This document shows positions 1 to 59,373 of a stretch of DNA of 59,373 bases, one piece after another (position 1 is the first letter of the stretch; every line of letters starts with the position of its first letter). The notes under the pieces are model-generated. The model had not been told where the DNA came from. It searched no databases and worked only from the letters and a program-made list of their open reading frames with translations. The DNA is taken from assembly GCA_945907755.1 (NCBI GenBank), contig CAMDTN010000012.1:1-59373 (forward strand), given 5' to 3'. The position numbers were made by a program, and so were the translations under genes. The DNA comes from Singulisphaera sp. GP187 (GTDB lineage Bacteria > Planctomycetota > GCA-002687715).

Positions 1-407
1 ACATCGCTGGAAGCGGTCGGCGCTGGTACCGCGCTCTCTGTCTGCGTTGTTTCGAGCAGCGCGGCCATGCCTGCTTGCAAGCTGCTGGGGCCGGACGCTA
101 CTTCGACCTTCTGGGTTAGCAGCCCGTCCAGTCTGTCGAACACCATCCGGGCGAAGGCGGCGTTTCCGTTGCGTGCGTGCGCGATGACGGCGGCGGCGAA
201 GGCCTGCGCGTTGCGCGGGTTCTCCTCGAAGATTTTCCGCAGCATGGCGGTAGGGCCGCGAGGACCCTTTTTCCCGCCAGCTGGGTTGCCGCTGTGCCCC
301 CTCTTGAAGTGGTACGGAATCAGCTGCGGCGCGATAACTGCCTTCTTACTGCCTTCCTGTACTGCGTCCCCACCGTTTTCTTCAGCGTCCCGTTCGTGCT
401 TCGCCAT
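1..407 (-). CDS. DUF5681-like protein of an integrated element (partial, runs off left edge)
   Basis: Reading leftward from the ATG at 407 the frame stays open to base 1, giving at least 135 residues with no stop. The N-terminal third carries a glycine/proline/lysine-rich motif (HSGNPAGGKKGPRGP) of the kind that defines DUF5681, a short domain found in phage-like and transposon-like elements, sometimes beside terminase genes. The following helical part is rich in Ala and Arg. It starts 2 nt after the stop codon of the small ORF at 410-649, so the two are probably cotranscribed. Together with the tRNA fragment at 638-684 this places the gene inside the right end of an integrated element whose body lies left of the window. 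The DUF assignment comes from memory of the motif, and the biochemical role is unknown. Confidence 0.6.
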   Translation of the reverse strand, partial: MAKHERDAEENGGDAVQEGSKKAVIAPQLIPYHFKRGHSGNPAGGKKGPRGPTAMLRKIFEENPRNAQAFAAAVIAHARNGNAAFARMVFDRLDGLLTQKVEVASGPSSLQAGMAALLETTQTESAVPAPTASSD

Positions 408-409
408 GC

Positions 410-649
410 TCAGCCTCTCTCCTTGGGGCTTTGGCACCCCGTCGCTGTCACCATGGCAAGGATGCCAACGCGCACCGCTTCGGGCAGGTCCGGCCATGCG
501 GCAACCAGTGCTGCAAGTGCGGGGTCGGAGCGCAGAGCAGTGGTCACTTTTTGCGTTGTGGGGATGGCACTTCTGTTGACCCCTTCCGCGGCTTGCGCGG
601 AAATGGCTGTTTCTGTAGCGTTTTTTCGGGAGGGGCTCCACAATGGCAT
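410..649 (-). CDS. Small element-borne protein, resembling an integrase C-terminal tail
   Basis: A 79-residue ORF whose ATG (649) lies inside the tRNA-Ala fragment. The first residues are therefore translated attachment-site DNA and the start is uncertain; the same frame is open further upstream. Residues 41-70 have the pattern DPALAALVAAWPDLPEAVR followed by a GI..MV helix. I recall this arrangement from short ORFs and C-termini next to tyrosine-type integrases, but could not check it. The stop is 2 nt before the DUF5681-like start. It could be a real small element gene or the remnant of a larger integrase read-through product. The function is unknown. Confidence 0.4.
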   Translation of the reverse strand: MPLWSPSRKNATETAISAQAAEGVNRSAIPTTQKVTTALRSDPALAALVAAWPDLPEAVRVGILAMVTATGCQSPKERG

Positions 650-684
650 TGTGGGGGTCAGGGGTTCAATTCCCCTATCCTCCA
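638..684 (+). repeat. 3' fragment of tRNA-Ala(GGC): probable element attachment site
   Basis: Bases 638-654 form a 5-bp anticodon stem (CCACA/TGTGG) with a 7-base loop holding T33 and anticodon GGC. Bases 655-659 are a 5-base variable loop. Bases 660-676 form a T-arm (AGGGG-TTCAATT-CCCCT). Bases 677-683 are the 3' acceptor strand and A684 is the discriminator. The base at tRNA position 70 is T, as required for the G3:U70 alanine identity pair. No D-arm occurs upstream, although GGAGG at 629-633 could pair with the acceptor strand. No CCA is encoded. This is what is left when an element integrates at a tRNA 3' end and duplicates it. Confidence 0.75.
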
Positions 685-695
685 TCCCGGCAAAA

Positions 696-723
696 GGCCC
701 GCGCGCTGCAAAGCGTGCGGGCC
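696..723 (-). terminator. Terminator-type hairpin after the toroid-protein gene
   Basis: A near-perfect 12-bp inverted repeat (GGCCCGCGCGCT / AGCGTGCGGGCC, loop GCAA) starts 4 nt past the minus-strand stop codon at 727-729. On the minus strand it is followed by TTTTG. It also separates the chromosomal gene from the attachment site. Confidence 0.65.
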
Positions 724-726
724 ATT

Positions 727-1971
727 TCATGCGCCGCTGGTCCAGCGCGGCGGTGGCGGAAGCGTCGGTGCCATCAATCCCCAAATTGCCATGGCGCTGC
801 CGTAACTTTCGGAGCGCAGAAATACTCGGTCGTTCCAACCACCGTCGCTGTCCCGCGTGCGCCAATACAACGCGCGTAGTTTCTGCCGCAACGCCGGACG
901 CGCCGCTTCGGGCAATAACTCGATAGCCTGCGCTGTGTAAGTGTGAGCGTAGTGGAAGTAGTACGGCGCGATCATGTAGGGCGGCACATGAGTGCCTGTT
1001 TGGCAACGGCGCTTTTCCAACCACTCCCAGTGGGTGAAGAAGGCCTCCACTGCAGACTGCACTCGTTCAACGCTGCCACGCCCCGCTAACAGCAGCGTGG
1101 ATTCGCACACCGCCATGCGGGCGCACGCGCCTGCAACATCTTCAAAGCCCTTGCCGGTTTGACGCGCCGGATCTGTGCCGTACTGGAACGCACCACTTTG
1201 CAGCCGCGCGTCCTCCAGAGTCTTTAGCGCTCGCGTCACCACGGCTTTGTCCACCTTCAAGCCGCGCTCCTGCGCAAGAAACAACGCTTGCAGCGTGGGT
1301 GCCGTCATAAATGTGCTTGCGGGCGAAGCCGACTTGCCACCACGGCGCGAGTAATTCCAGCCACCGCTGTCGGCGATCTCTGTGCGTTCCAGAGTCGTCA
1401 CCAATGTTTGTGCCACTTTGCGCACGCGCAGCGCTAACGCGTCATCAAACACCTTCGCATCCAAGCCGCGGAGCAACCATTCCAGCGCATAGCTATGCCC
1501 CCAACCGCGCACGTCGTAGCTGCCGAGAAAGCCCTCGGCCATCAGCGGCTCGTCTTTCAGTTCGCGCAGGATGAACTCCGTTGCCTTCAACACACTGGCG
1601 CGCCGCGCTGCGTCCGCTGCAAACCCGGGGGCTCGCAACAAACCCAAGCAACAGATGGCGCTACCGCCTACGCGGTAGCCCGGCGGGATCTCGCCCGACG
1701 CCACGCGGTACACGCCTTGGTAGGGCCACTCGGCCCCGGCCGTAAACCCGGGAATGCCCGCGTGCGCTGCCTTCTCGGTACGAGCTTTCTGCTCTGCTGC
1801 GCGCTCCGCCTTGAAGTCGTAACTTTCTTGATGGCTCAGCATCAGCGTCACTGCCTGCTGGGCGGCAGCTTCGACCGCCGCATCGCTGATGCTCTCGCTT
1901 GGGGCTACTTGGCTCCACAGCGCGGTGGCCGCGGTCACAGAGAAAAACGCTGCAAGGAGTGCTGCTTTCAT
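727..1971 (-). CDS. Secreted prenyltransferase/squalene-cyclase-like (alpha/alpha toroid) repeat protein
   Basis: A 414-residue protein. I chose the ATG at 1971 because it begins a clear signal peptide (MKAALLAAFFSVTAATALWS); a longer reading frame to 2019 adds a non-hydrophobic leader. The mature part has repeated helical units with GGWNYS (about residue 205) and DGGWND (about residue 375), the Gly-Gly-Trp pattern of prenyltransferase/squalene oxidase repeats. Those repeats build an alpha6/alpha6 barrel. The DxDD catalytic motif of true cyclases is not evident, so it is more likely a secreted toroid-fold protein than a terpene cyclase. It is the first chromosomal gene after the element boundary, is transcribed alone and ends at a strong hairpin. 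The substrate is unknown. Confidence 0.7.
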   Translation of the reverse strand: MKAALLAAFFSVTAATALWSQVAPSESISDAAVEAAAQQAVTLMLSHQESYDFKAERAAEQKARTEKAAHAGIPGFTAGAEWPYQGVYRVASGEIPPGYRVGGSAICCLGLLRAPGFAADAARRASVLKATEFILRELKDEPLMAEGFLGSYDVRGWGHSYALEWLLRGLDAKVFDDALALRVRKVAQTLVTTLERTEIADSGGWNYSRRGGKSASPASTFMTAPTLQALFLAQERGLKVDKAVVTRALKTLEDARLQSGAFQYGTDPARQTGKGFEDVAGACARMAVCESTLLLAGRGSVERVQSAVEAFFTHWEWLEKRRCQTGTHVPPYMIAPYYFHYAHTYTAQAIELLPEAARPALRQKLRALYWRTRDSDGGWNDRVFLRSESYGSAMAIWGLMAPTLPPPPRWTSGA

Positions 1972-2001
1972 GGTGCTGATTGAACCATGCCAGCCTCGTT
2001 G

Positions 2002-2007
2002 GTAGAA
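2002..2007 (+). promoter_or_regulatory. Candidate -10 element for rpmG
   Basis: GGTAGAAAC contains TAGAAA at about 2002-2007, some 57 nt before the rpmG start, and resembles the TAGAAT boxes before prs and the radical SAM gene. No strong -35 box is visible. Confidence 0.3.
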
Positions 2008-2063
2008 ACTGCACCACAAATCGCAGCCGCCTGGATTCCCCGGGAGCTTGCAGGAGAAGCCCC

Positions 2064-2231
2064 ATGGGCAAGAAGTCCAAGGACAAAACCGAAATCATCT
2101 TCCTGGTCTGCAGCGAGACCGGAGACCGCAACTACACCCTGCGCAAGCGCGGCAAGGGCAAGAAGCTGGAGCTGTCTAAGTACTGCCCCCGCTTGCGGAA
2201 GCACACCAAGCACACCGAAAAGAAGAAGTAA
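2064..2231 (+). CDS. rpmG: 50S ribosomal protein L33
   Basis: A 55-residue basic protein of L33 length, with the family pattern of an N-terminal strand (TEIIFLVCSET), a central Lys/Arg-rich loop and LELSKYCPRLRKHTKHTEKK at the C-terminus. It has one cysteine in each half instead of paired CxxC motifs, so it should not bind zinc tightly and is closest to the C-minus form. An AGGAG Shine-Dalgarno lies 9 nt upstream of the ATG. It stands alone between the divergent toroid gene and the repeat region at 2259-2357. It is part of the large ribosomal subunit, near the E site. Confidence 0.9.
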   Translation: MGKKSKDKTEIIFLVCSETGDRNYTLRKRGKGKKLELSKYCPRLRKHTKHTEKKK

Positions 2232-2258
2232 GCGCGCTAGCGCCCAACTTGGGTGCTT

Positions 2259-2321
2259 TCGACACGCGCTCGCGCGTGGTCGACACGCGCTCGCGCGTGG
2301 TCAACACGCATTCGCGCGTGG
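2259..2321 (+). repeat. Three tandem 21-bp palindromic repeats
   Basis: Units at 2259-2279, 2280-2300 and 2301-2321. The first two are identical and the third differs at three positions. Each unit holds the inverted repeat CACGCG-N4-CGCGTG (the third is imperfect), so the array can form three phased hairpins 21 bp (two helical turns) apart. It lies 27 nt after rpmG and 122 nt before nfeD. It could be an operator, a processing/attenuation site, or a remnant of repeat expansion. Confidence 0.8.
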
Positions 2322-2331
2322 CAATCTGGCT

Positions 2332-2357
2332 GGCCCGCGACCACTGGTGCGCGGGCC
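2332..2357 (+). terminator. Hairpin between rpmG and the nfeD operon
   Basis: A perfect 8-bp inverted repeat, GGCCCGCG / CGCGGGCC, encloses a 10-nt loop that itself contains ACCA/TGGT. There is no T-tract, so termination is possible but not certain. Confidence 0.45.
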
Positions 2358-2413
2358 GCTCGCATTTGAGGCACCCGCTGCAGGCTGCCCCGTGCACGCA
2401 AGGCTCCGGCGGA

Positions 2414-2419
2414 TATCAT
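2414..2419 (+). promoter_or_regulatory. Candidate -10 element for the nfeD-floA operon
   Basis: TATCAT lies 23 nt before the nfeD ATG, matching the TATNNT boxes found before other genes here. The implied leader is under 20 nt. Confidence 0.4.
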
Positions 2420-2442
2420 CTCCAGCGGAAGGGACGGCGAGC

Positions 2443-4005
2443 ATGTCACCACGGATGGCCCTTGGGCTCTTGATCCTCTTGACCTCGATGCTGCACGCAC
2501 AAGGCGCAACGGCTTTGCGCGTAGTGGCGATGCCCACGCTTGCAGAGCTCGAAGGCACTTCCACCCCCAACGGCGCAGTGATCGACGAGCGCTTCTTGGC
2601 GGCGTGGCGCACAGAGCGCGACCGCGCGCTCACCGACCGCGTTGATGTCTTGGTGTTGGAACTCACCACCCCCGGCGGCACTCTGTTCCACACGCGCCAA
2701 GTGATGGACGACTTGCACGCGCTGCGTTTGGCTGGCGTGCGCACCGTGGCTTGGGTGCCGCATCAAGCGCTTTCCGGGGGCGCGCTGCTCAGTGCCGCCT
2801 GTGCTGAAACCGCTGCGGCTCCGGGCGCCGAAATCGGAAACGCCATTCCCTTGGAATTCAGCGACACGGGCTCGCTGCGGGAAGCCCCCGCAAAGTTGCT
2901 GTCCGATGTGCTTGGCTTGATGCAACGCTGCGCTGCCCTTGGGTGCTTTGCCACCGCGCCGTTGCTGGAGGCCATGGTGAACCCCGACTCGGAGTTGTTG
3001 GTGGTGACGCCCCCCGGCGGCAGCGCGCGGCTGATGACGCTGGCGGAATACCGGCGCGACTTCCCCGCCGCTGCTGGCAACATGAGTGTGCGCACAGTGA
3101 AGTCTGCTGGCTCCGCTTTGGTGTTGGTGAATGGAGCCAACAGCGTTGGACTGCCAGGACTGAAAATGTTGAGCGTGCGCGCTCGTGAAGAACTTCCGGC
3201 GGCGCTAGGGCTGCCCGAGCGCGCGCTGGAAGTGCGCCCACTGCCTTTGAAAGGGCGCGGTATTTTCGGCGTCGCCTTTGGCGATTTTGACATCAGCCTG
3301 CTGCTGATCATCGCGGGACTCTTCTTCTTTGTCATCGAACTCAAGACTCCCGGCGTCGGCATCGCCGGCGTGCTGTCACTGTTGTGTTTGATGGCTGGCT
3401 TCTTGATGCGCAGCGCTGACGGCCCGCCCATTGTTGTCACCGCGGGGTTGTTGCTGTGCGGCGTGCTGCTGTTGTTGGTGGAGTTTGTGGTGTTTCCAGG
3501 CTTCGGCATCCCAGGTGTGGCTGGCATCTTGCTGGTTCTCCTCTCGGTTTACACCGCGACAGTGGGGCTGCCTGGCAAGACTGTGTGGGAACAAACGGTG
3601 CCAGATTCGCCCTCCGACTGGTTGTTGGTGAAGGGCTTTGGTTTGCGCTTCGTTCTGAGCCTGCTGCTCAGCATTGGCAGCGCCATGCTGTTAGCTCCGG
3701 TGCTCCACCGCCTGCCGCTGTTCCGTGCCGCGTTTCTATCGCCACCAATCCTGGAACCAGTCACTGCCGGTGCGCGCAGCCCAGCCGCCGCAGGTGCCGT
3801 CAGCGCCACGGGCTTTGTGCATCTGGCCGCGGATGCCGTCGGTATCAGCTCCACGCCGCTGCGCCCCGCTGGCAAAGCCAGATTCGATGGCTTGGAAGTG
3901 GACGTGGTGAGCGAAGGCCCTTTCATCGATGCAGCCCAGCGGGTGCGCGTGTTGCGCATCAGCGGCAATCGTGTCGAAGTGCGCGCCGAGGGCCCCGCAG
4001 CATGA
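2443..4005 (+). CDS. NfeD1b-type membrane protein with ClpP-like serine-protease domain
   Basis: A 520-residue protein. Order: signal peptide (1-20); a ClpP/crotonase-like domain (about 45-270) with VDVLVLELTTPGG and QALSGGALLSAACAETAAAP; four to five membrane helices (about 285-400); and a C-terminal NfeD OB-fold domain (about 440-520). The nucleophile serine corresponds to the SGG motif. I do not see an obvious partner lysine at the usual place, so proteolytic activity is uncertain. The reading frame is open 456 bases upstream, but this ATG starts a proper signal peptide after a GGGA(C)GG-like ribosome site. The next gene overlaps it by ATGA. NfeD proteins partner with flotillin-like SPFH proteins, two genes downstream here. 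Confidence 0.85.
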   Translation: MSPRMALGLLILLTSMLHAQGATALRVVAMPTLAELEGTSTPNGAVIDERFLAAWRTERDRALTDRVDVLVLELTTPGGTLFHTRQVMDDLHALRLAGVRTVAWVPHQALSGGALLSAACAETAAAPGAEIGNAIPLEFSDTGSLREAPAKLLSDVLGLMQRCAALGCFATAPLLEAMVNPDSELLVVTPPGGSARLMTLAEYRRDFPAAAGNMSVRTVKSAGSALVLVNGANSVGLPGLKMLSVRAREELPAALGLPERALEVRPLPLKGRGIFGVAFGDFDISLLLIIAGLFFFVIELKTPGVGIAGVLSLLCLMAGFLMRSADGPPIVVTAGLLLCGVLLLLVEFVVFPGFGIPGVAGILLVLLSVYTATVGLPGKTVWEQTVPDSPSDWLLVKGFGLRFVLSLLLSIGSAMLLAPVLHRLPLFRAAFLSPPILEPVTAGARSPAAAGAVSATGFVHLAADAVGISSTPLRPAGKARFDGLEVDVVSEGPFIDAAQRVRVLRISGNRVEVRAEGPAA

Positions 4006-4466
4006 CGATGGCCATCGTGCTGATGCTGGTAGCCTTCGGATTGGTGCTGCTGGAAACCATCATTCCCAGCTTTGGCCTTCTGGGATTGCTAGCGGCCACT
4101 TGCTACGCATTTGCCTTGATCGAAGCGTTTGCTGTCGAAGCCGCCACAGGCTGGACTTTTGTTGCGCTGGGCGTGATCCTGCTGCCGCTCGCGCTGCTCT
4201 TGGGTTTCCGCGTGCTGCCCATGACCCCGTTGGGCCGCGCGTTGGTGTTGCAGCCGCCTAAGGCGTCTGGGCACCAATCCTCGATTGCGTGCGGCATGCA
4301 AGGGCAAGCCGTGACAGACTTGCGCCCCGCGGGCACCGCGCTGATCGGCGGCCAACGCGTAGATGTGGTTTCTGTAGGGGCTTTCATTTCCAACGGATGC
4401 GCTGTGCGCGTTCTGCAGGTCGAAGCGATGCGTGTGCTGGTGGTGCCAGAAACGAAGGAGTCGTAA
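4002..4466 (+). CDS. Short NfeD-family membrane protein
   Basis: A 154-residue protein with two N-terminal hydrophobic hairpins (about residues 4-70) and a C-terminal NfeD-type beta domain (about 85-150; [14 protein letters not shown] and [13 protein letters not shown]). This is the short (1a-like) architecture without the protease domain. The ATG overlaps the TGA of the preceding long NfeD gene (ATGA), implying translational coupling. floA begins 5 nt after the stop. A second ATG six bases in is an alternative start. Confidence 0.85.
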
Positions 4467-4471
4467 CTCAA

Positions 4472-5503
4472 ATGCAATATCTGATGCAAGGTAAAGAAAA
4501 CCTGTTTGATCTGATAACGGGCACGATGGTGCTGTGGGTCGTCGGCATCGTGCTGGTGCTGATGTTTCTGGCCTTCATGGTGAAGCACCTGTCGCTGTAT
4601 GTGCGCGCGCTTTTTTCGCGTGCCGAGATTTCGATGTTCCAACTGATCGGCATGAGCCTGCGCAAGGTGAACGCCCCGCTGATCGTGCACTCAAAAATCC
4701 GCGTCGTGCAGTCGGGCCTCACCATCAGCACTCAAGAACTGGAGGCGCATTTCTTGGCCGGTGGCAATGTGTCGGCTGTTACCAGCGCCATCATTGCTGC
4801 GGATCGCGCGGGCATCGAACTGCCCTTTAAAACCGCAGCGGCCATCGACCTTGCCGGGCGCAATGTGGTCGAAGCAATTCACACTTCGGTAGATCCCAAA
4901 GTGATCGACTGCCCTGAACGCGGTGCTGAACGACTCGTCATCAGCGCAGTGGCCAAGAACGGCATCGAGTTGCGCGTGAGGGCTCGGGTGACAGTGCGCA
5001 CGCACATCCCACGGTTGGTGGGCGGCGCCACCGAAGAGACCATCATCGCGCGCGTGGGCGAAGGCATCCTCACCACCATCGGTGCTGCAACGGATCACAA
5101 AGAAGTGTTGGAGAACCCCGACCGCATTTCCAAGACGGTGCTGGCGAAGGGGCTGGATGCTGGTACGGCTTTCGAGATTCTGTCGATTGATATCGCCGAC
5201 ATTGATGTGGGCGAGAACATCGGATCGAAGCTGCAGACGCAGCAAGCACAAGCAGACTTGCTGGTGGCCCAAGCCAAAGCCGAGGAACGCAAGTCCATGG
5301 CCATCGCACGCGAGCACGAAATGCGCGCGAACATCGCCGAAAACGAAGCCAAGCGCGTGGCCGCCGAAGCCGAAGTGCCCTTGGCCATGGCCGAAGCCTT
5401 CCGCAGCGGACGCTTGGGTGTCATGGATTACTTGCGCATCAAGAATCTTGAAGCCGACACCAATATGCGCGACAAGATCGCCGACCCGCCGAAGGGTTCC
5501 TGA
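4472..5503 (+). CDS. floA: Flotillin-like protein FloA (SPFH/band 7, YqfA type)
   Basis: A 343-residue protein, close to the usual FloA length of about 330. It has one N-terminal membrane segment (about 18-40), a long conserved central region (residues 60-240; [39 protein letters not shown]) and an Ala/Glu/Lys coiled region (about 245-315; [17 protein letters not shown]). FloA assembles at the inner membrane and organises microdomains with NfeD partners. It is cotranscribed with the two nfeD genes upstream (gap 5 nt) and with the small membrane protein downstream (gap 3 nt). The ATG follows an AAGGAG ribosome site. Confidence 0.92.
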
Positions 5504-5506
5504 TCC

Positions 5507-5932
5507 ATGAATCCGAATGTGCAACTGGTGCGCGACATTCTGAGCGCACTGGTCGTCATCGTCACCATCGTGTTGGCGTTGCGCAAAGTCGTTGTTGCGG
5601 CGCGTGAAGCTGAGAAGAAGCGCATGGACGCAGCCACGCTCAGCGCGCAGCCGCAGCGCGCTGTGGCTGCGCGACGCAGCAGCACCACGACTCGCGAGAA
5701 ACGCATTATGCATAGCGCGGCTGTGCAGCAACGCGCCCCAGCGGCGGCAGCGCCAGCGCGAACCCCTAGTTGGATCGCTGCGGCCAACGCAATCACAACG
5801 GCGCCGCTGCAGGTTCTCTCCATCCAACAAATCGGTACCAGCAACAGGTCGCGGCGCCGCATCGACGCCGCCACCGTGCGCAACGGCTTTATCTGGGCCA
5901 CCATCCTCGCCCCGCCGACAAGCCTGCGTTAG
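5507..5932 (+). CDS. Single-span membrane protein of the floA operon, function unknown
   Basis: A 141-residue protein with one N-terminal helix (about residues 9-27), then a basic Ala/Arg/Gln-rich low-complexity stretch (30-100) and a final hydrophobic segment (NGFIWATILAPP). I know no family for it. It starts 3 nt after floA, so it may be an accessory of the flotillin microdomain. Its TAG stop (5930-5932) directly abuts the opposing TGA of the Lol permease gene, with no base between. Confidence 0.7.
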   Translation: MNPNVQLVRDILSALVVIVTIVLALRKVVVAAREAEKKRMDAATLSAQPQRAVAARRSSTTTREKRIMHSAAVQQRAPAAAAPARTPSWIAAANAITTAPLQVLSIQQIGTSNRSRRRIDAATVRNGFIWATILAPPTSLR

Positions 5933-7237
5933 TCAGTCTTGGCGCAGACAGCGCACAGGGTCCAGCAGCGCCGCGCGTAAAGCAGGCACGATGCTGGCGA
6001 GGAACGACGCGCCCAGCGCAATCAACAGCACTGTGGCAATCGAATCGGCTTCGAAGCGCACCGGAATGGTCTCGAAGCGATAGACCGCAGGGTTCAGCAA
6101 ATCCACGCCCATCAACGCCGAAAGCCCATCGACAATCGGGTCGATGTTGTGCGCTACGAGCAGCCCTAACAGCAGCCCGCACAGCGTGCCCACAGCCCCG
6201 AGCAACAAACCGTAGCCCGAGAAAAGCACCACGATGCGCCAGCGCGGCAGGCCCATACTGCGCAAGATGCCGATGTCGCGGGTCTTCTCTTTCACCAACA
6301 GCCAAACCATGCCCATGATGGCCACTGCCGCCACGGCGATCACCGACGACAGAATCACCAACATGATGCGCTTCTGATCTTGGATGGCGAGCAGTTCGCT
6401 GCGGTGGGCTTCCTCGAATGTCTGCACCACCAACTCTGGATGCCGCTGGCGCAATCCTGCGGCGACCGTGGCGACTTCCTGCCCTGCGACGATGCGTGCA
6501 TGCAACGTGGCGGTGTCGCGCGCCCGCGCGGGGTCTGGATGCTTCAGAGCATGCAGCACGCGCCGGTCCATCAGTGCTATCGCGCCGTCATGTTCTGCAT
6601 GCCCACTGGAAAATGTGCCCGCCACGCGCACCACCGCTGTTCGCGTTTCGTCGAACACAGGACGCCCATCGGCCCCTGTAGTGGCGCGCGCTAGAACCAG
6701 CGTCACTTCATAGGGCCCCGAGCCGTCGGGGCCAGTCACACCCAGCGTCTTGGCAAGCGCGTCGCCCATGAGGATCGCCCCATCGGCTAGTGGATTGCTG
6801 CGGCGCGCTAAGGGAACGGCGAGCCCCGCGTTGCTGACTGCCGCCAACATGTCGTCCAGCGGCATCACTGCACGTTCTTCGTTCCAGTCCACACCCCAAA
6901 CGCGCACACCTTCGATGCGCTCCTCCACTGCGGGGTCTGGGTTGCGCCCAGGAATCAGCAGCGCCAACATTTCCGTGCGCGCGGCAAGTCCAGCAAGTCC
7001 GCCACCGGGCAGCAATTCCTGCTGCAACGCGTGGCGCACCAACTCTTCCTGCGTAGCGCCACCCAGTTCGTGCTGGATCACCAAGTCTGCTTGCGTGTGG
7101 CGAAAATGGTCCACCAAGAACTGCTGCACCCCAGCCATCAGCGCCAAAATGACAATCATGGCCATCACGCCCAAGCTGATGGCCGCAACAGCCAACAGCG
7201 CGATGCGGCGCGTGCGGAGGTAGCGCAGAATCAGCAC
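5933..7237 (-). CDS. LolC/LolE-family ABC transporter permease
   Basis: A 434-residue protein. Order: N-terminal membrane helix (about 10-35) followed by a large periplasmic MacB-type core (about 40-275), then three membrane helices (about 288-315, 335-370, 395-425). The TM segment IMGMVWLLVKEKTRDIGILRSMG is characteristic of LolC/E and FtsX-like permeases. The start is GTG at 7237, 4 nt after the lolD stop, so it is cotranscribed with and coupled to lolD and the second permease. The complex would use ATP to extract lipoproteins from the inner membrane, or a related exporter function. Which permease corresponds to LolC and which to LolE cannot be decided. Confidence 0.85.
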   Translation of the reverse strand: MLILRYLRTRRIALLAVAAISLGVMAMIVILALMAGVQQFLVDHFRHTQADLVIQHELGGATQEELVRHALQQELLPGGGLAGLAARTEMLALLIPGRNPDPAVEERIEGVRVWGVDWNEERAVMPLDDMLAAVSNAGLAVPLARRSNPLADGAILMGDALAKTLGVTGPDGSGPYEVTLVLARATTGADGRPVFDETRTAVVRVAGTFSSGHAEHDGAIALMDRRVLHALKHPDPARARDTATLHARIVAGQEVATVAAGLRQRHPELVVQTFEEAHRSELLAIQDQKRIMLVILSSVIAVAAVAIMGMVWLLVKEKTRDIGILRSMGLPRWRIVVLFSGYGLLLGAVGTLCGLLLGLLVAHNIDPIVDGLSALMGVDLLNPAVYRFETIPVRFEADSIATVLLIALGASFLASIVPALRAALLDPVRCLRQD

Positions 7238-7241
7238 GCCA

Positions 7242-7967
7242 TCACTCCGGGCTGATGATGCCGTCGCGCATCACCACACGGCGCGCAGCCACCGCGGCCA
7301 TGTCAGCTTCATGAGTGACCACCAAAATGGTCTGCCCTAATTCACGGTTCACTTCCACCAGCAGTTCATGGATGGAATGCGCCGTGCGCGAATCGAGATT
7401 GCCCGTGGGCTCGTCGCAAAACAGGATGGATGGGCGGTTCATCAAGCCCCGCGCAATGGCCACGCGCTGGCGCTCGCCACCGCTCAGTTGTTGAGGCCGA
7501 TGCTGCATGCGCTCTTTCAAACCGACGCGCTCGAGCAGTTCCATGCCGCGCTCGCGGCGCTCGGCTGCACTCTTCGGTGCACGACCACGACCACGCGCGA
7601 TCGCCGCTGGCATCACGACATTTTCCAGCGCCGAAAACTCGGGCAGCAAAAAATAAAACTGAAATACAAATGCTGACTCCGTTGCGCGCAGTTCTGTACG
7701 CCGCGATTCACCCGCTGTGGCAAGAGCTTCCCCGTTCCACAAAACCTCGCCGCCATCAGGCCGATCTAACAGCCCAAGGATGTGCAACAGTGTGCTCTTG
7801 CCCGAACCCGATGAGCCAAGGATGGCGGCGAATTCGCCCCGCATCACGCGCAAATCCGCGCCGCGCAACACTGCAACGCGTTGTGCGCCTAGCGCGAAGT
7901 GACGCTGCAAGCCACGGGCTTCCAGAACAGGAATCTCAGTCAAGTTCGTAGCTTCTGGAGGGTTCAT
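7242..7967 (-). CDS. lolD: LolD-type ABC transporter ATP-binding protein
   Basis: A 241-residue ATPase with Walker A GSSGSGKST (51-59), Q-loop Gln103, signature LSGGERQR (161-168), Walker B ILFCDEPTGN (catalytic Glu186) and switch His219. The Q-loop reads VFQFYFLLPEF where LolD proteins usually have VFQFHHLLPEF. The ATG at 7967 overlaps the TGA of the upstream permease (ATGA), so the ORF extension to 8054 is not used. It energises the two flanking permeases. The order permease-ATPase-permease differs slightly from the enterobacterial lolC-D-E arrangement only in sequence identity, not layout. Confidence 0.92.
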   Translation of the reverse strand: MNPPEATNLTEIPVLEARGLQRHFALGAQRVAVLRGADLRVMRGEFAAILGSSGSGKSTLLHILGLLDRPDGGEVLWNGEALATAGESRRTELRATESAFVFQFYFLLPEFSALENVVMPAAIARGRGRAPKSAAERRERGMELLERVGLKERMQHRPQQLSGGERQRVAIARGLMNRPSILFCDEPTGNLDSRTAHSIHELLVEVNRELGQTILVVTHEADMAAVAARRVVMRDGIISPE

Positions 7968-9253
7968 TCGTAGGCCAGCGCCGCCAGCGGATCCTGTCGT
8001 GAAGCACGCCACGCCGCAAGTCCCGCGGCAACAGTGCACAGCAGCAGTGTGCACACACCGATGAACGCTACTTGGGCCCCGTCCAGCACGGCAGGGATTT
8101 CCCGGGTTCGATAGGGCACGCTGCTGTCAAAGGGGCCGATGCCAGCGTTGTCCAACCAAGCAGTGATCTGGTCCATGTGGCTCACCACTTGCGCGCCGCC
8201 ATAGCAACCCAGCGCGCTGCCCGCCGCCCCAAGGACTAACCCGTACAACAGAAACAGCAGAACCACGCGCGAACGGCTAAGGCCCATGCTGCGCAGCACG
8301 CCAACATCGCGCGTCTTCTCGATGACCATCATCAACAACAAACCGCACAGCAAGGCCACCGAGAAAAACACGATGAAGCCCAGAACGATGCCCATCACGC
8401 GCCGCTCCACTGCCAACGCATCCACCAAGCTGCGGTTGCGGTCTTCCCAAGTGGTGACTTCCAACTGTGCATGGTCGCGCTGCAAGGCACGGGCCACGGC
8501 TGGAACATCGCCGCGCAAAGCGTCGCTGACGCGCGCGTGGACGCTGCTGGCATCGGTGCGCCCGCCCTCGGGCCCAAAGCGCAGGCGCTGCAACGCGCCG
8601 CGCGACACCATGACACGCCGCGCATCCAATTCGTCGCGCCCGCTGTCAACAAAACCGGTGACATCGAAGATCTGGTTGCTGGGTTCGAAATGAGCGTTGG
8701 CCCCGCTGCCGCTGATCCGTCCGGTCATCAGCGTGGCGGAAGTGGTTTCCGCCGATAACCCTAGGCCGCGCAGCAGCGGCCTGCCGACAATCAACCCGGG
8801 CACGGCGCGCCCACCCAGTAAGTCCGTGCCTACATTCTCCGCCGAGGTCGCGAACAGCGCTTCATCTAAGTCCACCACGGCGCGCTCTTTGGCAAAATCA
8901 ACGCCCGTGATGCGCACGCCTTCCATGCGCCAAGTCTGATTGCTCTCCGCCAACACCACACCAACACTGTCCAAGTGTGGCGCGAGCGCAACCAGTGGCC
9001 CGCCAGCAGCAACCATTTCACCCTTCAATTCCGCAGCGATGCGCGCGAAATGGTCGCGCGGCACAGGCCCGCGCCAACGCATGCACAAGTCTGGTTCGAG
9101 ACAACGGATGTGATGGTGGATGCGTTCCCGAAACCCGTCCATCACCGAAGTGACGACAACCATGGCCGCAACGGTGGCAGCGATACACAACGCCGAAACC
9201 AGCGCCACCCAACGCGTGCACAGCCAGCGCCGAACAATGATCACCACCGCCAT
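7964..9253 (-). CDS. LolC/LolE-family ABC transporter permease
   Basis: A 429-residue protein with the same architecture as the permease at 5933-7237: an N-terminal helix (about 10-40), an extracytoplasmic core, and three C-terminal helices (about 280-310, 325-350, 385-420) with LLLMMVIEKTRDVGVLRSMG. It is the first gene of the Lol-type operon. A TATCAT box at 9261-9266 lies only 8 nt before the ATG, which would give a nearly leaderless transcript. The stop overlaps the lolD start. The two permeases are clearly diverged paralogues, as in LolC/LolE heteromers. Confidence 0.85.
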   Translation of the reverse strand: MAVVIIVRRWLCTRWVALVSALCIAATVAAMVVVTSVMDGFRERIHHHIRCLEPDLCMRWRGPVPRDHFARIAAELKGEMVAAGGPLVALAPHLDSVGVVLAESNQTWRMEGVRITGVDFAKERAVVDLDEALFATSAENVGTDLLGGRAVPGLIVGRPLLRGLGLSAETTSATLMTGRISGSGANAHFEPSNQIFDVTGFVDSGRDELDARRVMVSRGALQRLRFGPEGGRTDASSVHARVSDALRGDVPAVARALQRDHAQLEVTTWEDRNRSLVDALAVERRVMGIVLGFIVFFSVALLCGLLLMMVIEKTRDVGVLRSMGLSRSRVVLLFLLYGLVLGAAGSALGCYGGAQVVSHMDQITAWLDNAGIGPFDSSVPYRTREIPAVLDGAQVAFIGVCTLLLCTVAAGLAAWRASRQDPLAALAYE

Positions 9254-9260
9254 GGGCCGG

Positions 9261-9266
9261 ATGATA
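9261..9266 (-). promoter_or_regulatory. Candidate -10 element for the Lol-type operon
   Basis: Minus strand reads GCTTATCATCC; TATCAT lies 8 nt from the permease ATG, implying a leader of a few bases or none. Confidence 0.4.
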
Positions 9267-9321
9267 AGCGCTACGCATCAAGCTGCACTGGCCGCGTGCA
9301 GCGTAGCGGTGCTCCGCTGGC

Positions 9322-10884
9322 CTAACGCGACAATTCCCAGTCGGTGCGCCGATCGGCGTAAGGATGCGCGTCGAAATGGCGGCGCAAGTCTTCGTCGCCA
9401 CTACTGGCCTTGGCGGCCGCGGCACCCAGCGCTCTTGCTGCAGCGCTACCGCCGCCTGGGGCTGCACCTCCGCCCCCACGTGGCAACGCACTGGTGAGGT
9501 CCAGCACCTCGTACAACTGCTCCATCAAAGCCACACGCAAGTTCCAACTGGCGGCAGCACCGGCATTGTCTAAGAACACCTGCAAACGCGCTTGCGCCAG
9601 CTGCACGGCCCGCGCAGGGTCTTCGTTCAAAAGCGCAAGCGCCGCAGCCGCTGCCGTGCGCACTTCTGCGTGAGGCGACGCATCCAACCCGCGTAACGCA
9701 TCCCGCGCGGCGACACCACGCTTCCACACCTCGCAGTGCACCGCGGCCATGCGCACATTTTCTGCCGGGTCTTGCGCGTGCGCTAACCACGATGAATCTT
9801 GCGTTCCTAAGCGTGCCAAGGCGATGAGCGCCGCGAGCCGCACCGCGGGTTCCGTGTCTGCCAGCAACTGCCTTGCAGGAACACTCGCCGCATCCCGCCG
9901 CAACGCCGCCGCGGCCACCGCCAAACGCACCCGTGCGTCGCGATGGACTGCGCCTTCCTTCCACACAGCAGCCAAAGCGCTGTCGTCCGCCGCAGCACTG
10001 AGTGCTGCGAACAGACGGGCCTGTTCGAAGTCCGACAAGGTGGCCCGTCGCTCCCAGTGCGCCAACAATTTGTCGGCGGCGAGTGCTGAAGGCCCATCCA
10101 GCGCCAAACCTGCCAACGCGATGCTGCGGCAAGCGCTGTCTTCGTCTTGCAACGCATGCAAGCGTGCGGCGACCGATGCTTCGCTGCGCAGCAAACCAGC
10201 GCAGACTAACGCGGCGCGACGAATGCGATCTTCGCGTGCGCCGAAGGCCGACTGCACAGGCGCGATGGTGCCGCGCGGTGCCGCCAACGCCAGCGCCAAC
10301 AGTGTGGTGATGCGGTCCAGTTCCTGGCCCGTGCCAATGCGCGCTGTGAGGTAACGCACGCACTCCTCCGTGCCGAGGCGCCCCATGGCGACCAACCCCG
10401 TACGGCGTTCTTCGGGCTGCGCCGCGTCCATCACGGTCAGCAGCGCTGCGAACGCATCAGGATCTTCCAGTTTGCCCAAGGCCAACGCTGCAAGGCCGCG
10501 TGCGCCCTTGGCATCACCACGCGCGATCCGCAACAACGCCTCCGGTGCAACGCGCGGGCCAGTTTCCATCAGCACCAAACACATTTGGCGCTGCACAAAA
10601 TGGTTGCCTCCTGAGAACGCACCGCAGAGCAAGTCGTCAATGCACGCCGCGTTGCGCAGCAATTCAGCGCGGGTGACAGCGCGGTCGTAACCGCTGCCCG
10701 CTTGCAGCAAACGCTGCGCCTGCGGGAAATGTTTACGAATTGCGGCCACTTCGATGCGCTCCGGCATGGCCACCACGGCAGCAACCGTGCTGAATTGTCC
10801 TTGGGCATTGCTGCACAAGATGCAGGCGGCGACAATGGTCAGTGACCATGCCATTGGGGCAAAGCAGCGAGGAAGCTGAGGCAT
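9322..10884 (-). CDS. Secreted HEAT-repeat protein
   Basis: About 520 residues, with an N-terminal hydrophobic export signal (MAWSLTIVAACILCSNAQG), then about ten HEAT/PBS-lyase-like helical pairs over residues 60-450 (for example ARGLAALALGKLEDPDAFAA and RTGLVAMGRLGTEECVRYL), and an Ala/Gly-rich tail. HEAT arrays are protein-interaction scaffolds, and no catalytic motif is seen. Start choice is between ATG 10884 and ATG 10854; neither has a strong ribosome site. TATGGT on the minus strand near 10895 fits the local -10 pattern. It is transcribed divergently from the small secreted protein at 11059 and its role is unknown. Confidence 0.75.
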   Translation of the reverse strand: MPQLPRCFAPMAWSLTIVAACILCSNAQGQFSTVAAVVAMPERIEVAAIRKHFPQAQRLLQAGSGYDRAVTRAELLRNAACIDDLLCGAFSGGNHFVQRQMCLVLMETGPRVAPEALLRIARGDAKGARGLAALALGKLEDPDAFAALLTVMDAAQPEERRTGLVAMGRLGTEECVRYLTARIGTGQELDRITTLLALALAAPRGTIAPVQSAFGAREDRIRRAALVCAGLLRSEASVAARLHALQDEDSACRSIALAGLALDGPSALAADKLLAHWERRATLSDFEQARLFAALSAAADDSALAAVWKEGAVHRDARVRLAVAAAALRRDAASVPARQLLADTEPAVRLAALIALARLGTQDSSWLAHAQDPAENVRMAAVHCEVWKRGVAARDALRGLDASPHAEVRTAAAAALALLNEDPARAVQLAQARLQVFLDNAGAAASWNLRVALMEQLYEVLDLTSALPRGGGGAAPGGGSAAARALGAAAAKASSGDEDLRRHFDAHPYADRRTDWELSR

Positions 10885-11058
10885 CGAGGGACCATACGGC
10901 ACAAATCCGCCACATGCAAAAAAGGACGCTGGACACACACTTCCTCGGGCTTAAAGTGACCGTGCTTTGTTATCTCGCCTGTCGGGTCTCACCGACACGG
11001 AGTGACAAGGCACGGGAATGGCCGCGTCGGCGTGAGCGGCACGAAGAAGGAGTCAGGA

Positions 11059-11493
11059 ATGACTAGTCTCAGGATTGCGCTGATCCTGGGAGCCGTACTC
11101 GGTGCAGTGGGGACCGAGGCCGTCGCCCAATCAACCCCTTGTGCACTTCGCATTATGGCCAGACCGGTGGCCATAGGTGAAGAGGTTCCGTTCGCCATTT
11201 CGAATCCAACGCCGGGGCCCATGGATTACGCCCTGTTCGTTGCCAGAACCCCAGGTGTTAGTTCCGTGTCCATCGGCGGCAGCAGTTTCATACTGCCCCT
11301 CGACAGCACGCTCACCCTGGTGGCTGCGGGCGCCAGCACACAGAGCCGCTTCGCAGGCCGCTTTGTTGTGCCAGCGCTGCCGTCGATCGCCGGGCTCATG
11401 CCCAGCGCCGCGGCTGTGACTTGGTCCGCTGGCATTCTGCGCGTGAGCGCCGCCGTGCCTTGGGGCCCGATTCTCGAAGACTCGATTCAGTAA
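11059..11493 (+). CDS. Small secreted protein of unknown function
   Basis: A 144-residue protein with a signal peptide (residues 1-24, ending AVAQS). A single compact beta-rich domain follows, with alternating Ser/Thr/Val/Gly strands. One cysteine (CALRI) sits near the mature N-terminus. An AAGGAG ribosome site lies 7 nt before the ATG at 11059, which decides the start over the longer frame from 11002. It ends before a strong terminator. I do not recognise a family. Confidence 0.7.
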   Translation: MTSLRIALILGAVLGAVGTEAVAQSTPCALRIMARPVAIGEEVPFAISNPTPGPMDYALFVARTPGVSSVSIGGSSFILPLDSTLTLVAAGASTQSRFAGRFVVPALPSIAGLMPSAAAVTWSAGILRVSAAVPWGPILEDSIQ

Positions 11494-11513
11494 GAAAGCC
11501 GTTTGTTCGAATA

Positions 11514-11561
11514 CAACCGCGCCGGAGCCTCAGGTCACTGAGCTTCCGGCGGTTGTTTTTT
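11514..11561 (+). terminator. Rho-independent terminator overlapping the kinase 3' end
   Basis: CAACCGC/GCCGGA...CTCAG at 11514-11533 pairs with CTGAG...TCCGGC/GGTTG at 11538-11555 across a 4-nt loop, followed by TTTTTT (11556-11561). It terminates the plus-strand gene at 11059-11493. Its right arm is coding sequence for the last residues of the opposing kinase, whose stop is at 11535. Confidence 0.8.
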
Positions 11562-14500
11562 CTGGGCGAGCAGTTCGCGCACGGTGGCTACCACGCGGTC
11601 GAGGTCAAAAGGCTTGGTAATGACACGGTCGACGGATTGCCGCCGCGTGCCTTGAGGGTCGATCTCACTAGCCCAGCCGGTCACCAAGGCTACAGCGATT
11701 CCCGGATGGCATTGGCGCGCTCTACGGGCCACATCCCAGCCGGTCACGGGCACCATGCCTAAGTCTGTAAGCACGAGGTCGAAACGCAGCTTTTCCAACA
11801 GCGCCACCGCCGCAGCGCCATCATGCGCAGCGTGCACTTTGAAGCCGGCCCGTGTGAGAACGCCGCACAGCAACTCGACAATAGAAGGCTCGTCGTCCAC
11901 CACGAGAATGGTGGCGTCCTGCGGCGTGCACCCCGCCAGGTCCGCCACACCGACATCGTGACTAGGCGCCTCACACCGTGGCACTTCCATGTGAATGCGT
12001 GTGCCCTCGCCGGGTGCGCTATCCACTCGCAGCGCCCCGTGGTGCCTCATGATGATGTTGTAGACAATGCTCATGCCCAGCCCGGTGCCCGCTTTGCCCT
12101 TGGTGGTGAAGTACGGGTCGAAGATGCTTTCACGCACTTCTTCGGTCATGCCCACACCGTTGTCTTCCACGCTGATGATGGCGCGCTCGCCCTCGCTGCG
12201 CGCGCGAATGATGATGGAACCTCCGCGTGGCATCGCATGCACACTGTTGATGATGAGGTTGCGCACGACTTCACGAATCTCGCTGGGGTTGCCCAGCGCA
12301 TGCAGGCCTGGTTCCAATTCTGTGTGCAGGCTAATGGGATGCCCGCTGCGCAAGGCATCGCCTTCCCAACTCGTGCGCGTGAACTCGACGCAGCTCAACA
12401 CCACCTCCACAATGTCCATAGCCTCGAATTCGGTTTCTTTCCTGACGCGCGTGTAGTCCTGCAAGCGCTTCACTGTGGCAGCGCCGTCCAACGCTGCCTT
12501 CAGGATCGTGCTCAGGCCGTGATCAAGATCTGCGCGCGCTTCGGGCTTTTGCAATGTTTGCGCCCAGCCAATGATGCCCGTCAGCAGGTTGTTGAATTCG
12601 TGGGCCAAGCCGCCTGCAAGGCTGCCAAGCACGCGGATCTTCTCGTCGCGCGTGAACTCGCGCACGAGGCGCGCGTTTTCTAGCGCGATGGCCACCTGAG
12701 TGGCGAACAGATCCAGCAATTCCAGGTCGCCATCGTCGAAGTGCCCCACTCGGGAACGATGGTCGACATAAATCACGCCGGTCACGCGCGCGTTGTGCAG
12801 CATCGGAGCGCACAAGACCGAGCGCAGCTCCAAGTTGACCACGCTTTCACGAGTGGCGAAACCCGCTTCTGCCGCGGCATTCTCGATGCGCACACCGCGA
12901 CCGGTTTCCACGACACGGTTCACGATGCCGCGAGAAAGTTCTTGGAAGGGGTCCGCAATGTTTTCGCGATCGCGTGTGCGCGCCATGCGGATGCGCTGCC
13001 GCCCGCGGTCATCCACCGTGATCAAGTAGCCGCGTTCCGCGCGGCAATAAGCCACCACACCATCCACCGCTTCGCGCAACAGGTCTTCCGGGGCACCGGT
13101 GCTGCGCAGCGTGCGGCCCAACTGCAGCACACGCGTCAGCGCTTCATCAATGCGTCGCGGGGCACGCGTACGGCCATCGCCGCGGTAGCCTGCTTCCAGC
13201 AATGTCGTGCGCAGTTGACGCAGCATGTCCGCAGCCGGCACAGCCAAGCGCGCAGCAGTGTTTGGGCGTACCTGTTCAGCGAACGCGTTCACTGCGACCG
13301 CGAAGCACTGCACCAACGGCGTGCCAAGAAACGCTTTCAAGGCCACACCATCTCCCATGCCAGCTAACACACCTTCCAACGCGTCGCAGGCGCGCAGCCA
13401 AGCCCCTTGGGCCAAAGCCGTGTCACCGAGCTGCGTGCGAATGCGCGCTTCGGTGAAAGCGCATTCGTGCGCCAGCAACGGCATGCGCACACGGAGCGCA
13501 AAGCGCTCGCCTTCCACCAGCGGAGTCAATACCAAGCCCATTGAAGGCGACTGCTCGTGCAACAGAGCTTGTGCGCGCACTAAGTCCACGCGGATGCGCG
13601 CTTCTGGCGACAGCCCTTCAACTTGGAGCGGCAATAACGCAAGCGCCTTGCGCGGATTGTTCGCCGCCAACCCTGCCTTGGCAGCTTCGACAGCGACTTC
13701 CGCAGCGAAGTCTGCATCCGGGCTGGGGTCTGCAACCAAGCCCTCAAGCACTTCCAAAGCGTGCTCAGCATCACCTCGCGCCATGTCCAAACGCGCGGCG
13801 GTGAAAGCCGTTTGACGCAGCGCTTCGGGGTCTCCCCGGTGGCGGAGCACACGCTGTACCACGGTGAGGATGCGCGCCGCACGGTCGAGCACACCCACAC
13901 GGGTGTACTCCTGCGCCATGTTCAATCGTTTCAGTAACGCGCCCGCAATGTTGCCAACGCTGCGGTCCAATGCCTCGGCCTCGCGGTAGCAACGCAACGC
14001 GTGCAACGGCCGGTCGCGCATGTGATGCACCGCCCCAAGATTGTTCAGCACCTGGGCTTGCGAGCGCACATCCCCAAGACGGCGCGATACATCCAGTGCG
14101 CGGCGCAAGTAACGCTCCGCCGCTTGCAAGTCGCGCCGCTCCACGTGCACATTGGCAATGTTGATGCAAGAAAACGCTTCGCCGGCCACATGTCCGATTT
14201 GCTTGCGGATGCGCAACGATTCACGAAATTCGTCGATGGCTTCAGCAGCGCGTCCCAGTTTGCGCAGCAGCACGCCCAAGTTGTTGGCCGAGTCTGCTGC
14301 ACCAGATAAGTCGCCGATTTGCTGCCGCAGGGCGAGAGCGCGTCGCAAGAATCGTTCAGCTTCATCTTGGCGGCCCATGGACAGATGGAGTGTGCCCAAG
14401 CCGTGCAGCACGCGCCCCTGGCCCAGCGGATCGCCAAGGCGTGCGTGCAATTTCATCGCCGCCATGAAACACCGGAACGCGCCGTCAAAGTCCTTGTCAC

Positions 14501-17048
14501 CGCGCTGGATGTCGCCCATGAGCAGCAACCAGCGCGCAATGACCGCGGCGCCGTCACCAGGCCAACGAAAACGAATGCCTCGCGGCGCATCCGCTTCGCT
14601 GACGCGCTCGCGCAGACGTGCCAACGGAAAGCGCTCCTCCACCAGCACTTCCGCAACTGCAAGCACATCGCGCGCTTCGCCGGCGCGTCCCGCCTGAAAG
14701 AGCAACTCTGCGTGGTCGACTGCAACAGACAATTGGTCCAGTGGCGACTGATAGCTATTGGCTAACGCCAAGGCGTCAAGATCGGCGCGTGCCGCCGGTA
14801 GATTGCCCTCGCGCGCATGCAAGGCAGACCTGCGCCGCATGGCGCCAGGGTCGCCGTTGGGTGCGACTTCAAGCGCTTCGACAAGCAGCGAATGCCCGCG
14901 GCGCAGGTGGCCGCGCTGCAGACACAGATCCACCAAGCGCAGGCGCGCCGCACGCACGATGAACGCCGACGCACCCGGAGCGCGCAGCACCAGTTCCAAC
15001 AACCGCCCAGCTTCTTCTTCGCGTCCTTCGGCCAGCACGCGCGGCAGCAGCATGTGCGCTTCTTGAGCGGCCCACGCGGCATCGCGTCCCTGCAAGCGGT
15101 GTTCCAGCACCAAGTGCTGCGGCGCGTTTCGCTCTGATAGATCTGAAGCGAGCGCATCGTGCAGTGTTCTTGCTGTGTCCCGTTCCAGTTCTGCCGCCAG
15201 CACACGCCGCGTCGTGTCATCGACGAAATGATGCGTCGCGCCATGTGCCACTAGGAACCCTGCGGCGATCAAAGGGCCGAGAGCACTTGGCGCCACGCCC
15301 AGCACATGCGCGTGCGCAGCTGTCAGTGGTGCGTTCACCAATGCGAGACGCCTCAAACAGGCGCGCTGCTGAGACGGCACAAGGCCAAGCCGTTGGCGCA
15401 CCACGGCATCCAGTGACGCTGGAATCTCGTCACGCGACGGAAAGCGGCGTGCTATGGAACCCAGAAGCGTCCCGTTGCCACTGGGATTCAACGGATGCGC
15501 CAGCAAGGTCTCGCGCACAAACAGGGGCACGCCTCCAGTGGCATCGTGCAAGAAATCCAACGCATTGCGGCGCACCATCTCGGGCGCGACCATACGGCGC
15601 ACCAAAGCAGCGCAGGCTTTCCCTTCCAAAGGCTTCAATTCGATCTCGGCCATGAGGCCCGCACGGCCCGAACCCTCAAACCAAGCACGCAACGCGTCGT
15701 CGCGCAATTCGGGCAGGTGCGTCGTGATCACCAATTCGCAAGGGCTGCGCCCGCGTGCTTCCCAAGTTTCGTGCGCGACGCGCCGCAACAAGTGCAGGAC
15801 AAACACACGGCTCGCAGGATCGAGTTCGTGAACATCTTCGAACACAAGAATGGTGCGGCGCACGCGCACCCGGCGCAGCACCTCCGCCGAGAAGCGATCC
15901 ATCAACCCCAAGCGATCACCGTGCAATTCCAATTCGCGCGCTGCGTTGGAGCTGGGTTCAGCCAGCAATTCCAATTGCCGCAAGAGTGTTTGGACGGCAC
16001 CAAGTGTCGTAGAAGTACCGCTCTCTGGTTGGATGCGCAGCACACGAGCACCGGCGAGTTGCCAGTGAGTGATGCCCTCTTCCACGAGGCGTGTCTTGCC
16101 CAAACCCAAAGCGCCATGAACCAGAGCCACTGGGGGCGCAGGACGCCGTTCGCGCCGCATCGGTACGGCCGCAAGCAACGCGCCGAGTTCGGCGCGCCGC
16201 CCCACTAAGCGTGGGGAACTCAAGACTTGCTCGCGTGTAGCCGCAGTTTCCAACGGCAAGCGCACGCCGCAGGAGCGCAACAAACGCAGCGCGTCGCGCG
16301 CGGAGCGCGGGCGTGCGTCGGGGTCTGCTGCTGTCATGCGCCGCACAAAAGTACGGATCCACTCTGGCTGGTCCTCGCCCGGGTCTTGGTCTGTCGCAGG
16401 CAGTGGCCCTGCCGGCCACACGCCGCGGAGCAGCCCTGCAAAGGTCACTCCCAGCGAAAACAAGTCAGCGCGCGCATCGGGCTCGTCCTCGCCGCTCATC
16501 ACCTCTGGCGCGGCGAATGGAGCCGTGCCGTGTCCCCGTGCACCAGCGGCGATCGCAGCAAGGTCAAGGTCGATCAGCACGCTGCGCGCGTTGGTGGCGT
16601 CGTGCAGAATGTTCGCGGGCTTCACATCCAAATGCAGCACACCCAGTGCGTGCAGGTGGCCGAGGGCTCGCAAAACATCCGCGGCAATCGCGGCTACTTC
16701 CATGGCTCCAACCGGCCCAAGTTGGTCCAGCGGCCTGCCGGGGACCAACTCTGTAACCAGCCCCGTGCAGCCCTCACCAACATCGACGGTGTAGTCCAGT
16801 GCTCGCGGCAAGCCAGGGTGTGTGATGCCGCGGAGCAGGCGAAACTCCGCAGCAAGTCGCGCGGCACGGCCAGACTCGGCAGCAAAACCCGGCGCACGCT
16901 TCAACGCGCCTTCGATGCCTGGATTCAAACGGTCCGCAACGCGCCAGACTTCGCAATCCACGCCACGGTGAATCAACCCAAGAACTGACCAGCGCCGCGC
17001 GAACACAGTGGGCTGAGCCGTTGAACTGTCCCCTCGCTGCGTTTCCAC
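11535..17048 (-). CDS. Giant hybrid Ser/Thr kinase - AAA ATPase - TPR - GAF - histidine kinase - receiver protein
   Basis: About 1837 residues from a GTG at 17048. Order: Ser/Thr kinase fold (about 19-255) with catalytic-loop HLDVKPAN (139-146) and IDLDLA where IDFGLA is usual; AAA-type ATPase with Walker A GALGLGKT (312-319); long TPR region (about 640-1200); GAF (about 1290-1450); histidine kinase with phospho-acceptor in LAHEFNNLL (about His1483), N-box NLIINSVHAM, DNGVGM and GTGLGMS; receiver with VVDDEP and phospho-acceptor Asp1762 in LTDLGM, plus KPFD. The HRD Arg is Leu and the DFG is DLD, so the front kinase may be atypical or inactive. A TATACT box on the minus strand (17055-17060) ends 7 nt before the GTG. 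ATG 17153 is an alternative but would swallow the polA promoter. It probably senses stress or metabolites in the cytoplasm. Confidence 0.85.
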   Translation of the reverse strand: METQRGDSSTAQPTVFARRWSVLGLIHRGVDCEVWRVADRLNPGIEGALKRAPGFAAESGRAARLAAEFRLLRGITHPGLPRALDYTVDVGEGCTGLVTELVPGRPLDQLGPVGAMEVAAIAADVLRALGHLHALGVLHLDVKPANILHDATNARSVLIDLDLAAIAAGARGHGTAPFAAPEVMSGEDEPDARADLFSLGVTFAGLLRGVWPAGPLPATDQDPGEDQPEWIRTFVRRMTAADPDARPRSARDALRLLRSCGVRLPLETAATREQVLSSPRLVGRRAELGALLAAVPMRRERRPAPPVALVHGALGLGKTRLVEEGITHWQLAGARVLRIQPESGTSTTLGAVQTLLRQLELLAEPSSNAARELELHGDRLGLMDRFSAEVLRRVRVRRTILVFEDVHELDPASRVFVLHLLRRVAHETWEARGRSPCELVITTHLPELRDDALRAWFEGSGRAGLMAEIELKPLEGKACAALVRRMVAPEMVRRNALDFLHDATGGVPLFVRETLLAHPLNPSGNGTLLGSIARRFPSRDEIPASLDAVVRQRLGLVPSQQRACLRRLALVNAPLTAAHAHVLGVAPSALGPLIAAGFLVAHGATHHFVDDTTRRVLAAELERDTARTLHDALASDLSERNAPQHLVLEHRLQGRDAAWAAQEAHMLLPRVLAEGREEEAGRLLELVLRAPGASAFIVRAARLRLVDLCLQRGHLRRGHSLLVEALEVAPNGDPGAMRRRSALHAREGNLPAARADLDALALANSYQSPLDQLSVAVDHAELLFQAGRAGEARDVLAVAEVLVEERFPLARLRERVSEADAPRGIRFRWPGDGAAVIARWLLLMGDIQRGDKDFDGAFRCFMAAMKLHARLGDPLGQGRVLHGLGTLHLSMGRQDEAERFLRRALALRQQIGDLSGAADSANNLGVLLRKLGRAAEAIDEFRESLRIRKQIGHVAGEAFSCINIANVHVERRDLQAAERYLRRALDVSRRLGDVRSQAQVLNNLGAVHHMRDRPLHALRCYREAEALDRSVGNIAGALLKRLNMAQEYTRVGVLDRAARILTVVQRVLRHRGDPEALRQTAFTAARLDMARGDAEHALEVLEGLVADPSPDADFAAEVAVEAAKAGLAANNPRKALALLPLQVEGLSPEARIRVDLVRAQALLHEQSPSMGLVLTPLVEGERFALRVRMPLLAHECAFTEARIRTQLGDTALAQGAWLRACDALEGVLAGMGDGVALKAFLGTPLVQCFAVAVNAFAEQVRPNTAARLAVPAADMLRQLRTTLLEAGYRGDGRTRAPRRIDEALTRVLQLGRTLRSTGAPEDLLREAVDGVVAYCRAERGYLITVDDRGRQRIRMARTRDRENIADPFQELSRGIVNRVVETGRGVRIENAAAEAGFATRESVVNLELRSVLCAPMLHNARVTGVIYVDHRSRVGHFDDGDLELLDLFATQVAIALENARLVREFTRDEKIRVLGSLAGGLAHEFNNLLTGIIGWAQTLQKPEARADLDHGLSTILKAALDGAATVKRLQDYTRVRKETEFEAMDIVEVVLSCVEFTRTSWEGDALRSGHPISLHTELEPGLHALGNPSEIREVVRNLIINSVHAMPRGGSIIIRARSEGERAIISVEDNGVGMTEEVRESIFDPYFTTKGKAGTGLGMSIVYNIIMRHHGALRVDSAPGEGTRIHMEVPRCEAPSHDVGVADLAGCTPQDATILVVDDEPSIVELLCGVLTRAGFKVHAAHDGAAAVALLEKLRFDLVLTDLGMVPVTGWDVARRARQCHPGIAVALVTGWASEIDPQGTRRQSVDRVITKPFDLDRVVATVRELLAQKKQPPEAQ

Positions 17049-17054
17049 GCGCAG

Positions 17055-17060
17055 AGTATA
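17055..17060 (-). promoter_or_regulatory. Candidate -10 element for the giant kinase gene
   Basis: Minus strand TTCTATACTCTG contains TATACT 7 nt before the GTG at 17048. This implies a leaderless message and supports that start. Confidence 0.5.
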
Positions 17061-17132
17061 GAACGAAAGCGGCGTCGCGCTGAGCTGCAACCGCGGCAAT
17101 GACTCCGCAGTTCCAAGCGCGTCGGCTGCGGC

Positions 17133-17138
17133 TACTAT
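17133..17138 (+). promoter_or_regulatory. Candidate -10 element for polA
   Basis: TACTAT lies inside CTGCGGCTACTATCG (17126-17140), a 15-base string repeated exactly upstream of glyQS (30522-30536). The distance to the polA GTG is 27 nt. Confidence 0.5.
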
Positions 17139-17165
17139 CGCGCTCGCGACCATGAGAAACTTCAA

Positions 17166-19907
17166 GTGACTTCTTCCGGCGCTGATGGCTGCCTCGTGCT
17201 GTTGGATGGCTCGGCCTTGGCCTATCGCGCGCACCACGCATTGCTGCGCTCTGCGCTGAGCGCTCCTGATGGCAGGCCCGTGGCCGCAGTCTTTGGCGTT
17301 TGCATGGAAATCCAGCGTCTGCTCAAGCGCGTGCGCCCGGGCTTCGCTGCCTTAGTGTTCGACACACCGCACCCCACCTTCCGTCACGCGCGTTTCCCTG
17401 ATTACAAAGCGCAACGCAAGCCCATGCCGCCCGAATTGGTGGAACAACTGGCGCTGATCAAAGAAGCCGCTGGAGTGATGGGCTTTCCGCTGATCGAGAA
17501 ACCTGGTTTCGAAGCCGATGACGTCATCGGGACGCTCGCGCTGGAAGCCGAGCGGCGCGGCATTGCCACGGCCATCATCACTCCCGACAAAGACATGCTG
17601 CAACTGGTGCGCAAAGGCATCACCGTGTGGCGCCCGGCACGCAACAACGAAGACGCAAAGGTCCTCGACGCCGCGGCAGTGGAAGAGTTTTTCGGAGTGC
17701 AGCCGCACCAAGTCGTCGATGTTCTCGCGCTCATGGGCGACGCCAGCGACAACATCCCCGGCGTGCCTGGCATCGGCGAAAAGGGTGCTGTGAAACTGGT
17801 GCGCCAAGCAGGCTCGTTGGACGAATTACTCTGCAACCCGCCAACGGATATCAGCCCCAAGCACCGCCAAGCGCTGCAAGACAACGCCCAAGCCGCGCGG
17901 TTGTCGCAAGAATTGGCCACCATTTGCACCAGCGTGCCGCTGGGAATGAACTTCGAGGACTTGGCTTGGCAAGTGCATCCGCGCGCAGCTGCTGAGTTTT
18001 TCTTGCGCATCGGTTTCCGCACGCTGTCTGCGGAATACGCAGCGCAAGCAGGCGCCGTGCAAGCCCCTGCCGATACCAACTGCGATTGGGCCATCGTGCG
18101 CGACGCGCAAGCGCTCGAGAACATGATCCACGCGTTGGAAACCGCGCCGCTGTTCTCGGTGGACACTGAAACCACCGGCCTGAACACGCGCAAGGTGCGC
18201 ATCGTTGGACTCTCATTTTCCGATCAGCCCGGGCGCGCTTGGTATGTGCCGCTGAATCTCGAACCGCCTGTGCTGCCCGATGCGCCGGGTGCTGCAGTCG
18301 GCCGCGCCGTGCTGGAACGCCTGCGCCCGCTGCTGGAAGACGAACGCCCTCGCAAGTGCGGGCAAAATGCCAAGTACGACCTGCTGGTGCTGCGCCACCA
18401 CGGCATCAACCTGCGCGGGCTGCGTCTCGACACCATGGTGGCGAGCTACTTGGTGGAGCCCGAACAGCGCGAACGCAATTTGGACGCGCTGACACTGCGC
18501 CACTTTGGTCACATCAAGATCAAGACCGAAACGCTGATCGGTACTGGTGAGAACTCGTTGATGACAATGGCGCAAGCCCCCGTCGAGGACGTGGGCAAGT
18601 ACGCCTGCGAAGACGCAGATTTCACTTTGCGTTTAGGCCAGAAGTTTCTCGTGGAATTGGAATCGCTGGGGTTGCTGGCACTGCATGACCGCATCGAACT
18701 GCCCATGGTGGGCGTACTCGCGGACATCGAAGACCTTGGCATTCGCGTGAACACAGCGGTGCTCGAAGTGCTGCGCACCCATCTCGTGCGCGAAGTCGCC
18801 GCCCACGAGGCGCGCATCCACGAAATCGCCGGAACGCCATTCAATCTCAACAGCCCCAAACAGCTTGGAGTTGTGCTGTTCGAGACGCTGAAGCTGCACG
18901 AGCTGGCCGGCATCAAGCCGAAGAAGACCGCTACAGGTTGGGCCACAGGCGTCGAAGTCTTGGAATCGCTGGAAGAGGTGCACCCTCTGCCGCGCTTGAT
19001 GCTGGAGTATCGCTCGCTTGCCAAGCTCCTCGGCACCTATGTCGAAGCGCTGCCAATGTTGGTGCAAGACGACCGACGCATCCACACCTCGTTCAACCAA
19101 ACCGTTGCCATCACCGGGCGCCTATCCAGTTCCGACCCGAACCTGCAGAACATCCCCATCCGCACCGCCACGGGCCGCCGCATCCGCGAAGCCTTCGTAC
19201 CTACCGATGCCGATGGCGTGCTCATCAGTGCTGACTACTCCCAAGTGGAACTGAGAATTCTGGCGCACATGAGTGGCGATCCAGCGCTGAAAGATGCGTT
19301 CAATCGCGGCGTGGATATTCACCGCGACACCGCCGCTCGCGTCTTCGGGGTAGACCCAGCAAATGTCGACAGTGTCCTGCGCAGCCGCGCCAAGGCCATC
19401 AACTTCGGCATCCTCTATGGCATGGGCGCGCAGCGCTTGGCCCGCGAAACATCCTTGTCGCGCAAAGAGGCCGCAGATTTTATTACCCGCTACTTCGCGG
19501 TGTTCCCGACGGTGAAGGACTTCCTCGAGGGGCTGAAGGCTTCGGCGCGCAAGCACGGCTACGCCGAGACTCTCTTGGGCCGCCGTCGCCCGGTGCCCGA
19601 GATTAATTCCAGCGAGCACATGCTGAAGGCGTTCGCCGAGAACATCGCAGTGAACACTCCCATCCAAGGCAGCGCTGCGGACATCCTTAAGCTCGCCATG
19701 ATTGCAGTGCACAAGGCACTGCCTGCGCGTGGGCTGAAGACGAGAATGGTCCTCACGGTGCACGACGAATTGGTGCTGGATGCTCCGGTTGCAGAGGCCG
19801 CCGAAGCCAGCGCACTTGTGGTCGCCGAAATGTCCGCAGCGTTCCCGCTCAGCGTCCCGCTGTTAGTGGAGGTCGGCCAGGGACCCAACTGGGCCGAAGC
19901 CCACTGA
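17166..19907 (+). CDS. polA: DNA polymerase I
   Basis: A 913-residue, full-length three-domain enzyme. It has a 5'-3' exonuclease domain (about 1-290; LVLLDGSALAYRAHHAL at the N-terminus and MGDASDNIPGVPGIGEKGA), a 3'-5' exonuclease domain (about 310-500) that keeps the FSVDTETTGL motif and is probably active, and a family A polymerase domain (about 530-913) with DYSQVELRILAHMSGD, RSRAKAINFGILYGMG and the final VHDELVLDAP. It removes RNA primers and fills gaps in repair. The start is GTG; no in-frame ATG exists before the first motif. It is divergent from the giant kinase and followed by prs after 87 nt. Confidence 0.95.
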   Translation: MTSSGADGCLVLLDGSALAYRAHHALLRSALSAPDGRPVAAVFGVCMEIQRLLKRVRPGFAALVFDTPHPTFRHARFPDYKAQRKPMPPELVEQLALIKEAAGVMGFPLIEKPGFEADDVIGTLALEAERRGIATAIITPDKDMLQLVRKGITVWRPARNNEDAKVLDAAAVEEFFGVQPHQVVDVLALMGDASDNIPGVPGIGEKGAVKLVRQAGSLDELLCNPPTDISPKHRQALQDNAQAARLSQELATICTSVPLGMNFEDLAWQVHPRAAAEFFLRIGFRTLSAEYAAQAGAVQAPADTNCDWAIVRDAQALENMIHALETAPLFSVDTETTGLNTRKVRIVGLSFSDQPGRAWYVPLNLEPPVLPDAPGAAVGRAVLERLRPLLEDERPRKCGQNAKYDLLVLRHHGINLRGLRLDTMVASYLVEPEQRERNLDALTLRHFGHIKIKTETLIGTGENSLMTMAQAPVEDVGKYACEDADFTLRLGQKFLVELESLGLLALHDRIELPMVGVLADIEDLGIRVNTAVLEVLRTHLVREVAAHEARIHEIAGTPFNLNSPKQLGVVLFETLKLHELAGIKPKKTATGWATGVEVLESLEEVHPLPRLMLEYRSLAKLLGTYVEALPMLVQDDRRIHTSFNQTVAITGRLSSSDPNLQNIPIRTATGRRIREAFVPTDADGVLISADYSQVELRILAHMSGDPALKDAFNRGVDIHRDTAARVFGVDPANVDSVLRSRAKAINFGILYGMGAQRLARETSLSRKEAADFITRYFAVFPTVKDFLEGLKASARKHGYAETLLGRRRPVPEINSSEHMLKAFAENIAVNTPIQGSAADILKLAMIAVHKALPARGLKTRMVLTVHDELVLDAPVAEAAEASALVVAEMSAAFPLSVPLLVEVGQGPNWAEAH

Positions 19908-19953
19908 TTTCTTGGCGCTGCTGCGCCCAAGTTGCCGCCTCGCGCCCGGGCCA

Positions 19954-19959
19954 TAGAAT
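19954..19959 (+). promoter_or_regulatory. Candidate promoter for prs
   Basis: TAGAAT (-10) with TTGCCG at 19932-19937 as -35 and a 16-nt spacer. The transcript would start about 30 nt before the TTG start codon. Confidence 0.5.
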
Positions 19960-19994
19960 CCAAACGCCCACGCGGGCTTCGAGGAGCAGCGCGC

Positions 19995-21044
19995 TTGTCA
20001 CAAACCTCCAGCAGCAACAACAACCGTGGTCGCCTTTCAGTAGTCGCTTGTGAATCCGGCCGCCCTTTCGCGGACCGGATGCACAAAAAACTGTTAGCGA
20101 CCATGCGCGAAGAGAACCCGTCGGTCGGGCCCCTGCTGCGCGCCACCGAAGAAGTGGCCTTCGCGAATGGCGAAGTGAAGACGGTGGTGAAAGAGAACAT
20201 CCGCGGCGACGACGTGTATGTGATTCAGTGCATGGACGACCCATTGTCCGGACGCAGCGTCAACGACAATTTCATGGCGTTGCTCACGGCCATCAACGCG
20301 GTGTACCAGTCGGACCCGGATTCCATCACTGCAGTGATCCCGCAGTTCCCATACTCGCGCCAAGAACGCAAGAAGGCGCGCGAGGCCATCACGGCCCGCC
20401 TCGTGGCCGCTGCACTTGAGGAAGCGGGGGCCAACCGCGTCATCACCTTGGACATCCACGCAGAAGCCATCGAAGGTTTCTTCCGCCGTGCGATCTTGGA
20501 AGACCTCCACGCCAGCAAAGAGATCATCGCCTTTTTCCGCACCATCCTGCCTGCAGGTTGCGAAGAAGAATTGGTGGTGGTGGCGCCGGACACCGGCGGC
20601 GCCCACATGGCGCGGCATTACTCCATGGTTTTTGGGTGCGGCTTCGCCGTGGTGGACAAGGCCCGCGACTACAGTCGCGCTTCGGTGGTGGAAAGCATGC
20701 GTTTGGTAGGCAATGTGCGCGGCAAGCGCGTGCTGCTGCCCGACGATTTGATCGCTACCGGCGGCACACTCATTAACGCCTGCCGCTTGCTGCGCGAAGA
20801 AGGCGCCCGCGAGATCTATGTGGCCTGTTCCCTGCCGTTTTTCAACGGGCCTGCTGTGGAGCGCTTGGACAAGGCCCACACCGAAGGCCTGTTCCAATCT
20901 GTCGTAGGCACTGATGCCGTGTGGCGTGGCGAAAAATTCGCGCAAGAGCACCCTTGGTATCGCGAAGTTTCCGTTGCCAATCTGTTCGCCCGCGTGATCT
21001 TCAACATCAACCGGCGCCGCTCGGTAAGTGAACTTTTGAAGTGA
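19995..21044 (+). CDS. prs: Ribose-phosphate pyrophosphokinase (PRPP synthase)
   Basis: A 349-residue enzyme that makes PRPP from ribose 5-phosphate and ATP for nucleotide, His and Trp synthesis. Visible motifs are VVACESGRPFADRM at the N-terminus, IPQFPYSRQERK, LDIHAEAIEGFF (family LDLHAxQIQGFF), VVAPDTGGAHMA and the PRPP-binding loop LLPDDLIATGGTLI (family DDMIDTGGT/AGT). Start: TTG at 19995 with GAGGAG 9 nt upstream. An upstream ATG at 19932 would precede the predicted transcription start. The changed LDIHA and PRPP-loop residues, together with extra length (usual about 315), mark a diverged family member, possibly class II-like or with altered regulation. Confidence 0.85.
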   Translation: MSQTSSSNNNRGRLSVVACESGRPFADRMHKKLLATMREENPSVGPLLRATEEVAFANGEVKTVVKENIRGDDVYVIQCMDDPLSGRSVNDNFMALLTAINAVYQSDPDSITAVIPQFPYSRQERKKAREAITARLVAAALEEAGANRVITLDIHAEAIEGFFRRAILEDLHASKEIIAFFRTILPAGCEEELVVVAPDTGGAHMARHYSMVFGCGFAVVDKARDYSRASVVESMRLVGNVRGKRVLLPDDLIATGGTLINACRLLREEGAREIYVACSLPFFNGPAVERLDKAHTEGLFQSVVGTDAVWRGEKFAQEHPWYREVSVANLFARVIFNINRRRSVSELLK

Positions 21045-21085
21045 TTCTGGGGACTTTTCAAGCACCAGCCGTACTGCCGAAGTGC

Positions 21086-21091
21086 TATAAA
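21086..21091 (+). promoter_or_regulatory. Candidate -10 element before the secreted pseudo-protease gene
   Basis: TATAAA within GTGCTATAAAC, 47 nt before the ATG at 21139. The sequence resembles the GTGCTATAGAAC box facing the O-antigen-ligase gene. Confidence 0.45.
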
Positions 21092-21138
21092 CAACGTCGC
21101 GCGCAGCCGGCAACGCGGCACTTGCGGAGACCGCACTC

Positions 21139-22638
21139 ATGAAACCAATTCTTCTGGCTCTCTTGCCCTTGTTGTGTGCCCTGCCACTGCGCGCCGATGA
21201 GGTCACCCTCAAGAACGGCACTGTTGTGAAGGGCGTCATCCTTGAGCAAGGCACCGCCTTTGTGCGCATCGAGACAGCTGATGGCAAGGTGATGCGCATC
21301 AAGCAAGACGAAGTCAGCAGCGTGGCAGAGAGCATGGAAACCGGGGACACCGTGCTGGACGAGAAGCTCAAGGGTGCCAGCAGCGACAGCGCTCAGTCCA
21401 TCGCCGATGCAGCGCAGTCAGCGAAGGATGCGGGCTCGAAAGCATTTGCGCTGGGCGCGCGCCTCGCGCTGCGCCGCGACGACGCCAACGACACAGCCCA
21501 CGAATTGCTGGGGCACATCAAAGTCGCCGACAAGTGGTTCACCAACCGCAAGGATGCCGAAGTCGCTCTCTCCAAGGAACTCGCCGAGAAGTACAAGGCC
21601 GATGGATACCTGAAGTACAAGGATGGTTGGATCAAGAAGGAAGACCTTCCCGCAGCGCAAAAAGACGCCAGCGGGTTCATGAAGGGCGACGATCTGATCT
21701 ACCGTGACAAAGCCACGGTCATGAAAGCGCAGGGCTTCTCGCTGGTCGGCGGCAAGTGGGTCAAAGCGGGTTCGCCCGAAGACCAAGCCGACATGGCCAA
21801 GTTCAAGGAGCTCACGGGTGAGTCGATTTGGATTCACACCACAGCGCACTTCAAGCTGCACATGCAGCAGTATCAGCCCGACAAGGTTGCAGAGTTCGGC
21901 GACCTCGTTGAGAAGGTCTACGCGTGGTTCACGAAGACCATGAAGAAGCCGCCGGAGTTTGATGTGTTTCGAGGCAACAAAGGGCACATCTGGGTGCTCA
22001 AAGACAAGACCGCCGTGATGGACTGGTTCAAGAACTACCGCAACCGCTACTCACTCGATGATGGCTTTGGGACTTTGCTGGAACGCGGCGGTGGCAATGT
22101 GCAGAGCCCGCCGCAGCTCATCGCCACGCAGGTGCCCAATCAATCAGGCGATATCCGCAACCAACTGGTGCACGTTTGCGGTCACTTCCTAATCGGGCAT
22201 TTTTGTCGCGGCGTCGAACACGGCACTCCAGCGTGGCTGGCCGAAGCCTTCGGACACCTCGCTGAAGATGTCCACCTTGGCAACGGTGTCGTGAATTGTT
22301 CTTCGCTGGCGAAGTACGCCGCCGGCGGCGGCGTGGCCGACAAAGAGTTCTCCACCAAGGACGCGAAGGACCGCGGCAAGGCGTTGGCACGCACTAAAAA
22401 GGATGCGCCGTTCACTGAATTGAACGCGCTTGACCTGAACAGTTTGAACGGCGATCACCTCACCAAGGGATGGACGCTGCTGGCTTGGATGTTGAAGATG
22501 CATCCGGATGCACTGGTCGCATGGATCGAAGGTATGAACACCGCGCGCGCGGAAGAAGCGCTGTCAAAAGCCACATCGGGTTGGTCGTGCGAACAGCTCG
22601 ACGACGAGTGGCGCAAGATCCTGAAGACTGGCTTCTGA
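21139..22638 (+). CDS. Secreted protein with degraded gluzincin (HExxH-like) domain
   Basis: A 499-residue protein. It has a signal peptide (1-20), a short beta module (about 21-62; EVTLKNGTVVKGVILEQG) often seen at the N-terminus of secreted planctomycetal proteins, Lys-rich helices (65-230), and a C-terminal domain (about 235-499) resembling gluzincin/DUF1570 metallopeptidases. At the zinc site the sequence is HVCGH (345-349) with a downstream Glu369 in PAWLAEAFGHLAE. The catalytic Glu that should follow the first His is Val346, so hydrolysis is unlikely. It is probably a binding or structural protein. GGAGA lies 8 nt before the ATG and a -10 box at 21086. It is convergent with the M14 gene. 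Confidence 0.7.
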   Translation: MKPILLALLPLLCALPLRADEVTLKNGTVVKGVILEQGTAFVRIETADGKVMRIKQDEVSSVAESMETGDTVLDEKLKGASSDSAQSIADAAQSAKDAGSKAFALGARLALRRDDANDTAHELLGHIKVADKWFTNRKDAEVALSKELAEKYKADGYLKYKDGWIKKEDLPAAQKDASGFMKGDDLIYRDKATVMKAQGFSLVGGKWVKAGSPEDQADMAKFKELTGESIWIHTTAHFKLHMQQYQPDKVAEFGDLVEKVYAWFTKTMKKPPEFDVFRGNKGHIWVLKDKTAVMDWFKNYRNRYSLDDGFGTLLERGGGNVQSPPQLIATQVPNQSGDIRNQLVHVCGHFLIGHFCRGVEHGTPAWLAEAFGHLAEDVHLGNGVVNCSSLAKYAAGGGVADKEFSTKDAKDRGKALARTKKDAPFTELNALDLNSLNGDHLTKGWTLLAWMLKMHPDALVAWIEGMNTARAEEALSKATSGWSCEQLDDEWRKILKTGF

Positions 22639-22663
22639 TCTCCTCGTGTTCAGTGACTGCGTA

Positions 22664-22731
22664 GCGCTGCGTGGTCGCGGCGGCGGTCGTCTTCGCCAGA
22701 GCGCCAGAGCGCCAGAGCGACCATGCAGCGC
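22664..22731. terminator. Long hairpin with triple octamer loop between convergent genes
   Basis: GCGCTGCGTGGTCGC (22664-22678) pairs with GCGACCATGCAGCGC (22717-22731), 14 of 15 positions. The loop contains three head-to-tail copies of CGCCAGAG (22694-22717). It lies between the stops at 22638 and 22754, so it probably ends transcripts from both strands, although there is no T-tract. Confidence 0.6.
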
Positions 22732-22753
22732 GGAGCCCGCGCCGCACCACGAG

Positions 22754-25273
22754 CTAGTTGCGCGGAATGTTGCGGGTAGGCAACAGCAGCACCGCATTCA
22801 TAAACATGCGTGTGAGCCCGCGCCAGGCGCCACGAAAATTGGGGTCGTCGGCGAAGAGCACCATGGCGCCTGCACCGAAAGGCACCACCGTGGCGTAAGG
22901 GCGCCCGCCAAGGGCCTTGGCGTGTTCCGGTGAGACATAGCCAGAGATTTCAGCGGCTTCTTTGAACAGCGCCACATGCAGGCCTGGGGTTGCCGGATCC
23001 AGCGCACGAGCCCCAGCCTTGAATGCCGCCAATTCGGCGCGATACCCAAAGCTGAGCGGATGTGCCTGGTCCAGTTCCACGCGAAACACCGAGCCCGGTT
23101 GCTGTAAGCGACGCTCTTCTTGTTCGCGCTCTTCGATCCAACGCGGCCGAGGTGCTTCCGCCGCTGGTTTCGAGGCCGCTGCGCTTGCTTCAGCTTTGGG
23201 TGCCAAAGCAAAGGCTGAGTCGCCCATCGCCACTACCACGCCCCCGCCGCGCGCAAAGATCTGCAGCGCTTCCTTCAACTTGTCGCCGACGCGCCCCTCT
23301 GGCAGCACCACAGCGCTGTACCGCGCGTGGTCTGCTGCCAAGAAACGCTCTGGAGAGAACACACTCACCGGTGCGCGCAACACCGCGTCCAGCAAATGAC
23401 GCGTTGCCCCGAACGAAGTCTCGCTGAACTCCTCGCCGCCAAGCAATGCAATGCGCGGCGGCACCACAGGCTGAATCGAAACACTACCGAGATCGATGCC
23501 TTGAACCGTGTAGCCACTGTCTACCGGAACAAAGTCCACATGATGCACTTTGCCGATGCGTTCCAGCACGGCACGCACATCAGCCGCGTTCTCATCACGG
23601 CGCAGCAACAATGTGCCGCGCGCGAAAAACTGGTCAGCCAGCAAGAACTCCTTGCGCGCAGACTTCACGCGCACGCCTTCTGCCAGCAAAGCCACCAGCG
23701 CCTCCACTGCGCCGCGCGAGCCATAACGCAGCAGCCACCCGACCTTTGGCGCGGTTTCGGGGCAGCCACCGGCGGAAGCCAAAGGTTCGTCCTTCGCAAG
23801 CAGCTCCACAGCCGGCAATACCGGCGATTCGTAAACCTGCACACCGTGAGCCAAGGGCAAGCTCCAAGCGGAAACATCGTAGAAGAACAGCTCGCGGATG
23901 ACGGTGCGCGGTTCCAGCAGTGTCTTAGCCAAGCGCATTGCCGGCTGCGCTAGGTCCACCACACAAGTGCCCGCTTCGAAGGTGCGCTCGTGCACCACGC
24001 CGCCCAGCGCATCCTTCACTTTGTCCGCAGTGAAGGCAGTGCGTGCGCGCTGCACCGTGATGCCCTGCAGTTGCAGCGTGTCCACCAACGCGTCCAGGGC
24101 GGCGGGGTCTTGCCCCGGTGGCAACAGGAACGAACGCACCGTTCCAGTGCGGCCTTCTTCCACTGCGCTGCGGCGGAACATGGCCCAATCGGTCAACAAC
24201 TCTTCGCGGCGCGTCGCCGCCGTTTGGATCGTCGCATAGCTCGCAACCTCGTGATGCGCCGTCCGCGCGGCCAAAGTCAGCACGCGTCCGTCGGGGAGAC
24301 GCACCGCAGCTCCCGCTCGCGGGCCACCGGCCTGCTCGTAAGTCATGCCGATGGCGCCATGCAAGGATGGCCAACTGTCCCCATAACCGGGATAGAACAA
24401 GTCAAAATCTTCGGCTGTGTAATACGGCCAGCCGCGATCATCGAACGCACGCGCATTGCCTTCGCCAAAGACACGCCCCCACTTCAAAGTGTGCTCGGGC
24501 AGATTCACATTGATGGGCTTTTCCGCAGGAAAAAAGAAGTAGGTGCTTCGATAGCTCATTTCGTGCAGGTCTGCGTGCACTTGCGGCTGCCAACTGACGA
24601 AGTGCGGCAGGCGCGCGCGTGTCTCGGGCTGCGTGGCGAAGGCCCAGTCGCGGTTGAGATCGAAGCACCAGTGGTTTTCGCGGCCGCCGGGCCATGGTTG
24701 ATCATGCTCTGCAGAATGCGCATCGGGGTCCGGCGCGGTGCCCTGCACCGAGCGATACCAGTGCACATAGCGTTCGCGCCCGTCGGGGTTCAGGCAGGGA
24801 TCGATAATGATGATGCTGTCGCGCAGCCAGCGCACAGTGTCGTCATCCTGCGCCGTGAGCAGGCGCTGCAACACCAACAGCGCCGCTTCAGAGCCCGACG
24901 CTTCGTCACCATGCACGGTGTATGACAACCACACCACTGCAGGCAGATCTTTCACATTCGCAGCAATGGCAACACTCGCCTGCCCCGAGGCCAACAGTGC
25001 ATGGCGTGTGCGCAACTCTGGCATGCGCGCATGATTCGCTTCCGAGGTGACCACCACGAAGAGCAGCGCACGCCCTTCGGCCGTGTGGCCGTATTCGACC
25101 AGCCGCGCCCGAGGCGAAGCAGCGGCCGCAGCGCGCACCCAACGCTCCAGCGACGCTTGCGGTGTGAACTGGTCCCCCGGTCGATGCCCAATCAAGCCTT
25201 CAAATGAAGGGAAATCCTGAGCAGTCAAAGCGCCAAACAAGGCGCACAGAAGAAACGCGCAAGCACGTGGCAT
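22754..25273 (-). CDS. Secreted M14-family zinc carboxypeptidase
   Basis: An 839-residue protein with a signal peptide (1-19; MPRACAFLLCALFGALTAQ) and a carboxypeptidase domain (about 30-340). Zinc ligands fit His121 and Glu124 (YTVHGDEASGSE) and His237 (HADLHEM). Substrate-site residues are in LNPDGR (161-166) and DLNRDW, and the catalytic Glu is probably Glu313 (MTYEQAG). The long C-terminal half (about 400-839) includes an alpha/beta segment resembling a glutamine-amidotransferase/ThuA-type fold, as in other large bacterial M14 proteins. It would trim C-terminal residues of peptides outside the membrane. A GGAGG site precedes the ATG. A TATGAT box overlaps the stop of the upstream gene, so it may have its own promoter within the operon. 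Confidence 0.88.
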   Translation of the reverse strand: MPRACAFLLCALFGALTAQDFPSFEGLIGHRPGDQFTPQASLERWVRAAAAASPRARLVEYGHTAEGRALLFVVVTSEANHARMPELRTRHALLASGQASVAIAANVKDLPAVVWLSYTVHGDEASGSEAALLVLQRLLTAQDDDTVRWLRDSIIIIDPCLNPDGRERYVHWYRSVQGTAPDPDAHSAEHDQPWPGGRENHWCFDLNRDWAFATQPETRARLPHFVSWQPQVHADLHEMSYRSTYFFFPAEKPINVNLPEHTLKWGRVFGEGNARAFDDRGWPYYTAEDFDLFYPGYGDSWPSLHGAIGMTYEQAGGPRAGAAVRLPDGRVLTLAARTAHHEVASYATIQTAATRREELLTDWAMFRRSAVEEGRTGTVRSFLLPPGQDPAALDALVDTLQLQGITVQRARTAFTADKVKDALGGVVHERTFEAGTCVVDLAQPAMRLAKTLLEPRTVIRELFFYDVSAWSLPLAHGVQVYESPVLPAVELLAKDEPLASAGGCPETAPKVGWLLRYGSRGAVEALVALLAEGVRVKSARKEFLLADQFFARGTLLLRRDENAADVRAVLERIGKVHHVDFVPVDSGYTVQGIDLGSVSIQPVVPPRIALLGGEEFSETSFGATRHLLDAVLRAPVSVFSPERFLAADHARYSAVVLPEGRVGDKLKEALQIFARGGGVVVAMGDSAFALAPKAEASAAASKPAAEAPRPRWIEEREQEERRLQQPGSVFRVELDQAHPLSFGYRAELAAFKAGARALDPATPGLHVALFKEAAEISGYVSPEHAKALGGRPYATVVPFGAGAMVLFADDPNFRGAWRGLTRMFMNAVLLLPTRNIPRN

Positions 25274-25296
25274 GCAAAGCCTCCAAGGGGACGCAG

Positions 25297-25302
25297 ATCA
25301 TA
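25297..25302 (-). promoter_or_regulatory. Candidate internal -10 element for the M14 peptidase gene
   Basis: Minus strand GGGCTATGATCTG: TATGAT overlaps the TGA of the preceding gene and lies 24 nt before the M14 ATG. Confidence 0.4.
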
Positions 25303-25741
25303 GCCCGTCGCGCTTGCGGCGTAGCCCGCGCACTCCGACCAACAGCGCGAGGAGCAGCGCCCCCGCAAGGACTGGCAGCACAATCCCCAGCCGCCGCCAC
25401 AACGGTTCTGGAGTCACGCGGTCGAATTCTTCCTTAGCGCGCTTGGCCTCAATGCGCGCTTCGATCTCGGCTGCCTCAACATCACTTTCTGTGGTGGTAG
25501 CGCCCATATGCGGCGGCCGCGCTTCGCTTGGATTTGGTTGCGCAGCAACGGGCTGCGGCAGCACCTCCTCGGGTTTGGCGTCGCTGTTGATCACCGCGGG
25601 CGGTGGCTTGAGTGGGTCTTGCGCGCGCAAGGAAACTGCGCATGTCAGCGCACAGAAGATCAGCGCAATAACGCACTGAGCCGCTGCGTTGCCGCCAGCG
25701 CTTCGGCTTGCAAGCCAAGTCGGCGTGGATGGCTCTGCCAT
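25298..25741 (-). CDS. Bitopic membrane protein of unknown function
   Basis: About 147 residues from ATG 25741. The gene overlaps the O-antigen-ligase/TPR gene by 82 bases in another frame, so the true start could be a later non-ATG codon. It has a hydrophobic export or anchor segment (IALIFCALTCAVSLRAQD), a Pro-rich linker, a charged coiled coil (EAAEIEARIEAKRAKEEFD) and a C-terminal membrane helix (LGIVLPVLAGALLLALLVGV) followed by a basic tail. No family is recognised. It sits in an operon between the ligase-like gene and the M14 peptidase. Confidence 0.6.
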   Translation of the reverse strand: MAEPSTPTWLASRSAGGNAAAQCVIALIFCALTCAVSLRAQDPLKPPPAVINSDAKPEEVLPQPVAAQPNPSEARPPHMGATTTESDVEAAEIEARIEAKRAKEEFDRVTPEPLWRRLGIVLPVLAGALLLALLVGVRGLRRKRDGL

Positions 25742-28071
25742 TCGTCTGCCTCCGCATTCAACACCAAGGTCCATTCTTGAAGCGCGTCATGAGCGCGCCC
25801 TGACATTTCGCAAACCCGAGCACGATAGTAATGCACCAACGGTTGGTTGGCGCTTGCAGGCGCCGCACGCAGCGCCTGCAGCATCATTTCCAATTGTGCT
25901 GGGGTTGCGGCCATGCCAGCGTGCAACGGAGCCAGTGCCACCTCCAGGTGTGCTTCAGCATGCTGCGGAGCAAGCCCCAAGACACGCCGCCACAGCGCCA
26001 GCGTGCGCACGCCTCCGGGTCCGTACATCCCTGGCGCCACCGCCAAGAGGCGCGCATGCCCTGCCAGCCGTGCGCATACTGCGAGCAAGTCTGGCAGCAA
26101 GGCTGCATTCTCTTCAGCTTTGTTGATCAACCCGATGACTTCCGCTGGACTGCCTCCGAAATCCAACAGCAGCCGAGCCAAGGCAATGCGCGCCAGCGGC
26201 ATGAATTCTCGTGCCGCAACGGCTTGGCGGTACTGCGCCAGAGCCGCATGCAACTCCATGATCTGGCTTGCTCCGTCCCGTCGTGCGCGCGTTTCGAACA
26301 ACTGCCCCAACGCGAAGCGCAGCTCTGGAGATTCCGGCTGAATCAAAATGGCCCGGCGCAACAAGTCGTAAGCGGACGGGATTTCGTCACGCCCAAGCAA
26401 CAGCACCGCTTTCAGCAGTAGTGCGTTCACAAAATCTGGATTGAGTTGCAGCACGCGCTCGAAGGCGGATAGCGCTTGATCGCTCTGTCCCAAGTTCCAC
26501 AATGCCAACGCGCGTTCCGCGTGCAACTGGTAGTCCCCGGGGCGCCGCGTGGTGGCTCGGTCCAAAGCATCCAGCGCTTCAAGGCCTTTTGCTCGCAGCG
26601 CGGTGGGGTCAGTCAACTGCAGCGACAAACGCGCAGTGCGACCTTGCTGCAACGAACGACTGGCTTCCACGCGTGCGTGCCATGCCAGCGCTATCAGCAG
26701 AAACACCGCAAGCGCTGCGCACGCAAGCAACCAAGGACGGCGACACTCCATGTCGAAGCGGCGTTGCCGCGGCGGCGCAGACACCAGCGCACCCATGCAT
26801 AGCCACGCAAGTGCAGAAGGCACTGGATTCTGAAAAACATAGGCTGCGACAGATGCGCCAATCAGCGCCACCACCAGTGACAACGGCGCCGCGCACTCCA
26901 TGCCGCGACGACACCCTGCTAACAATGCACTGCAGAACAACGCCACCATCAAGGCCAACCCGACGATGCCGGTCTCGCTCAGCAGTTGCAGCGATTCCAT
27001 GTGCGCGGCCTCAGGCTGCCGCTGCAAGTTGTAGGCCTGTGGATCTAATGTGGCCATGGCGCGCGCATAGGCGGGGTACGCAACGCTCCAGTTGCCGGCG
27101 CCAACGCCAAGCCATGGTGCATCGAGACTCATGGCCACTGTGTTTTGCCACAACACCAAACGCTCATGCTCTGTGCCCGTGTTCGGAGTCAGAAGTTCCA
27201 GCGCGCGGTCGCTCGGATGCACATCGGCTCCAGCGCCACGCCCCGGCACCCGCACCCACGGGTCCAAGGCTGCCAGTAACACCACCAATCCCGCAGCACC
27301 GCAAGCCAACCGAACTCCGGCGATGCGCTTGGCGTCGGAGTTCAAGCTGCGCAGCCAGAGGCTGCCCCAGACAACCCCACCCAAAACAGTACCGATCCAC
27401 GCCGCACGAGAGCCGCCGACGACCATGAAGAACGCGCACAGTGTCGCGGAACACCACGCGAAGGACTTCAGCAACCGCCCACTGAGCCTGATCCCGAGCA
27501 ATCCAAGAGCGCCCCAGAACCCGCACAAAGCGACCTCAGAAGCCATGTTCACATGACCGAAAGTGGCCGCGGGACGATCCACTTGGGGCAGGGCGGCAAA
27601 ACGCTCAAGGCTCGTGCCGACAAGCGCTGCATCCCAGTGCAGCCATTGAGCCAGGCCTAGCGCGGCCACAGCGCCTCCAGCCACAGAAAGCCCCAACAAG
27701 AATGGTCGGAGAACCGTAGAGCTACTGAGCGCCAGTGACCCAAGCACAAGCCACACACAATTTTGCAGCGCCTGGAAGACAGCATGGATTCCTGCAGCCG
27801 GGCTGGCTGCCCACAGCAACGACAACCCCGCAAAGGCGCAAAAAATGCAACTGAGGGTCAACTCTCGAGGCCAATGGAGCGACCATCCGCCAATCGCCGC
27901 TCGAAGCAATGCAAGCGCAAGCACCCCGCTTGGTACCAGTCCCAACCAGAGTTCTTTGGAGACTGTGAATGGATGGGCAAGAGTCAGGTCGAAGCTGGCT
28001 ACTGCTGCGATCAGCGCCATGCCAAGCACGACAGCGCAGTTTCTTGCAGTGGTTGGCGATAGGCCGATCAT
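25660..28071 (-). CDS. O-antigen ligase-like membrane protein with TPR tail
   Basis: An 803-residue protein with about ten to twelve membrane helices over residues 10-480. The Wzy_C/O-antigen-ligase region has VGGSRAAWIGTVLGG, and the large periplasmic loop contains the conserved His region (QRQPEAAHMESLQLLSETG). Residues 500-800 form TPR-like helices (LDALDRATTRRPGDYQLHAERALALWNLGQ). Such proteins transfer polysaccharide or glycan chains from a lipid carrier to lipid A core or protein. ATG 28071 has no Shine-Dalgarno but a short leader from the TATAGA box at 28116-28121. It heads a three-gene operon. Confidence 0.82.
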   Translation of the reverse strand: MIGLSPTTARNCAVVLGMALIAAVASFDLTLAHPFTVSKELWLGLVPSGVLALALLRAAIGGWSLHWPRELTLSCIFCAFAGLSLLWAASPAAGIHAVFQALQNCVWLVLGSLALSSSTVLRPFLLGLSVAGGAVAALGLAQWLHWDAALVGTSLERFAALPQVDRPAATFGHVNMASEVALCGFWGALGLLGIRLSGRLLKSFAWCSATLCAFFMVVGGSRAAWIGTVLGGVVWGSLWLRSLNSDAKRIAGVRLACGAAGLVVLLAALDPWVRVPGRGAGADVHPSDRALELLTPNTGTEHERLVLWQNTVAMSLDAPWLGVGAGNWSVAYPAYARAMATLDPQAYNLQRQPEAAHMESLQLLSETGIVGLALMVALFCSALLAGCRRGMECAAPLSLVVALIGASVAAYVFQNPVPSALAWLCMGALVSAPPRQRRFDMECRRPWLLACAALAVFLLIALAWHARVEASRSLQQGRTARLSLQLTDPTALRAKGLEALDALDRATTRRPGDYQLHAERALALWNLGQSDQALSAFERVLQLNPDFVNALLLKAVLLLGRDEIPSAYDLLRRAILIQPESPELRFALGQLFETRARRDGASQIMELHAALAQYRQAVAAREFMPLARIALARLLLDFGGSPAEVIGLINKAEENAALLPDLLAVCARLAGHARLLAVAPGMYGPGGVRTLALWRRVLGLAPQHAEAHLEVALAPLHAGMAATPAQLEMMLQALRAAPASANQPLVHYYRARVCEMSGRAHDALQEWTLVLNAEADEWQSHPRRLGLQAEALAATQRLSALLR

Positions 28072-28115
28072 TAGGGTGGTTTGCGCGCACCGCCGTGCAG
28101 TGCGCGCGCCCGTGT

Positions 28116-28141
28116 TCTATAGCACTCTGTTGCGCTATAGG
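28116..28141. promoter_or_regulatory. Divergent -10 pair in a CTATAGC/GCTATAG inverted repeat
   Basis: CTATAGC (28117-28123) and GCTATAG (28134-28140) are a 7-bp inverted repeat with a 10-nt spacer. On the minus strand TATAGA faces the O-antigen-ligase gene; on the plus strand TATAGG faces the kelch gene. A further GATAAT lies at 28151-28156 on the plus strand. The arrangement could be overlapping divergent promoters or an operator. Confidence 0.5.
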
Positions 28142-28214
28142 GCAGCCTACGATAATGCCGAAAGAGGCGTTGATCCGTCTCTATGAAAGCTCGTTCACTG
28201 CCATTGACCTCATC

Positions 28215-28294
28215 ACAGAGCGCTCATAAGCTCTGTGGGCCCACGGAGTCGCCGCGGGTGCAAGGGAATTGGGTCAGAGCTGCTAGGTCTGACC
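28215..28294 (+). promoter_or_regulatory. Structured leader with two hairpins before the kelch gene
   Basis: Hairpin 1: ACAGAGC (28215-28221) / GCTCTGT (28230-28236), 8-nt loop. Hairpin 2: GGTCAGA (28272-28278) / TCTGACC (28288-28294), 9-nt loop. Both lie in the about 150-nt leader between the promoter and the ATG. No known riboswitch consensus was recognised. A 24-codon ORF (28155-28229) also lies here without a ribosome site. Confidence 0.45.
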
Positions 28295-28318
28295 GGGAAC
28301 ATCACCATGGGGAATGAC

Positions 28319-30403
28319 ATGACACTCCTTATCCGGAGCGCTCGTTGTGTTTTAGGGTTGACGATTGTGCTTGCAGCATTCACTGGCTGCTTTGACCATG
28401 GAGAAGAGACTCCGCCGTCGGCTGCGTTCGCGGCAACGGTGGCAGGGCCCGATCAACAATTCGCAGGTTCCCACGGCGTGCTGGTGTTCACTTGGAATGT
28501 GTCCGGTGCACCCGGCGCAGTAGTGGACATGTTCCCTACTTACACCGTGGGCATTGTCGATGTGCCTATCGGATTGCCGTGTACTCCAGCACCGTTAGGT
28601 TTTAGCCCGCCCATACCGGCAACGAGTCCTTGGCAGGGTCTCATCATCCCCGCTGGCGGCACACTCAGCGGAAGTTACAGTTGGTTTGCGGGTGCAGACC
28701 TCGGATTCATCGGTGCCCTGTGCACCTTCTACATGACTCCTGTGAGTGGCACCCAGCAAGGCGGTGCTGGTGGATCGGGGCAATTCAACTACACGTCGGG
28801 CCTTCCGTCGCAAGGCGCTGCGGGTCCCATCGCACCTCCAGTTCCCGCAGTTGGTGTGGGCACCGGTCGCGCAGGGCACACCGCCAACGCGCTTCCTAAC
28901 AATGGCGTTTCGCGCCAGTTGCTGCTGGCTGGCGGCACTGGTTCTGGTGGTGCCGCTCATGACACATTGGATCGCTTGGTGTTCAATCCGCAAACTTACA
29001 CCATCGCGCTTGGTAGCAGCGCCGTCGGCGGCCCGCGCGCCATGCACGCATCCAGTTTCTTCCTTGACGCAATCACCGGAGCACCACGCGTGTTGGTTTG
29101 CGGCGGTGCTACCGGCGAAAACTCGCTCGACCCAACCACCGCTGGCTACACACTCGCTGCGCGCGCGACTGGGTTTTCCACCATTGCCGGCGGCAGCATC
29201 TACAACCCGAGCCCAGAGAGCGTGACTGCTGCAGGCAACAGCATGACTCAAGGGCGCTTCGCTCACACGGCTACTTGGGTGCCTTCGAACGAAGTCGTCA
29301 TCATCGGCGGTGCCAGCATCAGCGGCGCAGTCGTGAGTGCCACTTCCAGCATTGAAATTTTCGCACCCGGCACCAGCACCTTCAGCACCGCGCCGATTCT
29401 CAGCGTTATCCGTGCAGAACACAGCGCGACACTGCTTGCTAACGGCAAGATCCTCGTGGTTGGTGGCTACGACCCCACTGCTCCAGGAGTTTCGCTGACA
29501 ACAGCAGAATTGTTCGACCCTGCCGCAGGGAGTTTGACATCACTCAACAGTGGCAACGCGCTTGGCGTTGTTGTTGCTACCAGTCGCTACGGGCACAGCG
29601 CGACTCGTTTGGCTAATGGTTGGGTTCTGATTGCTGGTGGGCGTTCTTCGCCTGCTCCGAGCAATTTGCTGACCAGCGCATTCTTGTACAAGCCAGAGTT
29701 AGGCGCCAACGGTGAGTTCGTGGCAACGACAAACCTGCCCAGCCCGCGCGGCCTGCACACAGCGACATACTTGGACAATTCCAGCGTCATGCTGAGCGGC
29801 GGTTTGTGGCAAGACATCGCGCTGGCTGAGAGCTTCACAACCGACACGACCTTGTTCCTGTTGCCCACCATCTTCTCGCCCAACGCCCCAACAACTTTCA
29901 CCGCCACCGCAACGAGTTCACAGCTCAGCATTGCCCGCGGTATGCACAGCGCAACGGCACTACCAGGCGGCAACGTGTTGGTTGTCGGCGGACGCAATTC
30001 CACCACGGCCGGCGCCCCCTACCTCGCGGGCAGCACAGAAGTCTTCGCCTTCAGTAACCAAGTGCCCGTGGTTTCAGCGCCCATGAGCTCGGCCAACGCC
30101 ACGGCCGGACTGGTGAACATCAACTTCGTTGTCAGCGATGTGGACGGCGACGGCGGCTTCGTCATCGTGCGCTTCCGCCCCGCGGCTTCCAGCGTTTGGA
30201 GCACCGCCAAGATCACAGCGCAAACCCCGGGAAGCCCCACATTGGGCACTACTCCAACCATGGAAGTGGCACCCGGTTCGGTCAGCATGACTTGGGATTA
30301 TGCCGCCAATGGCATTGCAAGCGGCACTTCAGTGGTGGTCGAAGTGATGCCCTTCGGCGCCACCCTCGGTACGCCGGTCAGCGTGACCTTCACCGTCAAC
30401 TGA
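28319..30403 (+). CDS. Kelch-repeat lipoprotein or secreted protein
   Basis: A 694-residue protein. N-terminal signal with a possible lipobox (AAFTGC, about residues 16-21), a beta domain (about 30-180), then five or more kelch-type repeats (about 200-590) with the recurring core HSATLLANGKILVVGG, HSATRLANGWVLIAGG and HSATALPGGNVLVVGG, and a C-terminal Ig-like domain (about 600-694; SDVDGDGGFVIVRFRP). Kelch repeats make a beta-propeller used for carbohydrate or protein binding. The start is ATG 28319 after GGGGAA; ATG 28307 is an alternative. It stands alone, with a structured leader and a strong terminator. Confidence 0.82.
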   Translation: MTLLIRSARCVLGLTIVLAAFTGCFDHGEETPPSAAFAATVAGPDQQFAGSHGVLVFTWNVSGAPGAVVDMFPTYTVGIVDVPIGLPCTPAPLGFSPPIPATSPWQGLIIPAGGTLSGSYSWFAGADLGFIGALCTFYMTPVSGTQQGGAGGSGQFNYTSGLPSQGAAGPIAPPVPAVGVGTGRAGHTANALPNNGVSRQLLLAGGTGSGGAAHDTLDRLVFNPQTYTIALGSSAVGGPRAMHASSFFLDAITGAPRVLVCGGATGENSLDPTTAGYTLAARATGFSTIAGGSIYNPSPESVTAAGNSMTQGRFAHTATWVPSNEVVIIGGASISGAVVSATSSIEIFAPGTSTFSTAPILSVIRAEHSATLLANGKILVVGGYDPTAPGVSLTTAELFDPAAGSLTSLNSGNALGVVVATSRYGHSATRLANGWVLIAGGRSSPAPSNLLTSAFLYKPELGANGEFVATTNLPSPRGLHTATYLDNSSVMLSGGLWQDIALAESFTTDTTLFLLPTIFSPNAPTTFTATATSSQLSIARGMHSATALPGGNVLVVGGRNSTTAGAPYLAGSTEVFAFSNQVPVVSAPMSSANATAGLVNINFVVSDVDGDGGFVIVRFRPAASSVWSTAKITAQTPGSPTLGTTPTMEVAPGSVSMTWDYAANGIASGTSVVVEVMPFGATLGTPVSVTFTVN

Positions 30404-30461
30404 TCACCATGTGATTCCAACCGCCCAGCGGACTGCCGTGGGCAATGGCATCGCACAGCAG

Positions 30462-30495
30462 ACAACCGAGCGCGAACCGCTCGGTTGTTGTCGTT
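30462..30495 (+). terminator. Rho-independent terminator of the kelch gene
   Basis: ACAACCGAGCG pairs perfectly with CGCTCGGTTGT (loop CGAAC), followed by TGTCGTTTT. It lies 59 nt after the kelch stop. Confidence 0.8.
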
Positions 30496-30528
30496 TTATC
30501 CCACCCTCGCCGCGTGCAGATCTGCGGC

Positions 30529-30534
30529 TACTAT
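30529..30534 (+). promoter_or_regulatory. Candidate -10 element for glyQS
   Basis: TACTAT in CTGCGGCTACTATCG (30522-30536), identical over 15 bases to the polA upstream sequence. The leader would be about 75 nt and includes GC-rich inverted repeats but no T-box motifs. Confidence 0.5.
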
Positions 30535-30618
30535 CGGCTGCCGCAGTGATGCCGTGGCAGCGACGCAAATCCATGCGCTGGCTGCCGCACGAAGCCTGCA
30601 GGCAGCGGAGAAATCACA

Positions 30619-31944
30619 GTGGCCACTGATCGCATGGAACAGCTCGTGTCGCTCTGCAAACGCAGAGGGTTCATCTTTCCCTCCAGCGAGATTTATGGCG
30701 GCCTGAAGTCGTGCTGGGATTACGGGCCCTTGGGAGTTGAACTGAAGCGCAATGTCAAGGACGCGTGGTGGCGCGCCATGGTGCGCAATCGGCCCGATGT
30801 GGTTGGCATCGATTGTTCGATCCTGATGCACCCAAAGGTTTGGGAAACCTCAGGACACATCGCTGGCTTCAATGACCCCATGGTGGACTGCAAAAAATGC
30901 AAGGCACGTTTCCGCGCGGACACCATCGAGAATCAGCGCTGCCCTGAAAAGCCTTCGAAGCGCCCGGGCGAATGCGAAGGCGAACTCACTGCGCCGCGAC
31001 AATTCAACCTGATGTTTAAGACGTTTATGGGCCCGCTCGAAGACCCCAACTCGATCGTGTACCTGCGCCCCGAAACGGCCCAGGGCATCTTCGTGAACTT
31101 CAAGAATGTGTGCGATACCTCGCGCATGAGGCCGCCCTTCGGCATCGCACAACAAGGCAAGAGTTTCCGCAACGAAATCGTGACGGAGAACTTCATCTTT
31201 CGCAGCCGCGAATTCGAGCAGATGGAAATGGAGTTCTTCTGCCCACCAGCGGAAGCACCGCAGTGGTACGAATACTGGCGCAAGTTCCGCATGGACTGGT
31301 TCGGCAGCTTGGGACTGCGTGCAGAGAACCTGCGCCTGCGCGATCACGCTGCGGATGAACTGGCCCACTACAGCGCCGCTTGCGCCGATGTTGAATACAA
31401 CTTTCCCTTCGGTTGGAAAGAGCTGGAAGGCATCGCCAACCGCACGGATTTCGACCTGAAGCGCCACTCCGAAGCCACGGGTAAGGACCTCGCGTGGTTC
31501 GACGATGTCACGCGCGAACGCTACCTGCCCTTCGTCATTGAGCCTGCGCTGGGCGTAGATCGCGCCTGCCTTGCTTTCCTATGCGATGCCGCGCAAGAAG
31601 ATGAAATCGATGGCGAAGTGCGCACCGTGTTGCGCTTCCATCCGGCCATCGCTCCAGTGAAGGCCGGCATCTTCCCACTGGTGAAGAAAGAAGGCTTGCC
31701 TGAAATTGGGCACGCCATCGAAGCCGAATTGCGCCGGGAATTCAACGTGTTCTACGACGAGAAGGGCGCCATCGGGCGCCGCTACCGTCGCCAAGATGAA
31801 TGCGGCACGCCCTTCTGCATCACCGTGGATTTCCAATCCAAGGATGATCAGACGGTCACAGTGCGACACCGCGACGATTGCCACCAAGAGCGCATGCCCA
31901 TCGCGGCGCTTCGCGAGTACCTGCGCGAGAAGACATCCGTCTGA
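30619..31944 (+). CDS. glyQS: Glycyl-tRNA synthetase, single-chain alpha2 type
   Basis: A 441-residue class II enzyme charging tRNA-Gly. Motifs: KRRGFIFPSSEIYGGLKSCWDYGPLG at the N-terminus, a CKKC pair near residue 94 with partner cysteines about residues 109-118, motif 2 region FGIAQQGKSFRNE, the FRSREFEQMEMEFF segment, and motif 3-like ALGVDRACLAFL. The C-terminal anticodon-binding domain (about 330-441) ends in RHRDDCHQERMPI. Start GTG at 30619 with GGAG 8 nt upstream; the internal ATG at 30634 lacks a ribosome site. The alpha2 form is the one found in eukaryotes, archaea and some bacteria including planctomycetes, unlike the alpha2beta2 GlyQ/GlyS enzyme. Confidence 0.95.
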   Translation: MATDRMEQLVSLCKRRGFIFPSSEIYGGLKSCWDYGPLGVELKRNVKDAWWRAMVRNRPDVVGIDCSILMHPKVWETSGHIAGFNDPMVDCKKCKARFRADTIENQRCPEKPSKRPGECEGELTAPRQFNLMFKTFMGPLEDPNSIVYLRPETAQGIFVNFKNVCDTSRMRPPFGIAQQGKSFRNEIVTENFIFRSREFEQMEMEFFCPPAEAPQWYEYWRKFRMDWFGSLGLRAENLRLRDHAADELAHYSAACADVEYNFPFGWKELEGIANRTDFDLKRHSEATGKDLAWFDDVTRERYLPFVIEPALGVDRACLAFLCDAAQEDEIDGEVRTVLRFHPAIAPVKAGIFPLVKKEGLPEIGHAIEAELRREFNVFYDEKGAIGRRYRRQDECGTPFCITVDFQSKDDQTVTVRHRDDCHQERMPIAALREYLREKTSV

Positions 31945-31966
31945 GCGCTGCCAGGCCGGTGCGACC

Positions 31967-32728
31967 CTATATAGTGCCCGAGGCTCGCTTGGCCACGCCG
32001 CGGCGCGCCATTTCCACGTGCGCGCTAAAGAGCGTGTGATGCTCGGCATGTTCACGCCAGAGCAATTCTGGATGCCACTGCACTCCCAACATGAAACTGT
32101 GGGTGGTGCTTTCGATGCCTTCGATGACCCCATCAGGGGCCAGTGCCACCGGTCGGAACCCTGGCGCCACATCCTTCACCGCTTGGTGGTGGTACGAATT
32201 CACAGCGGGCGTGGCCTCACCCATCACCGTGTGCAGCAAAGAACCTTCCAGCAACTGCACGCGATGCCACGGGCTTTCATCCACGGTCTTTTGAAAGTGC
32301 CGCAGCGCCTTGGTGCCGAGCGACACATGAATGTCTTGGTGCAGGCTGCCACCAGCCGCCACGTTCAATAACTGCTCGCCGCGACAAATGGCCAGCACCG
32401 GCATGTCCTCTGCCAGCGCGCGCTTCGCGAGCACTAATTCCACGCGATCACGCCGCGGGTCCACTGCTTCCAATTCGGGGCGTGGGTCTTCGCCGTAGTG
32501 CTGCGGTGAGACATCCTGTCCCCCTGGCAGCAGTAAACCATCCAGAATGCGCCAGTACGAATTCAGCACACTGGGCTCTTCGCTCAGCGGCAAAATGATG
32601 GGAGTGCCCCCTGCTGCTTCCACGGCCTCGCAATACGCGATGGCCACGCCGAAACGGTCGTAGGACTTTCCGTCCTGGTTGAATGCACACACACGACTTG
32701 TCAGACCAATAACGGGCCTTCGTTGCAT
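31967..32728 (-). CDS. Class I glutamine amidotransferase-like hydrolase (peptidase C26, PuuD-like)
   Basis: A 253-residue protein with the nucleophile elbow AICRGEQLLNV (Cys115) and catalytic partners in GVQWHPE (His219, Glu221). Start ATG 32728 with AGGAG 7 nt upstream; the frame extends to 32842 without support. Family members hydrolyse gamma-glutamyl amide bonds (for example gamma-glutamyl-GABA) or act as free amidotransferases. It follows the radical SAM gene after 8 nt and so is cotranscribed with it. It could remove a gamma-glutamyl group from a product of this cluster. It is convergent with glyQS. Confidence 0.85.
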   Translation of the reverse strand: MQRRPVIGLTSRVCAFNQDGKSYDRFGVAIAYCEAVEAAGGTPIILPLSEEPSVLNSYWRILDGLLLPGGQDVSPQHYGEDPRPELEAVDPRRDRVELVLAKRALAEDMPVLAICRGEQLLNVAAGGSLHQDIHVSLGTKALRHFQKTVDESPWHRVQLLEGSLLHTVMGEATPAVNSYHHQAVKDVAPGFRPVALAPDGVIEGIESTTHSFMLGVQWHPELLWREHAEHHTLFSAHVEMARRGVAKRASGTI

Positions 32729-32736
32729 GCTGGCTC

Positions 32737-33840
32737 CTAACCGCGTCCTGCGCCTGGGGCATCCGGCTTCTTCAAGAAGCCCGGCGTGCGGAAAGCGAGG
32801 CTGGCAACTTTGCCCAGACCACGCCCTTCGCAAGTAATACACGATTTGTATTCAATGCGCCGCTTCACCGTGTCACTGCGCATCTTGCGGTACGGCTTCC
32901 CATTCCAAACGGAATCGAAACCGTCTTCGAACATGTTCCCAAGGCTGACTTTCTCGTCCATCTGCAACGCGCAGCAAGGTGTGACCTTGCCATCCACCGC
33001 CACATACACCTGTACCCATGGGTAGATGCAATCTGGCGAGCGCTTCTCTGGATTGAACTGTGGGGTGTAGCGCACTTCATAGAACGGCAACAATGCAATG
33101 ACTTCTTCGAGGTTTGTAGCCACCTTGCGCGCTTGACCATGGCGATGCGCCGCGGCCAAGGCCTCGCGGTATTGCTCGCGTGTCATTCCACCAAGCAATT
33201 CTTGCTCGCGCTCTTCGATGCCCACGAGGTTGAGTGGCCTGAAGTTCACGCGGCACACCCCGAGGTCCGAAGCAAGATCTATGACTTGCTGCATCTCGTG
33301 CAAGTTATCGCGCCCCAGCACATATTCGAAACCCACATCGGGTTCGCACACGCCGCGCTCTTTCTTCAGCGCTTGCAGGCGACGAATGCCTTCGATGATC
33401 ACACCGTGATAGTCGGCCTTGCGCATGGCCACATAGGTGCTGGCCGTGGCCGCGTCGATGCTAACGCGCAATGCGGTCAGCCCAGACTCGATAGCCGTCT
33501 CGGCGATGCGCGGGCCAATGGTCCAATTGCTGGTGATGATGGTGCGTGCCCCACCAGCCTTGGCGTGTGCCACCATCTTCCAAATGTCGGGCGCCAGTGT
33601 CGGCTCGCCATCGCCCGCGAAAGTGACGCGCAACGGCCGCACTTGGGCGAACACGCTTTGGAACTGTTCCAGAGTCAGGCTCTTGGGCCGGAACACATTC
33701 TTCTCGCGCACACAGAATGAACACTTCAGGTTGCACACCGTGGTGGGTTCGATCTGCAAGTGCAGCGGACGATTCCAAGTCTTGACTGGGCGCGCCAAAA
33801 CGGCAAGGCCAGACTGAAGTAGTTTTAGTGTTGCTGCCAT
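32737..33840 (-). CDS. Radical SAM protein with SPASM-type C-terminus
   Basis: A 367-residue protein. The 4Fe-4S cluster motif CNLKCSFC (Cys36, 40, 43) lies at the N-terminus, followed by the TIM-barrel elements FAGDGEPTLAPDIW and LRVSIDAATASTY. The C-terminal cysteine-rich part (YPWVQVYVAVDGKVTPCC..., then CITCEGRG) resembles SPASM auxiliary cluster domains. Start ATG 33840; a minus-strand TAGAAT box at 33854-33859 leaves a leader of only a few bases. Members modify peptides or sugars, or act on lipids; the substrate here is unknown. It lies between the GT4 gene and the amidotransferase-like gene and probably shares a pathway with one of them. Confidence 0.85.
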   Translation of the reverse strand: MAATLKLLQSGLAVLARPVKTWNRPLHLQIEPTTVCNLKCSFCVREKNVFRPKSLTLEQFQSVFAQVRPLRVTFAGDGEPTLAPDIWKMVAHAKAGGARTIITSNWTIGPRIAETAIESGLTALRVSIDAATASTYVAMRKADYHGVIIEGIRRLQALKKERGVCEPDVGFEYVLGRDNLHEMQQVIDLASDLGVCRVNFRPLNLVGIEEREQELLGGMTREQYREALAAAHRHGQARKVATNLEEVIALLPFYEVRYTPQFNPEKRSPDCIYPWVQVYVAVDGKVTPCCALQMDEKVSLGNMFEDGFDSVWNGKPYRKMRSDTVKRRIEYKSCITCEGRGLGKVASLAFRTPGFLKKPDAPGAGRG

Positions 33841-33853
33841 GTGGGGTGCGAAG

Positions 33854-33859
33854 ATTCTA
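33854..33859 (-). promoter_or_regulatory. Candidate -10 element for the radical SAM gene
   Basis: Minus strand CTGTTGCGCGGTAGAATC; TAGAAT ends 14 nt before the ATG. The upstream string CACTGTTGCGC resembles that before the kelch gene (CACTCTGTTGCGC). It overlaps the 3' end of the GT4 gene. Confidence 0.45.
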
Positions 33860-35122
33860 CCGCGCAACAGTGCTGCGGGCTTGGGTAGTCAATGCGGCTG
33901 GACATAAACCCTCGTAAACGGGCAAGATGCGTGCGATGGCCGCTCGCCAAGAACAGTGGTCTTGGGCCGCCCGGCGCATGGATTCCTGCTCCTGGCGCAG
34001 GACTGTTGGATCTGTGCCCAACCAAAGCTTGATGGCAGTGGCGAGGGATTCAACGGAGCCCGCCTTGCACAAACGCTCACAGCCCACACGCGCCAAAATC
34101 TCTTTGACACCACCAACATCGCTGCCCAACAAACTCTTGCCAGCGGCTGCGGCTTCAAGTGGTTTCAGCGGTGTCACCAACTCGGTCAGTCTCACCGAGA
34201 GGCGCGGGTAGACCAGCAGATCGAGCAATGAATACCAGGCATCCACTTCCGCATGCGGCACGCGCCCCGGCAGCAGCACATGTCCGCTGAGCATGCGCCT
34301 GTCCACTGCGTTGCGCACGGCTTGCTCGTCTTCGCCACCACCGAGCAAGACCAGCCGTGTGTCAGGAAACACACGGAGCACTGAAGCAAAGGCTTCCACC
34401 AGTAATGGCAGGCCTTCGTAGCGGAAGAAAGAACCAACGAAACCGATCACACGCTGGTCGCCTAATCCATGGCGCGCGGCCAAGGCGGCGTCGCGTGGCA
34501 ACGGCCGAAAACGGTCGGCATCGACGCCATTGGGAATCACATGCACTTTGTCTGGCGCCAACCCGCGACCCACGAGATCGTCGCGCAGACCGCTACAAAT
34601 AGTCGTCACCGCACCGGCGCCGCGGCAGATGGATGTCTCCGCAGCGCGCACCCGCGAATAGACAAACCCTCCCTCAGAGATCTTGCGCTTGTCGACAGCG
34701 TCATCCTCCCAGAAGGCGCGAATCTCATAGACATAGGGGATGTTGAGTGTTCGCGCCGCGCGCCGCGCAGCCCAACCGTTGAAGATGGGCGAATGTGCGT
34801 GCAGTAAGTGAGGACGAAACTCGCGGGCGACTTCCAAGATGCGTCTGGTCAGTGCCGCAGTCATTGGGCGCTCGCGCAGCAGTGGCACTTTCAATTCCCA
34901 CTTGGAAAGCACCCCCTGTGGTTGCGCCGTGCGATGAAACTCAACGCCCTGCAACGTTTCGCTGCGCTGGCCACAGTGAGGATGCCGCGCCGAAGAAACC
35001 ACTCGTGCGTCGATCCCCAGAGCGCGCTGCTGCGTCACCACGGCGTGGCTGCGCACGGCATACCCTGAGAGCTCGGGGATCGTGTGGTCCTGAATATGCA
35101 AAACCCTGAGTGACATTCCCAT
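33857..35122 (-). CDS. GT4-family glycosyltransferase
   Basis: A 421-residue GT-B enzyme. The N-terminal half has HIQDHTIPELSGYAVRS and a middle HAHSPIFNGWAARRA; the donor-binding half has VHVIPNGVDADRFRPL, VIGFVGSFFRYEGLPLLVEAF, the GRVPHAEVDAWYS loop and the E..PLK.LEAAAAGK segment, typical of UDP- or GDP-sugar dependent GT4 enzymes. Start ATG 35122, or 35116 two codons later. A TATGCT box (35135-35140 on the minus strand) precedes it. It would add a sugar to a cell-surface glycan or lipid carrier in the cytoplasm. It is divergent from the lipoprotein gene at 35233. Confidence 0.88.
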   Translation of the reverse strand: MGMSLRVLHIQDHTIPELSGYAVRSHAVVTQQRALGIDARVVSSARHPHCGQRSETLQGVEFHRTAQPQGVLSKWELKVPLLRERPMTAALTRRILEVAREFRPHLLHAHSPIFNGWAARRAARTLNIPYVYEIRAFWEDDAVDKRKISEGGFVYSRVRAAETSICRGAGAVTTICSGLRDDLVGRGLAPDKVHVIPNGVDADRFRPLPRDAALAARHGLGDQRVIGFVGSFFRYEGLPLLVEAFASVLRVFPDTRLVLLGGGEDEQAVRNAVDRRMLSGHVLLPGRVPHAEVDAWYSLLDLLVYPRLSVRLTELVTPLKPLEAAAAGKSLLGSDVGGVKEILARVGCERLCKAGSVESLATAIKLWLGTDPTVLRQEQESMRRAAQDHCSWRAAIARILPVYEGLCPAALTTQARSTVAR

Positions 35123-35134
35123 CAGGCTATCGAC

Positions 35135-35140
35135 AGCATA
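35135..35140 (-). promoter_or_regulatory. Candidate -10 element for the GT4 gene
   Basis: Minus strand GCCTATGCTGTCG; TATGCT lies 13 nt from the ATG. The same CTATGCTG is found before the gene at 50676-51080. Confidence 0.45.
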
Positions 35141-35195
35141 GGCGCGCGCCCTTGTGGCACGGTAAAGCCATCTGAACAAGCATGTTTGTGAGAAC

Positions 35196-35224
35196 TTGCG
35201 GACAACATCGCAGCGCCCGATGAT
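35196..35224 (+). promoter_or_regulatory. Candidate promoter for the lipoprotein gene at 35233
   Basis: TTGCGG (35196-35201) and GATGAT (35219-35224) with a 17-nt spacer. The ATG is only 9 nt after the -10 box. Confidence 0.4.
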
Positions 35225-35232
35225 AGCGAGCC

Positions 35233-36009
35233 ATGGGAACTTGGCGATGGCTGTCTTTGGGCTCTTTGGCGCTGATCCTCAGCGCGTGTGCCCAGCATCT
35301 GCCCCTGGCTGTCGAGAGCGTGCCCGACGGGCTACGACACCTTGGCGAAGTCGCGGGCAGTGCCGCTGCAACCACGGACATCGTGCTTCTCTGCGACCGC
35401 CACGAAACACACGGGGCCATCACTCGCAGTAGTTCGGCATGGATGGCGCTGCGTAAGGCCAACGCTCGAGCCGTGCGCTTCTTGCTGACCAAAGGCTTCT
35501 CTCTTCTCGGGGCGGAAGCAGCACTCGGCCCGCTGCCCGACGACACCATCGCCTACGCGCATCGCCAAGCATGGACAGAGGCGCGCGACCAAGGTGAAGA
35601 CATCGACGCCATCAACATCTATCAGCCGCTGCGATTTCAGTGGGACCACGCGCCACAGCTTGAAGTGTGGGGGATTGAAGACCCCGCCCAATATGCACTC
35701 GACACGGACGCTCTGGAACGTATCAATGCGTTGCGCTTGGCAGAGTTTGCTAACCAGGCCGAAGTGGATGCCGCCAAGCTGGCCATCACCGCACTCACCG
35801 ACCAGATTCGTTCCAGAGCTGACGCTCGTGGCACCGCTGCCGCCCGCAATCTCCACGAACGCATGCAACAGAGTGGTGCTGAGCGTGCCATGTTGCTCTT
35901 GGGCAGTGCCCACTGCGTCGCAGCGCTGCGCGAGCTGCAACGCTTGGGACACGGGGTACTGTTCTTTCGCGCCCATGCCATGAACCAAGTGGTCCCGCGT
36001 GGGCGATAG
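35233..36009 (+). CDS. Putative lipoprotein, possibly TraB/ChaN-like
   Basis: A 258-residue protein with a lipoprotein signal (LSLGSLALILSAC, lipobox Cys19). The mature domain shows DIVLLCDRHETHGAI near residue 50 and MLLLGSAHCVAALRELQRLGHGVLFF near the C-terminus. This arrangement vaguely resembles ChaN/TraB (Tiki-like) proteins with paired His motifs, but the assignment is weak. The coding end overlaps the possible GTG start of the next gene. It may function at the outer membrane or periplasm. Confidence 0.6.
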   Translation: MGTWRWLSLGSLALILSACAQHLPLAVESVPDGLRHLGEVAGSAAATTDIVLLCDRHETHGAITRSSSAWMALRKANARAVRFLLTKGFSLLGAEAALGPLPDDTIAYAHRQAWTEARDQGEDIDAINIYQPLRFQWDHAPQLEVWGIEDPAQYALDTDALERINALRLAEFANQAEVDAAKLAITALTDQIRSRADARGTAAARNLHERMQQSGAERAMLLLGSAHCVAALRELQRLGHGVLFFRAHAMNQVVPRGR

Positions 36010-36019
36010 ACTTTCGCGC

Positions 36020-37903
36020 ATGGATCCATCGGCGAATGCCAGACCAGTGCCCTGCTGGACATGGGCGTTAGCACTCGCCGTTGTGGCCACATTGCATGTC
36101 GCTTGGTTTGCCACGGATGCTCGCGGGCCAGCGCAAGACCAATTCCGCTACTACGAGATGGCCTTGCACCTTCGGGGCGATGCCCTCGCAGCCGACCACC
36201 CAAGCCATCCCCCGCTCTACTCTGCTCTCGCAGCACTCGTACCCGGTCGTTCGTTCCATGCACTCCGTTGGATCAACTGCGCACTAGCGCTGCTCACTTT
36301 GGCGGCGGCCTACCGCTTCGCACGCCATTGGCTGCCAGCGCAACGCGCGCTCGCCGCCGCACTGTGCGGCACCATGGCACCGTTGGTGGTTTCCCTCGCC
36401 CACCTTTTCTACATCGAAAACTTGCTGCTGCCTCTGGTGCTGTTGGCACTCAGCATGTTCTTCGACCAACGCACGCGCGGCTCGCTGCGCCCCGCGCTGT
36501 TGCTGGGTTCCGTTTGCGCTGCTGGCTGCCTCGCCAAATGGACTTTCCCTCTGTTCGTACTTCCAGCGGCGCTGTGGTGGTTCTGGAACGCTGCACCGCG
36601 CGCCCGCTGGGCGGCCACGCTCGCGTGCATCCTGCTCGCAGGCCCCTGGTATGCGCTGCACGCCAATGCCATGGCCGCGTTTCTCGAACAAGGTGTGCTC
36701 GGTGGCGCCGGACACATTTCGCGCGTGGAAGGCCTCAGTGGCTGGCTGTACTACCCCAAGGCTTTGGCGGGATCATGGTTGGGAATGCTGACGCTTGTGG
36801 CGGCGGTGATCGGCTGGCTGCGACTTGCACGCGAGCGCCGCACCGAGGCTATCTGCCTGGCTCTCACACTGCTGCTGCCATTGGTGGTCTTCGCCATGGT
36901 GCCCACAAAAAAGCCGCGCCATTTGCTGCCGCTGGTTCCTCTCCTTGCACTGGCCGCTACCAGCGCGGCGGCCAGCATCACGGCAAGTCGTTCACGCGCC
37001 GCGGCCATCACTCTTCTGCTGGCGAGCACCCTCGCAGCAGGTTGTTGGGTCTCGACGCAAGGAGCGCTGACGCTGGGCCCACTGCCACTCTGGATGCGTG
37101 CCCACAGCGACGATCCCGGCGTGCCGCAAGCAGCGTCCGAAGGCGCTGCGCTCGCAGAAGCAACGCCAAAGTTCGTCGGCTCCGATGACATCGTGCTGTT
37201 GACTTTTCACACCCCGCACTTGCGTGACACGGATTTTCGCGCTGCAGCGCTGGAGCAACACAGCACCCTGCGCTTCCGCTTGCTGCCGCTGCATCTGCCG
37301 GACGGGCGCGCTGCCGCGTTCCCCTTGCACGCACCAAACGACCCCGATGGAAGCGCAGGGTTGCTTGAAGCTCAAGCAGTCTGGGTGAAGGGCGGATTGC
37401 TTTGGACGCGCGTCCAGAGTGGGTTGCCTGTCCAGCGCAACGCCGTTGCGCTCACTGAAGCGCTGTTGGACCCGGATGGGCTGCTCGCAGGCCTACCCGT
37501 ACTCCACGAGACCATTCTGGAAGACAGCAGCGTCTGCCGCCTTATAGCGCTGCCGAGCGATGCAGCGACACGCCGCAAGATCGAGTGGTTCGCCCAACAG
37601 TTTGCTACTCAAGCGCGCACAGCACCTGTAGGCAACGCACGCGCCCTGCAGGACCTGAGCGACGCCTACTACACGCGCAGCGCTGATGCCGCTAGTCTCA
37701 AGCGGCTAGTCGATGCACACCTTGCTTGCAGCGAGCGCACGGCAGCACTCCGCTGGGTGTACCGCGGAATCCTCGCGAACGCGCAGAGTTTTGAGGCGGC
37801 ACTCGAACTCGCGCAACACGCGGGCCTACCAACGGCTGCGTGCACGGACCTCGTCATGCTGCGCGAAGCGCTGACGCAAGCGCTCTGTTCAGGGCCTCGG
37901 TGA
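36020..37903 (+). CDS. GT39-type membrane glycosyltransferase
   Basis: A 627-residue protein with about ten membrane helices (within 15-355) and an extracytoplasmic C-terminal domain (about 370-627). GT-C features: acidic first-loop segment DARGPAQDQFRYYEMALHLRG, then KKPRHLLPLVPLLAL like the KKPRYLLP motif of dolichyl/undecaprenyl-phosphate sugar transferases. It would use a polyprenyl-phosphate sugar to glycosylate lipid or protein on the outer face of the inner membrane. ATG 36020 is chosen; a GTG at 35999 would overlap the preceding stop. The 3' end overlaps the opposing heparinase-like gene by 15 bases. Confidence 0.82.
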   Translation: MDPSANARPVPCWTWALALAVVATLHVAWFATDARGPAQDQFRYYEMALHLRGDALAADHPSHPPLYSALAALVPGRSFHALRWINCALALLTLAAAYRFARHWLPAQRALAAALCGTMAPLVVSLAHLFYIENLLLPLVLLALSMFFDQRTRGSLRPALLLGSVCAAGCLAKWTFPLFVLPAALWWFWNAAPRARWAATLACILLAGPWYALHANAMAAFLEQGVLGGAGHISRVEGLSGWLYYPKALAGSWLGMLTLVAAVIGWLRLARERRTEAICLALTLLLPLVVFAMVPTKKPRHLLPLVPLLALAATSAAASITASRSRAAAITLLLASTLAAGCWVSTQGALTLGPLPLWMRAHSDDPGVPQAASEGAALAEATPKFVGSDDIVLLTFHTPHLRDTDFRAAALEQHSTLRFRLLPLHLPDGRAAAFPLHAPNDPDGSAGLLEAQAVWVKGGLLWTRVQSGLPVQRNAVALTEALLDPDGLLAGLPVLHETILEDSSVCRLIALPSDAATRRKIEWFAQQFATQARTAPVGNARALQDLSDAYYTRSADAASLKRLVDAHLACSERTAALRWVYRGILANAQSFEAALELAQHAGLPTAACTDLVMLREALTQALCSGPR

Positions 37904-40900
37904 GGGCGCAAACCATGCGCCGCCAATAAGCAACGATCCCGCAGCGCTCACGAAGGCCACGTTGTAGGGAATCCCCGGAGCGGTGGTCACTAACGGCACC
38001 TGCGATTCGAAAGCGACTTCTTCCAAGCCTGATGCGGGCGGTGCGCCGCTCACCAGCGCCACCTGCTCCTGGAATTGACCAGCCGTAAGAAAAGCACCGA
38101 TCATCTCGGCCGGGATGGACCATCCACCAGCTTCAATGCTGTACCCGAGTGCCCCAAGGTAGTTGGGCGCACACACGCTCCAACCCAATCTGCCTGACGG
38201 AAGCACCCACACGCTGACGCCTTCGCCGCGCGAAGCCGCATGGGCGCTGTCGTACGCCGAGCAGTCATCCAAGATGCCAGCTGCGGTTGTAGTGAAAGTC
38301 ACGTACTGCTGCGCATCATTCACCGGTGGGCGCAAGATTGAACCCATGAGTTGCCCGGTGCGGTTGTAGAACTGCACCATGCCACTGGTGGAATTCCAAG
38401 CGAGCGCAACTCGTACTTCGCCGCTCGCTGGATAGATGACTGAAGCACTTCCGCCGAGTGCCAAGGGGACATCCACCGCAACGCCCCCTGCCACGCGGCG
38501 CAACGAAGCATCGAGAATCTCTGCGCCTCCACTGGTGCTGCCAAGCCGAATGCTGCCGGCGACGCTGTTGATCGCGCCCACGGCTTGCACATCGCAGCCA
38601 ATCCACATGTTGCCCTGATGCCACCCCGTTCCTCCCCGCAGGCGAAATGTTGCAGTTCCGCTGGAAGCAGTGACGCGGCCATCGGTCGTAGGCACCAGTG
38701 CGCTACTGGGCGTTCCGTCTAACCACTGAGCCTCTGTGAATGTGTGAAAGCGTGCGCTGCTCCCCCACAGCACCGGCGTGGCGGCACCGCCTCCTATGAT
38801 CAACCTAGTCCCTGTTTGCGAGTACAGCGTGGCGACTCCTTCGACATACACACTGTTCACTGGCCAGCCAAATGGGATGTGCAGAGACACCTCCACCGGG
38901 ACTGTCGAAGTGCCGATGCGCTGCACCGACACTCTCCCATCACAAACCGAAACACAGAGCGGCTGCGTTGATGAAACCAACGACCAGCCCGCATAGTTCA
39001 TGCTGCTGCCTTCGAGCAACGCATACCCATTCAGCGCGCCTGTAGCAGCCTTGCGCAGCCACAACATCCGCCCATCAGTGTTGGTCTCCGCATCGCCAAG
39101 CGTCCCGTTGGTGGCGCGCGCAAGAATCTTGTGCGTCTGGCCCCCCATGCTGAAACTGCCGCCGACAGTGCCGAGCACAGGCTGCACAGCGGGAACATAT
39201 TGCTGCAATGTGCCCACTCCGTGCACGCTCATGAAAGTTTTCAAACCGGTAGCGGGCGCGCTGACCACATGAGGCCAGTAATTAATGCCACTGTAGGGGG
39301 AAGTTGCTGCAGCCCCCGGAATCACCGAAACGGGCCCATCCAGCCAGACCGAGCGCAGCGCGACACCAGCGCTGGTCACCAACATCGGGCTCGCAACCGT
39401 GCCAGATCCGCTGGCAGGCCCGGCCGAGTTCCAGCGCTGCTCCATGGTCACTGCGCCCGTGCCGTTGGCTTGGACACCATCAAGAACCACCATGAACGGT
39501 TGGGCTGCATCGCGCACAAGCAAAATGGAACGCTCTGCTTGTTGCATCATCCACATAGCGGCATGGCTGCCGCGAATGTAGTCGACACCAGATCCCATGG
39601 CGAAGAGCGACGCCACTCGCGTGCCATTGAAACGGCCTTCGGTGCCCGGTGGGTTGAAGTGGTTAGCTCCACCATAGGCCGCAGCGCCCTGCACTGTGAC
39701 GATGTTGTGGTCTGAATGTTGGGCATTGGCAAAGGCGCCGCCATTCTGCGCGTAACCACGGTCGATGAAATGAGCCACACCGCCGGCTGCAAGGCTCAGG
39801 TGTCCGTCATCCTCATGCGCGTGATTCATCCACTCGTCGCGAATGATGTGGCAAACATCAAAGGCGGCGGCACCGCTAGCTCCTGTGTGCAGCAAGGCCA
39901 GCCCACCAGTGCCTTGCTCTTCATAGTTATGCGTCTTGTTCCACTGGGCGCTTTGCCCCGTCGGCACCTGGTTCAAGTTGTCTCTAAAAAATGCTGAAGG
40001 CTGCGCGGGAGCCTGCGGCGCGAGACTTTCCGGGTAGTGCAGCACCACAGGGATCCACGCAGAGAATGCGAAAGTGCTGGCGTTGGCATCGATGGGCTGC
40101 AGCGTCTCGATACGCAAAAGCCCATTCAAGCCGACGGCATCGTTTTCGCGCGCCACTGCGTAGTACAGCACGGGATCAAAGCGCAATCCCCGATGGGTTG
40201 GCCCAGAATCGCCCATCCAAGAGAAAGTATTGCCAATGATGGAGTGCGCGTACCAACGTGGGGTCTTGAGGATGTTGGTGCCAGCGATGCGATCTCCGAA
40301 ACCACAATTCATGCCAGCGATCAAGGCGTTCAGGCTGTACACATTGCCGTAGCAGGCGTAGCCGTACGCTTCATCCACGCTGCCATCCATGCTGATGGCG
40401 TCGTTGAGCCCGTCACGCAAGAAGTCCAGCCAGGTGCTCACCGTTTGCGGAATCAACGGCAGCGTGCTGTCGCCCCAGATGGCGAGCAGGGTCATACTGA
40501 TGCCCGTCGCCAAAGCGAAAGAGTGGTTGTCTGTGGCACCGTCGTAACTGCTGAGCGGGCCAACACCTGAAGATCCCAGCAACAGCGCCGCAACCCACAA
40601 CTCCAGCTTCGCAACCACGGTCGTGCGCTCTGCGGGGGTCAAGAGTGGATGGATCAGGTCGTACGCGATGGCCATCGCTGCGGGATAGCTCGCATTCACA
40701 TAGCCGCTGAGGCCCGTTGGCGTGAGCACATTCACGCAGTTCCATGTGCCCGAACAAAGCAGCGCCTTGGCGCTGCTGCCTGCCGCGGCATCACCACTCA
40801 CACGCCAACGGAACGCCTGTTCGGTCATAAAACGCAACGTGCGATACACGCGCCACGATTCTTGCGATCCACCAGGGCATGCGCCGGTCGCAGTGCCGCA

Positions 40901-41107
40901 CTGAAATCCGTAGCTGCTGCTGAGCGCCGCATAAGCAGACGCTGCGCGCGAGCCTGGCACTGCAATGCGCTGCTGCACACTCGCCAGCTGCGTTGCCGAG
41001 AACAGCAGGCGCGGCCGCGCTGGTGGAGTCGTCGGTTGAGGGAACGCATCCTGCGCATGCAAAGCAAGGCAATAACTCATCAACAACAGTAGTACTAATT
41101 TTGTCAT
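37889..41107 (-). CDS. Secreted heparinase II/III-like polysaccharide lyase
   Basis: A 1072-residue protein with a signal peptide (MTKLVLLLLMSYCLALHAQD), an alpha-toroid domain (about 40-360; YDLIHPLLTPAERTTVV and DGATDNHSFALATG), then a beta-sandwich domain (about 390-700) with DEWMNHAHEDDGHLSLAAGGVAHFIDRG, the heparinase II/III motif. A third of the protein at the C-terminus (about 720-1072) is beta-rich and ends with a hydrophobic segment (PYNVAFVSAAGSLLIGGAWF), possibly a sorting or anchor signal. It probably cleaves uronic-acid polysaccharides by beta-elimination. ATG 41107 begins the signal peptide. A TATAAA box lies 78 nt upstream. Confidence 0.8.
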   Translation of the reverse strand: MTKLVLLLLMSYCLALHAQDAFPQPTTPPARPRLLFSATQLASVQQRIAVPGSRAASAYAALSSSYGFQCGTATGACPGGSQESWRVYRTLRFMTEQAFRWRVSGDAAAGSSAKALLCSGTWNCVNVLTPTGLSGYVNASYPAAMAIAYDLIHPLLTPAERTTVVAKLELWVAALLLGSSGVGPLSSYDGATDNHSFALATGISMTLLAIWGDSTLPLIPQTVSTWLDFLRDGLNDAISMDGSVDEAYGYACYGNVYSLNALIAGMNCGFGDRIAGTNILKTPRWYAHSIIGNTFSWMGDSGPTHRGLRFDPVLYYAVARENDAVGLNGLLRIETLQPIDANASTFAFSAWIPVVLHYPESLAPQAPAQPSAFFRDNLNQVPTGQSAQWNKTHNYEEQGTGGLALLHTGASGAAAFDVCHIIRDEWMNHAHEDDGHLSLAAGGVAHFIDRGYAQNGGAFANAQHSDHNIVTVQGAAAYGGANHFNPPGTEGRFNGTRVASLFAMGSGVDYIRGSHAAMWMMQQAERSILLVRDAAQPFMVVLDGVQANGTGAVTMEQRWNSAGPASGSGTVASPMLVTSAGVALRSVWLDGPVSVIPGAAATSPYSGINYWPHVVSAPATGLKTFMSVHGVGTLQQYVPAVQPVLGTVGGSFSMGGQTHKILARATNGTLGDAETNTDGRMLWLRKAATGALNGYALLEGSSMNYAGWSLVSSTQPLCVSVCDGRVSVQRIGTSTVPVEVSLHIPFGWPVNSVYVEGVATLYSQTGTRLIIGGGAATPVLWGSSARFHTFTEAQWLDGTPSSALVPTTDGRVTASSGTATFRLRGGTGWHQGNMWIGCDVQAVGAINSVAGSIRLGSTSGGAEILDASLRRVAGGVAVDVPLALGGSASVIYPASGEVRVALAWNSTSGMVQFYNRTGQLMGSILRPPVNDAQQYVTFTTTAAGILDDCSAYDSAHAASRGEGVSVWVLPSGRLGWSVCAPNYLGALGYSIEAGGWSIPAEMIGAFLTAGQFQEQVALVSGAPPASGLEEVAFESQVPLVTTAPGIPYNVAFVSAAGSLLIGGAWFAPSPRP

Positions 41108-41184
41108 GTAATGGCCTGGCGGAGACAGACAAGACACAGACAAGACACCACAACGAGGGCCGGCGGGCCCGGAACTGGATCGGC

Positions 41185-41190
41185 TTTATA
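41185..41190 (-). promoter_or_regulatory. Candidate -10 element for the heparinase-like gene
   Basis: Minus strand GTGTATAAAGCC; the leader would be about 70 nt. Confidence 0.4.
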
Positions 41191-41248
41191 CACGCAATGC
41201 ACTGCATCGCGCCAGCCCCCGCGGAGGCGGCAGTCCGCGTTTTGATTT

Positions 41249-41254
41249 GATAGG
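41249..41254 (+). promoter_or_regulatory. Candidate -10 element for rnpB
   Basis: GATAGG in the AT-rich TTTTGATTTGATAGGCTG, 7-8 nt before the predicted RNA 5' end. No clear -35 box. Confidence 0.4.
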
Positions 41255-41261
41255 CTGTCTC

Positions 41262-41646
41262 AGGGTGACTGGGTGATCGCGTCGGAGTAATCCGCCGAGG
41301 AAAGTCCGGGCTCCACAGGACAAGGTGGTGGGTAACGCCCACCGACCGCAAGGTCAGGGAAAGTGCAACAGAAAATAGACCGCCGATGGCCGCTGTAATG
41401 GCGGATCAGGCAAGGGTGAAACGGTGGGGTAAGAGCCCACCGCCGCGACGGTGACGCCGCGGGCACGGCAAACCCCACCTGGAGAAAGGCCGCGTAGGCA
41501 GGGATTCCGAGAACTCGGAGGGATGCGGTTCGCATCCCTTGACTTGCGGGTAGGCCGTTGGATCCGTACGGCAACGTACGGAGTAGATGCATGGTCGCCG
41601 ACTCCGCTCTGCGGGGTTACAGGACCCGGCTTATAGGTCGCCCACC
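41262..41646 (+). ncRNA. rnpB: RNase P RNA (class A)
   Basis: The conserved core is explicit: GAGGAAAGTCCGGGCTCC with ACAGG near the 5' end, ACAGAAA and AGGGTGAAACGGTGGGGTAAG in the middle, and ACCCGGCTTATAGG near the 3' end (the ACAGAACCCGG element reads ACAGGACCCGG here). The P1 stem can form from GGGTGATC (about 41271) and GGTCGCCC (about 41636-41643). The length of about 385 nt is typical. With the RnpA protein it removes 5' leaders from tRNA precursors. It ends at a strong terminator. Confidence 0.95.
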
Positions 41647-41680
41647 GAGGCTCGCTGCACTGCAGCGAGCCTCGTGTTTT
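41647..41680. terminator. Bidirectional terminator between rnpB and the PaaK-like gene
   Basis: GAGGCTCGCTG (41647-41657) pairs perfectly with CAGCGAGCCTC across CACTG, then GTGTTTT. The opposing PaaK-like stop codon is at 41679-41681, so one hairpin serves both transcripts. Confidence 0.85.
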
Positions 41681-43019
41681 ATCGGGCGCGCACTTCCTCT
41701 GGAACTTCGCAGAGGATGAAGCGGTGCTTCCCACCGGGCAACGGGGCCAACTCCGCAGGAAAACCGCAAAGCACCGCGGTGCCAATGCCCAACACGCGTG
41801 CGACCCCGCGTCGAACCAGCGCCTCCAACGCCACGTGGTCCGTGCCTGGTGCCGCCACGACTTCCACAAAGAGCGAACGATCAGCACGCTGCGTGCAACG
41901 GAAGCGCTGCACTCCTGGCTGCTCGCGCAAGATGTAGATGAGGGCCAGACCGTGCACGCGCGTGCCATCATCGCGCACCAACGAATCGGTCATGCGCCCT
42001 TCCAGAGCGGCCAGCGTTGGATGTGGCAAGCCACAGGCGCATGGATTCATCGACCACGCCGCGCGATCACCCGTGCGATAGCGAATCAACGGATAGCCGC
42101 GGGCCCACAGGTTGGTGACGACCACTTCGCCCGACTCCCCCGGCGGCGCCGCGCTGCCATCACTGCGCAAGATCTCGACATGCACCGCGTCGTGCTGTAC
42201 GTGCAAGGCGCCGCGTGGACACTCGTGCGCAATCAAACCACCGTCTCTGCTGCCAAACTCGTTCGCCACTGGTGCCCCGAAGGCTTCTTTGATGATCGCG
42301 CGATCGGCATCCAGCAACACTTCAGCAGTGGAAATCACCAACTTGATCGCACCGCGCTCAAGTTGCTCACCGCGCTGCTGCAAGAAGCGTGCATAGCGCG
42401 CCAGCGCAGATGCGTAGCCATACAGGAGATCCGTGCCGCGCAGCGCAGCGGCAAAGCGTTCCATCGTTGCATCATTCAAAGAGAACGCCGGCAAAAGGCG
42501 CACGCCCAGGGCCCACGCCGACAACCTGCGCATGCGCGCATGAGCCGCCAATTCAATGGGAGAACCCCACAAGTCTGTCTCGCGATGACCCGCATGCAGC
42601 CCAAACCATGCACGTGAACGCAGTTTCGCCGCCAACTGACTCGATTCGCGCGTAGCATCGCTCCAGAACTTCAACGGTTCGCCGCTACTGCCTCCGGTCG
42701 CCAGCGGAATCAAGCGCCCAGAGAATGCGTTCGCAGCCAAGGCCAGTCCCGCGCTGCGCACTTGCTGTTTGTCCAGCAGCGGGAACAGAGCGAGATCATC
42801 GGGGCTTTGCACCAGTGCCACGCGTTCGCGATACCACGGCACCTGTTGCACCGCGTGCTGCAAGTGAGCCATCAACTGATCTTGATGCCATAGCTGCAAT
42901 TGCGCTGCGGTGCCACGGTCGTGTGTGCGATACAACGCGGCGATGGTCCGCGTGCTGCGCCCACGCAGCCGTTCATGCAACGGGTAGATCAATCGATGAA
43001 CAAGAAAGCGCGGCAGCAT
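41679..43019 (-). CDS. Phenylacetate-CoA ligase (PaaK)-like adenylating enzyme
   Basis: A 446-residue ANL-superfamily protein of PaaK/CapK type. It has PLATGGSSGEPLKFW (phosphate-binding Ser/Gly loop, about 110-124), the central YGYASALARYARFL and EFGSRDGGLIAHEC, and a C-terminal GYPLIRYRTGDRAAW with the final GRMTDSLVRDDGTRVHG. A CACG pair near residue 325 may bind zinc. Members activate carboxylates; several occur in polysaccharide loci with unknown substrates. It is the last gene of the dnaG-rpoD-zinc-ribbon operon (12-nt gap) and is not expected there by function. Confidence 0.82.
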   Translation of the reverse strand: MLPRFLVHRLIYPLHERLRGRSTRTIAALYRTHDRGTAAQLQLWHQDQLMAHLQHAVQQVPWYRERVALVQSPDDLALFPLLDKQQVRSAGLALAANAFSGRLIPLATGGSSGEPLKFWSDATRESSQLAAKLRSRAWFGLHAGHRETDLWGSPIELAAHARMRRLSAWALGVRLLPAFSLNDATMERFAAALRGTDLLYGYASALARYARFLQQRGEQLERGAIKLVISTAEVLLDADRAIIKEAFGAPVANEFGSRDGGLIAHECPRGALHVQHDAVHVEILRSDGSAAPPGESGEVVVTNLWARGYPLIRYRTGDRAAWSMNPCACGLPHPTLAALEGRMTDSLVRDDGTRVHGLALIYILREQPGVQRFRCTQRADRSLFVEVVAAPGTDHVALEALVRRGVARVLGIGTAVLCGFPAELAPLPGGKHRFILCEVPEEVRAR

Positions 43020-43031
43020 CGCGCGGACAGT

Positions 43032-43727
43032 TTACTCGCGTGCGCTGTCAGCGGCAGGCAGCAGCATGCGCTGGCACGACGGGCATTCCGGCAACTTCTC
43101 GATGCGCGTGGCCGCCATCAATTGAGGCGACAATCGCGTGCCACAGGCTGAGCAGAAACCAGCGTTGTCCAAGGCCGCACCAACACCCCCAGACGCATCG
43201 CGGCGTGCGCGATAGGAGGCCAACAGCTCGCCGCCCACTGCGGCAGCAGCGGATTCCCATTCTTTGGTGACGGCTGTCAAGCGCGCGCTCTCTTCTGCGT
43301 CTTCGCGCGCAGCGGTGTCATTGCGCGTCGCCAAACGCTGCACACGCTCTGCGGCTATGGCGCGCAGGTCCTTCAGACCAGCCTCGCCCTTCTCAGTCAC
43401 TTCCATGCTCTCGAGGATCCGATCTTCTGCTGCGCTCAGCTCGACGCGTTTGCCTGAAATCTGCCCCTGCATGCGCTCAATATCTGAGGCGCTCTTCATT
43501 TCCATCATCTGCGCTTCATAGCGCGCGATGGCGCCTTCAGCGGACTTCAATTCCAGTTGACGCATGTCCAACTTGGCACGGAATGCCCTCAACTGCACAG
43601 CCAAGGCGGCAGCCTTTTCCTCGGCAGCCAGCGCTTGTGCTTGCTCAGTGACCAGCTCTTGCTTGCGTTCAACAGCACGCCTACGCAACCGCACCGCCTC
43701 GCGGTCCAGCTCCATCAACTCGCGCAA
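43032..43727 (-). CDS. C4-type zinc-ribbon coiled-coil protein
   Basis: About 231 residues: a long antiparallel coiled coil (residues 1-180; ELKSAEGAIARYEAQMMEMK) and a C-terminal zinc ribbon with two cysteine pairs (FCSACGTRLSP and LPECPSCQRM). Bacterial homologues lie beside rpoD or in primase operons and bind DNA or nucleoid-associated partners; the role is not settled. The start is uncertain: TTG 43727, TTG 43718 or ATG 43715. I use 43727 because the conserved LxELxELD segment begins there. rpoD ends 20 nt upstream. It is part of the dnaG-rpoD operon. Confidence 0.82.
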   Translation of the reverse strand: MRELMELDREAVRLRRRAVERKQELVTEQAQALAAEEKAAALAVQLRAFRAKLDMRQLELKSAEGAIARYEAQMMEMKSASDIERMQGQISGKRVELSAAEDRILESMEVTEKGEAGLKDLRAIAAERVQRLATRNDTAAREDAEESARLTAVTKEWESAAAAVGGELLASYRARRDASGGVGAALDNAGFCSACGTRLSPQLMAATRIEKLPECPSCQRMLLPAADSARE

Positions 43728-43747
43728 CCTCCCAACGCGTGGCGAGC

Positions 43748-45439
43748 TCAGAGTGGGTGCTCCTCAATGAAACCTTCCAACTGCTTGGCGCGGCGCGGGT
43801 TCTGCAGTTTCACCACAGCCTTCGCTTCAATCTGGCGCACACGCTCGCGCGTGACTTTGAAGATGCGCCCCACTTCCTCAAGGGTGTAGGTGTAGCCGTC
43901 ACCAATGCCGTAGCGCAGCTTGATGATTTCGCGCTCGCGGTAATTCAGCGACTGCAGCACTTCTTCGATCTTGTCCTTGAGCATCCGGTGCGTCGCCGAG
44001 GTCACCGGCGATTCCGCCGAATGATCTTCAATAAAGTCGCCGAAGTAGGAATCGTCCGATTCTCCGATTGGGCGATCCAAGCTGATCGGGTGCTTGGAAA
44101 TGCGCATCACGCGCCGCACTTCGTCCACTGCGATGCCTGATTCGCCAGCGACTTCTTCCACCGTGGGCTCGCGGCCCATGTGTTGCAGCAAGCGCTTCTG
44201 CACATTGCGCAGCTTGCTCATGGTTTCGATCATGTGCACCGGAATGCGGATGGTGCGCGCCTGGTCGGCGATCGCACGGGTGATTGCTTGGCGAATCCAC
44301 CAAGTGGCATAGGTGCTGAACTTGTAGCCACGGCGGTATTCGTATTTCTCCACTGCCTTCATCAACCCCGTGTTGCCTTCTTGGATCAAATCCAGGAAAG
44401 ACAGCCCACGGTTGCGGTACTTCTTTGCGATGCTCACCACCAACCGCAAGTTCCCTGAAGACAGCGCCTGCTTCGCGTCTTCGTAGGCTTCCAAGCGCAC
44501 GCGGATCTGGCCCACACGCCGCGTCAGCCGCGCAGGGGATTCGCAGGCTTCGCGCTGCAATACGCGCAGGCGTTCGAACACGTCGTCCGCTTCCTTGCGG
44601 CGTTTGGCGCGACGCAGCAGCCTGAACTCTGCCTCCACACGCGACATCTCTTCATGAGTTTCGTGGATCTTGTCCATGAGCGGACGAATGTGTTTGATCT
44701 GAAGCCCAAGTTCCTCCAACAAGATCACGCACTTCTTGCGGCGCGCACGCACGCGGCGAGCCAAAGCCACCTCGTGAACATCGACTTTGGATGACGCTCC
44801 TGCTTCGCGCTCGCTCTCGCGGTCTTGAAACTCTCTCTCCCATGTGATGAACGATGCTCGGTTGGCATCGATGATCTTCTCCACTGTCTTCACGTTCTCT
44901 GGCAAGCGGTGAGAGATGTTCTGCTTGTCAACCTCCTCAACCTTCAGCGTCCGGTCGAGAGGCAGCACGCCGCTTTCGACGTCTTTGAAGATTTTGATCG
45001 CACCGAAGGCAGCGATAGCGCTTTCCAGGACCTTCTGACGGTACAAATCTCTGGCGATGTCAATCTTGCGGGCCAAGTAGATCTCTTGTTCCCGAGTGAG
45101 CAAATCGATCTCGCCCATCTGGGTGAGGTACATGCGCACCGGGTCGTCGATCTTCTCCGCGGGGCCAGAGCTCACCGTCTCTTCATCATCACTGTCGTCA
45201 TCCCCCGACAGAGTGGCTTCCGCTGCGCCCGCACCTGGCTCTTCGAATCCGCGCTCCTCGGCATCTTCCGCGTCAATGACCTCAAGCCCGCGCCCGCGCA
45301 GATCCAAGAGAATATCTTCAAGCGCATCTGGGTCTGTGAGCTCGCGTGGGATGGCCGCGTTCAGCTGCTCGTAGGTGACGAAGCCGTTCTGCTTCGACTT
45401 GTCGATCAGCTTCACCACATCTGCTGGAAGGTTCTTCAT
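43748..45439 (-). CDS. rpoD: RNA polymerase primary sigma factor
   Basis: A 563-residue sigma-70. An acidic region 1.1 (about 1-100, with a DDDSDDEE stretch), region 1.2 ([22 protein letters not shown]), a non-conserved insert (about 140-310), region 2 ([57 protein letters not shown]), region 3 and region 4 ending [14 protein letters not shown]. It directs core RNA polymerase to housekeeping promoters, presumably including the TANNNT boxes proposed in this window. It follows dnaG after 9 nt. A shorter-than-usual region 1.1 spacing is not evident. Confidence 0.97.
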
Positions 45440-45448
45440 GATTTTTGA

Positions 45449-47209
45449 TCAGGCCCCGTCTGAACTGGCCGGGGACTGCCCCAACTTGGTGGCACGATAG
45501 CGCCGACTGAGTTCTTCCAAGGCCTCCGGATCCACGGCCAAGCGTTCCTGCAAGCGTTGCATTTCGGACTTCCCCGCCGCTCGTGAAAGCGCATCGAGCG
45601 CATCCATTCCCATGCGTTCCAGGTCGTGGCCATGACCTTCCGGCAACAGGGCCCGTTTAGCCATGTCACGCAGCTCCGGGTCGTCCAGTCCGTCCAGCAG
45701 ACTGGCCGAAGTAGCCCCTGCATTGGACGCCAATTGAGCAAATGTGCTGAGGATGGTGCGCACGCTGGCCGCGGGCACCGCTGCAATTTGCGCGCTTGTC
45801 AACCGCACTGCAAAGCCCGGCTCGTTCAATGCCGCCTGAACCAACCAGAGCACCGTCATGTTGCGTGTGGTGGGCGTCGCGTTGCGTTCAGCGCCGCCAG
45901 CGCCAGATTCCGAGGCCCCGCCATCCCTCTTCGCAGGCAGGGCTTCCGAGCGCACGCGCTGTTGCAAGGCCTGCACGCTGACGCCGAGCTTTTCGGCCAC
46001 CCGCGCCAAGACCAATTCCCGCGCAACAGGGTCGTTCAATGCGGCTACAGTTGCCGTCAATTCGTTGGTGGCCTTCAAGCGGCCACTGAGTTCGTTGAGG
46101 TCATGGCGCTGCGACACACGCTCCAACAGAAACTCCACCAGCGGCACCGTCATGCCCAACAACTCTTGCACACCAGCTTCGCCGCGCGCAAGAAAAAAAT
46201 CGCATGGGTCTTGCCCGCCGGGAAGCACCGCCACTTGGATGTCGAGCTGCCCGCCTTCCAACAACAAACGCGCACCGCGCTCCGCCGCCGCGAGGCCTGC
46301 TTTGTCGCCGTCGTACACCAAGATGATGCGCTCGGTGTAGCGCGCAAGGATGCGCGCATGGGCGCTGGTCATGGCCGTGCCCAGCGTGGCCACGCACCCG
46401 GCCACTCCGGCCTGCGTGCTCATGATCACATCGGTGTAGCCCTCCATCACCAACACTGGCGCGTTGCGCGGGTGCTGCTTCAGGCGATCGATGCCATAGA
46501 GCATGCGGCCCTTGGAGAAAATCGGCGTCTCGGGCGAGTTCAGATACTTCGGCTCCGATCCATCCAGCGAGCGCGCGCCGAAGGCGACGATGCGGCCAAA
46601 GCTATCGCGAATGGGAAAAGTGAGGCGACCACGGAAGCGGTCGTAGTGCCCAGGCCGCGTCGAGCCAGGCAGCGCCAACCCCGAGCGTTCCAGCACCACT
46701 GAATCGATGCCGCGCGCGCGTGCCGCATCCACCAATCCCGTCCAGCCATCCGGTGCCATCCCGAGGCCCCATGCGGCCGCGACCTCCGGCTTGATGCCGC
46801 GCTTGGCCACATAGTCGCGAGTCGCCGTGCCGGCCCCTGCGGCATAGGTGCTGCGGAAAAGATCTTGGGCACACACATGTGCTGCAAGCAACGGGGCGCG
46901 GTCCTCGCCTGCAGCGTGTGAATCCAAGCGCACGCCGGCGCGCTCGGCCAGCAAGCGCAGCGCTTCACCGAACTCCACTTTGTCCATCTTCATCACAAAG
47001 TCGAAGACGGTGCCGCCCTCTTGGCAGCCGAAACAGTGGAATGTTTGACGCGTAGGCGAAACATGAAAGCTGGGAGTCTTTTCGCGATGGAAGGGGCAAC
47101 ACGCAGAAAAACCGGCACCGGCCTTCTTCAGCGGCAGATAACCACTGACCACTTCCACGATGTCCGTGGCCGTGCGTACTTCATCGATGCTGTTCCGAGT
47201 GCTGCTCAA
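45449..47209 (-). CDS. dnaG: DNA primase
   Basis: A 586-residue primase with a zinc-binding domain (Cys38, His41, Cys59, Cys62 in CCPFHREKTPSF and FHCFGC), an RNA-polymerase domain with the TOPRIM motifs VMEGYTDVIM and VYDGDKAGL, and a C-terminal helicase-interaction domain (about 440-586). It makes RNA primers for replication. The start is TTG at 47209, which places SIDEVRTATDIVEVV at the N-terminus as in the family; no suitable ATG exists. It heads the macromolecular-synthesis-type operon dnaG-rpoD-zinc ribbon-PaaK-like and lies 82 nt after rsmA. Confidence 0.95.
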   Translation of the reverse strand: MSSTRNSIDEVRTATDIVEVVSGYLPLKKAGAGFSACCPFHREKTPSFHVSPTRQTFHCFGCQEGGTVFDFVMKMDKVEFGEALRLLAERAGVRLDSHAAGEDRAPLLAAHVCAQDLFRSTYAAGAGTATRDYVAKRGIKPEVAAAWGLGMAPDGWTGLVDAARARGIDSVVLERSGLALPGSTRPGHYDRFRGRLTFPIRDSFGRIVAFGARSLDGSEPKYLNSPETPIFSKGRMLYGIDRLKQHPRNAPVLVMEGYTDVIMSTQAGVAGCVATLGTAMTSAHARILARYTERIILVYDGDKAGLAAAERGARLLLEGGQLDIQVAVLPGGQDPCDFFLARGEAGVQELLGMTVPLVEFLLERVSQRHDLNELSGRLKATNELTATVAALNDPVARELVLARVAEKLGVSVQALQQRVRSEALPAKRDGGASESGAGGAERNATPTTRNMTVLWLVQAALNEPGFAVRLTSAQIAAVPAASVRTILSTFAQLASNAGATSASLLDGLDDPELRDMAKRALLPEGHGHDLERMGMDALDALSRAAGKSEMQRLQERLAVDPEALEELSRRYRATKLGQSPASSDGA

Positions 47210-47291
47210 CGCCCTTTAGCCCACCGCGCTGCGTGGCCGAGCGCCGCTCCGAGCGCAAGCCCGAATCCGCAAGCCCGACGACACGCGAGGA

Positions 47292-48194
47292 TCATACCGC
47301 GCCGCGAACCGCGGCGAACAATCGCAGGATGGTGGGGATCTCCAGCACATCGGCGCGCTCATTGCCTGTGAGCCCGACCGCAAGCAGCGCGGTCGTCAAC
47401 TCGCCGGGCACCAATGTGACGCCGAGCACCGCGGCCGCGCGCGGCAGCGTGCGACGCAAGATCTGACGACGCGCGCCTAACAGTGTCCGAGCGAAAAGGA
47501 GCAGACTATCGAGATCGTCGATGCTGAATCCTGCAGCAAGCGTGCGCAGATCGCGTGGCACCAAGCGCACCACAGCCGATTCGACTTCGGGGCGCGGGTG
47601 AAAATAGCCCGCAGGCAGCACGCGCAGTTGCTCCACTTCGTAGCAAAGCCCCGCTAGAAGCGAGAGCGGTGTGTAGTGTTCGCTGCCGGGTTTGGCCCGC
47701 AACGCACGCGCCACTTCCTTTTGCAATGTGAGCACCACAGATTCAGGTGGGCGCAGCAGATGCGGCAGCGCCGCCAAAAAAGGCGACGAGATCTGGTAAG
47801 GCAGATTGGAGATGACAAAAAAACCGCTGTCCCACGCGCCTGCAGCGCTCAAGGCAGCGAGCAGCGGTGCAGCGAGTCCCTTGGTGCCAAGGCAATCGCC
47901 TTCAATCAAGGTGAAATGTGTTTCGGACGCAAAAGCGTCGCGCAAGACGCCGCAGTAGCCCGCATCCACCTCCGCCGCAACCACACGCGCGCCGCGCGCG
48001 AGCAATGCGCTGGTCAAAGCCCCCAAGCCGGGCCCAATTTCCAAAACCACACGACCTTCGATAGGGCCGCCTGCTGCAGCAACCAACTCAACCGATGCAG
48101 CATGCACCAAGAAGTTCTGTCCGAAGCGTGCCAACGGTGCCAACCCGCGTGCTTCAAGAAAGCTATTGATCTCTGCACTCGTGCGCGGGAGCAT
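47292..48194 (-). CDS. rsmA: 16S rRNA dimethyladenosine transferase
   Basis: A 300-residue KsgA/RsmA enzyme. RFGQNFLVHAASVEL is near the N-terminus; the SAM-binding motif EIGPGLGALTSALL follows and the catalytic NLPYQISSPFL is at about residue 134. It dimethylates two adjacent adenosines in helix 45 of 16S rRNA. The ATG at 48194 shares its A with the TGA of the upstream FGE-like gene (TGATG), implying coupling; the longer frame to 48515 is not used. Confidence 0.93.
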   Translation of the reverse strand: MLPRTSAEINSFLEARGLAPLARFGQNFLVHAASVELVAAAGGPIEGRVVLEIGPGLGALTSALLARGARVVAAEVDAGYCGVLRDAFASETHFTLIEGDCLGTKGLAAPLLAALSAAGAWDSGFFVISNLPYQISSPFLAALPHLLRPPESVVLTLQKEVARALRAKPGSEHYTPLSLLAGLCYEVEQLRVLPAGYFHPRPEVESAVVRLVPRDLRTLAAGFSIDDLDSLLLFARTLLGARRQILRRTLPRAAAVLGVTLVPGELTTALLAVGLTGNERADVLEIPTILRLFAAVRGAV

Positions 48195-49207
48195 CAACGC
48201 TCTCCGCGGCGAATGGATTGTGCCAGCGCATCGAGGCGCGCCCCATGAGCAGGCTCCGCGTGAGCCACGGCATAATCCAAGTACGGCAACGCAACGGCTC
48301 CAATGGCGCGCAAGTCGGCTTCCGCTCCACGGCGCTCGAAGAACCAACCCCACGGATCGTGCGAACCCAGTTGCTGCAAGAGCGAGCGCACATGTGCGTC
48401 CAAAGCAGCCGCTTCCTCGTCCAGCACGCAGCGAAACCCAGTGTCGCTGAACCAGGCGTCGGCGCCCGCGAGGCGCCACGAAATGGGTGCCCATTCTGCT
48501 CCATTGGGAACCCATGAATCCAGCGCGGTCATGTGCGTTCTGCGATCACCAGCAAGGTCGAGGTACGAACCGCCCTTGACGAGAAATCTGTCCGGCGTGT
48601 GGGCTCCTGCAGTGCTGTCGGTCCATTCCGCCGCGTTGCCAACAAGATCGTAGGCACCAAAGCGCGAGCGTCCGCCTTCGAACATGCCCACCGGCACCAA
48701 CGCTCCAAACCCAGCGTCCAATGTGTTGGCCAACGTGGTTACAGCTTCCGCCTCGCCCCAAGGGAACGGCAAGTTTCCCGGCCCTGCCGCAGCCCACTCC
48801 CATTGAATTGAACTCGGCAATCGTTTGCCGCGTTGCGCCGCGAAATTGCGTGCTTCCGCCAAGGACACTCTGGTGACAGGCAAATCCGGCTGCATTTCCA
48901 GCGCCGCTGGAACTAAGCCGCGCTGCGCGTCGGCGCCGGCAGGGTTGTTCGCGAGGAACAACGCGTAGTCATGCCGCGTGACTTCGAAGCGGTCAATCCA
49001 AAACGCAGCTACCGCGGTGGCAGACACTGGGCCAACGGCGACACGCATGCCAGCGCTGCAAAACACCATGTCTTCGGTGCGCGCGCCGGGCAGAGCCGTT
49101 ACATAAGGCGGCAGCAGCAAGCGCCAACCCACCAGCACCCAAGCCAGTAGAGCCAGCGCCACCGCCGCAGGAAGCGCGATGCGAAGTGCAGCGCGCCTCG
49201 TTGCCAT
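48194..49207 (-). CDS. FGE/SUMF1-family (sulfatase-modifying-factor) membrane-anchored protein
   Basis: A 337-residue protein with an N-terminal membrane anchor (about 8-35). The SUMF1 domain (about 45-260) has FWIDRFEVTRHDYALFL, the LVGNAAEWTDS motif (family NVWEW) and FLVKGGSY, ending DTGFRCV. True FGEs need a Cys pair near GFRC; only the Cys in FRCV is seen, so it may be a non-oxidative family member, common in planctomycetes as substrate-binding or signalling domains. The ATG (49207) overlaps the OmpA-like gene TGA (TGATG) and its TGA overlaps the rsmA ATG. The three-gene coupling is unusual. Confidence 0.82.
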   Translation of the reverse strand: MATRRAALRIALPAAVALALLAWVLVGWRLLLPPYVTALPGARTEDMVFCSAGMRVAVGPVSATAVAAFWIDRFEVTRHDYALFLANNPAGADAQRGLVPAALEMQPDLPVTRVSLAEARNFAAQRGKRLPSSIQWEWAAAGPGNLPFPWGEAEAVTTLANTLDAGFGALVPVGMFEGGRSRFGAYDLVGNAAEWTDSTAGAHTPDRFLVKGGSYLDLAGDRRTHMTALDSWVPNGAEWAPISWRLAGADAWFSDTGFRCVLDEEAAALDAHVRSLLQQLGSHDPWGWFFERRGAEADLRAIGAVALPYLDYAVAHAEPAHGARLDALAQSIRRGER

Positions 49208-49899
49208 CACTTCAGCGCCTGAGGCCTAAGAACAACGATTTCCACTCGGCGATTGCGCGAGCGGCCTTCGTTGTTGCCGTTATCAGCAACAGGCTTCACC
49301 TCGCCGTAGCCGGCGAAGGAAACGCGCTTCGGCTCGAAACCGCATTCCTTGATAAGCACATCCGCAACTGCAAGGCTGCGTGCTCCAGAGAGCTGAAGAT
49401 TTCCCAATGGGAATTCCTTGGCGTGAATTTTCACCGGCTGGTTGTCCGTGTGGCCTTCCACGCGGATGTCACCATCCAATGCGGCGAGCTTCGCGCCCAG
49501 TTCCTTCATCAACTTCACGCCTGACTTCTTCAACACAGCCTTGCCGCTGTCAAAGAGCAGTGTCTCAGCCACTTCGACAGCGATGCCGTCACCGTGAGCC
49601 TTGAAGTGCACTTCGCCCTGTTGGCCCATTTCGGCCTCCAAGCGGCGCAAGCGCTCGGCGACATCGCCGACAGCTTCCGCCGCAGAGCGATCGCCCTTCA
49701 GACGCGCGACTTCCGCGCGGGTAGCAGCCAGATCTGTGTCGAGCAGCTTGTTCTGTGCGATGAGGTCTTCATTGCGCAGTGTCAGCCCCTTGATCACTTG
49801 ATCTTGGTTGCCAATTTCCTTTTTGGCGTCGTCCACGCTTTGAGTGGCACACGCCCCGAACAACAAAGCCGCCGCGATTCCCAAAACTGCAGAACGCAT
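49207..49899 (-). CDS. OmpA-family peptidoglycan-binding lipoprotein
   Basis: A 230-residue protein. Lipoprotein signal MRSAVLGIAAALLFGAC (Cys17), a coiled-coil stalk (about 25-95; QDQVIKGLTLRNEDLIAQNKLL), and an OmpA C-terminal domain (about 100-225) with LLFDSGKAVLKKSG, RVEGHTDNQPV and RRVEIVVL, the residues that bind diaminopimelate in peptidoglycan. It would anchor the outer envelope to the wall or act as a flagellar/MotB-like stator-related protein. ATG 49899 has GGGAGGG upstream. Downstream it is coupled to the FGE-like gene. Confidence 0.88.
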   Translation of the reverse strand: MRSAVLGIAAALLFGACATQSVDDAKKEIGNQDQVIKGLTLRNEDLIAQNKLLDTDLAATRAEVARLKGDRSAAEAVGDVAERLRRLEAEMGQQGEVHFKAHGDGIAVEVAETLLFDSGKAVLKKSGVKLMKELGAKLAALDGDIRVEGHTDNQPVKIHAKEFPLGNLQLSGARSLAVADVLIKECGFEPKRVSFAGYGEVKPVADNGNNEGRSRNRRVEIVVLRPQALK

Positions 49900-49985
49900 C
49901 GTCAACCCTCCCGAACAACCGCTTCTTCCCCCACGCAGCACGACGGCGCCCACCGCCGCGCTCGTAGGAGCCCCAAAGCGGGGAA

Positions 49986-50633
49986 TCACTTCGTGCCGAA
50001 TGTATTCAACGCCCAATTCGTGATGCCGCCCGTCGCGCTGCTCACATGGTCGTGCGCGGTATCCCACCACACCATGGCTGCGAACAAGCACACCACCGAA
50101 CTGATCACCAAAGCGGCAACCATCCCAGCGCCGACACCAGAACCGTCATCGACAGCCACCGGTGTGCCTGCACGAGCGGTGCTACGGCGACCAGCAGACG
50201 CAGTGGCGGACGGTGCAGCGGCTGCGGCGGGTGCCGGAGTGCTGCGCGCGTTGCCACGCGTGCTACGGCCGGCCACCGCTGGCTTCACCACTGGCTTTGC
50301 ATCCGCTTTGGGCGGAACCGCAGTCTTGCCGCTGGATCCAACTTGAGTGGTGTCAGCGCCAATCTGCGCTGTGGCCATACCTTCGTCAGCCACATCCAAA
50401 TCCTTGCCTTCGTCGAAGAGCAAGTCGTCCGTCAATGTCTCAGCAGCCTTGCTGCTGGACTTCAGACGATCAATCTCTTCGCGGCGAAACTTCATGGACT
50501 GGTTGTCGCCGCGGGAGGCGCGAATCTCGCCCTCCGAAACCAAACGCTTCAACTGATCCTCGGTGAGCTTCAACTCGCGCAAGGCATTTTCAAAACTCAG
50601 GTATTCGTCGGCCACTCTGTTCTCCCGTTCCAT
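49986..50633 (-). CDS. Excisionase-like HTH protein with C-terminal membrane anchor
   Basis: A 215-residue protein. Residues 9-60 (LSFENALRELKLTEDQLKRL, followed by EGEIRASRGDNQSMKFRREEI) look like a MerR/excisionase-type winged helix-turn-helix DNA- or partner-binding domain. Then come an acidic segment (75-95), an Ala/Pro/Lys/Arg-rich linker (95-165) and one C-terminal membrane helix (about 180-200; GMVAALVISSVVCLFAAMVWW) with a short tail. Similar MerR-like/TM proteins occur in planctomycetes. It lies 86 nt upstream of the OmpA-like gene. The function is unknown. Confidence 0.7.
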   Translation of the reverse strand: MERENRVADEYLSFENALRELKLTEDQLKRLVSEGEIRASRGDNQSMKFRREEIDRLKSSSKAAETLTDDLLFDEGKDLDVADEGMATAQIGADTTQVGSSGKTAVPPKADAKPVVKPAVAGRSTRGNARSTPAPAAAAAPSATASAGRRSTARAGTPVAVDDGSGVGAGMVAALVISSVVCLFAAMVWWDTAHDHVSSATGGITNWALNTFGTK

Positions 50634-50675
50634 GCTGCTCACAGTTTTGCGAGCAAGTTCCAGATGCAAGTTTCT

Positions 50676-51080
50676 TCAGCGTCCGCCTTCCGGCGGCTTG
50701 TCTTTTTCTGGCTTCGCAGGAGCGGAGCCCCCAGAAGCCTCGGCATTGTACTTGGCCCAGTGCTTGCGAAGCATCCCGGGCGCATATTCTGCGCTCGAAT
50801 CGTCCCCGTAGGTTTCGATCAGCAAGTCGTAGGTGCAGTCTCGCGCCGCCACCAACTTCAGCGAACGCCCGTTGTCCACGCGGTAGACCGACAGGTGCTT
50901 GGTCACGGTGTCCATGACATACAGGACTTCCATGCCGTTGGCATAGGCGCCTGTCACCATGACCATGTTGCGAGTGCCATCAGTGTCTTGGCTGGCAATG
51001 GCCGGACGAGGGGCTAAAGCCCACAGCGCGACGGCTGCGAAAACACAACAAAGCACATATGCGGGTTTGACTTGCAGCAT
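50676..51080 (-). CDS. Small exported protein of unknown function
   Basis: A 134-residue protein with a signal or anchor segment (residues 7-30; YVLCCVFAAVALWALAP), a compact beta-rich domain (NMVMVTGAYANGMEVLYVMDT, TKHLSVYRVDNGRSLKLV, and RDCTYDLLIETYGDDS) and a charged Lys/Pro tail. ATG 51080 is chosen with GGAGG 10 nt upstream; an upstream frame starts at 51140. A TATGCT box (51112-51117, minus strand) lies 31 nt before the ATG. It is followed by the HTH/TM gene after 42 nt. It resembles a planctomycete domain of the form 'VMVTG...MEVLYVMD..' but I cannot name it. Confidence 0.6.
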   Translation of the reverse strand: MLQVKPAYVLCCVFAAVALWALAPRPAIASQDTDGTRNMVMVTGAYANGMEVLYVMDTVTKHLSVYRVDNGRSLKLVAARDCTYDLLIETYGDDSSAEYAPGMLRKHWAKYNAEASGGSAPAKPEKDKPPEGGR

Positions 51081-51111
51081 GGGAACGAATGCCTCCAAAA
51101 GGCGCGGGCGC

Positions 51112-51117
51112 AGCATA
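51112..51117 (-). promoter_or_regulatory. Candidate -10 element for the small exported protein gene
   Basis: Minus strand GGCTATGCTGC; TATGCT is followed by GGAGG and the ATG. It has the same CTATGCTG string as the GT4 promoter. Confidence 0.45.
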
Positions 51118-51179
51118 GCCGCCAGCCCATTTTCTGCCAACGGGATAAGCGAGACATGTTGGGTCTGACGCCGCCTGAA

Positions 51180-52145
51180 TTAGGGGCTGAGCGGGGCGGC
51201 GCGGAAAAGCATGTCCACGATGTCTGCGGTGGAAACGAGCCCCACTGGCTGCCCAGCTCTGGTGACCAAGCCCAAGGGGCAGCGCCCGCGGCGGAGTAGG
51301 TCCAAGGCCGCAACGGAACTGAGCCCTTCCGCCAGTTGCGGCAGCGGCCGAAGCACTGCCTTGGCGCCTTGGCCCGCGCCGACTGAAACATCGTGCACCG
51401 AGACATAACCCAGCACGGGCCCTTTGCCGCCCGGGCGCACCAACAAGCGCGTGTGGCCGCTGGCCGAAGCCATGGCCCGGATGGTGCTGGCATCGGCCTC
51501 AGAATCCACCCAACTCACCCGCCGCAGCGGCACCATCACCGCTTCCACCCGCTGGCGTCGCAGAGCCAGCACGCGCTCGGCCAGCGCCGCTTGAACCACG
51601 CTCATCTGCCCTGCCGCTTGAGCCTCGGCTAACGCCGTGCTGAGCTCCTCGCGGCCGAGCAATCCTGTCATTTCGGACTCGCCGCGAAACAGGCGTCGTA
51701 GAAGCCAACCGAGCAGCGCTGCTGGCAGCCACAACACCACACGGCTGACCTCGAAGAGTGGCAGCCCTAAGGGCATCAGCTTTGCGGGGTGTCGCATGAA
51801 CAGCGCCTTGGGCACCACCTCCCCCAACACGAACACCACCGGCACGACGCAACAAATGTTCAGCAATTCGCGCTCGCCCACATCCAGTTCTGGCCAAGAC
51901 GCCGCGATGAGACGCCCTCCTGCGAAGGCCATCGCCCAGTGTGCGATGTTGTTGCCGAGCAGCAGCAACACCACCACGCGCCCCTTGCGCCCGAACCAAC
52001 GCAGCAGCCGCCGCGCGCGCTGATCACCACCCGCAGCCAACACACGCAAGCGCACACGCTCCATGGAGTACAAACCTGTTTCGAAGCCCGCGTAGAAACC
52101 GCAGAGCAGCAACGCAGCGATGAAAGAGAGTGTGACTCCGATCAT
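51180..52145 (-). CDS. DUF21/CBS-domain membrane protein (CNNM/CorC-like), second paralogue
   Basis: A 321-residue protein with a DUF21 (CNNM) transmembrane domain (about 1-165; three to four helices, GFYAGFETGLYSMERVRLRVL, LGEVVPKALFMRHPAKL), then two CBS motifs (about 190-315; VMVPLRRVSWVDSEADASTI and CPLGLVTRAGQPVGLVSTADIVDML). It lacks the C-terminal CorC_HlyC domain found in the upstream paralogue. CNNM proteins are linked to magnesium or cobalt export. The ATG at 52145 overlaps the TGA of the upstream gene (ATGA). It is the last gene of the pil-histidine kinase operon. Confidence 0.85.
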   Translation of the reverse strand: MIGVTLSFIAALLLCGFYAGFETGLYSMERVRLRVLAAGGDQRARRLLRWFGRKGRVVVLLLLGNNIAHWAMAFAGGRLIAASWPELDVGERELLNICCVVPVVFVLGEVVPKALFMRHPAKLMPLGLPLFEVSRVVLWLPAALLGWLLRRLFRGESEMTGLLGREELSTALAEAQAAGQMSVVQAALAERVLALRRQRVEAVMVPLRRVSWVDSEADASTIRAMASASGHTRLLVRPGGKGPVLGYVSVHDVSVGAGQGAKAVLRPLPQLAEGLSSVAALDLLRRGRCPLGLVTRAGQPVGLVSTADIVDMLFRAAPLSP

Positions 52146-53383
52146 GCGCCCGCCTCGGTGCACAGACTCACGCGAACGCGCGCGGGGCGATACCTGTGCA
52201 TCTCGGTCACTTCCAGCTCGAGACCTGCATAGTTCACACGATCGCCCATCACCGGAACGCGATCCAGCAGCGCCATCATGATGCCGCCAACGCTTGCTGC
52301 ATTCTGGCGTCCAATGCCGCGGCGTCCAGTCAGCACATGCAACATGCTGAGACCCAGCACGCCATCGACGCTCCATTCACCAGGCCCGTTGTTCACGATC
52401 ATCGGGCGGTCGCGGTCGCCTTCATCCTGCATGTCACCCAGTACTGCGCGCTCAAGATCTGCGTGCGTAACTATGCCTGCAGTCCCGCCATATTCATCCA
52501 CCACTAACAACATGCGGCGACGCGCATCCACCAAGTGCGGCAACAACGCAGCAACGCGCGCGAGCTCTGGCACGATCCCCAACGGATGCACCAGCGTGTG
52601 CAGCGGCACATCGGGGCGCGCGCCAACCTCCTTGGCATCCAACCAGCCGTCAATGGCATCGAGATTGCCGCGATGCACCGGGAATTTGTTGTGCTGGCAA
52701 GCCGCCACGAGAGCGAAAAATGCACTGCGATCATGGCGCAAGTCGAACGCGGATAGCTGGACGCGCGGCACCATCACTTCGCTCACCGCCACTCGCGACA
52801 GCAGCAACACCGACTGCAATCGTTCGCGTTCATCAATGGCAATATGACCTGCTTCGGCGCTGAAATGCAGCAAGTCGTCAACTTCGGTGGCCGCAAGACC
52901 ACCTTCAGCGCGTCGCGGACCTGTGATCAAACGCAGCACCGCCGTAGCGATGAATGCAAGCACGCTGCGCAACGGCAACAGCACCGCGTCGATCAAGACC
53001 ACGGGCCACGCCACCAAGCCCGCTACGGCCACAGGACTGCGCACAGCGATCAGTTTGGGGGTCACTTCGCCGCACAAGATGACCAGCGCAACCGCCGAGG
53101 GGGCAACCAAATCGGCCAGCACATGGCTGCCGTCGCTGTGCAAGGTCGCTGCCAACACCGCGCCCAACGAGAACAACCCTAGGTTGGCGCACAGATTGCC
53201 GAGGAGCAGGCTGATGAGCACGCGAGATCTGCGTGCCAGCAACTTGCGCACCAACCCGCGCGACGCCGCCGCAGGGAGGCGCGCCACGTCGGCCGGGGTT
53301 AGCGAGAAAATGGCCGTCTCTGCGGCGGAACACAAGGCGGTGAAGCACAGCAGCGCCAACATGGTCAACAGCAGAGGCAGCAT
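52142..53383 (-). CDS. DUF21/CBS/CorC_HlyC membrane transporter (CNNM-like)
   Basis: A 413-residue protein: DUF21 transmembrane domain (about 1-170; ALCSAAETAIFSLTPADVARL, LCGEVTPKLIAVRSP), a CBS pair (about 195-310; VMVPRVQLSAFDLRHDRSAF, MLLVVDEYGGTAGIVTHADLERAVLGD) and a C-terminal CorC_HlyC domain (about 325-405; GEWSVDGVLGLSML). It would transport divalent cations, gated by nucleotide binding at the CBS domains. It starts 12 nt after the histidine kinase stop and overlaps its paralogue downstream. Confidence 0.9.
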   Translation of the reverse strand: MLPLLLTMLALLCFTALCSAAETAIFSLTPADVARLPAAASRGLVRKLLARRSRVLISLLLGNLCANLGLFSLGAVLAATLHSDGSHVLADLVAPSAVALVILCGEVTPKLIAVRSPVAVAGLVAWPVVLIDAVLLPLRSVLAFIATAVLRLITGPRRAEGGLAATEVDDLLHFSAEAGHIAIDERERLQSVLLLSRVAVSEVMVPRVQLSAFDLRHDRSAFFALVAACQHNKFPVHRGNLDAIDGWLDAKEVGARPDVPLHTLVHPLGIVPELARVAALLPHLVDARRRMLLVVDEYGGTAGIVTHADLERAVLGDMQDEGDRDRPMIVNNGPGEWSVDGVLGLSMLHVLTGRRGIGRQNAASVGGIMMALLDRVPVMGDRVNYAGLELEVTEMHRYRPARVRVSLCTEAGA

Positions 53384-53395
53384 GGGTGGCGGCGC

Positions 53396-54904
53396 CTAAG
53401 AGCGCCCTTGCAACTGTGGCAGGCGCAGCACGACGCGAGTCCCCTGCTGCGGTTCCGTATGCAACTCCACCGTGCCGCCCAACGCGGTCACAACGCTGTG
53501 CACCATGGCCAACCCAAGCCCCGTGCCTTCACCCGCAGGCTTGGTGGTGAAGAACATGTCGAAGGCGCGCGCAGCAACTTCAGGAGTCATGCCCGCACCA
53601 TCGTCGCGCACTTCAAGCAACACAAACCCGCTGTCCACCTTCAGCGTGATATGCACATTCCCGCCGACCGCGCAGGCGTCCACTGCGTTAATGACCAGAT
53701 TGAGCAGCACTTGGCCGATTTCGTTGGCTTCACCCAGCACGACAGGTTTGGCCTGATCATCTGCGTCCAAGTGCAACTCAACTTGGCGCCGGTCCGCACG
53801 GTGACGCACAAAGTCCAAGGTGCGCTGCGCTGCAATGCACAAGTCCACCGCCACTGGCGTGGCATGCCGCGGGGCCACTTCCAGCACCTTGCGCACGATG
53901 CCACCGATGCGCGTCACCCCTTCTTCGATCAGTTCCAAATACTGCAAGCGCTGTTCGCGAGTTAGGTCCGGGCGCTTCAAGCGCGTCGCTGCATTCAGCA
54001 CACCACCCAAGGGGTTATTGATTTCGTGCGCGATGCCCGCGGCGAGCGTGCCCGTGGCGGCAAGGCGCTGGGCCAAGAGCAATTCCCGATTTCGTCCTTC
54101 GAGTTCGGCTGTCTTCACAGCCACACGCGATTCCAATTCGTGGCGGTACTCGTGCAGCAGATCCAACATGCGATTGAAGTTGCGCGCGAGGCGCGCCATC
54201 TCGTCATCATCAGAACCCAGCACCTGCGCGCGCACCGCGGAATCTCCTGCGCTTGCCGAGCAAACCACTGCGTCCAGTTCTTCGATGGGTCGCAACACGC
54301 GCCGCGAAAGAAATGTCCACAGCGCGAGGAACAACAAGCCGAATGCCGGAAGCAGCACAAAGGCAACGGTTCGCACCGCAAAAGACGGTGCCAGTCCGTC
54401 GCCCAGCGCTGGTGCCATGCGCACGAAAAAACCGCCCCAGTCAGCACCGGCGCACTTGATCGGGCCAGCGAAATCCGAGCCTTCATGCACTGGCGCCCCG
54501 GCACGCAGCGACTCTTGCACCATGCTGATGGCCAAGCTGCGGTCCAACTCGTGATCGAACACATAACGCCGCCGCAAATTGTAGATGGTCCAAGGGCGCG
54601 CGCCGTTGCCGCAACGCACCAACACGACCTTGTCGGCGAGCTTGCGAAAGATGGCTTGGTCGAAGAAGGGAAGCGCTCGAATGGCCAACAGCGTGGCCAA
54701 CGGTGCGAGGTCGCGTGCAAACACGCTTTCCAAGTCCCCGGCAACGGTTTCCGCCAAGGCCCCAGCCAGAATGTCCGATGAACGCGCAGAGCGCTCGCGC
54801 TCCAGCGCACGCGCGCCTTCCTGCTCGACATACAGCAGCAGCCCGGCCGCAGCGACCAGGCTGGTGAGCAGAAAGACAAGCAGCGCCTTGCGCCGCAGTG
54901 ACAA
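53396..54904 (-). CDS. Membrane sensor histidine kinase
   Basis: A 502-residue protein: TM1 (about 8-26), an extracytoplasmic sensor domain (about 27-180), TM2 (about 182-205), a HAMP domain (about 206-262; [15 protein letters not shown]), a coiled coil, HisKA with [17 protein letters not shown] (His about 295) and HATPase ([33 protein letters not shown]). It would autophosphorylate on histidine. No response regulator is present in the window, so its partner is elsewhere. TTG start at 54904 with a perfect AGGAGG 8 nt upstream, inside the pilC stop region. It lies between pilC and two CBS transporters in the same operon. Confidence 0.9.
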
Positions 54905-54916
54905 ATTCAGGTCCTC

Positions 54917-56050
54917 CTACTTGCCGATCATCTCCTGCAACTTCAGTAGCGGCAGGTACAAGGCCACCACGATGAAACCGACGATCACCGCCATGGTGAC
55001 GATGAGCAATGGTTCTAAGACTGCTGTCATGGCGGACACGCGCGCATCCACTTCCGCGTCGTTGTTGTCGGCGATCTTCATGAGCATGCGATCGAGTTCA
55101 CCGGTCTCTTCGCCCACATCAACCATGTTCACGACGATGTCATCGAAGAAACCCGATTCCGCCATGGGGCGCGCGATGGGCTCGCCTTCTTTCACCGCGG
55201 CTTTCACCGACTCCACCGCGTTGCGCACCACCACATTGCCGGCGGCGTCGCCCGTAATGTCCAGCGCTTGCATCAACGGCACGCCGCTGGCGCTAAGGGT
55301 CCCCAGCGTGCGCGCGAAACGCGCCACTTGAGAGCGCTGCATGACGCCGCCCACTAGCGGCAGGCGCAGTTTCGTGCGGTCGAGGAAGTGGCGTCCGGCA
55401 GGATTGCGCGTGAGCATCACCAGCCCGCCCCAAGCTGCTAAGGGAATCGCCAGCAACAAGTACCAGTGCTCGACCATCCAGCGCGAACTATCGATCAAGA
55501 AGCGAGTCATGCCTGGCAGCTCGCCGCGCAACTGTGCGAACGCATCTTCGAATTTCGGTACCACGAAGAGCATGATGAAGGTCACGATGGCGATGGCGAT
55601 CATCATCACCATCATGGGATAGATCATGGCGCCGCGCACACGGCGGCGCAGGGCTTCGGCCTTTTCCATGAAGCCCGCGAGGCGGTTGCAGATTGTGGTG
55701 AGCGCACCGGAAGCCTCGCCCGCGCGAATCATGTTCACATAGAGTTCGTCGAACACGCCGGGGTGCTTGGCCATGGACTCCGACAGGCTGCTGCCGGCTT
55801 CGACATCGGCGCATACGTCGCCCACCACCCGCTTCATTGGCCCGGGCTTCATCTGGTTTTCAAGCACCTTCAAACTGCGCAGCACGGGCAAGCCCGCGTC
55901 TTGCAGTGTGGCGAACTGCGTGGTGAAGAGCACCTTGGCTTTGCGCGCAACGCGGCCCGAAGCTCGCGGCCGCGGCGTGCTGGCGCCAAGCCCAGGCCCA
56001 GCAGATTTTTCAGCCAGTCGTTCGCGTCGTGCTTTCAACTTGTCAGACAT
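54917..56050 (-). CDS. pilC: Type IV pilus/type II secretion inner-membrane protein (PilC/GspF family)
   Basis: A 377-residue protein with two GspF domains: FTTQFATLQDAGLPVLRSLKVLE (about 41) and FARTLGTLSASGVPLMQALDI (about 240). Each is followed by membrane helices (about 145-170, 190-210, 345-370). It forms the inner-membrane platform of the pilus or pseudopilus motor. It starts 70 nt after pilB2. A TG at the N-terminal tail is basic. The gene name is by family; a T2SS gspF assignment is possible because pilins or secretins are not in the window. Confidence 0.9.
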   Translation of the reverse strand: MSDKLKARRERLAEKSAGPGLGASTPRPRASGRVARKAKVLFTTQFATLQDAGLPVLRSLKVLENQMKPGPMKRVVGDVCADVEAGSSLSESMAKHPGVFDELYVNMIRAGEASGALTTICNRLAGFMEKAEALRRRVRGAMIYPMMVMMIAIAIVTFIMLFVVPKFEDAFAQLRGELPGMTRFLIDSSRWMVEHWYLLLAIPLAAWGGLVMLTRNPAGRHFLDRTKLRLPLVGGVMQRSQVARFARTLGTLSASGVPLMQALDITGDAAGNVVVRNAVESVKAAVKEGEPIARPMAESGFFDDIVVNMVDVGEETGELDRMLMKIADNNDAEVDARVSAMTAVLEPLLIVTMAVIVGFIVVALYLPLLKLQEMIGK

Positions 56051-56120
56051 GCATCACCTCGCCCCATGCACCACGGCACCCCGCGGCATTGTGCGCGGCG
56101 CCGCTCTCAGGGTCAATTTG

Positions 56121-57803
56121 TCAGAATGTGGCCAAAGTTTCGCGCACCACTTCTTCAGCGGTGGTCTGGCCATCCATGATCGCAAACAAGCCACTGTCGC
56201 GCAGCGTGCGCATACCGCGCTCGCACGCCAACGCGCGGAAGCGCCCTAACGACGAACCTTCGACGATGGCCTGGGCCAACGCGTCGTCCATCACCAGCAT
56301 CTCAAACAGGGCCATGCGCCCTTTGAAACCAGTGCCGTTGCACTCGTCGCAGCCGCGGCCCGCCGCGAACTTGCGATCCTGCATGGTCTCGCGCGTCAGG
56401 CCCAACTCGTACAACACTTCATCCGGCGGCACGCTCCACTCGCGGCACTTCATGCAAATGCGGCGCACCAAACGCTGGGCCACAATCCCTTCGAGCGTGG
56501 CCGCAACCAAATACGGCTCCACACCAATATCGATCAGCCGCGTCACGGCTGACGGCGCGTCGTTGGTGTGCAGTGTGGTGAATACCAAGTGCCCGGTGAG
56601 TGCGGCTTCCACAGCAATCTGTGCCGTTTCTTTGTCGCGCACCTCTCCAACCAGAACTTTGTCTGGGTCTTGGCGCAGAATCGAACGCAAACACGCCGCG
56701 TAGGTGACGCCAATTTCTTCGTTCACCTGCACCTGCACGATGCCGTCCAAGTCGTATTCCACTGGGTCTTCCGTGGTGATGATCTTGATGCCTTCATCGT
56801 TCACGGCATTCAGTGCCGAATACAGCGTTGTGGTCTTGCCCGAGCCGGTGGGGCCCGTCACCAAGACAATGCCGTGCGGCCTGTCGATCAAGTCCTTCAG
56901 CAGCGACAAGTCTTCGGCGCGCAGCCCGAGGTTTTCTAAGTCGAGGCGCACCACGCTGCGGTCCAGAATGCGCATCACGCAAGATTCGCCGAACATGGTT
57001 GGCAGCGTGGACACACGAATGTCGACACTGCGTCCGCCCACCATGAGTTCGATGCGCCCGTCTTGCGGCAAACGCGTTTCCGCGATGTCCAGATTCGCAA
57101 GCACCTTGATGCGCGAGAGCAGCGCCACTGCAAGGTGCCGTGGCGGCGAGCGCAATTCGAAGAGCGTGCCGTCCACGCGATAGCGCACACGAAACTCTTC
57201 TTCGAAGGGCTCGAGGTGGATGTCGCTGGAGCGGTCGCGGATGGCCGCGACCAGAATGTGATTCAGCAAGCGCACCACCGGTGCCGATCGCGCGGCGGCG
57301 ACGGGGTCGTCGATGGAAGCCGAGCCAGCAGCCCCCAGACCATCCAAGAAGTCGTCGAGGTTTTCTTCTTTCGGGTGCAATCGCTTCAGCGCTGCGGCGA
57401 TGGCGGTGTCGGATGCCAGCGCGCCGTGCACTTCCAGCCCAGTCATGAAACCAATGTCGCTCAAGACCTGCGTGTTCAGTGGGTTGGCTAACGCCACATA
57501 CAGCACGCGGCCTTCCAGTTTCCACGGCACGCACTGGAACGCTTGCATTGTCGCAGCGTCCACCTTTGCAGCCGCTTCGGGCTGCACCGCCACCACTTCC
57601 AAATCCACCGCAGGCATTCCTGCTTGCTCGGCCAGCGCCAAGAGCAGCTGTTGGCGCGTGATCGTCCCCAACTCCACCAGCAATTCGCCGATCAGGCCGC
57701 CCTTCTCCGACTGCACTGCAAGCGCTTCTTGGACAGCCCCCAGACCGCAGGCTTTCATGTCCCGCAGAATCTGCCCGAGTAATCTTCGTTTGACTTCCGA
57801 CAT
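56121..57803 (-). CDS. pilB: Type IV pilus assembly ATPase (PilB/GspE family)
   Basis: A 560-residue ATPase with an N-terminal MshEN-type domain (1-145; LLGQILRDMKACGLGAVQEAL, LGTITRQQLLLALAEQAGMP), Walker A GPTGSGKTTTL (about 315-325), Walker B/Asp-box segment VLVGEVRDKETAQIA and His-box HLVFTTLHTND, and a zinc site ICMKCREW...GCDECNGTG in the C-terminal domain. It powers pilus or pseudopilus extension. It starts 5 nt after pilT. A second PilB-type ATPase gene lies upstream of pilT, so this one is paralogue 2. Confidence 0.93.
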   Translation of the reverse strand: MSEVKRRLLGQILRDMKACGLGAVQEALAVQSEKGGLIGELLVELGTITRQQLLLALAEQAGMPAVDLEVVAVQPEAAAKVDAATMQAFQCVPWKLEGRVLYVALANPLNTQVLSDIGFMTGLEVHGALASDTAIAAALKRLHPKEENLDDFLDGLGAAGSASIDDPVAAARSAPVVRLLNHILVAAIRDRSSDIHLEPFEEEFRVRYRVDGTLFELRSPPRHLAVALLSRIKVLANLDIAETRLPQDGRIELMVGGRSVDIRVSTLPTMFGESCVMRILDRSVVRLDLENLGLRAEDLSLLKDLIDRPHGIVLVTGPTGSGKTTTLYSALNAVNDEGIKIITTEDPVEYDLDGIVQVQVNEEIGVTYAACLRSILRQDPDKVLVGEVRDKETAQIAVEAALTGHLVFTTLHTNDAPSAVTRLIDIGVEPYLVAATLEGIVAQRLVRRICMKCREWSVPPDEVLYELGLTRETMQDRKFAAGRGCDECNGTGFKGRMALFEMLVMDDALAQAIVEGSSLGRFRALACERGMRTLRDSGLFAIMDGQTTAEEVVRETLATF

Positions 57804-57808
57804 TATTT

Positions 57809-58858
57809 TCAGCTCATGCGATTGCGCATTTCAGCGCGATCTTGTGCGTACTCCAACGCGGTTTCGGCTTCCAATTTGCCGTCGCGCCACAACTGCTGCA
57901 AGTGCTCGTCCAACAGAATCATGCCGCGCTTGCGCCCAGTTTGAATGTCGCTCGAAATCTTGAAGGTTTCCGCTTTGCGAATGTAGTTTTCGATTGCGGA
58001 TGTGTTGATCATGATTTCGAAGCCGGCCACTAAGCCACCGCCCTTGCGCGGCATCAGCACCTGCGAAATCACTGCCACGATCGACAGTGCTAACTGCGTG
58101 CGCACTTGTTCTTGCTGATCCTTGGGGAACGAATCGATGATGCGATCCACCGTGCGTGCGCTGCCCGTGGTGTGCAGCGTTCCGAACACCAAGTGACCAG
58201 TTTCCGCCGCCGTGATGGCGGTGCTGATGGTTTCGTGGTCGCGCATTTCCCCAAGCATGATCACATCCGGGTCTTGGCGCAGCACGCGCCTCATGGCTTC
58301 GCTGAAATCTGGAACATCGACGCCCACTTCGCGCTGCGTCACAATGCTCTTCTTGTGCGCGTGGTGGTACTCGATGGGGTCTTCGATGGTCACAATGTGC
58401 TTGTCGAAATTGACATTGATCTCATTGATGAGCGTGGCCAGCGTGGTGGTTTTCCCTGAACCCGTCGGCCCTGTCACCAAGATCAACCCGCGCTGGCGTG
58501 TGAGCAAGTCCTTGATGTGATCGGGCAAGCCCAGCTCTGGAAACGCGAGGATCTTCGATGGGATCCGACGCAGCACCAAAGCCTGCCCTCCTTTCTCGCG
58601 GAAGGCCGAACAGCGGAAGCGCGCTTCCGTGCCGTAGCTGATGGCGAAATCCGCTGAGCCGCGCCCATCAAGTTCGGCGCGTAATCGCTCGGGCAACACT
58701 TCGTCGACCAATTGCGCTGCGACCGCAGCATCGATCGCGTCCGCGGCCAAATCGCGCAGACGCCCGGCAACGCGCAGCACGGGCTTGCGCCCCACGCGCA
58801 CATGGATGTCACTGGCATCTTGGGTGACGCAGGCACGCATCAGTTCTTGCATGTTCAT
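57809..58858 (-). CDS. pilT: Twitching motility ATPase (PilT)
   Basis: A 349-residue retraction ATPase: an N-terminal PAS-like domain (about 1-100), Walker A GPTGSGKTTTLATL (about 126-140), the Asp box IVTIEDPIEYHH, Walker B IMLGEMRDHETISTAI, the His box HLVFGTLHTTGSA and C-terminal VISQVLMPRKGGG with a PilT-characteristic AIRNLI-like tail (here SAIENYIRKAETFKI). It depolymerises pili. ATG 58858 follows 4 nt after the upstream ATPase stop. It is shorter than the ORF extension to 58888. Confidence 0.93.
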   Translation of the reverse strand: MNMQELMRACVTQDASDIHVRVGRKPVLRVAGRLRDLAADAIDAAVAAQLVDEVLPERLRAELDGRGSADFAISYGTEARFRCSAFREKGGQALVLRRIPSKILAFPELGLPDHIKDLLTRQRGLILVTGPTGSGKTTTLATLINEINVNFDKHIVTIEDPIEYHHAHKKSIVTQREVGVDVPDFSEAMRRVLRQDPDVIMLGEMRDHETISTAITAAETGHLVFGTLHTTGSARTVDRIIDSFPKDQQEQVRTQLALSIVAVISQVLMPRKGGGLVAGFEIMINTSAIENYIRKAETFKISSDIQTGRKRGMILLDEHLQQLWRDGKLEAETALEYAQDRAEMRNRMS

Positions 58859-58862
58859 GGCA

Positions 58863-59373
58863 TCACTCCAGCGCGGCGGCAACGCCAACGCTCTCCTTCG
58901 AAAGGACGCGCAGCACTTCCTCTAACGAAGTCGTGCCCGCCAAGACTTTGCGCAGCGCGTCTTCGCGCAACGGCAGCATGCCGCCAGAAGTGCGCGCATG
59001 TTCGCGGATGCGCGCAGTAGATTCGCGATTGAACACGGCTTCACGCATATCCGGGGACATTTCGAGCATCTCGAAGATGCCCACCCGTCCCGAGTAGCCC
59101 GTGTTGCGGCAGTCGTCGCAGCCCGTGGCGGCCCAAACAGTGCGGCCTCCCAAGCGTGCGGGGGTGAGGCCGACGGCGGCCAGTTCCCCAGCATTGGGCT
59201 GGTGTTCACGTTTGCAGCGCGTGCACAATTTGCGCATCAGGCGCTGCGCCAGCACCGCCGCCACCGAGGACGACACCAAGAACGGCGCAACGCCCATGTC
59301 CACCAAACGCGTCAGGGCTGAAGGCGCATCGTTCGTGTGCAGCGTCGAGAACACCAAGTGCCCCGTCAGCGCT
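58863..59373 (-). CDS. Second PilB/GspE-type ATPase, C-terminal part (partial, runs off right edge)
   Basis: At least 169 residues, open to the right edge. It begins within the His box ([27 protein letters not shown]) and ends with the paired-cysteine zinc site (LCTRCKRE and [20 protein letters not shown]) and the C-terminal helical domain. It is a close paralogue of the PilB-type ATPase at 56121-57803. Together with PilT it heads the operon seen here. The N-terminus, Walker A and start lie outside the window. Confidence 0.9.

Follow-up and report, generated by a model that had tools for sequence, protein, structure and literature searches.

Which process leaves a fragment of a tRNA gene close to the edge of a bacterial contig, and what do the sequences on its two sides belong to? 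The window, i.e., the whole stretch of 59,373 nucleotides analysed here, comprises all of contig C12 (CAMDTN010000012.1) of Singulisphaera sp. GP187, whose genome is assembled in 94 contigs (2.68 Mb). The original prediction regarded positions 638-684 as the 3' part of a tRNA-Ala(GGC) gene marking the end of an integrated element, with ordinary chromosome on its right.

The tRNA-Ala(GGC) remnant and the empty site

On the plus strand, positions 638-684 are an exact structural match to the anticodon arm, variable loop, T-arm, 3' acceptor strand (677-683, with base 681 providing the T at position 70) and discriminator (A684) of a tRNA, and lack a D-arm; no complete tRNA was called in the window by ARAGORN. 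The basis for naming the remnant is an intact tRNA-Ala(GGC) at C35:1336-1412 on the minus strand of the same genome (ARAGORN), and a copy outside the window is what had been foreseen. Genome-wide, the single further match to the remnant is C35:1301-1385 (minus strand), all 85 bp of which agree with window 638-722. This perfect direct repeat constitutes the attachment core (plus strand; tail-side att site) and extends beyond the tRNA, through its terminator-like hairpin.

The suggestion that GGAGG at 629-633 could still pair with the acceptor holds on paper, where CCTCC at 679-683 is complementary, but a partial fold of the remnant is best read as chance, since 637-410 (minus strand) codes for part of the integrase and a D-arm is missing. 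Such remnants are called as tRNAs by ARAGORN in 5 of 23 sister elements, and these five tail-side calls were rejected because their 5' strands mismatch the acceptor, which further supports chance at the present locus.

To the right of the core, positions 723-2019 (minus strand) represent the original chromosomal flank downstream of the tRNA, including a host gene (ORF 727-2019) that adjoins tRNA-Ala(GGC) in relatives with an empty site. In two other genomes of the genus, this gene and the one located left of the intact tRNA on C35 are neighbours, with slightly more than 200 bases between the matched stretches and one intact tRNA-Ala(GGC) within. Moreover, an artificial join of both host flanks aligns to these relatives through the tRNA and into the right flank. 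The empty sites and the aligning flanks settle the insertion of an element, for which a comparison with relatives lacking it had been proposed. Further to the right, at 2256-2320, short near-identical repeats (about GACACGCGCTCGCGCGTGGT) are found in three copies directly past the gene of an L33-like ribosomal protein.

An integrase gene had also been expected next to one element end, and a tyrosine integrase frame (C35:57-1400, plus strand; PF00589, E 5.6e-18) indeed adjoins the intact tRNA, which it enters from the 3' side. Repeat, integrase and empty sites together confirm that a mobile element has entered the tRNA gene and that the tRNA fragment lies at its far end, and all three are features of classical tRNA-targeting elements. 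On the element side, next to the integrase tail described below, positions 3-404 (minus strand) carry a DUF5681-like gene (25.9 bits vs. a Pfam cut-off of 27.5), which is cut by the contig end. Both C35 and C12 start within the element and its middle (C35:1 to C12:1) is absent from the assembly; we infer that the two contig ends belong physically to one element, and sister elements in complete genomes are whole. The element is probably a prophage or a satellite; a terminase (PF03237), sought as a trace of the missing interior, gave no match in the genome.

The integrase gene and its C-terminal tail

Beyond what had been predicted, comparison of the two contigs at the sequence level indicates that the remnant leads, on its element side, into the 3' end that was cut from the integrase gene. 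The integrase frame is open through the attachment core. In the integrated form it reads the antisense of the tRNA (...GMEDRGIEPLTPTMPLW) and meets a stop four codons later (CSPN*), which falls in host-derived tRNA sequence, giving a protein of 447 residues. In the circular (attP) form, reading would go on without a shift through 637-410 of the window (minus strand; SPSRKNATETAISAQAAEGVNRSAIPTTQKVTTALRSDPALAALVAAWPDLPEAVRVGILAMVTATGCQSPKERG*), to a total of 518 residues. According to this joined frame, positions 410-637 (minus strand, stop codon at 410-412) encode a 75-residue C-terminal tail with a conserved motif at 440-532 (minus strand; RSDPALAALVAAWPDLPEAVRVGILAMVTAT), for which a helical hairpin is predicted in a relative. 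Since the catalytic motifs R, HxxR, H and Y are all located upstream of the core, integration would remove a tail and leave the catalytic domain whole. As the tRNA core sits within the element's own integrase gene, this cut would recur with each insertion.

Integrase, antisense-tRNA peptide and tail are found in one frame at three further loci: L049, a viral contig with a frame of 574 codons, L180 and L145. The frames of L145 and L180 cover the catalytic part and are incomplete in the N-terminal region, L145 with a stop further upstream. L145 is where two tandem elements meet, in an array spaced at 8175 bp that carries an intact tRNA-Ser(UGA) at its far end, and in this tandem pair (L145:8893-18097) the inner, first integrase regains a tail from its neighbour, as expected.

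Could the tail nevertheless be a small gene in its own right, located at the end of the element and not part of the integrase? In the integrated state it does appear as a short open frame, with other genes of the element next to it. Against this stand its in-frame connection to the integrase, the fusions in L049, L145 and L180 and the scarcity of start codons, as an in-frame ATG between core and motif is found in 9 of 54 T-arm-bearing tails (25 of 54 with GTG and TTG). We consider a separate gene extremely improbable.

Tail motif and reading frames in related elements

The helical tail motif follows the consensus AWPxLPEAIRAGIxAMV. Relatives were found in 7 of 59 related genomes, all in short frames, one of which (G007) was not credible on inspection. 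A profile of 31 columns picked up the motif in 120 of the 394 phylum genomes; it is almost always detached, sits for the most part in short open frames and often follows a tRNA fragment. Among named genomes, 76 tail loci were obtained, nearly all titled Planctomycetota or groups within; two are metagenome-assembled genomes titled Actinomycetes and Cyanobacteria. A T-arm motif lies just upstream of 37 of 75 distinct tails, compared with 1 of 75 in an equal downstream control stretch, and the tail motif pinpoints element ends. Pairwise dN/dS values of the tail among close relatives (0.26-0.58; moderate and based on few pairs) argue that it is kept as protein. Long frames (>250 aa) around tails were also considered as fused integrases and were mostly rejected as GC-rich chance frames over host DNA.

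No family model for the tail exists in Pfam, NCBIfam or PHROGs, whose matches cover the catalytic and N-terminal regions only; in sister integrases, a weak PF02899 accompanies PF00589. When viral contigs were searched with the entire attP-form protein, no match was obtained, and the tail alignment did better. Likewise, searches with the L049 integrase against phage and plasmid collections yielded no useful relatives, and Foldseek returned generic tyrosine recombinases only (XerA, lambda Int, Tn1549 Int).

A frame test was run on 38 tail regions, for the most part taken from genomes that are complete or in long contigs. The exact repeat was the sole criterion for assigning an intact downstream tRNA to each tail, and the frame between integrase and tail was checked afterwards. 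Such a repeat (20-67 bp; elements of 2.7-39 kb) was present in 27 regions and was not found in the other 11 within the stretch fetched. An integrase adjoined the tRNA in 26 of the 27 elements, and 25 of these 26 rejoin as one open frame of 486-833 codons including the integrase domain. A chance rate of at most one third gives P = 2e-11 for this count, a value that overstates independence as some elements are related. If the joint is shifted by one or two bases, the frame drops to 64-249 codons. The in-frame elements cover 12 tRNA isotypes (Ala, Arg, Asn, Glu, Gly, Leu, Lys, Met, SeC, Ser, Thr and Val) and both tRNA orientations. Between 60 and 122 residues are lost on integration, and the majority of frames in the integrated state end within 10 codons of the core. 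The repeat-bearing loci failing to rejoin are G251, with a truncated integrase, and G287a, where no integrase was found and the neighbouring frames are transposase-like.

These data also bear on the option of an ordinary tRNA-targeting element, in which the integrase gene happens to end close to attP and the in-frame tail arises as a by-product because antisense-tRNA frames are open. Such frames are indeed often open and the basic att geometry is classical, but the tail forms a conserved motif that is subject to purifying selection, it is in frame in 25 of 26 pairs while wrong-frame joins are short, and it is contiguous with the integrase in the unsplit forms. This option is strongly disfavoured, and we regard it as very unlikely.

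A second survey started from the enzyme and comprised 30 loci picked by similarity to the C35 integrase, irrespective of a tail. In 22 of them the integrase frame enters the adjacent tRNA; among the remaining eight, two stop clearly before the tRNA and one shares about 20 bases with it, and in the other five no tRNA was called at the locus. The closest relative (67% identical; L249 on G001:C4) reads into a tRNA-Gly(CCC). A tail was not found in that genome, where it may have diverged or be unassembled. Among related integrases the target tRNA has apparently been switched often, as tail-bearing elements use many isotypes including tRNA-SeC; L226 (G242:C1:793301-813300) is one example.

Two further loci were noted in the course of this comparison. 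A very small element of 4.9 kb (L073:564-5580 in G044) encodes an AAA_25-domain protein besides the integrase and is possibly a satellite. At G287:C1:1519253-1546684, two near-identical tails lie 27 kb apart with a 53-bp repeat at tRNA-SeC and transposase-like frames in the expected place of the integrase, which is probably a decayed array.

Known systems and the possible role of tail exchange

Integrases that are split by their own integration have been described for archaea. In the SSV-type "suicidal" integrases (SSV1, pTN3, pT26-2), attP with a tRNA-derived core is located inside int, integration splits the gene and the circular form restores it (PMC8371274). The present gene likewise contains attP within its coding frame and is split by integration. 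In contrast to the archaeal enzymes, where the catalytic domain is severed and Int(N) and Int(C) are inactive, the catalytic domain here stays whole and the tail alone is removed; furthermore, the integrase scores PF00589, not PF16795 (Phage_integr_3), and the hosts are bacterial. Despite the split at attP, this element is not a member of the SSV-type class.

A second parallel is the integration-dependent immunity of mycobacteriophage BPs and its relatives, where attP is located within a coding gene and the protein loses a C-terminal segment on integration and is thereby altered (PMC4557955). Loss of a C-terminal segment at an internal attP is shared with the present element, whereas in the phages the repressor is shortened (its long form carries a degradation tag) and here the integrase itself is split. 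Classical tRNA-targeting tyrosine-integrase elements share the core formed by the tRNA 3' half, the intact tRNA at one end and the remnant at the other, but in these elements int terminates outside the core and integration does not alter it. A 2021 review places self-cutting integrases in archaea only, and in the literature searched, which left most subscription journals outside, we found no precedent for a self-splitting integrase in bacteria and only the archaeal and mycobacteriophage parallels.

AlphaFold modelling of L049 (17-row alignment) predicted the catalytic region with confidence; the tRNA-derived peptide falls in a disordered linker (427-534), and the tail has two helices at 539-547 and 553-571 (pLDDT about 85). 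The attachment core is thus predicted to lie within the disordered stretch that connects the catalytic domain to the tail, a position which would explain why many different tRNA-derived peptides are tolerated. In tyrosine recombinases, C-terminal tails are often packed onto adjacent subunits, and a role of the tail in synapsis is plausible for this reason. Both the predicted linker and the intact catalytic domain would also fit a passive nesting, in which attP inside int keeps enzyme and site together in a tolerant region, the tail aids synapsis and its loss has no regulatory consequence. This is conceivable, though we think it rather unlikely: the tail is retained under selection despite its detachment at every integration, which argues that it does something in at least one state.

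An attP inside int and an exchange of the enzyme's C-terminus upon integration are strongly supported by the joined frames. We are highly confident in an integrative element in tRNA-Ala(GGC) with this architecture, in which loss of the tail would restrain re-recombination. Tail exchange could then act as a switch between integration and excision. The free element would produce a tailed integrase, the form that integrates, and integration would leave the tail at the other element end, behind the tRNA remnant. The lysogen would make a tailless integrase ended by the host tRNA, with altered activity, stability or partner choice. Tail loss may bias direction by restraining re-recombination until excision is induced, and excision would rebuild the full gene of integrase and tail.

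Whether this picture applies to the whole phylum, with bacterial self-splitting integrases that are switched by integration from a tailed, integrating to a tailless, lysogenic form as a built-in control of direction, appears to us evenly balanced. Natural proteins and attP sites of such elements have been misread, as integrated copies are annotated without their tails and with a few host-encoded residues at the end. In this context, the planctomycete elements represent a widespread bacterial counterpart of self-splitting integrases with a gentler cut, in which the enzyme core survives and the tail alone is exchanged, and they raise the testable question whether integration reprograms the integrase and whether the tail sets the direction of recombination.
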